This document shows, one piece after another, positions 1-48,782 of a stretch of DNA of 48,782 nucleotides. Where the stretch lies: the NCBI GenBank assembly GCA_002050455.1, contig MWZA01000150.1, forward strand, positions 1-48,782. The letters run 5' to 3'. Position numbers and translations under genes: made by a program. Under the pieces are notes generated by a model that had not been told where the DNA came from, did no database searches, and saw nothing but the letters and a program-made list of their open reading frames with translations. This stretch comes from Acidobacteria bacterium 5-1. GTDB lineage: Bacteria; Acidobacteriota; Blastocatellia; Pyrinomonadales; Pyrinomonadaceae. Position 1 is the stretch's first letter; every line of letters begins with the position of its first letter.

Positions 1-846
1 GTCAACAAAAATCCTGCCGCCGCCCGAAAAACCCGCGCCGCGCCTGCCGGCAACAATCCGGATCGGCATATCCGGCGCAGTTCCCAAGAGATTTGCGGTA
101 AAAGTTTTTGCTTCCGAAGCCAAACTTGTTAATTCATTGGCGCGTTTCTGTGCTTCCGCGTCTGCGCCTTTCGGCATAAAAACCGAAACGCCGTTTGCCT
201 CGACTTTGTCCCAATTTCTTGTAACAAAAAACGGTTGACCGTTTAACTTCTGCTCAAACGCATTCGTACTTTCCGTTCCCGAAGAAACAACCGTTTGACC
301 ATTTGGTGCATTGACCTGCAAACGAAACGGCGCAAAATCCGCGCCACGCGCAAAATACCAACTGTTCGGTGTCGGATACCAAAAAGAAAGCGGTAAAAAT
401 TGCGAACCGACCGGCGAAAGCGCGTTCAAACCCGAATTTTCTCTAACATTTAATTTGTAATCAACCGTAACGGAAAAAGTTTGATTCGGCTGAATCGAAG
501 GCAAGCGCACAATAACTCTTTGCAAGCTGCCGCTGCCGATTTTTTCTTCGCCTTTCGTAAAATCCGCCGCCGCGTCATTAACTTTCACCGCCGAAACTTC
601 CGCATTCGGACTGATTCGCAAGGTCAGACGCGAGCCGATATTCCCGCTTACATTTTTCAAATTCAAAATGGCTTTGACATTTAAATTTCTATCGCTTTCC
701 GCTTGCGGCAACGTCGCCGTAATATCATATTTCTGCACTCCCCAAGTTTTTGAAGCGCGGCTTTCGTCTTGCGCGAAAACGGAAAAACTGAAAAAGGCAA
801 AAGTAAAAAGTAAAAAGGCAAAAGTTATGATGGCAAATTTTTTCAT
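1..846 (-). CDS. M1-family-like metallopeptidase N-terminal region, secreted; C-terminus runs off the window
   Basis: Open minus-strand frame from ATG at 846 to window edge: MKKFAIITFAFLLFTFAFFSFSVFAQDESRASKTWGVQKYDITATLPQAESDRNLNVKA...; signal peptide then aminopeptidase-N-like beta domain. Absent from the ORF track because no stop lies in the window. Confidence 0.65.
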   Translation of the reverse strand, partial: MKKFAIITFAFLLFTFAFFSFSVFAQDESRASKTWGVQKYDITATLPQAESDRNLNVKAILNLKNVSGNIGSRLTLRISPNAEVSAVKVNDAAADFTKGEEKIGSGSLQRVIVRLPSIQPNQTFSVTVDYKLNVRENSGLNALSPVGSQFLPLSFWYPTPNSWYFARGADFAPFRLQVNAPNGQTVVSSGTESTNAFEQKLNGQPFFVTRNWDKVEANGVSVFMPKGADAEAQKRANELTSLASEAKTFTANLLGTAPDMPIRIVAGRRGAGFSGGGRIFVD

Positions 847-872
847 CTTTATATGAATTTATGAATTTCGTT

Positions 873-1160
873 CTAAAATTTCTTGTCAAAATTTCTTTTG
901 GTCAGCAATTTGCACAAAATCCTGCGTTGTTCTTCGATTTCCTGCTCTGTATATTCAAGAAAAACTCTGTGCTTTTTCAAAAAACCGTCTACTTCATTGG
1001 GTATTGCCGAACCGAGCATTTCGCTGACTTGAAACGCGGTCAATTTTTCCGAACGATAGCCTTCCAACGCCAACGATTCTAAAACTTTTCTTTGCAAATC
1101 TTCTTAATTCGCACCGAATTGACTTGCAACGGAATCGGGCAAACTGACAACCATATTCAT
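873..1160 (-). pseudogene. UPF0175-family (antitoxin-like) protein interrupted by in-frame TAA
   Basis: [70 protein letters not shown]...; the frame is continuous except TAA at 1104-1106. Confidence 0.7.
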
Positions 1161-1976
1161 ATTTTCACCTCTGAAACCAATTCGTGAATTTGCTTTAACT
1201 TAATCAATAATTTTTCCAATTTTCCCAATGGCAATTGATTCGGACCATCGCTCGGCGCGTTTTTCGGATTGTCGTGAACTTCCATAAAAACCGCGTCCAC
1301 GCCGCAAGCGACACCTGCACGAGCAAAGTGTTCGATGTATTCGGCTTGCCCGCCCGTTGCCTTGCCTAATCCACCCGGAAGCTGGAGCGAATGCGTTACG
1401 TCAAAAACGACGGGAACGCCAAACGAGCGCATAATCAGAAAACTTCTTAAATCAACAACTAAATTATTGTAGCCGAAACTCGCACCACGTTCGGTTAAAA
1501 TAATTTTTTCGCAACCCGCCGCTTGTAATTTCTCGACGATATTCTTCGTGTCCCAAGGAGCAAGAAATTGTCCTTTTTTGACATTGACAGCTTTTCCCGA
1601 TTTTGCCGCTTCAACCAGCAAATCGGTTTGTCGACAAAGAAACGCGGGAATCTGCAAAATGTCCGCAATTTCCGCCGTTTTTTCGACTTGCCAGGTTTCG
1701 TGAACATCCGTGATAACCGGAACGCCGATTTCAGCTTTGACCTGCGCTAAAATTTCCAAACCGAATTCCATTCCGCCGCCGCGAAAACTTTCAATCGAAC
1801 TGCGATTTGCCTTATCGAACGAAGATTTATAAACAAATTCCACGCCGATGTGCTTGCAGATATCGTTAATTTCCTGCGCCATAAAAAGCGCGTGCTGTGC
1901 CGATTCAACGACGCACGGACCTAAAATAAACGCCAAATGTCCATCGCCGAAGGTTACATTTCTGGCTTGAAAAGAT

Positions 1977-1987
<11 letters not shown>
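1157..1987 (-). CDS. kdsA: 3-deoxy-8-phosphooctulonate synthase
   Basis: [66 protein letters not shown] motifs; start taken at MEVKSFQ. Confidence 0.95.
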
Positions 1988-3946
<1,959 letters not shown>

Positions 3947-3992
3947 TCAAATCTTTTCCGTTCGCTTTTCCTTCACATTTCTTTTTGCCGTA

Positions 3993-4208
3993 TCATCCTT
4001 CTTTTAATTGTGTTTGAACTTCCTTCGCCTTCGCCGCTTTGGGATTCATCAATTCCTGCAAAGCGTCCATACTCGCGCCAAACATCGAGATGCTCTCGGC
4101 AGCGCGTTTTTCAAATTCCGCTTCGGTGCGCTTCTGCGGTTCGCTCAAAACTTTCAAGCCGACAAATACGCCGACAATCAGCAAAACAAAAATAACAATC
4201 CAAGCCAA
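3993..4208 (-). CDS. Small single-pass membrane protein, unknown function
   Basis: 71 aa MAWIVIFVLLIVGVFVGLKVLSEPQKRTEAEFEKRAAES...; packed between pyrG and kdsB. Confidence 0.6.
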   Translation of the reverse strand: MAWIVIFVLLIVGVFVGLKVLSEPQKRTEAEFEKRAAESISMFGASMDALQELMNPKAAKAKEVQTQLKEG

Positions 4209-5528
4209 TCAGCCATAAATTTCACTTAAATCTTTCCAGCCATAAATAACTGTTTCATATTTGACAAGTGCGAGAAAATGATTTCCTTTTCCAACAAGTT
4301 TTCCGCCCATTTTCTCATAAAAAGATTTATACGGACTAACTTCCAAAGCCATCAGATACATTGAATTTACCTTGTCGGCAATCATTTCCTTTTGACAAAG
4401 TTTGAAAAGATTTGCGCCGATTCCTTTTCTTTGAAATTCGGGCAAAAGATAAATCGCGTAAAGTTCCGCTTCAAATGCAAAATCTTTTTCTATCGATTTG
4501 CCGAAATCCGCAAACCCGACAATTCCATCTTTCGCGATTTCGGCAACAAACATTTTATAATTTTCTTCGCCCAATCTTTGCCGAAATACTTGCTCGCGTT
4601 TTTCGACTGTTAAATTATCAAGGAATTCCTGCGGCACAATACCCGCAAAGGATTTGCGCCAGGATTCGACGTGAACTTTAGCAACAGCGAGCGCGTCTTC
4701 GACGTTGGCTTTCCGATATGTTATTTTTTTTGCTTCAAGAATTTGTCGGACACGCTCAAAATCTTCTCGCGTATCAACACCAATCGAACCTTCCGAAACT
4801 TCGACAACTTTTATTTTCGCGCCGTTCTCCAATGTGCGAAGTTGTTCAAGCATTTCCGTTTTTTCTAAATTCGTTTGTTTTAACTTCGTATATTTTAACA
4901 AAAATTCTCGTCGATAAACGTAGAGTCCGGTATGTTTGCGATAAACGGAAAGCAAATCTTTTTCTTTCCGTAAAGCATTTTCTAAACTGCCGTATTTTTT
5001 CACGGCTTCGCGCGGAAAAGGAATCGGGAGGCGCGAAAAATAAAGTGCAAAACCGTTTTCATCGGTAACGACTTTGACGACATCCGCGCTCAAAACGTCT
5101 TTTATGTCGTGAATTGGCTCGCACGTTGTCGCAGTATCAACCGTTTTTTCTTGCAAAAGTGCGTCAACCGCTTTTTCGATTGTTGTCGGCGAAATCAAAG
5201 GTTCGTCGCCTTGCACATTAACTATAATTGAATTTTCAGGCAAAGTTTCAGCGACTTCCGCGATTCTGTCGCTTCCCGATTGATGCGCGGCGGAAGTCAA
5301 AACCGCTTCGTTTCCGCTGTCTTTAATTATTCTTAGAATTTTTTCGTCGTCCGTTGCTACAATTACACGGGAAATATTTCGAGTTTTTTGGGCTTGCTGC
5401 AAAGTCCACAAAATAAGCGGTTTACCGACAATCGGAAGAAGTAATTTATTCGGCAAACGGGTCGAGAAAAGCCGCGCCGGAATAATAGCGATAACATTTT
5501 GTCGGGATTTTTTTTCCGCGTTGCTCAC
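4209..5528 (-). CDS. kdsB: 3-deoxy-manno-octulosonate cytidylyltransferase fused to C-terminal GNAT acetyltransferase
   Basis: KdsB: IIPARLFSTRLPNKLL, VNVQGDEPLI, HTGLYVYRREFL, GVDTREDFERVR; then ITYRKANVEDALAVAKVHVESWRKSF...YLLPEFQRKGIGANLF GNAT core. Confidence 0.93.
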   Translation of the reverse strand: MSNAEKKSRQNVIAIIPARLFSTRLPNKLLLPIVGKPLILWTLQQAQKTRNISRVIVATDDEKILRIIKDSGNEAVLTSAAHQSGSDRIAEVAETLPENSIIVNVQGDEPLISPTTIEKAVDALLQEKTVDTATTCEPIHDIKDVLSADVVKVVTDENGFALYFSRLPIPFPREAVKKYGSLENALRKEKDLLSVYRKHTGLYVYRREFLLKYTKLKQTNLEKTEMLEQLRTLENGAKIKVVEVSEGSIGVDTREDFERVRQILEAKKITYRKANVEDALAVAKVHVESWRKSFAGIVPQEFLDNLTVEKREQVFRQRLGEENYKMFVAEIAKDGIVGFADFGKSIEKDFAFEAELYAIYLLPEFQRKGIGANLFKLCQKEMIADKVNSMYLMALEVSPYKSFYEKMGGKLVGKGNHFLALVKYETVIYGWKDLSEIYG

Positions 5529-5563
5529 GGAATTTTAGGTTATCTTCATTTGGTTCAAAGTTC

Positions 5564-5650
5564 AAGGTTCAAAGTTCAAAGTTGTATGAAAATTACAAAT
5601 GCAGACTTTTCTTAGCCGCAAATATTTTTCAACTTTGAACTTTGAACCTT
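5564..5650. repeat. Perfect 21-bp inverted repeat made of GTTCAAA words
   Basis: aaggttcaaagttcaaagttg (5564-5584) and caactttgaactttgaacctt (5630-5650). Confidence 0.9.
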
Positions 5651-5676
5651 AAACTTTTTTCGCTAAACTCATTTTC

Positions 5677-6546
5677 GTGGAAAATATAAACCAAGAAACT
5701 ATCGAAAAATTTTCCGAATTCAATCCGCAAGAGGTTTTCACACCTGAAAATCCGACACCGAATAATCCGCCATGGAGCAGTTGGACAGCTTTTTTTGTTT
5801 GGTTTGCGAGCATTGCTTTTATTGTCGTAATTCCGAGTCTTTTCGTCCTGCCTTATCTTGCCAGACAAGGCAATGCACTTTCCGGCAAAGCAAGTCTGAC
5901 GGAATTTTTACAGACAGACCCGACTGCCGTTTTAATTAGTGTTCTAGCAATAATTCCCGCGCATATTCTAACTCTTGTGTTGGCTTGGGCGGTTGTTACG
6001 AGGCTGAATAAATACTCATTCAAAAAAACCATTGGTTGGAGTTGGGACGGATTTAATATCTGGCATTGCTTGCTGATTCTAGGCGGGATTTTTGCGGTTG
6101 CCGCCATTACAAGCAACTATTTCCCCGAACAAGACAACGAGCTTTTGAAAATTTTGCGAAGTTCGCGGACAGCGGTTTATGTGGTTGCATTTATCGCCAC
6201 TTTCACCGCGCCGATTGTTGAAGAAGTTGTCTACCGCGGCGTTCTGTATTCAGCTTTGCAAAAAAGTTTCGGTGTGCCGACAGGAATTTTCTTTGTTACG
6301 GTATTATTTGCCGCCGTTCACGTTTGGCAGTATTATCCGAGCTTTTCAACAATTTTTTTGATTTGTCTGATTAGTTTGATTTTGACTTGGCTGCGTTATC
6401 GCACAGGAAATCTGCTTCCGTGTATCGTTCTGCATACAATTTTTAACGGTATTCAATCGCTATTATTAATTTTACAGCCGTTTTTAGAAGGAATTTTCGG
6501 CACAACTGCTAAACAATCCGGTGCAGTAATTCATTATTTCAAATAA
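5677..6546 (+). CDS. CPBP-family intramembrane glutamic endopeptidase (CAAX protease-like)
   Basis: EEVVYRG motif, AAVHVWQ, LHTIFNG; multiple TM segments. Confidence 0.88.
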   Translation: MENINQETIEKFSEFNPQEVFTPENPTPNNPPWSSWTAFFVWFASIAFIVVIPSLFVLPYLARQGNALSGKASLTEFLQTDPTAVLISVLAIIPAHILTLVLAWAVVTRLNKYSFKKTIGWSWDGFNIWHCLLILGGIFAVAAITSNYFPEQDNELLKILRSSRTAVYVVAFIATFTAPIVEEVVYRGVLYSALQKSFGVPTGIFFVTVLFAAVHVWQYYPSFSTIFLICLISLILTWLRYRTGNLLPCIVLHTIFNGIQSLLLILQPFLEGIFGTTAKQSGAVIHYFK

Positions 6547-6547
6547 A

Positions 6548-6574
6548 AAAGCGAGAGAAAGATTCTCTCGCTTT
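6548..6574. terminator. Bidirectional terminator hairpin between convergent genes
   Basis: aaagcgagag / ctctcgcttt, 10-bp stem between stop codons of convergent CDSs. Confidence 0.75.
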
Positions 6575-6595
6575 GGAAAATAATTTGCGAAATTT

Positions 6596-7723
6596 TTAAT
6601 TATCGCCTTTTCTGCCCGGACCGGTTGGCGAAGTTAAAACTGCTGGCGGTGGCGAGGACGGTGCGGATGTTCTCGGAAAATTTTGCGAAGGAAACAGCGC
6701 CGGTGTAACATCGCTTTCTACCGGCGCACGTCCGACATCATTTTGAACTTTTTGAAACGGCGGAACTGCTGACTGATTACTTCTGATTTTGCCGGTAGCC
6801 GGATTCAAAGTTGCTGCTGGCAGCTGTTGACCACCTGTCGGCGGTTGATAATAGATAAATCGCGGTAATCGGAGATACCAGATATCGCGCCCAAAACCAT
6901 AGCCGTAAGGCGAACTCCAACCGTAGCCAAACGGCAGGAAACAATAATTTCCGCTAAAACGGTCAAAAACCCAAAGTCCGTAAGAATCATATAAACTCCA
7001 GCCGTTTCGATTAAAAGAATTGACCAAAGTATTTCTCAAATTATTTCTTTCGAGCCGCGAATTAACTTTTGCCAATTCTTTAGCGCGTATTTTACTCCAC
7101 GCTTCGAGCGCGTCTTTGTCGTCGCGGTCAAATTTTCTAACCGCCACTTGATTACCGTTGACGGTCGCTTCGCGTCCACTTTTAATTTCAGTCGCCTCTA
7201 AATTGCCAACTTGCGCTTTACCTTTCCAAACAGCGATTTTTCCGCTTCCGTCGCCTAAAACGTCAACGCGGTAAACGCCCGACTTGACGACGTAAAACTT
7301 TCCTTTCGGCGTATTGACGGCGAAGCTGAAATCGTCATCGGTGATGACTTCAAACATCGCGCTTCCGCGATTTAATTTCAATTGCAGGTCGTCCAGAGAA
7401 GTTGTTTTAAATTCAAATTCGGAGTTTTCCGCTAACCGAACATACGAACCCGGATTTAACAGAATTTCCGCTTTTCCTTCCGCGCCGGTGCTGACTTTTT
7501 CACCGACTTCCAATTTATCGCCTTTAATTAAATATCCGTTTCTGCCGTTATTTTGCTTGACGGCAACTTTTCCCTCGACGTAATTTACGCCGCCGGCATC
7601 TGCGGAAATCAGATATAAACTTCCCGCCGCTGAAACTGCCCGGCTGTCTTGTGCAAAAGCAACCGCAGATAATACAAAAATAACTGTGCTGATTGTTAAG
7701 ATAGACAAAAAATTCTTTCTCAT
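6596..7723 (-). CDS. FecR-domain secreted protein
   Basis: Signal peptide; GKVAVKQNNGRNGYLIKGDKLEVGEKVSTGAEGKAEILLNPGSYVRLAENSEFEF FecR-like fold; tyrosine/glycine-rich C-terminal part. Confidence 0.8.
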   Translation of the reverse strand: MRKNFLSILTISTVIFVLSAVAFAQDSRAVSAAGSLYLISADAGGVNYVEGKVAVKQNNGRNGYLIKGDKLEVGEKVSTGAEGKAEILLNPGSYVRLAENSEFEFKTTSLDDLQLKLNRGSAMFEVITDDDFSFAVNTPKGKFYVVKSGVYRVDVLGDGSGKIAVWKGKAQVGNLEATEIKSGREATVNGNQVAVRKFDRDDKDALEAWSKIRAKELAKVNSRLERNNLRNTLVNSFNRNGWSLYDSYGLWVFDRFSGNYCFLPFGYGWSSPYGYGFGRDIWYLRLPRFIYYQPPTGGQQLPAATLNPATGKIRSNQSAVPPFQKVQNDVGRAPVESDVTPALFPSQNFPRTSAPSSPPPAVLTSPTGPGRKGDN

Positions 7724-7928
7724 TCATTTACTCCTTCATTGGAACGGATTTTTAATAACTATCTTAACCGATAATTACTTAAAACACAATAGCTTTTTCC
7801 ATCTCTTTAGTTTCAGTCGGCATTTGGATAGTTGCCTGAAAATAAGGAACAACCTTTGCCAGCGCGTTCTAATCAAAGAAACTGCCTGAGCGTTATTCGT
7901 TCGGCAATTTTCTAAAAAGACAGCAATT

Positions 7929-8186
7929 ATGGCTACATATCAAGATCCAATCCAATGCTTCGCACCGCTTGAGATAATTGAAAGACTGCTTGAAATCCGC
8001 GCCGAGCTTGGTTATGCGGAAGTTCTTTACATTGACGATTCCAGCGAATTGGCGGAATTTTTTGATGCTTACGGTTTTGACGTTTATGCGTTTTCAAACA
8101 AAATCGAAAAAATAAATTACGGAGATTATCGTGCGCCGATTGTGCCGGGCGGCGACATCGTTCATTGTTCAATAACTGCACACTAA
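7929..8186 (+). CDS. Conserved hypothetical protein, 85 aa
   Basis: Intact ORF with coding-like composition; family not recognised. Confidence 0.5.
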   Translation: MATYQDPIQCFAPLEIIERLLEIRAELGYAEVLYIDDSSELAEFFDAYGFDVYAFSNKIEKINYGDYRAPIVPGGDIVHCSITAH

Positions 8187-8273
8187 ATTTTTACAATTCC
8201 CAACAACCGAAGGAACGCGGAAGGTTTTCAAGCAATTGAAGCCTTTCGCTTTTTACTTTTTTACCTTTTCATT

Positions 8274-9575
8274 TTATACGGCTTTGACGATAAAAAGCGT
8301 TCCGTCGTCGCTCAAAAATTTCTGTTCGGTAAAATCCGCTACGCCTTTACGGATAAAATCAATCAATTCTTTGGCGGGTAAATCTATTCCTTCCAAAACT
8401 CTTTTGGCAAAACGCTCTTGCCCGTATTCCTCACCGTTGGCATTCGCGCTTTCGGTGATGCCGTCGGTGTAAAGAACCAAAACCTGTTTCTCGTCAAACT
8501 TAATGAAATGCTGATGATAACGCGTATCCCGAAACATTCCCAAAGGCAAGTCGCCATATTCGACAAATCTGTATTCGCCGTTTGGTTTAATCAGAAGCGG
8601 CGGATTGTGTCCGGCGTTGGAAAAAACAAAAGTCCGATTGGTCGCATCTAAAATGCCGTAAATCGCTGTAATAAACTGATTATCTTTGACCGAATCCCAC
8701 AGTAGATTTCCGACCTTCGCCAAAGCTATGTGCGGCGCGTAGCCGATTTGCACGCCGGAGCGCAGAGATGCCCGCAAAAACGACATCAAAAGAGCGGCGG
8801 GAATGCCTTTGCCAACCGCATCGGCGACGACAATCCCGATTTGGTCGTCGAACATTTCCACCCAATCGTAGTAATCGCCCGAAACTTCTTCGGTCGGAAA
8901 AATATATGCGCTGATGTCAAAACCTTTGAGTTTAGGGTCAGTTGCGGGAAGCAGTTCGAGTTGGACTTGGCGGGCGATTTCAAGTTGCGCCTGAAGACGT
9001 TTTTTCTCAACAACTTGTTCATGGAGTTGGACTTTTTCAATAATAATGGCGACTTGTGAAGCAAGCAGCTGCAAAATCGATAAATCATCTTGGGTATAAG
9101 AATTCAATTTATCGCTTTCAAGATCGAAGACTCCGATAACTTCGTCATTGGCGATGATGGGCGCGACCATTTCCGATTTTGTGCGTCGGCGAGCGGGAAA
9201 ATATCTTTCGTCTTGACTAACGTCGGGCGAAATAAGCGGCTTTCCCGTCTGTGCGACGTAACCGATAAAACCTTCGCCGAGTCGCAAACGCGGCTCAACC
9301 ATCTCAAAACTTATCCGATAGCCGCGAATCGTTTTCGATTTAAAAATATACTCCGTTTCGCCGTTTTTTATAACCGATTCAATCAGATAAATTCCCGCCG
9401 CGTCATACGGAATCAGCGAACCGAGCGTATCCATCACGAGCGTTAAAACTTCGTCTAAATTAAGCGAACGACTAATTGTTTTCGTGATGTCGAGCAGCAG
9501 CCGCAGCTTGTCAACTACCGAAAGCTGCGGATCCGGCGCGGAACTTGTATGAATTTTTTGAATCGGTTCGGTCAT
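8274..9575 (-). CDS. GAF plus SpoIIE/PP2C-type serine phosphatase (RsbU-like)
   Basis: GAF region ...AAGIYLIES..., QVQLELLPATDPKLKGFDISAYIFPTEEVSGDYYDW, VVADAVGKGIPAALLM, FSNAGHNPPLL, LVLYTDGITE. Confidence 0.93.
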   Translation of the reverse strand: MTEPIQKIHTSSAPDPQLSVVDKLRLLLDITKTISRSLNLDEVLTLVMDTLGSLIPYDAAGIYLIESVIKNGETEYIFKSKTIRGYRISFEMVEPRLRLGEGFIGYVAQTGKPLISPDVSQDERYFPARRRTKSEMVAPIIANDEVIGVFDLESDKLNSYTQDDLSILQLLASQVAIIIEKVQLHEQVVEKKRLQAQLEIARQVQLELLPATDPKLKGFDISAYIFPTEEVSGDYYDWVEMFDDQIGIVVADAVGKGIPAALLMSFLRASLRSGVQIGYAPHIALAKVGNLLWDSVKDNQFITAIYGILDATNRTFVFSNAGHNPPLLIKPNGEYRFVEYGDLPLGMFRDTRYHQHFIKFDEKQVLVLYTDGITESANANGEEYGQERFAKRVLEGIDLPAKELIDFIRKGVADFTEQKFLSDDGTLFIVKAV

Positions 9576-9578
9576 TTT

Positions 9579-9644
9579 GACAGTCAACAGTTATCAGTCA
9601 ACAGTTTTTTGATAACTGATAACTGTCGCCCGATAACTGATATA
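9579..9644. repeat. Short-word inverted/tandem repeat (CAGTTATCAGT / GATAACTGATAACTG)
   Basis: gacagtcaacagttatcagtcaacagttttttgataactgataactgtcgcccgataactgata; overlaps the 3' end of the ImmA/IrrE ORF. Confidence 0.85.
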
Positions 9645-10229
9645 ATTTTTCCACAAACGCGAGATTTTTATTCGATATTCGACGAGTTCGCGGCTGACGT
9701 TAAAATGTCGCGCAATCTCTCTGGAAGTTTTACCCTGATTTATCATCCGCCGCAACGCCGAATATGGCACAAGCACCGCCGCGCCGACTGAATACGCCGC
9801 TTCTTCGTCGGCTTCACGGTAATCGCGGGCAATCGGTTTGCCGTGTTTATTGACATTTTCTATTGCCAGACGCGACGGCTGGTGTCCGAGAAAAACGTGG
9901 CAAACTTCTTCCATCAGCGTCGCATTTTGCCGATTTTTGCCGTGCGTCGGATTTAGGATAATCAGTTTTCTGCCGTCGTATAAAGTTTGTGAACACGCGC
10001 CGCCCGACCATTTATCTTTGCCTGTTCCAAGCAGATGCGCTTTGGTCTCTTCCGACAAAAACGGTTCGATTTGTTCAAACGAAGCAACCAGAAGTTTGGC
10101 ATATTTTGCTAAATCAAACGGATTTAAACGCTCATCATCGCGCCGCAAACCGGCAAATTCGCGCAAGCCGATAGCGCGTATTTCATATTCTCTGCCTTTT
10201 TTGGTCGGTGGTAAATTTTCGGTGTCCAC
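9594..10229 (-). CDS. ImmA/IrrE-family metallopeptidase-like protein
   Basis: ATLMEEVCHVFLGH, READEEAAYSVGAAVLVPYSALRRM; catalytic-motif variant (EExxH in place of HExxH). Confidence 0.75.
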   Translation of the reverse strand: MDTENLPPTKKGREYEIRAIGLREFAGLRRDDERLNPFDLAKYAKLLVASFEQIEPFLSEETKAHLLGTGKDKWSGGACSQTLYDGRKLIILNPTHGKNRQNATLMEEVCHVFLGHQPSRLAIENVNKHGKPIARDYREADEEAAYSVGAAVLVPYSALRRMINQGKTSREIARHFNVSRELVEYRIKISRLWKNYISYRATVISYQKTVD

Positions 10230-10242
10230 AATGGGATTATAT

Positions 10243-10320
10243 AGTTGTCAGTAGTCGGTTGTCAGTTGGTAAGAAAGAATTTACTGCTTACTGACAACCG
10301 ACAACCGACCACTGACAACT
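10243..10320. repeat. Short-word inverted repeat (GACAACC / GGTTGTC)
   Basis: agttgtcagtagtcggttgtcagt ... actgacaaccgacaaccgaccactgacaact. Confidence 0.85.
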
Positions 10321-10323
10321 GCC

Positions 10324-10845
10324 TCAAACTTCTTTAAATTCCGAATCAACATCTTCACCGGAAAGCGCAACGCGGTAATTTTCCGATTGCTTTTGCTTGG
10401 TAATCAGCAAATCATCCTTGGTTTTGAGTAAATCCGAGCGGTTATAGACGGAAATTTCAAAATTATAACCGTGCGTGATGGCATCTTTCGGGCAGGCTTC
10501 GACGCAAAAACCGCAGAAAATACAGCGTCCGTAATCAATGTTATAAACACGCGCAAAGCGTTCATCGCGCCCGATACGTTCTTCGTAAGGTCGCGGGTCG
10601 GTTTCCGCTTCGATATAGATGCAGTCCGACGGGCAAGCCGCCGCGCACAGATAACACGCCACGCATTTTTCCTTGCCCATTTCGTCCACGTGAAGCAGAT
10701 GCATTCCGCGATAACGTGGCTGAACTGTTACAGGTTCATCCGGATATTGCACCGTCCATTTTTCTTTCGGAATTTGCGCGAGCGTGATGCTCATTCCTTT
10801 GATAACGGCTTTAGTTGATTGTATTACGTCGCTGATTATTGACAT
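10324..10845 (-). CDS. nuoI: NADH-quinone oxidoreductase subunit I (2x[4Fe-4S] ferredoxin)
   Basis: CVACYLCAAACPSDCIYIEAE and CIFCGFCVEACPKDAI cluster motifs. Confidence 0.93.
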   Translation of the reverse strand: MSIISDVIQSTKAVIKGMSITLAQIPKEKWTVQYPDEPVTVQPRYRGMHLLHVDEMGKEKCVACYLCAAACPSDCIYIEAETDPRPYEERIGRDERFARVYNIDYGRCIFCGFCVEACPKDAITHGYNFEISVYNRSDLLKTKDDLLITKQKQSENYRVALSGEDVDSEFKEV

Positions 10846-10941
10846 TTTTCCTTTTATTTGAAAGTCTCAATTGATTATAACGCACGAAGTCCGCCTCTGT
10901 GCAAACCGAAGCGGACTTTTGTTTTTTATCACGATTCAAAT

Positions 10942-12030
10942 TTATATATTACCAAAAATTCCGCCAAGCACTCCAAAAAAGATTTGCAAAATTAACAAAA
11001 CAACAAAAAGTGCTGTTCCGATTGCTCCGGTGATAATTCCTCCCAGAGCTAAACTTTTTCCACCGTATTCATTAGGATTTTGTTCGGCATTCTTTTTAGC
11101 CATGAAGCCCGTAATTAAACCGGCTGGTCCCGTTATCACCGAAACGCAGCAAAGCATACTCAAAATTCCGCAAACCAATGAAACAATCGCTAATGTTTGA
11201 TTTTTTCCACTGCCAGCTGCGGGCGGCTGAAAAGGCGTATTTTGTCCGATTTCTTTATTTTCCCAACTCGATGCGGGCGGCGACCAGTCGGGTTGCTGCA
11301 TCTGCTGGTTTTGCTGCTCAACTTGCTCGGCATAAGGCGTGTTTAATGCCTCGGCTTTTATTTCTGCTTCCATAAACGGCGGCACGGAAGGCGTTTGATA
11401 ACGCGGCGGCATTGAACGATCAAACGGTGAAGGAATCGGCGGACTCGGCGGATTTTCGAGAGGCGAACGGCTTGACGAAGATTCGCTCGGTAAAGGTTTC
11501 GGGTCAAATTGCGGAGGCGGAGTTTCCGAAACGGGGCTTCTGCCGGTTGAGGAAGTCGGAACGCTTGAACTTGTTTCATCTGGTTTTGGTAAACTATCTG
11601 ATGCTGTTGGTTTCTGCGAAAAAATTGCATCAAAGTTCGGCGGTTCAGATGGTAAAGGAACGGCATCACCTGCATTTTCCGCTTTTGTTCCACCGGGCGG
11701 AGTTAAATCGTTGAACTGCGAAGGCGGCACTTTTTTTACGTCGTCTGCATCTGCTTTATCTTTAAATTTATTCAGCGAAGAAACCATCGTTTTCAACATA
11801 TCGGGTTCTTCAGGAAATTCCAAAACTTCTTCCTTTTTGTCAATCGGCGACGGCATTCCCACAATCGTCTTAAACGGGTCGGACGGAGCAGTTGCGTCTG
11901 TGTCTGCCACTATCGTTTTATATGGGTCTTCCGACGAAGTTTCTGCAGCTTCAACCAGCGGCGTGCCGTCAGTCTGGCAAAAACGTAATCCGTCATCAAA
12001 AGTTTTATCGCAAGTCGGGCATTTTTTCAT
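10942..12030 (-). CDS. Zinc-ribbon, proline-rich linker, DUF4190-like membrane protein
   Basis: MKKCPTCDKTFDDGLRFCQTDGTPLV N-terminus; C-terminal two-TM LAIVSLVCGILSMLCCVSVITGPAGLITGFMAKKNA. Start moved from the track's 12144 because upstream codons are repeat-derived. Confidence 0.75.
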   Translation of the reverse strand: MKKCPTCDKTFDDGLRFCQTDGTPLVEAAETSSEDPYKTIVADTDATAPSDPFKTIVGMPSPIDKKEEVLEFPEEPDMLKTMVSSLNKFKDKADADDVKKVPPSQFNDLTPPGGTKAENAGDAVPLPSEPPNFDAIFSQKPTASDSLPKPDETSSSVPTSSTGRSPVSETPPPQFDPKPLPSESSSSRSPLENPPSPPIPSPFDRSMPPRYQTPSVPPFMEAEIKAEALNTPYAEQVEQQNQQMQQPDWSPPASSWENKEIGQNTPFQPPAAGSGKNQTLAIVSLVCGILSMLCCVSVITGPAGLITGFMAKKNAEQNPNEYGGKSLALGGIITGAIGTALFVVLLILQIFFGVLGGIFGNI

Positions 12031-12045
12031 TTGTTTTTCATCCTT

Positions 12046-12139
12046 AAGAAAGTCTTGGAAGTCTAGGAAGTCTGGAAAGAGAAAATGATTTTGACTTTCC
12101 ACACTTTCTAGACTTTCTAGATTTCCTAGACTTTCTTTA
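12046..12139. repeat. Imperfect inverted repeat of AGTCTAGGA / TCCTAGACTTTC words
   Basis: aagaaagtcttggaagtctaggaagtctgg ... ccacactttctagactttctagatttcctagactttcttt. Confidence 0.8.
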
Positions 12140-12150
12140 TACAACGACGC

Positions 12151-12567
12151 TCAAACCAATTCAAGTTTGCTAAAGAAATAACTTACTTCAATCGTGGCGT
12201 TTTCATCCGAATCAGAACCGTGAACGGCGTTTTCGCCGATTGAACCGGCAAATTCACGCCGCAAAGTTCCTACCTCAGCTTCGGCAGGATTTGTCGCACC
12301 CATCAAATCGCGCCACGCTTTGACGGCATTTTCCTTTTCGAGTGCCATCACAACACACGGCGCACTCGACATAAATTCTGTCAACTCGCCGTAAAACGGG
12401 CGTTCCGCGTGAACCGCATAAAAACCTTCGGCTTCCTTTTTCGTCATATGAATCAACTTCATCCCGCGAATCGTGAAACCACCAGCTAAAATTTTGTCAA
12501 TAATTTTTCCCGAATGACCTTTTTTCACGGCATCCGGCTTGATAATTCCAAATGTTAAACTGCTCAT
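12151..12567 (-). CDS. ndk: Nucleoside-diphosphate kinase
   Basis: [43 protein letters not shown] with catalytic His. Confidence 0.97.
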
Positions 12568-12589
12568 TATTTATTATTTTTTCTCTTTA

Positions 12590-13039
12590 TTACATTAAAA
12601 CTTCTATGTTCTTCTTTCTATTTGTCTTCTTATTTTTCTTTTGTATAGATTTGTTATTCTCGCCATTTTCACAGCCGATAGGGTAACTCGCTACTCCTAA
12701 AACAACATCCAAAGACATCTTGTTATATGTAGAATTTACAACTCGGTAATTTTTAATTTTTGAGGTGCAAAATCCATTTGCACTTATTTCAATTTGGTAA
12801 ATTGCCAATGGAAGCTCAGTCTTGTAAATTCCGTCTGTATTGGTACTAGATTCATATTTTGTTCCGTCATTTTGATACGCAACAATTTTAGCGTCGAGAA
12901 TTACTGCTCCGTTTTTATCAAAAACCGCGCCGGTCAAAATCATTTTTTGTTTTGATTTTTCTTGTATATTTGATGCGCATTGAGCATTCGCAATTATAAC
13001 TAAGCTAAATATCAAAACTAAAATCCGCAAAATTTTCAT
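12590..13039 (-). CDS. Secreted protein with carboxypeptidase-regulatory-like (Ig-like) domain
   Basis: Signal peptide then LTGAVFDKNGAVILDAKIVAYQNDGTKYESSTNTDGIYKTELPLAIYQIEISANGF. Confidence 0.75.
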   Translation of the reverse strand: MKILRILVLIFSLVIIANAQCASNIQEKSKQKMILTGAVFDKNGAVILDAKIVAYQNDGTKYESSTNTDGIYKTELPLAIYQIEISANGFCTSKIKNYRVVNSTYNKMSLDVVLGVASYPIGCENGENNKSIQKKNKKTNRKKNIEVLM

Positions 13040-13046
13040 ATTTACC

Positions 13047-13426
13047 TCATTGAAACAATTCTTTTAGCTCTGATGAGATGCGAGTCGGTTTCGATGTTTC
13101 GCGGTCAATCAAACACCAAACGCTTCTGGCTTTGACCAACAATCTTCGCCGCGCTTGATTTCGGTAAATCTTTCCCAACTGATGCGCGTCGGTTCGCCAG
13201 CCCAGGTTTCGATGGTTACTCTATCGTTTTCAAATGCCTGTTTTTTGTAATCGATCTCGTGTCGCATAACAATCCAAGTAAATTTTTCGCGCGTTTCTTC
13301 CGTCGTTACCGAAAACCAATGCGCCACCGCGACATTTTGAATCCAACGCACAAACGCGACGTTGTTGACGTGAGATTGTACGTCAATATCTTCGGCGGAA
13401 ACGCGGAAAGAATGCGAAAACTTCAT
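13047..13426 (-). pseudogene. 4HBT-fold acyl-CoA thioesterase with a 1-nt frameshift near 13138-13143
   Basis: MKFSHSFRVSAEDIDVQSHVNNVAFVRWIQ... through RGEDC; the alternative frame continues LVKARSVWCLIDRETSKPTRISSELKELFQ*. Confidence 0.7.
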
Positions 13427-13442
13427 TTGATAAAGATTATTC

Positions 13443-14327
13443 TTAAGCCGCCGCTTTTGTGCCGAGAACTTCATGCACCGCTCGTCCGATGTCAGCAGGC
13501 GATTCGACGACGCGGATTCCGGCTTCGGTCAACGCCTTCATTTTTTCGGCGGCAGTTCCCTTTCCGCCTGAAATAATCGCGCCCGCGTGTCCCATTCTGC
13601 GTCCGGGCGGCGCGGTTTGTCCGGCGATAAACGCGACAATCGGTTTTGTTACATTATCTTTTGCATATTCCGCTGCGTCTTCTTCGGCAGTTCCGCCGAT
13701 TTCGCCAATCATCACAATCGCATCGGTTTCGTCGTCGGCTTGAAAAAGCCGTAAAGCGTCGGTGTGATTTGTGCCGATAATCGGGTCGCCGCCGATGCCG
13801 ATGGCTGAAGATTGTCCAAGCCCGAGTGCGGTTAATTGTCCGACAGCTTCATACGTCAGCGTTCCCGAACGCGAAACAACGCCGATTCTACCTTCTTTGT
13901 GAATATGTCCGGGCATAATTCCGATTTTGCATCTTCCGGGCGAGATAATTCCCGGACAGTTCGGACCAATAAGGCGAGTATTCTTATCACTTAGATATTC
14001 CTTCACCTTTATCATATCGGCAACCGGAATTCCTTCGGTAATGCAAACAACCAAAGGCAAATTCGCATCAGCCGCTTCCATAATCGCGTCTGCCGCAAAC
14101 GGCGGCGGAACATAAATCACCGAAGCGTTTGCGCCGGTTTTGCGGACGGCATCGGCAACCGTGTTAAAAACTGGCACGCCTTCGTGAGTTGTGCCGCCTT
14201 TTCCGGGTGTAACTCCGCCGACGACATTTGTGCCGTATTCAATCATCTGTTGAGTATGAAATGTTCCTTCCTTTCCGGTAATGCCTTGGACAATCAGGCG
14301 CGTATCTTTATTAACTAAGATGCTCAA
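13443..14327 (-). CDS. sucD: Succinate-CoA ligase ADP-forming subunit alpha
   Basis: [64 protein letters not shown]; probable TTG start at 14327 behind AGGAG. Confidence 0.95.
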
Positions 14328-14549
14328 AATAATTCTCCTAAAATATTTGTGGAATAAAACGAAAAAAAGTATAACACGGGGCAAAAGAAATTTTAATCAC
14401 ACGAATTATTTTTGCCGCCAGCTCATTGATTTTATAAGGAATTTCCACTCTTGTATATCAGAAAATTTTTATCGAACATTCATTTCGAAAACTTCGTAAG
14501 CGGTTTAACTTCTTTTTCAGCAAAGTAAAAATAAGCCGATTAAATTCTT

Positions 14550-15794
14550 ATGCGACAAGTTTATACATTTTACGCAGACGCTTTTCGAATTGCTTTTAAA
14601 TCAATCTTAGAACATAAGTTACGTGCTTTTCTAACTTTGCTCGGCGTGATCATCGGCGTGGCGTCGGTTGTCGTAGTCGGTGCTTCGATTAGCGGTTTGA
14701 ACTCTTACGTAACCGAAAAAGTTGCGAAGGTTTTGGGCGCAAATCACTTTATGATTAATCGGATGGCATTTTCCGGACATATGGAAGATGACGAATTTGA
14801 ACGTCGTAACAAGCTGAACAAAAAGGTAACTTGGGAAGAATACGAATATATCAAAGCCAAATGCACAACCTGCGCGGAAGTTGGAGCGCAAAACAATTCG
14901 GGCGCGGACATCAACCAAGACGGAATCGAAATGCCTTCGGTGCGGATTCTCGGCGTAACGGCGAATATGCTTGAAATCGAGGATAAAACCATCGCCGAAG
15001 GTCGTTTTATTCTTGCCGGAGAAGTTGAGTGTTCTTCGAAAGTTTGCGTTATCGGCACAGATGTCAAGGAAAAGTTTTTCCCAAATCAAAATCCGCTCGG
15101 ACAAACAATAAAGGTTCGCGGTTTGCCCTTAACAATAGTCGGTGTTGAAGAAAAACGCGGTGCGATGTTTGGCGAAGCGTTAGACCGAAATATCTATATG
15201 CCGATAAGTTTGCATCTGCAAATGTTTGAACGCGGAGGCGGAATACAAGTTCACGGCAAATCTGCCGACCGTGAATCGTTGATGATTGCAATTGACGATG
15301 CCCGAACTACTTTGCGGAACAAACGCAAACTGCTCGGCAGCGACGAAGACACTTTCGGATTGGTTAATGTCCAGGAACTAAACAATCAAATAGATGAATT
15401 TACGGCGGGAATAGCGGCGGTTGTCGTTCCAATCACGCTGATTACATTGATTGTCGGCGGAATTGTCGTAATGAACATTATGCTCGTGTCCGTAACCGAA
15501 AGAACTTTTGAAATTGGTCTGAGAAAGGCACTCGGTGCAACGCGCAAACAGATTTTGCTTCAATTTTTGATTGAATCGGCTTTGTTGTGCGTCGCCGGCG
15601 GAATTTTGGGAATAATTCTGGCGGCGGGCATTACATATCTAATAACCGTTTTAGCTGAAATTACGATGACAGTAACGATTACTTACATCGCTTTGGCAGT
15701 TATTGTTTCAAGCATTATCGGCATTGTCGCGGGACTTTATCCGGCTTACAAAGCATCAAAGCTCGACCCGATTGTTGCGCTGACGAAGAATTAA
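14550..15794 (+). CDS. ABC transporter permease, MacB/FtsX type
   Basis: N-terminal TM plus MacB periplasmic domain; GGIVVMNIMLVSVTERTFEIGLRKALGATR. Confidence 0.93.
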   Translation: MRQVYTFYADAFRIAFKSILEHKLRAFLTLLGVIIGVASVVVVGASISGLNSYVTEKVAKVLGANHFMINRMAFSGHMEDDEFERRNKLNKKVTWEEYEYIKAKCTTCAEVGAQNNSGADINQDGIEMPSVRILGVTANMLEIEDKTIAEGRFILAGEVECSSKVCVIGTDVKEKFFPNQNPLGQTIKVRGLPLTIVGVEEKRGAMFGEALDRNIYMPISLHLQMFERGGGIQVHGKSADRESLMIAIDDARTTLRNKRKLLGSDEDTFGLVNVQELNNQIDEFTAGIAAVVVPITLITLIVGGIVVMNIMLVSVTERTFEIGLRKALGATRKQILLQFLIESALLCVAGGILGIILAAGITYLITVLAEITMTVTITYIALAVIVSSIIGIVAGLYPAYKASKLDPIVALTKN

Positions 15795-15915
15795 AAGTCT
15801 TCACCACGGAAACGCAGAGAATTTTTTTGATAAAAATTTAGTGAAAGCAGATAAACAATAATGCTGATTTTCATTTTTTCCGAGCGTTTTGGTAATAAAT
15901 AAAAGTAACGAAATT

Positions 15916-17181
15916 ATGAAATTGTCAAACACATTACCCGCAGAAATCTTCCGAATGGCTCTCGACAGCATTATGGGACACAAATTCCGAAGTTTTCTAA
16001 CAATTTTGGGAATTGTCGTTGGTGTGATGACGGCGATCGTCGTTGCTTCGATTTTGACCGGTTTGCGTCAGAGCATTGTGGCAATGATTGAAGAATACGG
16101 CACAAGTAATATCTACGCTTTTCATCTGACAACCGGTTTTGGTGAAGCAAACCGCGAAGAACGCTCCCGCAAACCTCTGACCGAAGAGGACGCAGAGGCA
16201 ATTCTAAAACAATCAGACGCAGTTGAAGATATAACCAGTGTCGCTCCGCAAATCGGTTCATTTGGCGACGGTTTTGATGACAATCTAACTTATGAAGACA
16301 AAAATTATCGGTGGGCTTTGACAGACGGCGTTACTCCGAATTATGACAAAATCACAAATTTAGTTTTGCGTGAAGGTCGTTTCATCACTGAAGCCGACAA
16401 CCAGCAGCGGCGAAATGTTCTGGTTATCGGCGTGAACGCTGCCGACGCGCTTTTTCCCAATAAAGAAGGCGAAATTGTTGGTAGAGTCGTGCGGATGAAC
16501 GGTACGACTTGGGAAATTATCGGCGTAATTGAAAAACGAAAAGCCGGATTTTTTGGCGAAAATGAAGAAGACCGGAAAGTTTTTATGCCGCTTCGCACCG
16601 CGCGGAAAGCGGCTCCGCAACGCGATTACATTCTGCACATCATCAAGGCGAAAACTGACCAAGTTCAGACCGCTTTACTTGATACGGAAGCCATCCTGCG
16701 CCAACGGCGCGGTGTAAAATTCGGCGAACCGAATGACTTTGACATCAAAACCGCCGATAACTTTATTGAACAATTTGATTCGATTATCGGTGGAGTCGGT
16801 TTAGCCGCAATTGCAATTTCGTGTCTTGGGCTTCTCGTCGGCGGAATCGGCGTGATGAATATTATGCTCGTGTCCGTTACCGAAAGAACAAAAGAAATCG
16901 GTATCCGCAAAGCCGTCGGCGCGAGCCGCGGCGCAATTGTTATGCAATTTCTGCTCGAAGCGATGGTTTTGACATTTTTCGGCGGACTCATCGGTGTAAC
17001 TTTAGCCGTCGGCATCAGCAATTTGATAATGCTGTTTGTGCCGAGTCTTCCGGCTTCGATTCCGTTATGGGCAGTTATTTTGGGTTTGACGGTTTCAATC
17101 GGAGTCGGCTTGGTTTTCGGCGTTCTGCCTGCCAGAAAAGCCTCGCGCTTAGACCCGATTGAGTGTTTGCGTTATGAATAA
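15916..17181 (+). CDS. ABC transporter permease, MacB/FtsX type
   Basis: GGIGVMNIMLVSVTERTKEIGIRKAVGASRGAI; paralogous to the preceding gene. Confidence 0.93.
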   Translation: MKLSNTLPAEIFRMALDSIMGHKFRSFLTILGIVVGVMTAIVVASILTGLRQSIVAMIEEYGTSNIYAFHLTTGFGEANREERSRKPLTEEDAEAILKQSDAVEDITSVAPQIGSFGDGFDDNLTYEDKNYRWALTDGVTPNYDKITNLVLREGRFITEADNQQRRNVLVIGVNAADALFPNKEGEIVGRVVRMNGTTWEIIGVIEKRKAGFFGENEEDRKVFMPLRTARKAAPQRDYILHIIKAKTDQVQTALLDTEAILRQRRGVKFGEPNDFDIKTADNFIEQFDSIIGGVGLAAIAISCLGLLVGGIGVMNIMLVSVTERTKEIGIRKAVGASRGAIVMQFLLEAMVLTFFGGLIGVTLAVGISNLIMLFVPSLPASIPLWAVILGLTVSIGVGLVFGVLPARKASRLDPIECLRYE

Positions 17182-17221
17182 TTTAATACAAGCCCGATTC
17201 GGTAAATACTCAAAGAATTGT

Positions 17222-19000
17222 TTATTTACCGGACTTTTTCCTTAAAATCCACTCATCAACATTTCTTTCCAAAATATCGAGCGGTAAGGCACCGCTTAAC
17301 AAAACAACATCGTGAAATTCCTTGATGTCGAATTTATTGCCGAGTTCTTGTTTTGAACGAGCGCGAAGTTCTTTTAATTTCAACTCGCCGATTTTGTAGG
17401 CTAAGGCTTGTCCGGGGTCGGAAATATAGCGGTCAATCTCGTTCACAATGTCTTGGTCGGTTTTCGCGGCATTGTCCTTGAAAAAATCAATCGCGCGTTG
17501 TCTGTCCCACTTAAAATAATGAATACCCGTGTCCACGATAAGGCGCACCGCACGCCACATTTCATAAGTTAATTGTCCGAATTTATCATACGGATCGTCA
17601 TATAAACCCATATCTTCGCCCAAACTTTCGCTGTAAAGTCCCCAACCTTCTATAAACGCCGTGTAACCGCCGAATTTGCGGAAGTTCGGAATTTTGCCGA
17701 GTTCCTGCTGCAAAGCAAGCTGCAAATGATGACCGGGAACGGATTCGTGCAAGGACAAAGCCATCATTTCCCATTTCGGACGCACTTCGGGTTTGTATAA
17801 ATTTACATAATAATAACCGGGACGCGAGCCGTCGGCGGCGGGCGAATTGTAATAAGCGGTGGTCGTATCGGGCGCGATTTTCTCAGGAATCGGAATCACG
17901 CCGTAAGGCGTGCGCGGCAATGTGCGAAAGACTTTTACGAGATTTGGGTCAATCTTTTTAGACATTGCGCGATAGGCGTTTAAAAGTTCGTCCGGCGTTT
18001 TGTAAAAGAATTTTTCGTCCGAACGCAGATATTGGAAAAATTCCCGCAAAGTTCCCTTGAAACCGACTTGTGTTTTAATCTTTTCCATCTCGGCGCGAAT
18101 ACGTTTAACTTCCTGCAAGCCTTTGTCGTGAATTTCCTGCGGAGTTAAATTCGTCGTCGTATATGAACGCGCCAGAAATGCGTAATAATCCGCGCCGTCG
18201 GGACGCTGCCAAATGCCTGCTTTCGGATACGTCGCGGGCAGATATTCGCCGACGAAATAATCTTTTAGTTTTTTATATGAAGGAACAATTTTGTCGTTAA
18301 TCGCTTCTTTCGCCTGATTTTTTAATTTTGCCCGCTCTGCTTCGGGAATGTCTCTCGGAAAATTTTTAAACGACGCGTAGAAAGGATTTTGCTCGGCAGT
18401 CGGAGTAATCATTTTATCAATCTGCGCGGGAACACGCTCCATCACCACTTTTGCCCACATTATATTTTGCTTTTTGCCTGCTTGCAGCAGCATTATAGTT
18501 TGTTCCATAAAGACGGGAAAAGCGTTCATCCGCGCAATCCAATCTTGATAATCTTTGACGCTTTGAAATGTCATTAGTTGAGTAATTTCATCAGCCGTCT
18601 GAATGCCGCCCTGTTGGGTTATCGGCAACAGATATTTCTTAAATTTATTTTCTTCGACGGCTTCTTCGTAATCTTTTTTGAAAAGGTCGTAGTTGAGTTG
18701 GTCGGGCGTAGAAAGCGCGGTGCGATTGATTTGTTTGAGTTTTTCGAGCGTTTCAATACGGTGCTGTTTGCGTTTTTCAATCGCCGCCAGACTCACGTTA
18801 TTCCAACGGTCATTGTAGCGTTTGTCGCCCAAAAACGATGCAAACGTCGGACTCTCGCGCAAGTTCCACTCCCATTCCGAATCAAACAGCGCGTAAAGTT
18901 GCTTAGTTGCGGAGTTTTGTTTGGCAGGAATTTTGGTTTGCGAAAAAACGGTTGCGACAAAAAATATCACAAATAACAAACACGACAAACGAATTAACAT
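17222..19000 (-). CDS. DUF885 family secreted protein (putative M32-like/metallopeptidase fold)
   Basis: Signal peptide; MALSLHESVPGHHLQLALQQE, EGWGLYSESLGEDMG. Confidence 0.88.
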   Translation of the reverse strand: MLIRLSCLLFVIFFVATVFSQTKIPAKQNSATKQLYALFDSEWEWNLRESPTFASFLGDKRYNDRWNNVSLAAIEKRKQHRIETLEKLKQINRTALSTPDQLNYDLFKKDYEEAVEENKFKKYLLPITQQGGIQTADEITQLMTFQSVKDYQDWIARMNAFPVFMEQTIMLLQAGKKQNIMWAKVVMERVPAQIDKMITPTAEQNPFYASFKNFPRDIPEAERAKLKNQAKEAINDKIVPSYKKLKDYFVGEYLPATYPKAGIWQRPDGADYYAFLARSYTTTNLTPQEIHDKGLQEVKRIRAEMEKIKTQVGFKGTLREFFQYLRSDEKFFYKTPDELLNAYRAMSKKIDPNLVKVFRTLPRTPYGVIPIPEKIAPDTTTAYYNSPAADGSRPGYYYVNLYKPEVRPKWEMMALSLHESVPGHHLQLALQQELGKIPNFRKFGGYTAFIEGWGLYSESLGEDMGLYDDPYDKFGQLTYEMWRAVRLIVDTGIHYFKWDRQRAIDFFKDNAAKTDQDIVNEIDRYISDPGQALAYKIGELKLKELRARSKQELGNKFDIKEFHDVVLLSGALPLDILERNVDEWILRKKSGK

Positions 19001-19094
19001 TTTTATTTTTCCTCTTTTGTTAAAATTGATTTTGCTTAAAATATAGCATTGAAAGACATTATCGAAAATATTGGAAATTTTTATCGAATTCATC

Positions 19095-19166
19095 ACTATT
19101 GACTATTAATCACTCACTATTAACTGACATTCAATGAAAAATAGTGAATAATTAATAGTCAATAGT
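19095..19166. repeat. Perfect 16-bp inverted repeat
   Basis: actattgactattaat (19095-19110) / attaatagtcaatagt (19151-19166). Confidence 0.9.
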
Positions 19167-19208
19167 TTTTCGCGTCTAGCTTGTTTCTGATAATGTCTAA
19201 TTATTTGG

Positions 19209-19979
19209 TTAAGTTATTTCCAATCGCAAACCGTCCTTGGCTTCGATAACTTCGCAAAGCGGCGAAAACTTTGCAACTTCCTTTTGAAAATCAACTTTGT
19301 CCCATTCGGGATAAAAATGCGTCAGCATTGCCCTTTTTGGTTTGGCATAGCTCGTCAAATCCATCGCTTCGGCAAGTTCGAGATGTTTTTCAACCGGCTT
19401 ATCTTTAAAAAAGGAACATTCCATCACGAGCAAATCAACGCCACGCGCCAAAGTTCCTAAATCCTTTGTAAAACCCGTGTCCGCCGTATAAACAAGCGTT
19501 TTATTGTTTTTATTTCTGATGTGAATCGCCAAACTTTCATCCGTGTGCGGAGTCTTCACCGCTACGGCTTCGGCTTCGGGCAAAATCTCAAATTTCTCGA
19601 GCGGTTCGACTTCGATTACTTCTATCGGAAAAGGCTGCTCAAAAAGTCCGTAATCATTTGCCTCATCAAAAGATTCAATCAACTTTTCCAAACCTTTCGC
19701 GCCAAAAATCTTTAGAGGTTTCTTTCTCTCTTGCGTTTCGGGCGCATACTTTGCGCCGAACAAAAACGGCGCGAGTCCGCCAACGTGGTCAAGATGAAAA
19801 TGCGAAATCCAAATTGCATCCAGATTTGCCCAATCAAGATTTTCCTGCGCCATTCGGTGAATCGCCGAAGCCGAACAATCAAATAGCAGCGAGCCGTTTT
19901 CCGTTTCCAGCCAATAACCCGACGAACTTCTCTGCGGATGCGGAACGGAAGTTCCCGAACCTAATACGATAAATTTCAT
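19209..19979 (-). CDS. MBL-fold metallohydrolase (RNase Z-like)
   Basis: MKFIVLGSGTSVPHPQRSSSGY, ISHFHLDHVGGLAPF, VYTADTG, MLTHFYPEWD. Confidence 0.9.
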   Translation of the reverse strand: MKFIVLGSGTSVPHPQRSSSGYWLETENGSLLFDCSASAIHRMAQENLDWANLDAIWISHFHLDHVGGLAPFLFGAKYAPETQERKKPLKIFGAKGLEKLIESFDEANDYGLFEQPFPIEVIEVEPLEKFEILPEAEAVAVKTPHTDESLAIHIRNKNNKTLVYTADTGFTKDLGTLARGVDLLVMECSFFKDKPVEKHLELAEAMDLTSYAKPKRAMLTHFYPEWDKVDFQKEVAKFSPLCEVIEAKDGLRLEIT

Positions 19980-20073
19980 AATTTAATAATAACAAAAACG
20001 GATTGTTTTTATTCTCATTTTGTGCAGCTTGTGCAATTCGTGGCTAAAATTCTTTTATGATAAATTTATCTGT

Positions 20074-20808
20074 ATGATTGAATTAGATATATTAGCAATT
20101 TTCGCGCACCCCGACGATATGGAATTAACCGTCGGCGGAACGCTTTTAAAGATGAAATCTTTGGGTTACAAAACCGGCGCGTTGGACATAACACGCGGCG
20201 AAATGGGAACACGCGGAACTATGACAGGTCGCGCCGAAGAAGCGAAAGAAGCGGCGGAAATTTTAAAATTAGATGTCCGCGAAAATTTGGAATTGCCCGA
20301 TGGTCACGTTTGGGTAACGGAAGAAACGCGCACAGAATTAGTGCGCGTTTTAAGAAAATTAAAACCAAAAGTTATTTTAACGCAGCAGTTTGACGACCCG
20401 CATCCCGACCACAATCACGTTGCACAACTCGTCAGGGAATCGGCGCGGCTGGCTTCGATGCAGAAATACGACGGCGAATTCGGGCAGCAAAGAATCAATG
20501 TTCCGATGGTCGCGCACAATACTTTTTCGCGTCTTACGCCGCCGTCGTTTATCGTTGACGTTTCCGATTTTCTCGAAGAAAAAATGGGAGCGATTCGCGC
20601 TCACCGCTCGCAGTTTCACAATCCGAATTCAAGCGAACTGGAAACGCGCCTTTCCTCAAAAGGCTTTTTGGACGAACTCGAAAACCGTTCGCGCTATTAC
20701 GGCGGATTAATTGGCGTTGTAGCAGGCGAGCCGTTTTTTGTGCGCGAGGCTTTAAATATCGCCGACCCGGTGCAATTATTGACTCATCCGATGAATTTAT
20801 ATTCTTAG
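20074..20808 (+). CDS. bshB1: Bacillithiol biosynthesis deacetylase BshB1-like (PIG-L family)
   Basis: MIELDILAIFAHPDDMELTVGGTLLKMKSLGYKTGALDITRGEMGTRGT, QQFDDPHPDHNHV, FVREAL. Confidence 0.88.
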   Translation: MIELDILAIFAHPDDMELTVGGTLLKMKSLGYKTGALDITRGEMGTRGTMTGRAEEAKEAAEILKLDVRENLELPDGHVWVTEETRTELVRVLRKLKPKVILTQQFDDPHPDHNHVAQLVRESARLASMQKYDGEFGQQRINVPMVAHNTFSRLTPPSFIVDVSDFLEEKMGAIRAHRSQFHNPNSSELETRLSSKGFLDELENRSRYYGGLIGVVAGEPFFVREALNIADPVQLLTHPMNLYS

Positions 20809-20858
20809 GGACGAGGGTCGAGGGTTTGGAAGCGGAATTTTTTAATAAATTGAGTAAT

Positions 20859-21242
20859 ATGAACGAAGACAAAGCAAAAGTGGAAGGTTATCGAGATTTG
20901 ATTGTTTGGCAGAAAAGCATTACTTTGGTAAAGCAAATTTATCAACTTACACAAAACTTTCTTACGGACGAAAAATTCGGTTTAATTTCTCAGATGCGCC
21001 GCGCCGCCGTTTCAATTCCATCAAACATCGCTGAAGGTCAAGCACGTCGGACAACCGGCGATTATGTTCGATTCGTTTCTGTTGCCGAAGGCTCTTTGGC
21101 TGAATTAGACACCCAATTGATTGTTGCAATCGAACTGTCATTTTGCACAAAAATTCAAATCAAAGAAATTTTTTCGTTAATGGTTGAAATCAGAAAGATG
21201 CTCAATGCTCTACCTCGAAGTTTAATGTCCAAAATAAATTAA
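20859..21242 (+). CDS. Four-helix-bundle protein (23S rRNA IVP family)
   Basis: YRDLIVWQKSITLVKQIYQLTQNF...FGLISQMRRAAVSIPSNIAEGQARRTTGDYVRFVSVAEGSLAELDTQL. Confidence 0.93.
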   Translation: MNEDKAKVEGYRDLIVWQKSITLVKQIYQLTQNFLTDEKFGLISQMRRAAVSIPSNIAEGQARRTTGDYVRFVSVAEGSLAELDTQLIVAIELSFCTKIQIKEIFSLMVEIRKMLNALPRSLMSKIN

Positions 21243-21295
21243 ACCTTTCTTCCTTGTCTTCCCTCGTCCCTTGACCCTCATCACTTGTCCCTTCC

Positions 21296-22984
21296 TCATC
21301 TTTTCTCATAAATAATCTTGCCGTTAAAAATTGTATAAACCGGCTCGGTGGTTAAAATTTCCTTTGGCTCAATCGTCAGCAAATCTTTTGAGTGAATAAC
21401 TAAATCCGCCAGCATTCCAACCTTTATTTCGCCTTTGACATTTTCCGCAAATTCCGCGTAAGCCGATTCAAAAGTATGACAACGAATCGCTTCCGCCATC
21501 GTCAAACGCTCCTGCGGCTGCCAACCGCCGACAGGTTCACCTCCAACATCTTGGCGCGAAACGGCGGCGTAAAGCGTGTTGTAAGGATTGATTGATTCGA
21601 CCGGAAAATCCGTCCCGAACGGAACGTGAACATTATAAGATTTCATTAAATGCCACGCATACGCGCCCAAAACCCGATATTCGCCGAGCCGCTCGCCCGC
21701 CCAACGCTTATCGGAAATCGCGTGCGAAGGCTGCATCGAAGCGATAACGCCGAGTTCTTCAAAACGCTTGAAATCAGACGGAGAAATAACTTGCGCGTGT
21801 TCGATTCGATGACGTTCTATACGTATTCCAATTCCGTCGCCTTTCAAATTGTCTGCTAATGCAAAACCATTCAAAGCCATTCGATTCGCTCTGTCGCCAA
21901 TCGCGTGAAGCGCAATCTGAAATCCTGCTTTACTGCGTTCGACAATCATTTGGTTTAATTCTTCCTGCGAACGGCGCGGAATTCCCGAATTTCCCGCGTC
22001 GTCGGAAAAAGGCGCGAGCATCGCGGCGGTGCGCGAGCCGAGCGTTCCGTCAACATAACCTTTGAGCGCGGTTAATTTCAAACGGTTTTTGTCGTCTTTG
22101 AAAGAATCAAACTCGGCGCGCTGTGCTTTCAATTTCTCGACCGAATCTTCAAAATCCTGCCATTCCGAAACGCGCACGGTTAATTTGTCAGTCCGCAAAA
22201 AATCGCGGTAAAGTTTCGTCGTTTCGTAACCGGAATTGTCCTGCACCGAAGTAATGCCGTATCGCCGCGCCATATCGAGCGCGAGTTCCAAACCTTTCCG
22301 CATCTGCGCCGCGTCCGGCTGGGCAATCAAACCGGCAACCAAACCTTGCGCCGTTTCCTTCAAAATCCCCGTCGCCTCGCCGCTCACGTCGCGTTCAATC
22401 TCGCCGCCTTCGGGATTTTTCGTGTTCCGGTCAATCTTCGCCAACTTCAAAGCCGCCGAATTTACCCAAGCAACGTGACCGTCAACGCGCACCAGATAAA
22501 CCGGATTGTTCGGCGCGATTTGGTCTAAATCTTTTTTCGACGGAAAATTTTGTTTCCAAATCGTGTGATCCCAGCCGCGCCCGTTTATCCATTCGCCTGC
22601 TTTAGTCGTTTTAACTTTTTCGGCAACTTTCCCTTGCGCTTCGGCAAGCGATTTCGTATCGGTCAAAACCACCGACAAAAGCGACAACGCGCCGCGCAGA
22701 AAATGCACGTGCGCGTCATTAAATCCGGGTGTTACAAGTTTTCCTTTCAGGTCAATTTCCTCCGTCGCCTGATATTTGGCTCGTAAATCGTTTGTCTTTC
22801 CAACAGCGACAATTTTTTCGCCGTCAACCGCAACCGCTTCGGCAGTAAAATAGTTTTCGTCAGCCGTAAAAACTTTGCCGTTATGCAAAAGAAGACTGAT
22901 TTTCTGTTTTGCTTGCGCTGCAGCGGAAGTCGGCAAGCAAATCAAATTTAAGATAAGCGTTATGATTAAAAAATTTTTCAACAT
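21296..22984 (-). CDS. Secreted amidohydrolase (YtcJ-like)
   Basis: Signal peptide; LVTPGFNDAHVHFLRGA, YVDGTLGSRTAAM, HAIGDRANRMAL, RIEHAQVI, FGTDFPVE. Confidence 0.92.
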   Translation of the reverse strand: MLKNFLIITLILNLICLPTSAAAQAKQKISLLLHNGKVFTADENYFTAEAVAVDGEKIVAVGKTNDLRAKYQATEEIDLKGKLVTPGFNDAHVHFLRGALSLLSVVLTDTKSLAEAQGKVAEKVKTTKAGEWINGRGWDHTIWKQNFPSKKDLDQIAPNNPVYLVRVDGHVAWVNSAALKLAKIDRNTKNPEGGEIERDVSGEATGILKETAQGLVAGLIAQPDAAQMRKGLELALDMARRYGITSVQDNSGYETTKLYRDFLRTDKLTVRVSEWQDFEDSVEKLKAQRAEFDSFKDDKNRLKLTALKGYVDGTLGSRTAAMLAPFSDDAGNSGIPRRSQEELNQMIVERSKAGFQIALHAIGDRANRMALNGFALADNLKGDGIGIRIERHRIEHAQVISPSDFKRFEELGVIASMQPSHAISDKRWAGERLGEYRVLGAYAWHLMKSYNVHVPFGTDFPVESINPYNTLYAAVSRQDVGGEPVGGWQPQERLTMAEAIRCHTFESAYAEFAENVKGEIKVGMLADLVIHSKDLLTIEPKEILTTEPVYTIFNGKIIYEKR

Positions 22985-23060
22985 TGATAATTTCCTGTGT
23001 GGTTTTGGATTTCGTTTGATTATAAACCGAATTGCCAACTTTTTGTAAATAACTTGGTTC

Positions 23061-23301
23061 GGTAGTGAACTTAAAAGTAATGTTGTTTGAAATCCTGTTA
23101 TAAATTGCCACTAGGACGGCTGATTTAAGGACAAAGGCTTTAGCGAATTCAATCAAAAAGCAGATTCCGAATAGCTTTAGCTAAAGCAAAGCGGAAATTT
23201 TAAAATTCACTATTCGGCTAAAGCCGCTTTTTTGTTGACAATCTTGTCCACTAGCTGAAGCTAGTGGCAACTGATAAAGCATTACTTTTAGTTCGCTACT
23301 C
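23061..23301. repeat. MITE/REP-like nested palindromic element, about 241 bp
   Basis: Imperfect terminal arms ggtagtgaacttaaaagtaatg / cattacttttagttcgctactc; nested ttgccactag / ctagtggcaa; internal gctttagctaaagc and actagctgaagctagt palindromes; no ORF. Confidence 0.75.
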
Positions 23302-23364
23302 TTGGTTTTAATCGCCCGAATCGTTAAAATCCTTTTGCCAAATAAAATTATAAAAGGTCAACCA

Positions 23365-25608
23365 ATGAAAAAAATTCTAACAATCTGCTTTGCCGTTCTC
23401 GTTTGTTTTACGTTTCAGCTTTTCGCGCAAATTCCGACAAATGTTTTGGTGCAAATCTCCAAAGCCGAAGACGAGCTTCGTCTTGATAAAACTTTGGAAG
23501 ATTTGATGAAAAGCAAGGACGCGAAAATTCGCAAACGCGCCGCGCTCGCGTCGGGAAGAATCGGCAAGGAAGCCGCGATTCCGATGCTGGCGAAACTTCT
23601 CGAAAGCGATTCGGATGCTGCGGTTCGCGCAATGTCGGCGTTTGCGCTCGGTGAAATCGAATCAATCAAAGCGGCGGATACGATTTTGAAGGTTTTGCAA
23701 GACACGAAAAATGCTGACCAAGTTCGCGCCCGTGCCGTCGAAGCGGCGGGAAAAATCGCGGCGGCAAATGCCGAAGACGCGAAAGCGAAAAACCTGGGCG
23801 AAGCGATTTTGGACGCTTTGCAGTTTGAAGAAGAACGCGGCGCAAGGCAAAACCGCGATGTTATTTTGCTCGGAATTACAGCGATTCTACGCGCAAAACC
23901 GGAAGGCGGCGATTTTGTTGCGGCGAAATTTCTGACAAATACCGACGCGCGAATCCGAGCAGACGCGGCAAACACTCTTTCGCGCCTTCGTTCAAAAATC
24001 GCCAACGAAAAACTCCGCGCAATGCTTTTGTCGGACAACGACCCAATCGCCAGAGCAAACGCGGCGCGTGCTCTCGGTGCGGCGGAAGACAAAGACGCTT
24101 TCAATCTTCTGGTCGAATCCGCCGTTTCCGACGAAGATTCGCGCGTCCGCGTTTCAGCGATTCGCAGTTTGGGAAGTTTGAAAGATGCGAAAGCCGCCAA
24201 TAGATTATTGACCCGTGGCGAAAATCTTTTGACCGATTACAAAAAATCAAAATTCGCTAATCCGATTGAGAAAAATGAATTGCTTGAAATTGTAACGGTT
24301 TTAGGTAGAATTTTGCGGAATACTGAAAATGAAAGAGCGATTAGTTTTTTGAAAGATTTTCGTAGATTGAATGGTTATAAATCTTCAGAAATTGAAATTT
24401 CTTATGCACAAATTACACCCGCTTTATACTCACAGTTAGAATCCGAAACAGCCACTTCTTTCGGTTATGTCGTTGACTTAAAGAAAAAGAAATCAATGGC
24501 AATGGCAGATTGGCGTGTTGTTAGCAGTGTGGCACAAGGTTTAGGTGAGGTTGCTGGATTGGAAATTAAAGAGCCAAACAAGGAATTACGGGAAATTGCT
24601 CAGACCATTCTTAAAGGTGAAATTGAAAAAACTGTTGACCCAACTATTGATTTAAATTCGCTTATACCAGCCATACCTGATGTTCTGCGAGCGTATGCAA
24701 AGTTTAAAGCAAATGATTTACCCGAAACTTTGTATGAAAATCTAAGGAACAAAGATATTTTTATTCGCGCCGCAGCCGCCGAACTTTTGGGCGAACAACC
24801 TGCAAATAAAGAAAATATCGAAGCATTGAAAACTGCTTTTGCTAAATCTCTCGAAACCGACAAACAATACAACGACGCGCAGCTTGCGATTCTTTCGGCT
24901 CTCGTGAAGTTAGATAAAAAAGAAGCGATTGATTCGTTAAAGCTCGCGCTCGACGCGTCGAATTTTCTTGTGCGCCGACACGCCGCGCAGTTGATAAAGC
25001 AAAATGATTTGCAGACGAGTTTTCCGAATGCCGATGAAAAAGTCGGAACGGTCAAGCCTTACAATCCGAAGACAGGCACAAAGCTCGGACAAGTTCTGAA
25101 CACTAACGCCGATTACCTTCGCGCCGTTTCGCGCAAAAATGCGAAAGCGATTTTAACGACCGAAAAGGGAACTTTTACAATCGAATTCTTTCCCGAAGAC
25201 GCGCCTCTGACGGTTGATAATTTTATAAAGCTCGCCCGCAAAAATTATTTTAACGGCTTGGCGATTCACCGCGTCGTGCCGAATTTCGTGATGCAGGACG
25301 GCGACCCGCGCGGCGACGGCAACGGCGGTCCGGGCTGGGAAATCCGCGATGAAATCAACGAAATTCCGTATGAGCGCGGAACGGTCGGAATGGCTTTGTC
25401 GGGCAAAGACACGGGCGGCTCGCAGTGGTTTGTCACGCATTCGCCGCAGCCGCATCTGGACGGCGGCTACACGGTTTTCGGTCGAGTGAACGAAACCGAT
25501 ATGAAAATCGTAGATAATCTCGTGCGCGGCGATAAAATTTTAAGCGTAAAGATTATTGAGGGAAATAAACTTCAGAGAACGCAGAGAATGCAAAGGAAAA
25601 GAAATTAA
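23365..25608 (+). CDS. Secreted HEAT-repeat protein fused to C-terminal cyclophilin-type peptidyl-prolyl isomerase
   Basis: Signal peptide MKKILTICFAVLVCFTFQLFAQ; HEAT repeats; cyclophilin ...FFPEDAPLTVDNFIKLARKNYFNGLAIHRVVPNFVMQDGDPRGDGNGGPGWEIRDEIN...GSQWFVTHSPQPHLDGGYTVFGRV. Confidence 0.92.
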   Translation: MKKILTICFAVLVCFTFQLFAQIPTNVLVQISKAEDELRLDKTLEDLMKSKDAKIRKRAALASGRIGKEAAIPMLAKLLESDSDAAVRAMSAFALGEIESIKAADTILKVLQDTKNADQVRARAVEAAGKIAAANAEDAKAKNLGEAILDALQFEEERGARQNRDVILLGITAILRAKPEGGDFVAAKFLTNTDARIRADAANTLSRLRSKIANEKLRAMLLSDNDPIARANAARALGAAEDKDAFNLLVESAVSDEDSRVRVSAIRSLGSLKDAKAANRLLTRGENLLTDYKKSKFANPIEKNELLEIVTVLGRILRNTENERAISFLKDFRRLNGYKSSEIEISYAQITPALYSQLESETATSFGYVVDLKKKKSMAMADWRVVSSVAQGLGEVAGLEIKEPNKELREIAQTILKGEIEKTVDPTIDLNSLIPAIPDVLRAYAKFKANDLPETLYENLRNKDIFIRAAAAELLGEQPANKENIEALKTAFAKSLETDKQYNDAQLAILSALVKLDKKEAIDSLKLALDASNFLVRRHAAQLIKQNDLQTSFPNADEKVGTVKPYNPKTGTKLGQVLNTNADYLRAVSRKNAKAILTTEKGTFTIEFFPEDAPLTVDNFIKLARKNYFNGLAIHRVVPNFVMQDGDPRGDGNGGPGWEIRDEINEIPYERGTVGMALSGKDTGGSQWFVTHSPQPHLDGGYTVFGRVNETDMKIVDNLVRGDKILSVKIIEGNKLQRTQRMQRKRN

Positions 25609-25615
25609 TTTTGAA

Positions 25616-25996
25616 ATGAAAATTACAAATCTTGCAAACCTATCCGAAGCAAATTTTGCCGAATTTAAAAATGAGGTCGCAAACCATAAAACTTTGGGAC
25701 AAGTTTTGACTTGGGCAAGCGCAAAACCGAAAGACGAATTTCTATCTCAAATTGTTTCCGAAGTTATTACGCAAGACGAATTTACGCACGATGTTGTAAT
25801 TCCGTATAAAAATTTGTTTTTGGTTTATGACACAACCTGACTCGGCGCAGTAATGGCAGTTGCCGTTTGGAAATATCAACCGAATGCCGATGAACTTTTA
25901 CAATTTCGATTGCAAAATGGTTGGGAGCCGACTCCTTCAAGTTTGAAAGACGGTGACAAAATTTTGGGACATGCGGCTTGCTCAATTAATTCGTAA
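25616..25996 (+). CDS. Conserved hypothetical protein with one in-frame TGA (candidate selenoprotein, or nonsense mutation)
   Basis: MKITNLANLSEANFAEFKNEVANHKTLGQVLTWASAKPKDEFLSQIVSEVITQDEFTHDVVIPYKNLFLVYDTT[TGA 25838-25840]LGAVMAVAVWKYQPNADELLQFRLQNGWEPTPSSLKDGDKILGHAACSINS*. Confidence 0.6.
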
Positions 25997-26025
25997 AATT
26001 TCGTGTTATTTCGTAGCTAAAAATT

Positions 26026-26562
26026 ATGAAAAAAATTGAAGAATTACAACCGATTGAAAATCGTGCGCGTTTCGGAACAGCGAGAGAAGAACGCAAACAA
26101 ATCGAACTCGAAGAAAGCCTAGAAAATCTATCGCGTTATCTTGATAATTGGATAAAAATTCCGGTTGTCGGCTGGCGATTCGGTCTTGACGCGCTGATTG
26201 GTCTTGTTCCGAATGTCGGCGATATGCTGACTTCGTTTGCGTCATTTTATATTTTGCTGGCTGGCGTGCGTTACGGCGTTCCGAAAATTACGCTTTTGCG
26301 GATGGCTTTTAATATCGGTTTGGATTATATCGTTGGAGTTATTCCATTTATCGGCGACACGTTTGATTTGTTCTGGAAATCGAATAAGCGGAATATGGAT
26401 TTGATTCGTGAACGGGCGACGGGAAAAGATAAAGGCACGACCGGCGATTATCTTTTTGTCGGGTTGATAATTTTAGCTTTGATTGTGATTTTGGTCGGTT
26501 CGATTCTGGTGAGCGTGTATATACTTTGGGAACTTATTTCAAAGATATTTGGAGTTCAATAA
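26026..26562 (+). CDS. DUF4112 domain membrane protein
   Basis: LDNWIKIPVVGWRFGLDALIGLVPNVGDMLTSFASFYILLAGVRYGVPKITLLRMAFNIGLDYIVGVIPFIGDTFD. Confidence 0.9.
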   Translation: MKKIEELQPIENRARFGTAREERKQIELEESLENLSRYLDNWIKIPVVGWRFGLDALIGLVPNVGDMLTSFASFYILLAGVRYGVPKITLLRMAFNIGLDYIVGVIPFIGDTFDLFWKSNKRNMDLIRERATGKDKGTTGDYLFVGLIILALIVILVGSILVSVYILWELISKIFGVQ

Positions 26563-26628
26563 ATTTCTAGCCGCGAATAACACAAATTATTTTTTATTCG
26601 TGCAATTTGTATTATTCACGACTAAGTT

Positions 26629-27107
26629 TTAAGTATTTGCTGTCATTGCTTTTGGAGCAAACATTTTCTCAAGTGCTGCTGTAATGACTCCGATTCCGAA
26701 TTCGCCCGCCGCACGAGATTTTAGTTTTCCTTCCGCGTCGAACAAATAATAAACCGGCACCCAGCCTTGTTCATTTAAGAATGCGTTTCTTAATTGGTAT
26801 TTGTTATCAACCGCGCAAATGTCGTCAATACAATACTCTTCGATATTTGAGATGACCTTTTCCAAATCCGTATCGGCTTCGTAGCGCGGCAGATGAACCG
26901 CCACCGTTCGCAAGCCTTTATCCTTATATTTATTTTTTAGCTCATTCAGCTGCGGCATTTTATCTTTGCAGATTCCGCAACTCACCACCCAAAAATGAAC
27001 GAGCGTCGGCTGATTTTTACATAATCGTCGGCTGTTTCCTGCAATTCGTTCAGCCATTCGATCGCGCCTTCAAATTTCGGCATCATATCTCCAATTTTCA
27101 ATGGCAT
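26629..27107 (-). pseudogene. Thioredoxin-like/redoxin protein split by a 1-nt shift in an A-run
   Basis: MPLKIGDMMPKFEGAIEWLNELQETADDYVK then, in the other frame, KNQPTLVHFWVVSCGICKDKMPQLNELKNKYKDKGLRTVAVHLPRYE...; shift at 27014-27018. Confidence 0.75.
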
Positions 27108-27150
27108 AAAATTTTCACCTCTTGTATAAATTAAATTTTCTAATTGAATA

Positions 27151-27291
27151 AGCCTTTTATACCTGGAAGTTACGCAGTTGAATGCAGAAACACGCACGTA
27201 AGTATGTTCTGAAACTCTACGTGCGTGTTTCTGCAAATTGAATGCCAACTGCGTAACTCATATATACCGTAAATTCACAGCATAAAAGGCT
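27151..27291. repeat. MITE-like 141-bp palindromic element
   Basis: agccttttat / ataaaaggct ends; agttacgcagttg / caactgcgtaact (13 bp perfect); gcagaaacacgcacgta / tacgtgcgtgtttctgc (17 bp perfect). Confidence 0.8.
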
Positions 27292-27309
27292 CAAATTTTC
27301 GCCAGCCGA

Positions 27310-28860
27310 TTAGATATTTTTGGCGGCTTCGGATTTGTCGGACTTCATTCTGATTCCGTCCGCTACTCTTTGTCCGAATTCGGCATCGCACTGCGTGAAA
27401 TGGTCAATCATTCGATTTTGAATTTCTTCGGTGCATTGCGAAATTGCGCCGACGAGATTGAAAACCAAATCATCGCGTTCCCATTGTTCGATTGTGCGGT
27501 AACGCTCGCCCGCTTGCTTGTAATCGTTTGTTCGCTCAAGTTTTTGGCGCACGAGATTTCCCGAAACGAAAGGCGTGTGGTCTCGTCCCGCTTTCGGTGC
27601 TTCCTTTAATCCGCCGAGGCTTGACGGCTCATAATTGACGTGCGGATTTTCGCCGCCCGTGTCAACGATATAAGTCATTTGACCGTCGCGTTGATTCGTC
27701 CCTACATGCTTTTTCGGCGCGTTTATCGGCAATTGCAGGTAATTTGGTCCGACGCGGTAACGCTGCGTGTCCGAGTAAGACATTGTGCGTCCTTGCAGCA
27801 TTTTGTCGTCGGAAAAATCAAGTCCGTCAACCAGAACGCCTGTTCCAAACGCGGCTTGTTCAACTTCGGCAAAATAATTTTTCGGGTTTCTGTCCAAAAC
27901 CATTCGCCCGACGGGAAGCAGCGGAAATTGGTCTTCGTCCCACGTTTTCGTGTCATCGAGCGGGTCATAATCGAGTTCCGGGTGTTCGTCGTCCGACATA
28001 ATTTGGACGCACAATTCCCATTCCGGGAAATCTCCGCGCTCGATTGCTTCATATAAATCTTGCGTCGCGTGATTAAAATTCGTTGCTTGAATCTCGCTGG
28101 CTTGTTGCTCGGTCAATGATTTGATGCCTTGTTTGGTTTTCCAATGATATTTGACCAAAACGCCAACGCCTTCGGAGTTATACCATTTATAAGTGTTCAC
28201 GCCGAAACCGTCTTGGTGGCGATAATCCTGCGGAATTCCGCGCGGGCTGAACAGCCAAGTGAGCATATGCATCGCTTCGGGCGTTAAGCTCATAAAGTCA
28301 AAAACGCGGCGCACATCCTGCATATTTGTTACCGGGTCGGGTTTTAGCGAGTGAATCACGTCGGGAAATTTGATTGCGTCGCGGATAAAAAACACGGGTA
28401 AATTATTGCCGACTAAATCCCAATTGCCGTCGTCGGTGTAGAATTTCGTCGCAAAACCGCGCGGGTCGCGCAGAGTTTCCGGCGATGTGCCACCGTGAAT
28501 CACGGTCGAAAAGCGCACAAACATCGGCGTTCGTTTGCCTTTTTCCTGAAAGAGTTTGGCGCGTGTGTATTTGGAAACCGGCTGGTCGCCCGCCGTGCCA
28601 TATGCTTCAAAATAACCGTGTGCGCCCGCGCCGCGTGCGTGAACGACTCGTTCGGGAATGCGCTCGCGGTCAAAGTGCGTGATTTTTTCGAGAAACTGAT
28701 AATTTTCAAGCGTCGTCGGTCCACGGTCACCAATCGTGCGCGTGTTCTGATTATCATAAACCGGATGACCTTGCCGATTCGTCAAAATTGGTTGTTCGCC
28801 ATTTTTGTTTTCGGGATTCTCGTTGTTTTCATTTGTTTTTTTGCTGTCGTCTTCAATCAT
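27310..28860 (-). CDS. Catalase (monofunctional heme)
   Basis: [88 protein letters not shown]. Confidence 0.97.
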
Positions 28861-28890
28861 TATTTCTTTTCCTCCTTTTGTGTATTTTGA

Positions 28891-28931
28891 AAAATAAAAG
28901 AGTTCACTAAATTTTGAAACTCAGTGAACTC
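28891..28931 (-). terminator. Rho-independent terminator downstream of peroxiredoxin
   Basis: Minus strand gagttcact...agtgaactc 9-bp stem followed by TTTTATTTTT. Confidence 0.8.
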
Positions 28932-28942
28932 GCCTAAAATAA

Positions 28943-29521
28943 TTAAACCGATAAATTTTGTTGTCCGGGCTGCCATTCAGCCGCGCACAAACCGCCGGTT
29001 TGCAGTGCCTGAATGACGTGCAGCATTTCATCAACCGAGTGCCCGATGTTCAAATCGTGAACGACTGAATAACGCAAAACGCCTTCGGGGTCAATAACGA
29101 AAGAGCCGCGCAGAGCGATTCCTTCGTCTTCAATCAACACGCCGAATTGACGCGCAAGTCTTCCGCCGCTGTCAGCCGCGAGCGGATACTCCAAGCCTGC
29201 GACACCGTTCTGCTCGCGCGGCGTTTTAATCCACGCACGGTGCGAGTGAACCAAATCGGTCGAAATGCCGATAACTTCCGCGCCGATGCCTTCAAATTCT
29301 TCGATTCTATCCGAAAAAGCCGTCAGTTCCGTCGGACAGACAAACGTAAAATCGAGCGGATAGAACATTAAAATCAACCATTTGCCCGCGTAATCGGAAA
29401 GTTTGACGTTTTCCGCCAAAGTTTCCAAATTTTTCGTCGAAGCCATATCGAAATCCGGCGCGGGCTGTCCGATTTTCGCTACGGTCGTTACATTTTCTTT
29501 AGCTAATGCTGCTGCTGTCAT
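28943..29521 (-). CDS. Peroxiredoxin (AhpC/2-Cys type)
   Basis: PAPDFDMAS, FYPLDFTFVCPTELTAFSDR, GVLRYSVVHDLNIGHSVDEMLHVIQALQTGGLCAAEWQPG. Confidence 0.95.
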   Translation of the reverse strand: MTAAALAKENVTTVAKIGQPAPDFDMASTKNLETLAENVKLSDYAGKWLILMFYPLDFTFVCPTELTAFSDRIEEFEGIGAEVIGISTDLVHSHRAWIKTPREQNGVAGLEYPLAADSGGRLARQFGVLIEDEGIALRGSFVIDPEGVLRYSVVHDLNIGHSVDEMLHVIQALQTGGLCAAEWQPGQQNLSV

Positions 29522-29601
29522 ATATAAATTATTCCTCGTCTGTATAAATTTTTTATTTATTGCAGATTTCAAACTCTGATTTCCCAATTTGGAATTTGAA
29601 A

Positions 29602-30003
29602 TCATTCACTACATTCAGGACATAATCCGCGCAAAGTTAATTCGATTGATTCGAGTTTGAATTTTGAAAACTTCGTCGCCAATTTAACAATTTCCGCAGG
29701 CAGTTCGATTTCCATATCAACCAGCTTTCCGCAATTTGTGCAAATGGCGTGGTCGTGCCGCGAAGTCAAAGCATCGAACCGGCTTGCGCCATTGCCGAAA
29801 CTGATTTCGCCAATCAAACCCGTTTCCTTCAAATAGCGCAGAGAATTATAGACGGTCGCAAACGAAATGCCCGGCAAAAGCTGTTTGGCTTTGTCGAAGA
29901 CTTCATTCGCCGTCAAATGCGTGTCCTTGTCGCGGATGACTTGCAAAACAACTTCGCGTTGTTTCGTCAAGCCTAAATCTTTGATGTTTTCTTTACTGCT
30001 CAT
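29602..30003 (-). CDS. Fur-family transcriptional regulator, PerR-like
   Basis: LTKQREVVLQVIRDKDTHLTANEVFDKAKQLLPGISFATVYNSLRYLKETGLI, HDHAICTNCGKLVD, GLCPEC. Confidence 0.93.
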   Translation of the reverse strand: MSSKENIKDLGLTKQREVVLQVIRDKDTHLTANEVFDKAKQLLPGISFATVYNSLRYLKETGLIGEISFGNGASRFDALTSRHDHAICTNCGKLVDMEIELPAEIVKLATKFSKFKLESIELTLRGLCPECSE

Positions 30004-30020
30004 AACTTCTTAAATTAGAT

Positions 30021-30035
30021 TTAGAATAATTCTAA
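30021..30035. promoter_or_regulatory. PerR/Fur box (perfect 7-1-7 palindrome)
   Basis: TTAGAATAATTCTAA, 17 bp upstream of the Fur-family start; two mismatches from the B. subtilis Per-box consensus TTATAATNATTATAA. Confidence 0.8.
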
Positions 30036-30094
30036 TTCTAAAGATTGTCAAGTATGATATGAAATGTTTTAGCAAAGCCATTTGATTCTAATTG

Positions 30095-30751
30095 TTATTT
30101 TACTTCGGGTGGATTTGCGCCTGCGGGAACTAACCAGAATTGAGTTAATTCAATTTCTGTAAAAATTCTTATTAAAGCAATCCTGTCCTTTTCGATTTCT
30201 GCTTTTGTTAAATAATTCCGAATTTCCTGTTCTTCTCGCGTTATCAATCTCTGTGGGGTATCTTTCCTGAAGCCGGCAATCACATAAAGCTGTGCATTTG
30301 GTTCGTCTTCTAAAGCAGTAATTATTTTATCGATTCTGGCTTTATCAATTTGAGATATAGGTTCTGAAATTTCATCAATTTGAATTGGTCTTGGTGCAGG
30401 AGTAATACACATTAAGCTTTCAGTTGCCGTATTTCCACATTGCTTTGGCAGACCTATTACTTCAATTGTGGCTGAAAGACTTTCTCCCGAATTATTCTGC
30501 AAAACATTTAAGATAAGTGTTCCCTGACCTTCAACTATTTGACCGCCTCGAACCGTCCATTTATATTGCGGATTAAATTTTTCGGCTCCTTCACCAATTG
30601 ACGCAATAAGAATTACCGGTTCATTCGGTTTTGGAATCTCCGCCGGACCCGTAACCGAAATCGTCGGACACGACGAAGTTTCATTTGTTTGCGCCAATGT
30701 GCCGATGCAAAAAGCTAAAACTAAAATTGAAAAAGTTGAAACGCTCTTCAT
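30095..30751 (-). CDS. Secreted hypothetical protein
   Basis: Signal peptide; Ig-like region (ISVTGPAEIPKPNEPVILIASI) plus possible OmpA-like/helical C-terminal part. Confidence 0.6.
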   Translation of the reverse strand: MKSVSTFSILVLAFCIGTLAQTNETSSCPTISVTGPAEIPKPNEPVILIASIGEGAEKFNPQYKWTVRGGQIVEGQGTLILNVLQNNSGESLSATIEVIGLPKQCGNTATESLMCITPAPRPIQIDEISEPISQIDKARIDKIITALEDEPNAQLYVIAGFRKDTPQRLITREEQEIRNYLTKAEIEKDRIALIRIFTEIELTQFWLVPAGANPPEVK

Positions 30752-31488
30752 ACATCCTGACTGACGGCTTTCGATTCGGGTTCGGGCGCGATATACAAAA
30801 TCCGCGTACAGCTTTCACAGGTGATTATCTGGTCGCTGGTTTTTAGTTCAACCTGCATTTGCGGGCGCAGTTTCATAAAACACGCGCTGCACGAGCCGTT
30901 GACGACTTCCGCCACGGCGATTCCGTCGCGGCTGCGCTGCGCCAGACGGTTGTAAATAGAAGCCATTTGCGGCGGCAGAGTGATAAAAACTTCGTGGCGT
31001 TTTGCGGTTGCCGCTTCCAATTCTTTGCGGTTGGCGGTGAGTTCCTTGTCAAAATCGGTCAAAGCCGCATCGCGATTCGATTCCAACGAATTTATTTCGT
31101 CGGCGCGTTCTTCCAAAACTTTCTCGACCTCTTCAATTTCGGTCATTTTCTCTAAAACTTGTGTTTCAAGCGCGGAAACCTGTTTTTGCAAAGCGTCGGT
31201 TTCACGCATTGCGGTTTCATATTCCTTTTGATTTTGCGCGTTTTTCAGATTACGGTCGGCACGTTCAATATAGGTTTTGTTTTCGGCGATTTGCTTTTCC
31301 AAATCAGCGCGGGCTTCTGTTGCCGCGCCGCGTTTTGCCTGTATCTCACGAATAGAAGAGGCGTGCTGTTCAAACTCTTGTTCAAGACTAGCACGCCTCT
31401 GTTCTGCGGATTCGATAGATTTTTTTAATCTGCGAATGTTGGTATCCGTTTTTTGTAGTTCTATTAACTTCTCAAGTTCTGATTTCAC
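30748..31488 (-). CDS. Coiled-coil protein with C4-type zinc ribbon
   Basis: Long coiled coil then GSCSACFMKLRPQMQVELKTSDQIITCESCTRILYI. Confidence 0.88.
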   Translation of the reverse strand: MKSELEKLIELQKTDTNIRRLKKSIESAEQRRASLEQEFEQHASSIREIQAKRGAATEARADLEKQIAENKTYIERADRNLKNAQNQKEYETAMRETDALQKQVSALETQVLEKMTEIEEVEKVLEERADEINSLESNRDAALTDFDKELTANRKELEAATAKRHEVFITLPPQMASIYNRLAQRSRDGIAVAEVVNGSCSACFMKLRPQMQVELKTSDQIITCESCTRILYIAPEPESKAVSQDV

Positions 31489-31600
31489 TGGCGAAAATCT
31501 CCTGTTAAAAACAACTTTTTTATACGAAAATTTTCACATATTATTAACTTGCTTGCAAGACAGATTGATAATTCCAAGTTTTAAGTTGATGAAAAGTAAT

Positions 31601-31736
31601 AAGTGATAGGTGATAGGTGATAATTGATAACTGATAAGTAAAAATGGAAAAAGCGGAAACTTTGTTTGGAATTTGCAGCCTTTATTTTACTGACTTTTAT
31701 TTTCACTTATCAGTTATCAATTATCAGTTATCACTT
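31601..31736. repeat. GTGATAR-word inverted repeat (21-bp perfect core)
   Basis: gataattgataactgataagt (31619-31639) / acttatcagttatcaattatc (31705-31725); right arm extends into the stop codon of the VWA gene. Confidence 0.9.
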
Positions 31737-32639
31737 AATATTCGGCGGTTGTGTATTTTTTGTGCGAACGGAAATGCCTTCGTCGGCAATCAAAAAAATG
31801 CGTCGTGCGTCGTAAGAAGATGTATTGGTTGGAAAATACGAGAGCGAATAGCGATTTTTTCTCAATTCATCGGTGATAAATTTGGCGGCGGTCTGGGCTT
31901 CGTCAATCGGAAAAACTTTTCCGCCTGTTCCTTCCGTCAGTTTTGTGATGACTTCACCTGCTTTCGGTTGGTCGCGGCGATACGCGCCTCCGGTTCTGTC
32001 GGAAATTTGCAGCGCGTAGACTGTGATATTTTGATTTTGGAGTTTTCCCAAAACTTTATCAAAAGACATTTTGCTGCCGCGGTCGAGTCCATCGCTAATC
32101 AGAACAATCGCCGTTTTGCGTGTTCCGGGCATCAACGGAATTAAAACTTCATTCATTGTCAGATCTAACGCATCGAAAAGATACGGGTTGGCTTGTTTGC
32201 GAAACGTGGCAAGCGAAGTTTCCAACTTTTTTGCGTCATCCGTCCATTCTTGAATAATTTCGGGCTTTTCGTCATATCCGATAACAAAAAGTTGGTCGCC
32301 GTCAAAAATTTCGTAGGCAAACTCGATTGTTGCTTTTTTCAATTTTTCAATATCCGCGGGAACATTTTGCGAATTATCAACCAGCAAAACTATTCTCGAC
32401 GGCGACGGGTCAAAACTGAAATTTTTTATTTTCTGCTCAATTCCGTTTTCATAAAGATATAAATTTTCGGGCTTTATCGGTTCTTTTGCATCACCTGTGC
32501 GGGAAGCGACGACGTTTAAAACCGTGCCGTCCGTATTTGTTATTGATTTTGCACTGTTACGCGATTGCGCGTTTGCCGATATAATAAACATCGGCAAAAC
32601 CAAACCCAACAGCCAAATCTTTCGCGTCGAAAATTTCAT
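31731..32639 (-). CDS. VWA-domain secreted protein (VWFA-related acidobacterial type)
   Basis: Signal peptide; SRIVLLVDNSQNVPADIEKLK, KTAIVLISDGLDRGSKMSF. Confidence 0.85.
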   Translation of the reverse strand: MKFSTRKIWLLGLVLPMFIISANAQSRNSAKSITNTDGTVLNVVASRTGDAKEPIKPENLYLYENGIEQKIKNFSFDPSPSRIVLLVDNSQNVPADIEKLKKATIEFAYEIFDGDQLFVIGYDEKPEIIQEWTDDAKKLETSLATFRKQANPYLFDALDLTMNEVLIPLMPGTRKTAIVLISDGLDRGSKMSFDKVLGKLQNQNITVYALQISDRTGGAYRRDQPKAGEVITKLTEGTGGKVFPIDEAQTAAKFITDELRKNRYSLSYFPTNTSSYDARRIFLIADEGISVRTKNTQPPNIK

Positions 32640-32648
32640 ATTCCTATC

Positions 32649-32996
32649 TCATTCTTTTTTCGCTGCCGCATCTTGTTTAGAACTTGAATTGTCATTTGTT
32701 GGGTTTGATGCGCTTTCCGGCTTAACGGTTGATTCGGTTGGCAAACTTTTTTCGGATTTTTCGGATTTTTCGGATTTCTCGGCTTTCTCAGATTTTTCCG
32801 TTGTTTTTTCCGTTGTTTTATTCGTATAATCGGTTACATACCAGCCTGCGCCCTTAAACTGAAAACCGGAAAGCGACCATTGCTTTTCCAACTTTTCTCC
32901 GCACTTTTCGCAAACGACTAAAGGCTCGTCGGAAACTTTCTGCATTTTTTCAACGTGCGAGCCGCAACCCAAACATTTGTATTCGTAAATTGGCAT
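32649..32996 (-). CDS. FmdB-family zinc-ribbon protein with KSE repeat tail
   Basis: MPIYEYKCLGCGSHVEKMQKVSDEPLVVCEKCGEKLEKQWS; (SEK)n tail from a 9-nt repeat. Confidence 0.9.
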   Translation of the reverse strand: MPIYEYKCLGCGSHVEKMQKVSDEPLVVCEKCGEKLEKQWSLSGFQFKGAGWYVTDYTNKTTEKTTEKSEKAEKSEKSEKSEKSLPTESTVKPESASNPTNDNSSSKQDAAAKKE

Positions 32997-33019
32997 AACT
33001 TAAAGTTTTTTACAGCAAC

Positions 33020-34393
33020 TTACGGTTTCTTTTTCGTGTCCTTCTGCGGTGCAACATTTTGTTCTTTCTTTAGTGTTTCGATGATTAAAACAGCTTCATC
33101 TTTATATTGCTTGACAGCCACATTACCTTGATTTTTAGGCAACTTTGATGAATCTACAAACTTTTGCAAATAGTTAATTGCCTGTTGAAATTGAGCTTTC
33201 GATTTATCTTTATCAGTTTCTTGGTTAATATAACCTAGATTAACCAAACTTAATCCGGCACCGACTAATGCGTTGACGTTTTCAGGATCTTCGGCTAAAA
33301 CTTTTTCAAATTCAGCAACCGCTTGGTCAAAATTGTTGTCAAGCTGATAGGCTTCAGCCAGTCCGACCCGTGCACCGGCTTTCTTTTGCGGATCCGTTTC
33401 GGCAGCAATATATTCTTCAAAAGCGGCGACTGCTTCTTTGCCTTTTGTCTTATCAATTCCCGTCAGAATCATTAAACCATATATTTCTTTTCTGGCTGTT
33501 AACGCGGAAAGTTTAGTATCGGTATAATTTTTTTGAGTGGCTGCATCGGGGGAAGTTGCATTTTTCAAAATTTGCAGCGATTTATCGGTAGCAGCAATTC
33601 CGTCTGTAAAGTCTTTTTTGACCGATTCCATTCCGCTGGCTTTGGCTGCTGCGTCAGCTTTAACTGATTTGTTGTAAGTGTCAACTGCCCGGCTTTTCAA
33701 AGCGATGGCTTTATTATTAAGCAAAACAGGTGCGGAACCCGCAAAATCAGGGTCGGCATTAATGCCTTCATCAAATTTAACGATTGCTAGATCATAATTT
33801 TTGTCATTAAATGCCTTATTTCCTTCGGCAACCGCCTTGTCAATTACAGCATTTGCATTTTCGACCTGCTTTTTCTTAGCTTCATATTCAGCCAGCCGTT
33901 TTGCTTCTTCTTCCTGCGCTTTTTTTTGTTCCGCCGTTGATTTCGATGTGTTCTGTGTAGCTGACGGCTCTGAACTTTGGGCAGTATCGGTTTTAGGCGA
34001 TGCGGTAAGTGCTTGCCTTACTTCATCTTCTGTCAAACGCCTGCCGTCGCCTTCGGAAACCGTAAAAACGAGTTTTTCCATACCGGCTTTGATACTCGGA
34101 TAAAATCCGGGTTTGACGTTTGGCGCGCTGACTGAAAAAACAAAACTTGCGCCGACCGGCAAACCGGCAAAGGCGAAATTGCCTTTTTTGCCGGTTTTAT
34201 CAGACGGAAATTTACCTTTTTGATCTGTTCTAAATACTTCAACCAAAGCGCCCGCCACCGGTTCGGTTGTTCCGTCCGCTTTTTTAAGCACAACTTGTCC
34301 GGTAACCGGAGCGGTTTGGGCGGAAACAACAATTCCACTGGCTAAAAATAAAGCGATTGCTAAAAGAAAATTAAAATGGTTTTTACGAAACAT
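33020..34393 (-). CDS. Secreted carboxypeptidase-regulatory-like plus TPR protein
   Basis: Signal peptide; GQVVLKKADGTTEPVAGALVEVFRTDQKGKFPSDKTGKKGNFAFAGLPVG; TPR ...NFDQAVAEFEKVLAEDPENVNALVGAGLSLVNLG. Confidence 0.85.
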   Translation of the reverse strand: MFRKNHFNFLLAIALFLASGIVVSAQTAPVTGQVVLKKADGTTEPVAGALVEVFRTDQKGKFPSDKTGKKGNFAFAGLPVGASFVFSVSAPNVKPGFYPSIKAGMEKLVFTVSEGDGRRLTEDEVRQALTASPKTDTAQSSEPSATQNTSKSTAEQKKAQEEEAKRLAEYEAKKKQVENANAVIDKAVAEGNKAFNDKNYDLAIVKFDEGINADPDFAGSAPVLLNNKAIALKSRAVDTYNKSVKADAAAKASGMESVKKDFTDGIAATDKSLQILKNATSPDAATQKNYTDTKLSALTARKEIYGLMILTGIDKTKGKEAVAAFEEYIAAETDPQKKAGARVGLAEAYQLDNNFDQAVAEFEKVLAEDPENVNALVGAGLSLVNLGYINQETDKDKSKAQFQQAINYLQKFVDSSKLPKNQGNVAVKQYKDEAVLIIETLKKEQNVAPQKDTKKKP

Positions 34394-34603
34394 TTAAGTC
34401 CTCCAAAAATTTGTTCAAAATATAACGAAAAATGCTCTTTTAAGATGCCGACGAAAAAAAAAGAGTTGTTATGCATTGCTTATTTTAACCCAAATATCCC
34501 AAAACTTTGAAGCAAAAAAGTTAATTTGTTCAAATTTATTAAAATTTTAAGCTGTGCTATCTTAACTTTTATTATTCTGCACCAAATTTTATAAGGAGAT
34601 TAA

Positions 34604-35692
34604 ATGACAGAAAGAATTTATAATTTCAGCGCGGGACCAGCCATTCTGCCGGTTGAAGTCTTGGAAAAAGCCAAGAGCGAGCTGCTTTCGCTAAACGGAA
34701 TCGGAATGAGCGTGATGGAAATCAGTCATCGTTCAAAGCACTTTGAACCGATTCTCGAAGGCGCAACCAGCGGCATCCGTGAACTTTTGAATATTCCCGA
34801 CAACTACCAAATTTTATTTTTGCAAGGCGGCGCGTCTTTGCAGTTTTCGATGATTCCGCTCAACTTTTTGCCGGAGAATGAAACGGCTGATTACGTGGTT
34901 ACGGGCGCGTGGGGCAAAAAAGCGTTGAAGGAAGCAAAAAAATGCGGCAATGCCAGCGTGATTTTTTCAATTGCCGAGGAAGGTTTCAAATCCGTGCCGA
35001 CACAGGACGAATTAACGTTCAGCGAAGATGCAAATTATATTCATTACACTTCAAATGAAACGATTGAAGGCGTGGAATTCAAATACGATTTGGACGGCAG
35101 CGGCATTCCGGTTGTTTGCGATATGTCTTCAAATATTTTGTCAAAACCGATTGATTTGGAAAAATACGCTTTGATTTACGCTGGAGCGCAGAAAAATATC
35201 GGACCTTCGGGCGTAACCTTAGTTATTATCCGCGACGATTTGATTGAAAAAGTTCCCGACGCTCAACATTCAATGTTTGATTACCGTGCGCTTGCCGCCA
35301 ATAATTCAATGCTCAACACGCCGAACACTTGGGGAATTTATATCATCAATCTTGTCTGCGAACATTTGAAAAAACACGGCGGATTAGCCGAAATGGAAAA
35401 GAAAAACGAGGAAAAAGCCCAAATTCTTTATAACGCAATTGATTCGAGCGATGGTTTCTATCGCGGACACGCCGATAAAGCAGCGCGTTCTTTAATGAAT
35501 GTAACTTTCCGCCTGCCGTCCGAAGAATTAGAAAAACAATTTGCGGCGGAAGCAGCCGCGCAAGAACTCGACGGTTTAAAAGGACACCGCAGCGTCGGCG
35601 GCATCCGCGCTTCGATTTATAACGCTTTTCCGCGCAAAGGCGTTGAAGCGTTGGTTGATTTTATGAAAGATTTCGCGCAGAAAAACGGATAA
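34604..35692 (+). CDS. serC: Phosphoserine aminotransferase
   Basis: RIYNFSAGPAILPVEVLEKA, GMSVMEISHRSK, YAGAQKNIGPSGVTLVIIRDDL, GHRSVGGIRASIYNAFP. Confidence 0.97.
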   Translation: MTERIYNFSAGPAILPVEVLEKAKSELLSLNGIGMSVMEISHRSKHFEPILEGATSGIRELLNIPDNYQILFLQGGASLQFSMIPLNFLPENETADYVVTGAWGKKALKEAKKCGNASVIFSIAEEGFKSVPTQDELTFSEDANYIHYTSNETIEGVEFKYDLDGSGIPVVCDMSSNILSKPIDLEKYALIYAGAQKNIGPSGVTLVIIRDDLIEKVPDAQHSMFDYRALAANNSMLNTPNTWGIYIINLVCEHLKKHGGLAEMEKKNEEKAQILYNAIDSSDGFYRGHADKAARSLMNVTFRLPSEELEKQFAAEAAAQELDGLKGHRSVGGIRASIYNAFPRKGVEALVDFMKDFAQKNG

Positions 35693-35696
35693 AAAA

Positions 35697-35770
35697 TTAG
35701 CCGCGAATTACCCGAATAGCATGAATTATTTTATTTTTTTATTCATGCTATTCGGGTAATTCGCGGCTAA
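35697..35770. repeat. Perfect 30-bp inverted repeat (terminator-like) between serC and selA, overlapping the selA 3' end
   Basis: ttagccgcgaattacccgaatagcatgaat (35697-35726) / attcatgctattcgggtaattcgcggctaa (35741-35770). Confidence 0.95.
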
Positions 35771-37202
35771 TCTTCGTTAAAATTTCCAAAAGTTCAGCTT
35801 CTTCCGTTTCCGAAATTGTTCGCAAATCAATCAAAACTTTATCTCCCAGAATTCGCGTAATGACCGGCGGTTTCGAAAATCTTAAACTTTGCTCCAGACG
35901 GCTGACCGACATTTTTGAATGTTTTAACGCAAGAAGCGTTGTTACAGGCTGTATCATTGGCGCAGAACCGCCGCCGATGACCGAATTCCCTTCCGTAACT
36001 CCAAATTGCAAAGCGTGGTTTTCGCCAAGTTTTTCGCGCAATTTTTGGGCAAATTGCAAAGTTCGTTGTCCGAGTTCGGCATTTGTCCTCGAAAGCATTT
36101 TTAAAACGGGAATTTCCTGCAAAACTGTTCCTTTGCGATACGCCTCAAGCGTTGCTTCCAGAGCGGCATAAATCAATTTATCCACTCGCAAAGCGCGGTA
36201 AAGAGGATGTTTTCTCAGTTTCTCAATCACTTTGCGCCGTCCGACAACCAAGCCCGACTGCACGCCGCCGAGAAGTTTGTCGCCGCTAAAAGTTACGACA
36301 TCCGCGCCCGCCGCAATTGAGTGGCTGATAATCGGCTCATCTGTCAAACCGTATGCGCTTAAATCCAGCAATGCGCCCGAACCTGCGTCTTCGTAAAGCA
36401 AAATATCGTTTCGGTGCGCCAGAGTGGAAAGTGCGGCAATGTCAGGCGAGGCTGTAAAACCGACGATTCTGTAATTTGACGGATGAACTTTTAGGATTAA
36501 ACGAGTGTTTTCGCTAATCGCACGTTCATAATCGGAAATTCGCGTGCGATTGGTCGCGCCGACTTCCCGCAAAATCGCGCCCGATTGCGTCATCACGTCG
36601 GGAATGCGAAAATCGCCGCCGATTTCGACGAGTTCGCCGCGCGAAATAATCGCTTCGCCGCCGTTTGCCAGCGCGGTTAAAACTAAAAGGCAAGCCGCCG
36701 CGCAGTTGTTGACAATCAACGCGCTTTCCGCGCCCGTCAGCTCCGCCAGAAGATTTTCGGCATTTGCGCCGCGCGTTCCGCGTTTGCCGGTTTCGAGATT
36801 GTATTCCAGATTGCAGTAACGCGCGGCTGCTTCAAACATCGCTTTGCTTGCCTTTTCCGACAACGGCGCGCGTCCTAAATTAGTGTGAATAATTACGCCG
36901 GTTGCGTTGATAACTCGCTGCAGAGATGTGTTTTGCTCACTTTGCCAAGCGTTTTGAAGCCGCTTTTCCGCTTCCAATAAGAATTTCTCCCGCGAAAAAT
37001 TTTTTGTATCTATTAAATCTTGAGAAAGTCTTTCCTGAATTTCCTGTCGCAAAGAATCCGTTGCGATGCGAGCTAAAATCGCCAGATGTTTCGCGCCGAC
37101 TTTCTGTAAAAGTCTGCTTGCAGTTTCCGAATGCAAAAGCACATCAATTGAAGGCAAAAGGCGCAAAATTTTAGAATTGGTTGGCGTTTCCTGATTTTCC
37201 AT
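35748..37202 (-). CDS. selA: L-seryl-tRNA(Sec) selenium transferase
   Basis: RVINATGVIIHTNLGRAPLSEKA, YCNLEYNLETGKRGTRG, FSGDKLLGGVQSGLVVGRRKVIEKLRKHPLYRALRVDKL. Confidence 0.95.
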   Translation of the reverse strand: MENQETPTNSKILRLLPSIDVLLHSETASRLLQKVGAKHLAILARIATDSLRQEIQERLSQDLIDTKNFSREKFLLEAEKRLQNAWQSEQNTSLQRVINATGVIIHTNLGRAPLSEKASKAMFEAAARYCNLEYNLETGKRGTRGANAENLLAELTGAESALIVNNCAAACLLVLTALANGGEAIISRGELVEIGGDFRIPDVMTQSGAILREVGATNRTRISDYERAISENTRLILKVHPSNYRIVGFTASPDIAALSTLAHRNDILLYEDAGSGALLDLSAYGLTDEPIISHSIAAGADVVTFSGDKLLGGVQSGLVVGRRKVIEKLRKHPLYRALRVDKLIYAALEATLEAYRKGTVLQEIPVLKMLSRTNAELGQRTLQFAQKLREKLGENHALQFGVTEGNSVIGGGSAPMIQPVTTLLALKHSKMSVSRLEQSLRFSKPPVITRILGDKVLIDLRTISETEEAELLEILTKISRELPE

Positions 37203-37454
37203 AGAATCATTTTAACTTAAAAAGTGCGGAAACAAGGAACAATTGTGATTATAGATATTAAACTTTAAGAGGGAAACATATTTCCGAAAGTGAAAAAGGG
37301 ATTTTAGTATTAATTTAATCCGGTTGTTTCGCGCTTTACGTTCTCCCGCGAACTTTGGCGCAGATTGTTAGAAGTAAAAGACGGAGAAATTGCTTAACCG
37401 GCAGATAATTTCAATAAAAAAAAGCGGCTTTTTAAGGTCGCCTTTTTACAAACG

Positions 37455-37482
37455 CCGTCCGGCTTAAAGAAACCGGAAGCAG
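37455..37482 (-). terminator. Possible terminator hairpin downstream of the cold-shock gene
   Basis: Minus strand CCGGTTTCTTTAAGCCGG can form a 7-bp stem with CTTT loop; a T-rich tract lies further downstream. Confidence 0.3.
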
Positions 37483-37503
37483 TCAGATAATTTAACGGAC
37501 TTC

Positions 37504-37710
37504 TCAGACTCTCAGCACGTTTTCCGCCTGCGGACCTTTCGGTCCGGTAGTAACTTCAAATTCGACATCCTGTCCTTGCGTTAAAGTTTTATAACCATCG
37601 CCCTCAATTGAGCTGTAATGCACGAAAATATCCTGCTCGCCGGGCAGTTCGATAAAACCGTAACCTTTTGCGTTGTTGAACCATTTGACCTTACCGGTAG
37701 TTTTTGACAT
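37504..37710 (-). CDS. Cold-shock domain protein
   Basis: [60 protein letters not shown]. Confidence 0.97.
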
Positions 37711-37985
37711 CTTTTCTAATTCCTCCTACAAACTTCAGTGAATTTATTTTTTGAACATTTTTTAATGTCCGTTTTAAGAGTTCTATGCCGAAAGCGTTTT
37801 TCGTTATAAAAAACACAGCAAAAAAACAAAAATCCGCACTCGATTAAACCGAAAGTTTTCAGCTCAGGCCTTTGCGAATTTGTAGCAATGTAAGAAAATT
37901 CATTTTCTAACAAATAGAAAATCTTAAACTGCAAGATTTTTAGGTAAATTTTCGTTTCGGTGTTGTTTTTGATAGAACGAAGGGA

Positions 37986-38014
37986 AATTTAACGGAAAGT
38001 TAACCGTCTGTCAA
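37986..38014 (-). promoter_or_regulatory. Sigma70-type promoter for the cold-shock gene
   Basis: Minus strand TTGACA (38014-38009), 17-nt spacer, TAAATT (37991-37986); implies a leader of roughly 270 nt before the ATG at 37710. Confidence 0.65.
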
Positions 38015-38105
38015 GACCTTTTTTATCTTTTTTGTAATTTTGTCTGAAAATTGACATAAATTCGGCAATCAACGAAGATAAAATAAAGGTTTTAAGAGAA
38101 ATTTT

Positions 38106-38189
38106 ATGAACATCAAAATTCTGATTGAAAAAGGCGAAAATAAGGAACTTGTCGAAATTGAAGTTGAAGATTTTCTAAAAGCAAATTAG
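38106..38189 (+). CDS. 27-codon small ORF upstream of the tryptophan dioxygenase gene
   Basis: ATG...TAG: MNIKILIEKGENKELVEIEVEDFLKAN; ends 3 nt before the next ATG. Confidence 0.45.
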   Translation: MNIKILIEKGENKELVEIEVEDFLKAN

Positions 38190-38192
38190 ATA

Positions 38193-38972
38193 ATGACAAA
38201 TTACGGCGGCAAAGCACCGCTTTCATACAATAAATATCTGAAAGTTGAGCAGCTCATCGAGTTGCAGAAACGTCTTGCCTTGCCCGAAAAACACGACGAA
38301 TTGCTTTTTATCATCATCCATCAAACCTTTGAACTTTGGTTCAAACAGATTTTGCACGAACTCGACGCAACGATTGAATATATCAAAGAAAGACGAATAA
38401 TGCGGGCAATTCGCAATCTTCGGCGCATTTGCGAGATTGAAAAAATTCTCGTCGCTCAGTTTCGCATTCTGGAAACGATGACACCGCACGATTTTTTACT
38501 TTTCCGCGAGGAACTCAAACCGGCAAGCGGTTTTCAATCAACGCAGTTTCGTGAAATCGAATTTCTGTCGGGCTTGAAAGACGAAAGATTGATGCGTTTT
38601 TTTGATGAAGAATTTGCCATTGAAAGGCTGAAAAAACGCTTCGGCGATGAAACCTTACACGACATTTATTTTGCGTTTTTGAAAGAACGCGGATTTGCAA
38701 TTGACACTTTTGAAAGTCGCGTCGAAGCGGTCGTAAAAATTATCAAAGACATCGAAAAACACGCCGAAGAATTTGAACTCGAAGAAGCGTTAATCGAACA
38801 CGACGAAATCGTTTCAAAGTGGCGTTATCATCATATTAAAATGGTTGAAAGAACTGTCGGCGGAAAAATAGGAACGGGCGGTTCGGAAGGTGTCGGCTAT
38901 TTGCAGACGACGTTAGCCAAGCGTTTTTATCCCGAATTTTGGGAAGCAAGAACGCAGTTGGAAATTGAATAA
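38193..38972 (+). CDS. kynA: Tryptophan 2,3-dioxygenase
   Basis: LSYNKYLKVEQLIELQ, HDELLFIIIHQTFELWFKQILHELD, SGFQSTQFREIEFLSG, WRYHHIKMVERTVGGKIGTGGSEGVGYLQTT. Confidence 0.95.
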   Translation: MTNYGGKAPLSYNKYLKVEQLIELQKRLALPEKHDELLFIIIHQTFELWFKQILHELDATIEYIKERRIMRAIRNLRRICEIEKILVAQFRILETMTPHDFLLFREELKPASGFQSTQFREIEFLSGLKDERLMRFFDEEFAIERLKKRFGDETLHDIYFAFLKERGFAIDTFESRVEAVVKIIKDIEKHAEEFELEEALIEHDEIVSKWRYHHIKMVERTVGGKIGTGGSEGVGYLQTTLAKRFYPEFWEARTQLEIE

Positions 38973-39110
38973 ATCGAAGACTTGTAAGAAATTATTATCC
39001 ACCGATAAATAATTAACGACGGTTCAGGACAATTCCAAAAGGGCGAAACTACAACTCAAATTTCACGTCAAGCATCAAATCGTGAAAATCAATGATTTTG
39101 AGGAGTTTTT

Positions 39111-40217
39111 ATGCTTTCATCGCCAATCAAACTTTTTCTGCAAATACTTTTCGTTTCTCTTTCTATGACAGTCGCTGCATTCGCTCAGAAAACTCCAACG
39201 CCGACACCTTCGACAGACGAAGCAACCGAGAAAGTTTTCACCGAAGAAATTAAACTCAACGTCATCGCCACCGATATTGACGGCAAATTTGTTTCCGATG
39301 TTAAAAAAGAAGATTTGGTAATCAACGAGGATGGGCGGCTTCATCAGGCAAACAGCATCAAGCGCATTCCCGCTAATGTTTTAGTTGTGATGGACACCGG
39401 CGGCGAGATGCGACAGGTCAAAGGTTTTAAGCAAACCGTTGACACGACGAAAAGTTTAATCAATGCGCTTCAAGTGGAAGATTCGGTGGCGATAATGCAG
39501 TATAACGATAAGGTTGAAATTATTGCCGAATGGACGAACAAGGAAGAAGCATTAACAGTTTTGAAAAGCAAAGCTAATTTCGGCAAGCGTTCGGTTTTTA
39601 TTGACGCGCTCGAAACCGCGACAAAGTTTTTGCAAAAAAATCCGCTCGAAAACCGGCATCTCGTTCTTATCACGGACGGCACAGACACTTTTAACAAACT
39701 TTCCGAAAGAGATGCGGCAATGAAAAATCTTCTTGCGACCAGCATCAATGTGCATATTATCAGTTACACACAGCTTGAACGCGCCGACATCGAACCGCGC
39801 ACCAAAGGCATTTCAAATACGCCGCCGCCAAAGGCATTACCCGACGAAGTAGCCGCGCAGATGCCGAATGGAGTCCGCGATTTGAACAGGGCAACCCGCA
39901 TTCTGACGATTAACACGGATAGAGCGTTTTTGCGAAAAATGCGCAAAAGAAAACAGGATTTGATTGACAGTGAAAAATATCTCGCCGCGCTTGCCAAAGA
40001 CACCAACGGCGAATTTATTCTGCCCGAAACAAAACAGGAAATGCTTGACAAAACCGCATTGGTTGCACAGATTATTGATTCAAGCTATGTTATCACTTAT
40101 ACGCCGAAACACCCGTTGATTGATTCTCAGACAGGCGAAGTCCGCAACATTGACGTTACATCGCGCCGCCCGAATCTGCTTGTCCAAGCACACCGAAAAC
40201 TTGTAGTGATAAAGTGA
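39111..40217 (+). CDS. VWA-domain secreted protein (VWFA-related acidobacterial type)
   Basis: Signal peptide; VLVVMDTGGEMRQVKGFKQTVD, RHLVLITDGTDTFNKL; paralogue of 31731-32639. Confidence 0.85.
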   Translation: MLSSPIKLFLQILFVSLSMTVAAFAQKTPTPTPSTDEATEKVFTEEIKLNVIATDIDGKFVSDVKKEDLVINEDGRLHQANSIKRIPANVLVVMDTGGEMRQVKGFKQTVDTTKSLINALQVEDSVAIMQYNDKVEIIAEWTNKEEALTVLKSKANFGKRSVFIDALETATKFLQKNPLENRHLVLITDGTDTFNKLSERDAAMKNLLATSINVHIISYTQLERADIEPRTKGISNTPPPKALPDEVAAQMPNGVRDLNRATRILTINTDRAFLRKMRKRKQDLIDSEKYLAALAKDTNGEFILPETKQEMLDKTALVAQIIDSSYVITYTPKHPLIDSQTGEVRNIDVTSRRPNLLVQAHRKLVVIK

Positions 40218-40265
40218 TAAGTGATAACTAAACAAATCAATTTTTCACTTATCACTTATCACTTT
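40211..40265. repeat. Perfect 17-bp inverted repeat of GTGATAA words containing a stop codon
   Basis: aaagtgataagtgataa (40211-40227) / ttatcacttatcacttt (40249-40265). Confidence 0.95.
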
Positions 40266-43200
40266 TTAAAACGCTTGAGCAAAGCGGAAATGAAGTTGTC
40301 CTTGATGCAGTTGATAGATGGCGTTGGTTCCGTTCGGCTGTGGAATTAAAAATCTCGGCGGATTGAGCAAATAGCCATAATCAACAGCAAATTCGCCGCC
40401 AATCGGCGTTTTGATTCGCAAACCTAAACCAACCGTATTTGACCACAACGTCCGCAAATTTTGGCGGAAAACATCACCGGCTGGAATATCTTCACGCGGT
40501 TTGAAAATATCGCTGACGCGCCGGAAAACATTGCCGCCGTCATAAAATGGAACGACTCGAACAAGGTCTGTAACCGGAATTCGCGCTTCGAGATTGACAA
40601 TCGCCAGCGCATTGCCGCCGAATGGAACTGTAAAAGGGCTTAGAAAAACCGGTTCGCCGCTGCTGTTGCGGAAAAGTCCCTGCGGAACAATTACGACGCG
40701 CGGTCCCGCGCCTTCATATTCAAAGCCTCTGAGAGTTGTCGAACCGCCCGCGAAGAATCTTTCGCTAATCGGCAAACTACTGTTTAAATCGGGAAACTGT
40801 GTTGAGTTAAAACTTTCATTTCTAGAAAACACGCTTGCCAAACCGAGAATGGCGCGTCCGGCAAAAGTCGTGTTTTTAAGTTTGGAAAATGTGAAATAAG
40901 TGTTGTAAGAACCTTGGAATTTATGAAATCCAGTGTTCGCGCCCAGAAACGGAGCAGAAAGATTATATTCGGCGGTGATGTAATTGCCGCGCGTCGGGTC
41001 GCTCGGGCTGTAACGGCACGGGTCGCCCGGCACGCCCCTCTGAATAAGTTCAATGAAGGTGTATTTGATATTACAGTTTTGCCGCGTGTCATAAACAAAG
41101 TTTGCGCCAAAACCGGAAATACGAACTTTTGCGTCCGGGCGCAACAAATCCTTCACCAGCAAACTTTCAAAATTAAACAGACGGACATCTTCATAACGAT
41201 AGCGCACAAACAAAAAACTGCGTTTCTTGACGCTGATGGTGCGGCTGGTTTCCGCTGCAATCGTCAGCCGGTTTATCGTCGGGTCGCCCGTGCTGTCGCC
41301 GAATTGGTCAATCGGATTGCCTTCTTCGTCAACTCTTTGAACAATTCCAAAAGTTCCCTGGTCAAAAGTGGAACGGAAAAAGCGCGTTACAGTCGAATCG
41401 CGCTGATATTGCGCCGTGAAGGTCAAAGGCGAATAACGATTTTTACCGTCGGGCAGAAAGCGCGGATTGAGATAATCAATCTGCACGAGTTGCTGCAAAC
41501 GGCTGGCGCGAATCCGTGCGCCGCCCTGCTGGAGTTTCCCAAAAAGATTGAAATGGCGAATATCAACAAACCCGTTTGCGCCGATGTCGGTTGAATATCC
41601 GCCGCCGTATGTAATAAGACGCGGCTTTTGTTCCTCGACGTTGATAATTATGTCAGATAAACGCCCGTTTCCGTCCGCCGTTTCTCCGGCAGGCTGCGGT
41701 TTGATTTCGACAAGATTGAAGGCATCGGTGGCGTAAAGATTTTGTTCGCTGGCGAAAATATCGGTTGCCCGCAAAACATCGCCGCTTTTCAAATTAAGGG
41801 CTTTCAAGATAGCGTCGCGCTTGGTCATTTCATTGCCGTTTATCAAAATACGGTTGATGAAAACTTTTTTACCTTCGTTTTCGAGATTGTAAATGAGCTT
41901 TACTCTTTCTTCTTGAGCATCTTCGGGTTCGTTCAGTTCGACTATTGAATAACTTACCTTCGCGTCGTAATAACCTTCTTCCGAATAAAACTTTGAAAGT
42001 TCCTTGACACCGTTACGCGCCCGCGCCCGCGAAAAGTTTTTACCCGCCAAATCAGGCAGTTTTGCCAGCAAAGCCGCATCAGGAAAAGACGTATTTCCGG
42101 TAATTTCAACATCGGCGATGGTCGTCGGAATGCCCTCGTCAACCACAAAAGTGATAATTAAATCTTCGCCGTTAAGCGCGACACCTTGCTGGACGGTAAC
42201 TTCATTTCTACGGTAACCGAGTTCACGCAACACGGATTTAATTGCAAGGCGGTCTTCTTCCAAAGTTTCGGTGCTTGTGTAACCGCGACCGTAACCGAAA
42301 AACGGAATAAAACCGAGCGCGTTTGCTTCCTGTGATTCAAGAATTCCTTGAATATCTTCAGTTGTAAATTTGTCAGTGCCTTCGAGGCGAATATCAACCA
42401 ACTTTAGACGGCGGTTGAGGTCAGCCCGATACATAACGTCAACCACGCGGTCTTGTAAAGCCGCGCCGCTTAAAGCCTCGCAAATAACGTCCGTCTCGTT
42501 TTGCGTCGCGCTGGCTTCGTCTGCGGTAAATTCCGGTTTAACCGAACAAATTGCTTTAACATTGGCAAAGAAATACCCTTTTTCCTGAAAATAATTTCTA
42601 AGTCGCCTTTCGCCTTCGACAATCGCCGCGTAATCAAGCGTTCCTTCGCGTCTGATGGTTAAAAGTTGAGTTAATTTTTTATCGCCGATTTTTAAATCTC
42701 CCGCGTCAACCGTAACATTGACGACTGCGCCGACGGCTCCGACTAACTCGATACTTATCGTGTTTTTATCGCTGTCATAAACCACGCGCGGCTCTTCGAG
42801 TTCGGGAGCAATAAATTTTTGTTCGCGCAGGGCTTTGCGAATAGCGGCGATGTCTTCCGTTAAAAGTTCCCGCGAATAAGGTTCGCCCGGTTTTAATTTT
42901 AATTTCTGACGGACTTTTGTTTCGTCAAAACCTTCGATATCAATTTTAAAGTTTTCAACTTTTGCCTGCGTATTCGGGATAACATTAAAAGTAACGGCGA
43001 CTTCGGTTTCACTGCTTAACGGCTGCTGGCTGTATGTAACTTCGGCTTTATAATATCCGCGCTCGCGCAGGTAAGCCAAAATCACATCGGCGTTATTGCG
43101 AAGCGTCTGTTCGGTGATGGAAGTTCCCGGATTGAGCAGATTTAACTTTAAAAGCAATTCCTGTTCGGTTACAGGTTTGCCGACCGTATTGCCGATGTTG

Positions 43201-43634
43201 ATATTAACCTTTCCCGCCTTGGTTTTTCGCTTGATGATAAAGCGCAAGTTAACGCCGTTTTGCCCGGCATCGCTGGCGACAACAGAAGCGGAAACAATAG
43301 TGTCTGTTTTATAAAGTGCTTCTACAGCATCGCGCACCTTGACGGTTGAATAAGTTGTGCCGAGAGCGTTTCGCGCCAGAAGGCGATATTGTTCGACGGC
43401 GGAAACATCGCTGTCTGTGCCTTCAAAAGCTATCTCAACATCGGTAATCGGTCGGTCTTCAAATTTGTTTTGCGCCTGAGCGGTGAGCAGTAAGCAGTAA
43501 GCAGTAAGCAGTAAAAAGAACAAGATACGGAAAACGGAAAACGGAAAACGGGAAATATATGTTTTTGCATTTTCCGTTTTCCATTTTCCATTTTCCATTT
43601 GTTTGCTTTGTATCCTCTGTGGTGAAAAATTCAT
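40266..43634 (-). CDS. Omp85-family outer-membrane assembly protein with POTRA domains (BamA/TamA-like)
   Basis: POTRA-like repeats, then ERFFAGGSTTLRGFEYEGAGPRV, NLEARIPVTDLVRVVPFYDGGNVFR, GLRIKTPIGGEFAVDYGYLLNPP; C-terminal FRFAQAF. Start may be 43634 or 43598. Confidence 0.93.
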   Translation of the reverse strand: MNFSPQRIQSKQMENGKWKTENAKTYISRFPFSVFRILFFLLLTAYCLLLTAQAQNKFEDRPITDVEIAFEGTDSDVSAVEQYRLLARNALGTTYSTVKVRDAVEALYKTDTIVSASVVASDAGQNGVNLRFIIKRKTKAGKVNINIGNTVGKPVTEQELLLKLNLLNPGTSITEQTLRNNADVILAYLRERGYYKAEVTYSQQPLSSETEVAVTFNVIPNTQAKVENFKIDIEGFDETKVRQKLKLKPGEPYSRELLTEDIAAIRKALREQKFIAPELEEPRVVYDSDKNTISIELVGAVGAVVNVTVDAGDLKIGDKKLTQLLTIRREGTLDYAAIVEGERRLRNYFQEKGYFFANVKAICSVKPEFTADEASATQNETDVICEALSGAALQDRVVDVMYRADLNRRLKLVDIRLEGTDKFTTEDIQGILESQEANALGFIPFFGYGRGYTSTETLEEDRLAIKSVLRELGYRRNEVTVQQGVALNGEDLIITFVVDEGIPTTIADVEITGNTSFPDAALLAKLPDLAGKNFSRARARNGVKELSKFYSEEGYYDAKVSYSIVELNEPEDAQEERVKLIYNLENEGKKVFINRILINGNEMTKRDAILKALNLKSGDVLRATDIFASEQNLYATDAFNLVEIKPQPAGETADGNGRLSDIIINVEEQKPRLITYGGGYSTDIGANGFVDIRHFNLFGKLQQGGARIRASRLQQLVQIDYLNPRFLPDGKNRYSPLTFTAQYQRDSTVTRFFRSTFDQGTFGIVQRVDEEGNPIDQFGDSTGDPTINRLTIAAETSRTISVKKRSFLFVRYRYEDVRLFNFESLLVKDLLRPDAKVRISGFGANFVYDTRQNCNIKYTFIELIQRGVPGDPCRYSPSDPTRGNYITAEYNLSAPFLGANTGFHKFQGSYNTYFTFSKLKNTTFAGRAILGLASVFSRNESFNSTQFPDLNSSLPISERFFAGGSTTLRGFEYEGAGPRVVIVPQGLFRNSSGEPVFLSPFTVPFGGNALAIVNLEARIPVTDLVRVVPFYDGGNVFRRVSDIFKPREDIPAGDVFRQNLRTLWSNTVGLGLRIKTPIGGEFAVDYGYLLNPPRFLIPQPNGTNAIYQLHQGQLHFRFAQAF
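43485..43514. repeat. Tandem heptamer AGCAGTA inside the Omp85 signal-peptide codons
   Basis: gagcagtaagcagtaagcagtaagcagtaa, about four copies. Confidence 0.9.
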
Positions 43635-46600
43635 TAAAATCTCTTTCGCAAACGAACCTCAAAATTAAAAACATTATTATTTCGCGTAACATTGCTAAGC
43701 GAGCGTTGTTCATACTGCGCGACAAACGACAGGCGGTTCGACACGCGATATTCGAGTGCTAAAACCTGATTCTGGTCTTCCGAAAGATTGGTCGAATAAG
43801 TAATTAAAAGGTTTCGGTTAATCTGTCTGCCCACCGTCAGACGCGCCGAAGGATTCAGGCGTTGACCGGAAATATTCGGGTTAATCTCAAATCGGTTCAA
43901 ACCGAAAAGCCTGTCGGTCGCGCGGCTCAAAGGATTATTGATAAGTTCGTCGGTTAAAATTTCCGCCGCCGTGTTGATGCCTGATTGCGCCAGCGTCGGA
44001 ATTCCCGTGCCGGTATTTGCCAAATCGCCCGTTGTAATAAGCGAGATAATATCGGCTTGCGGCAACGCCGGACTTGAACGCACCGTCGCATTGAGAGTTT
44101 CGGTATTGGTCAGTTCCCCGACCAGACTGACGATAACCTGATAACCTTTGATTTCGGTTTCGGCTTGTAGATTAATATACGGTTCGATGTTTGTATTCGG
44201 CGGAAACTCCAACACGCCGCGCTGAACTTCATAACGCTCTTTGCGGAATAAAATCGTTCCGCTGTTAGCGGTAACTCTGCCGGAAATCTGCGGAAATTCG
44301 GTATCTCCGGTTACGCGCAGCGAAAGCGAAGCAGTCAAATCAGCCAAATTATTGCGAACAATCAACGCATCGCGCCCTTCAAGCCGTATGTCAAGTTTCG
44401 GCACGCCCAAAAATGAAGAAGACGCGGTGTTTGACCCGGACGAACTTGCCGACAAAGAACCTTCACGCCGTCCGCTGATGAAATCGGCTAAATCAATATC
44501 CTTATTATAAATACTGCGTTTGGCGTAAATCGTTCCTGAAATGAGCGTGTTCATTTCGCCGTTGATGCGGTTTCCGCTGATTTCAATTTCAGCATCGCCC
44601 GTTGTAATAAAATCGGGCGGCAGCGGCGCGGTAAAATTATTTCCGCGCACATCGAGCCGAAATCCCTGCAATTCTAAACCACTCAGCAACGCACCGCCGG
44701 AAGCCGTAACTCTGCCGCCGCCTAAAAATCCGCTCAACTGGTCAATCTGCGCTTGATTTGATGTGAACAAAATGCGTCCTTTTATGCGATTGAGAGTCAG
44801 GCGTTCAGAGCCGATAAAAGTTGCCACCGAAGCATTATCAAGTTCCGCCGAACCATTGAGCCGCGCCGTTCTATTAACTCCGGTCAAGCGAACTGAAACA
44901 TCGGCGATTCCGGCAAAAAATGTGTTTTTTGAAAGTGCGTTAAAAATGCGGAGATTTACCTTTCCGTCAATCGCCAGATTATTGATGCCGTCGGCGGTTA
45001 ACGCTTTTGTGCCGCTGACGACGATATTCGTGCCGCCGCCCGCAAATTTCGCGTTGTCAACAATAATTTCCTTCATATTAAACCGCACGGAAACCGGCTC
45101 GGTAGCGATTAACGGCGTTTCGTCAATCTGTAAAGCAAGTTGGCTAAACATCGCCGAGCCGCTTAAATTATCGGTTGTAAAACCACGTTTTCCGCTCGCG
45201 TCAATGCCGGAAAGATTGCCTTCCAAAACAACTCTACCCGTCGCCTGACCTGAAATATCAACTCCTTCCGGCTGAATAAGCGCGATAAGCGGCGCAAGCT
45301 GCGTATTGTTAAATGTAGTTTCCGCCCGAAACGGCAAATTCTCGTCGGCAAAATTGACGCTCGCATTGAGAACTTGCGGCTGTCCTTGAAAATTAACGGT
45401 TACATTGGCATTAAGCTGCTGATTTTCGGTTTGTCCGGCAAATGTTACTTCACCGAGCGCGTTGTCATTGATAACAACATTGCGTCCCGCGCCGCTAAAA
45501 TTGATGTCGTAAGTTTTGGAATCCGAACCGATGCCCGTCGCTTTGGCTTGCAAATCGATTGTGCCGTTAATATTTGAAATATCAATGCCGCTTGGCAGAA
45601 ATGGGCGAATCCGCGCAACCTGAATATCTTTGCCGACAACATCGAAATTAAACGCCGCCGAATCGGTGTTGTAAGTTCCGTTTGCCCGCAAAAAACCGTC
45701 GCCGAAACGCGCCTGAAAATTTTCGAGATTGACTAAATTGCCTTGAAAATTCGCTTTCGCATCGAAACCGTCAAACGGCTGTCCGTTGATTGTGCCTCTG
45801 CCCGATGAAATATTCGCTTCGCCCTGTAAATTATTGGGTATTCCGCTGACGTTTATCATGCCGGAAGTCTGCGCCTGAAAATCCTGAAGCTGCGCGGGCA
45901 AAATGTCAACCGGCAAAGCGGCGAGCAAATTTCCCGTATTGACATTGTTTAATGTCGCTTGAACGGAAATGTTATTTGCGCCGATGCGCGGAACATTGAC
46001 GTTAAAGGCGAGATTTCCGCCGTCGCGTTCCTGCAATTTGCCGTCGCTCAGTTCGATGACATCGGGCGAAACCAAAACATTTGTCGAAAGCGAGCCTAAA
46101 TCGCGCCCGCGCAGAATGAGCGAATCGAGCGAAGCGCGTCCGTCAAGCGTCGGATTACTCAGATTTCCCGTCAGCTTGCCGTTAAAATTAAGGTTTCCCG
46201 CAAGCTGCGCCTGGTAATTGTCGAACTGCGCTTCGAGTTCGGGCGAGATGTTCAAAACCCTTAATATCCGGTCAATTTCGCTGGCATCAGCTGAATTCAG
46301 CGCGATGTTTAAGTTTGAATTGTTCCCGTTCAAATCAAATTGTCCGGTAACATTAAGCCCAGTTTTTTCCGTATTCAAATCGGCGTAATCAACATTAAAA
46401 AGTCCGTTATTTGCAGTTAATCCGAGTTTTCCGCTGACCGGCACAAGTCCGCGTTCCGTCGTTCCGGCGTTGGCGGCAAAATCAGCGGTTACAGTTCCGC
46501 TTGCCGTTTTGAAATTCGTTCCCGCGAAAGTCAAATTGACGTTTCCGGTTGTTTTTCCTTCAATCGGCACGACTTGTCCGCCTTGCAGCGCAAGTAGTTT

Positions 46601-48782
46601 CGATAAATCGAGATTGGAAAATTGAGCATCAACCTGCGAGCGTTTGCGGTCATTCAAAGCAATCACGGCATCGCCGTTAATACTGCCGTCCATCACTTCA
46701 GCCGTCAGATTATTGAGCGCAATCTGGTCGTTTTCCGCAACCACCGAAGCCCGCGCCGCGCCGAGTTTGACGCTTCCCAAAACGCCGCCGCCCAAACTCA
46801 TATCAAGACTTGCGCGGTAACGTCCCGAAGGTTCAAGCACAAAAACAGGTTTGTAAAGTTTGACGTTTTCGAGATTTCCGCCTTCCGGCACGGCTGATTC
46901 GCTGAGCACAACATTTCCCGCGTTAATGTCGTTTGACCGCGCTTCGATTCTTCCCTGTTTGATTGTCAAACGAAGTCCCGCAACATTAATACTTCCCAAA
47001 GTTGCCGCGTCGGTTTCAATCTTGGCAACTTTTGCATTATCGGCATAAACTTCCGTCGTATTTCCGGCAATCTGCGCGTTCACGCCCGAAGCCTGAAAAC
47101 TGCCGACCTGCGTGCTTCCTGCGTTCAATCCGTCGGCTTGAACATTTTTCGCCGTAACATTTGTCGTGCCGTTATTGGCGGCAATGGTTACATCGCTTGC
47201 CGCTAAATCATTGACTTTTCCGTCTTTCGTCCGCAGATTGTCCGCCCGCAAGTTGTTGATTTGTGCAGTGGTTTTATCGCCGCGCTGTGTCGCCTTCACG
47301 CCGCTTGCCGTAACGCCGTTAAGCTCTGTTCCTTCGAGTTTTACAGAACCTGCCCGCGCATTCGGCAGAGTTACATTTGTTACACCGTTAGCGGAATTGA
47401 TTTTGACGTTATTTGCCTGCAATGATTGAATATCGGCATCAGTTGAAGCAAAACTGCGCGAACGCATATTGCCTAAAGTCGCATCAAATTGTCCGTCTTC
47501 ATATTCGGCAGCCGCGTCGGAGATATAAAGTCCGGCGATTGTTCCCAAAGGCGATTTTGCCGCCGCCGCCTGCAATTCGCCAAACCATTTGAAATCCGTT
47601 CCCGTGCCGCGAATATTTCCGATAAGCTGCAATGTGTCAATACGAAAATCTTCAAACGTGAGAAGTTCGGCAACCGCTTTGCCGTTGGCTTCATACATCG
47701 AATTTTCGCCCGCCACCGTCGCCGCGATATTCAAGCCTTTCAAACGAATATTGTCCGCCGCCAGCGCGTCCGATTGGATTTCGCCTTCAATGCGATATTT
47801 GTCGCCTTCGCCCGTAACCGTTCCGCTGAAATTCGCCGCGCCGCGCAACGCCGTTCCGAGCGGCAAGACATTGGAAGTCTGCGTCAAATCAACGGTTGAA
47901 TTAATTTTCAGATTATATTTTAGCGATTCCCAATCGGTAATCGTGCCGCTCAAAGTTGATTCGCCAATCGGCGAAGTCAGTTTTAACGTGCTGATTTCCG
48001 CGCCTTCGTCGCTTGCGATGCCGCTGGCGCGAATGTCTATCGGCTCAACCACGTTTTCGTCATAAACAAAGTTTGAATCAGTTGAAGTAAAATCAAACTT
48101 ATAACGCTTTTCTTCATCGGGAACATCGTAATTTTCGGGTTCGAGAAATAATTGAACATTTTTGGCATCTGCGGAAATTTTGCGCTGAACGTCGCCAAAA
48201 TGCACCAAGCCGTTTTTGAGCGAAAACTTTGTGGAAGAATAAGTGAAATTTACTCTTGAGCCTTCTTCGTCTTGAACAAAATTGAGATTGGAAAAGTTCG
48301 AGTTTCCGTTTTCATCAAATTTTACCCAAACTTCCGCGCCGTCAATATCGGTTGTGTCAATGCTGATGTCGCGGCTCAATTGCCAGGCATAAAGGTCTTT
48401 AACGGTCAAACCGAGTTCGGCTTCTTTAATAAAAAAGAGTTTTTCGCCCGTAACTTTGTCGTTAAAAGTCGCGTTTTTGAGTTCTAACTGCAAGGGCGAA
48501 ACGGTTACGCGAAAAACATCGGCATCAAAGACAACACCGATGTCCGCCATTTTTGTAACAAATTGCTCTTTAATATAATTGTCGAAAACGCCGTAACGGT
48601 AAGAAACCGTAATGAGAAGCGCAAGTCCAACTGCAAGAAGTGCAACAATTCCAAGCGCGATTACTCCGTTTCGGCGCGTGAAAAATCTGCGCGGCAAATT
48701 TTCGTGCGCGGATTCTTCCACCTCGTTTCCCTGCGGTTTGAGGTCTTCGGTTTCTTCTATTTGTTTTTCGTTTTCTTCAGAC
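43634..48782 (-). CDS. tamB: TamB/AsmA-like translocation and assembly protein; 5' end off the window
   Basis: N-terminal TM then very long beta-repeat protein; C-terminal TamB domain ...DIISLITTGDLANTGTGIP...RLTVGRQINRNLLITYSTNLSEDQNQVLALEYRVSNRLSFVAQYEQRS. Frame stays open upstream of the GTG at 48721 (SEENEKQIEETEDLKPQGNEVEES). Confidence 0.92.
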   Translation of the reverse strand, partial: SEENEKQIEETEDLKPQGNEVEESAHENLPRRFFTRRNGVIALGIVALLAVGLALLITVSYRYGVFDNYIKEQFVTKMADIGVVFDADVFRVTVSPLQLELKNATFNDKVTGEKLFFIKEAELGLTVKDLYAWQLSRDISIDTTDIDGAEVWVKFDENGNSNFSNLNFVQDEEGSRVNFTYSSTKFSLKNGLVHFGDVQRKISADAKNVQLFLEPENYDVPDEEKRYKFDFTSTDSNFVYDENVVEPIDIRASGIASDEGAEISTLKLTSPIGESTLSGTITDWESLKYNLKINSTVDLTQTSNVLPLGTALRGAANFSGTVTGEGDKYRIEGEIQSDALAADNIRLKGLNIAATVAGENSMYEANGKAVAELLTFEDFRIDTLQLIGNIRGTGTDFKWFGELQAAAAKSPLGTIAGLYISDAAAEYEDGQFDATLGNMRSRSFASTDADIQSLQANNVKINSANGVTNVTLPNARAGSVKLEGTELNGVTASGVKATQRGDKTTAQINNLRADNLRTKDGKVNDLAASDVTIAANNGTTNVTAKNVQADGLNAGSTQVGSFQASGVNAQIAGNTTEVYADNAKVAKIETDAATLGSINVAGLRLTIKQGRIEARSNDINAGNVVLSESAVPEGGNLENVKLYKPVFVLEPSGRYRASLDMSLGGGVLGSVKLGAARASVVAENDQIALNNLTAEVMDGSINGDAVIALNDRKRSQVDAQFSNLDLSKLLALQGGQVVPIEGKTTGNVNLTFAGTNFKTASGTVTADFAANAGTTERGLVPVSGKLGLTANNGLFNVDYADLNTEKTGLNVTGQFDLNGNNSNLNIALNSADASEIDRILRVLNISPELEAQFDNYQAQLAGNLNFNGKLTGNLSNPTLDGRASLDSLILRGRDLGSLSTNVLVSPDVIELSDGKLQERDGGNLAFNVNVPRIGANNISVQATLNNVNTGNLLAALPVDILPAQLQDFQAQTSGMINVSGIPNNLQGEANISSGRGTINGQPFDGFDAKANFQGNLVNLENFQARFGDGFLRANGTYNTDSAAFNFDVVGKDIQVARIRPFLPSGIDISNINGTIDLQAKATGIGSDSKTYDINFSGAGRNVVINDNALGEVTFAGQTENQQLNANVTVNFQGQPQVLNASVNFADENLPFRAETTFNNTQLAPLIALIQPEGVDISGQATGRVVLEGNLSGIDASGKRGFTTDNLSGSAMFSQLALQIDETPLIATEPVSVRFNMKEIIVDNAKFAGGGTNIVVSGTKALTADGINNLAIDGKVNLRIFNALSKNTFFAGIADVSVRLTGVNRTARLNGSAELDNASVATFIGSERLTLNRIKGRILFTSNQAQIDQLSGFLGGGRVTASGGALLSGLELQGFRLDVRGNNFTAPLPPDFITTGDAEIEISGNRINGEMNTLISGTIYAKRSIYNKDIDLADFISGRREGSLSASSSGSNTASSSFLGVPKLDIRLEGRDALIVRNNLADLTASLSLRVTGDTEFPQISGRVTANSGTILFRKERYEVQRGVLEFPPNTNIEPYINLQAETEIKGYQVIVSLVGELTNTETLNATVRSSPALPQADIISLITTGDLANTGTGIPTLAQSGINTAAEILTDELINNPLSRATDRLFGLNRFEINPNISGQRLNPSARLTVGRQINRNLLITYSTNLSEDQNQVLALEYRVSNRLSFVAQYEQRSLSNVTRNNNVFNFEVRLRKRF

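Follow-up and report, generated by a model that had tools for sequence, protein, structure and literature searches.

Selenoproteins are classically recognised by the exchange of selenocysteine (Sec) for cysteine, and E. coli fdhF carries the best-known bacterial SECIS. The known bacterial selenoprotein families share several features with the family described here, namely a single in-frame UGA codon, homologues with Cys, a SECIS at 16-37 nt and the genes selA, selB and selD (PMC13188914). In the published bSECIS model the minimum free energy cut-off is -7.5 kcal/mol (PMC13188914). One detection method now in use depends on Sec homologues that are already known, or on Cys homologues ranking among the best matches, and the authors of deep-Sep stated that selenoproteins without Cys homologues may escape detection (PMC12013277).

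The window analysed here is the whole stretch of 48,782 nt from contig MWZA01000150.1 of Acidobacteria bacterium 5-1. The original prediction placed in it an undescribed selenoprotein of about 126 aa. On re-reading of the window the coordinates were exact: the frame at 25616-25996 starts with ATG at 25616, stops with TAA at 25994-25996 and contains 126 codons when the TGA codon is counted, and the single in-frame TGA at 25838-25840 is its only interruption. As had been proposed, 7 nt separate the ATG from the end of the HEAT-cyclophilin gene at 25608. Through the comparison of sequences, we conclude that the protein very probably belongs to a new selenoprotein family (hereafter the Sec family), with Sec encoded by UGA75. 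This reading of 25616-25996 is supported by the conserved TGA column, the Cys homologues and a conserved, covarying SECIS. The features of the locus are as follows.

23302-25608, + strand: HEAT-repeat/cyclophilin peptidyl-prolyl isomerase gene (Pfam PF00160, PF13646), 7 nt upstream
25616-25996, + strand: predicted selenoprotein gene, 126 aa including Sec75 (MKITNLANLS...VYDTT-U-LGAVMAVAVW...GHAACSINS), stop TAA; based on open frame, single TGA and homologues
25838-25840, + strand: UGA codon (predicted Sec75); column with TGA in 68 genes, Cys in 14 and Phe in 1
25852-25867, + strand: SECIS-type hairpin AATGGC-AGTT-GCCGTT; based on fold of the gene, family covariation and controls
26026-26562, + strand: DUF4112 gene (Pfam PF13430), directly downstream
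26629-30003, - strand: peroxide-defence cluster of thioredoxin-like, catalase, AhpC-type peroxiredoxin and Fur/PerR-family regulator genes (Pfam)
35748-37202, - strand: selA, L-seryl-tRNA(Sec) selenium transferase (Pfam PF03841, E=6.7e-142)

The Sec family was absent from the catalogues checked. No credible match was found for any member in Pfam and NCBIfam release 20, there was no match among PDB sequences, and no T-U-(L/N/H)-G motif of such kind is listed among the 119 families and subfamilies in Table 1 of the 2026 catalogue (PMC13188914). This motif and the lack of a model match set the family apart from the known bacterial selenoprotein families. A description was also not found in the literature searched; preprints and most subscription papers lay outside its scope and could describe the family. 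The protein agrees with the "undescribed" status originally given to it. Peroxiredoxin, thioredoxin and AhpD-type selenoproteins resemble it in small size and in the possible pairing of Sec with a resolving Cys, but no sequence or fold similarity to them was found and the Sec family is without CxxU or UxxC.

Close Cys homologues of the Sec family are nearly absent, and therefore the family may have been missed; this near-absence suggests that more overlooked selenoprotein families remain. The family would add a selenoprotein of unrecognised fold in at least three phyla, whose genes would be truncated at the UGA by gene finders. We consider it new and credible, without a new principle.

Homologues and the TGA column

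When homologues of both halves of the frame were compared, the column of the TGA codon held TGA in 68 distinct genes, Cys in 14, Phe in one and Trp in none. The 68 genes with TGA in the identical alignment column come from Acidobacteriota, Myxococcota and one Gemmatimonadota MAG, and the alignment motif around it is YDTT-U-LGAV. Among genomes of the same genus, family, class and phylum, the protein was present in 28 of 116, and all matches but one had one internal TGA. With a profile search, a homologue was found in 15 of 396 genomes of the same phylum, among them a single-contig genome (G169) with TGA at the same column. The 379 genomes searched with the profile in the phylum of a Myxococcales MAG (G474) contained 32 strong holders of the TGA gene plus a partial one, and further homologues from Myxococcota and the one Gemmatimonadota MAG came from scanning GTDB contigs. 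No homologue was found in the plasmid records searched.

Protein-coding conservation was found on both sides of the TGA column. In ten close pairs dN/dS was well below 1 downstream of the UGA, which indicates purifying selection.

One close homologue, L089 from G138, has Cys in place of the TGA. The other Cys sequences belong to a distant sister family, in which the aligned residue is always Cys (13 of 13 sequences) and lies within the motif TNCNGG, and hhalign pairs the Sec residue with this Cys (P=2.9e-11). The members of the sister family are located as follows.

L100:1495-1935, L163-L173 and L177: Cys sister family (GEFHHDVV...TNCNGGVKE...WRCP...DPC...DARSE...GGGW)

The aligned core common to both families is QxEFxHDVV...(T/N)-[C/U]-xG...P..L...R, and both share a beta-strand, a turn at the residue and a second beta-strand. 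The sister family differs in having Cys instead of Sec, in lacking the hairpin, in its mostly selB-less genomes and in a longer C-terminus which bears two extra invariant Cys. Its members, mostly from Myxococcota without selB, have three invariant Cys in all, and no model in Pfam or NCBIfam matched them.

Phe was found in the column in L018 (G113), and a paralogue in the same genome (L029) keeps TGA. In the Phe copy the C-terminal Cys is still present.

Hairpin downstream of the UGA codon

The hairpin was located and paired after the TGA as originally claimed. In the window gene, nt 12-17 after the TGA (AATGGC, 25852-25857) pair with nt 22-27 (GCCGTT, 25862-25867) and leave the loop AGTT. The apical loop begins 18 nt after the UGA, giving a spacer of 17 nt, and is of the form N1-GU-N2 with G at the second loop position. 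Compared with the bSECIS consensus, the 17 nt spacer of the Sec family lies close to the lower limit of 16-37 nt. Taken alone, the hairpin is weak and marginal: about -5.8 kcal/mol by itself and -6.5 kcal/mol as a 42-nt fold, and 5% of the synonymous recodings of the gene equal the native one. With the same 42-nt fold, most homologues pass the cut-off of -7.5 kcal/mol while some, including the window gene, fall short. The Rfam gathering search of the window gave no match. Because the hairpin of the window gene is modest alone, the case is made by comparison across the family, where the hairpin far exceeds what chance would give.

A hairpin follows the UGA in all 68 TGA genes, in the canonical register in 59 and shifted by 6 nt in nine. 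All 68 have a G in the first two loop positions and a loop 16-37 nt from the UGA. By contrast, no hairpin was found in any of the 15 non-TGA genes (Cys and Phe) examined. The commonest hairpins are (G)ACGGC-GGTC-GCCGT(C) and ACGGC-AGTT-GCCGT, and the stem variants among the TGA genes include GAGC/GCTC, GGGC/GCCC, CAGC/GCTG and CAACGC/GCGTTG. The GGTC loop of most members presumably recalls that of fdhF.

The loop-closing pair N1-N2 (positions 18 and 21, both of them third codon positions) is G-C in 53 genes, A-T in 12 and mixed in none, a covariation with Fisher p=2.5e-13 when shared ancestry is uncorrected. Switches between A-T and G-C are spread over the tree, with seven on the best tree and at least two forced by well-supported branches. 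Among 36 genes, 90% of the cells pair, and two-sided changes were found in 36 cells versus a shuffled mean of 12.7. The covariation score was 0.415, compared with 0.167 in shuffles and less than 0.16 in every slid register. The SECIS is thus conserved and covarying in the TGA genes and missing from the non-TGA homologues.

Synonymous shuffles gene by gene were weak, with 11 of 36 genes at p<=0.05, and a family-wide test with fixed register was used for this reason. Amino acids were kept fixed and codons were drawn from each gene's own usage. In the canonical register alone, with the closing pair, 58 hairpins were observed versus 9.3 +/- 2.8 expected, with shared ancestry uncorrected. In either register, 67 of 67 were observed versus 30.7 +/- 3.9 expected, with a maximum of 44 in 2,000 synonymous recodings; this combined figure is partly post hoc, as the second register was seen in the data before being counted.

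The shifted hairpin lies two codons downstream, is typically GGTCTC-CGTGT-GGGACC and replaces the canonical one in nine TGA genes. Such a replacement in a minority of genes differs from the bSECIS consensus, and the two registers form a natural experiment on the distance over which a SECIS can shift. The shifted-register genes are L026, L027, L029, L097, L140, L146, L147, L155 and L161, and their loop is CGTGT, CGGGT or GGTCT.

Selenocysteine machinery and decoding of the UGA codon

The SelA gene read at 35748-37202 was confirmed by its Pfam match. For the rest of the machinery the outcome was divided: selB and selD are present together with selA in the source genome, and neither the Rfam tRNA-Sec search nor a search with the selC of a relative revealed selC in the assembly, which is 79% complete. 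The Rfam tRNA-Sec model gave only matches below the cut-off in the source genome, and the best eight were Ser, Leu, Tyr, His, Trp and Glu tRNAs according to ARAGORN. In the other genomes with the gene, a tRNA-Sec match above the Rfam cut-off was found in 26 of 27; ARAGORN was run on eight tRNA-Sec loci, and all seven above the cut-off were tRNA-SeC(tca). SelD of the source genome (L055, G000:C101) is itself a selenoprotein, and its in-frame UGA falls on the site already known for Sec (GAG-U-VSK).

Within the same class selB is nearly universal (102 of 116 genomes) and the class is therefore uninformative, so co-occurrence with selB was tested in Myxococcota. There, selB was present in 29 of 32 TGA holders versus 180 of 334 (54%) family-less genomes (p=2e-5, shared ancestry uncorrected) and versus one of the 12 genomes with the Cys sister family (p=5e-7, shared ancestry uncorrected). 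It was undetected in three of the 32 Myxococcota holders and in four of the 28 holders of the same class, where assembly gaps are possible.

Three other readings of the UGA were considered. The main alternative named in the original prediction was a nonsense mutation or sequencing error that turned TGG (Trp) into TGA, leaving a pseudogene or an artefactual frame. The source assembly is an incomplete, fragmented MAG, and the upstream half by itself looks like an ordinary frame. However, the same TGA recurs across independent assemblies, including the single-contig genome, and the downstream part is under purifying selection; since 68 genes have TGA in the column and none has Trp, this alternative is excluded, and its probability is practically negligible. 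The frame might instead hold two translationally coupled short genes, the second beginning past the UGA. Conservation of both halves would agree with this, but the Cys proteins (L089 and the sister family) and the Phe protein (L018) are continuous chains across the site, and the predicted fold puts the residue in the turn of a single beta-sheet. The two-gene reading was rejected on the continuous homologues in the alignment, and we give it hardly any credence. A further possibility is that a near-cognate or suppressor tRNA, for example, inserts an ordinary amino acid at the UGA, or that the UGA serves as a regulated stop with a short and a long product, for which the missing selC of the source assembly and the Phe of L018 could be quoted. 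Cys, however, is the sole replacement, except for Phe in that one paralogue whose genome keeps a TGA copy; the presence of the SECIS hairpin tracks TGA, and the holders carry selB and tRNA-Sec. Ordinary readthrough or a regulated stop is thus very unlikely.

In the selenoprotein reading, SelB and tRNA-Sec would decode UGA75 as selenocysteine, and this decoding would be directed by the short hairpin with the loop N1-GU-N2, 17 nt after the UGA, or 23 nt in a subset of the genes. The resulting protein would be small and without a recognisable thioredoxin fold, and Sec75 is predicted to sit at the turn between two of its beta-strands.

Predicted fold, function and gene neighbourhood

The AlphaFold model, with Cys for Sec, has a pLDDT of 89.5 and comprises two helices, four beta-strands and a helix; the turn that joins strands 67-74 and 78-85 holds residue 75. 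The model of the Cys sister (pLDDT 94) has a similar element order, and its Cys is located at the corresponding turn. The fold search of both models against PDB gave only noise, without a match at E<=0.001 for the Sec-family model, and the search of this model against viral models also gave no fold match at E<=0.001. Neither a thioredoxin fold nor a CxxC-like motif was found in the Sec-family protein.

The alignment revealed the conserved residues D54-E55 and H58-D59 and a near-invariant C-terminal Cys122, which point to an active site built on a selenol, perhaps with a resolving Cys. A redox role of the Sec75 protein, perhaps an anti-oxidant one, is probable, though it is the least secure step of the interpretation. 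Its likeliest activity would be selenol-based redox chemistry, such as peroxide or disulfide reduction, in oxidative-stress defence, and Cys122 may be the resolving partner of Sec75. A specific role in peroxide defence, which is drawn from a loose gene neighbourhood, is put forward more tentatively. Sec75 might also have a non-redox role, in metal or selenium binding or in storage; this would change the functional part only. The lack of a match to a known redox fold, the acidic residues and His conserved ahead of Sec and the three invariant Cys of the sister family speak for it, but most selenoproteins are homologous to oxidoreductases or have redox motifs (PMC13188914), and peroxide-defence genes are nearby in several loci, so that we consider it unlikely, though still worth weighing. 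As for the redox reading, it could be speculated, with some doubt, that the protein represents a new structural class of selenoenzyme, distinct from the thioredoxin fold and the other folds known for selenoproteins, which detoxifies peroxides or related oxidants via Sec75-Cys122, near PerR and peroxiredoxin genes in some soil Acidobacteriota, and that the SECIS of some members has been shifted by two codons without loss of function.

The HEAT-cyclophilin gene is located directly upstream in eight of 27 loci examined, and this conserved gene order backs its co-transcription as a probable operon partner. The DUF4112 gene is the downstream neighbour in 10 of the 27 loci and is a possible operon partner. 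At least one peroxide-defence gene was found within about 5.5 kb in five of the 27, all of them in Acidobacteriota. Four loci (L114, L117, L123 and L128) contain two more conserved upstream genes, which in L114, L117 and L128 lie upstream of the HEAT-cyclophilin gene. We take these two genes to resemble a CdaA-type diadenylate cyclase (at its start) and a YbbR protein.
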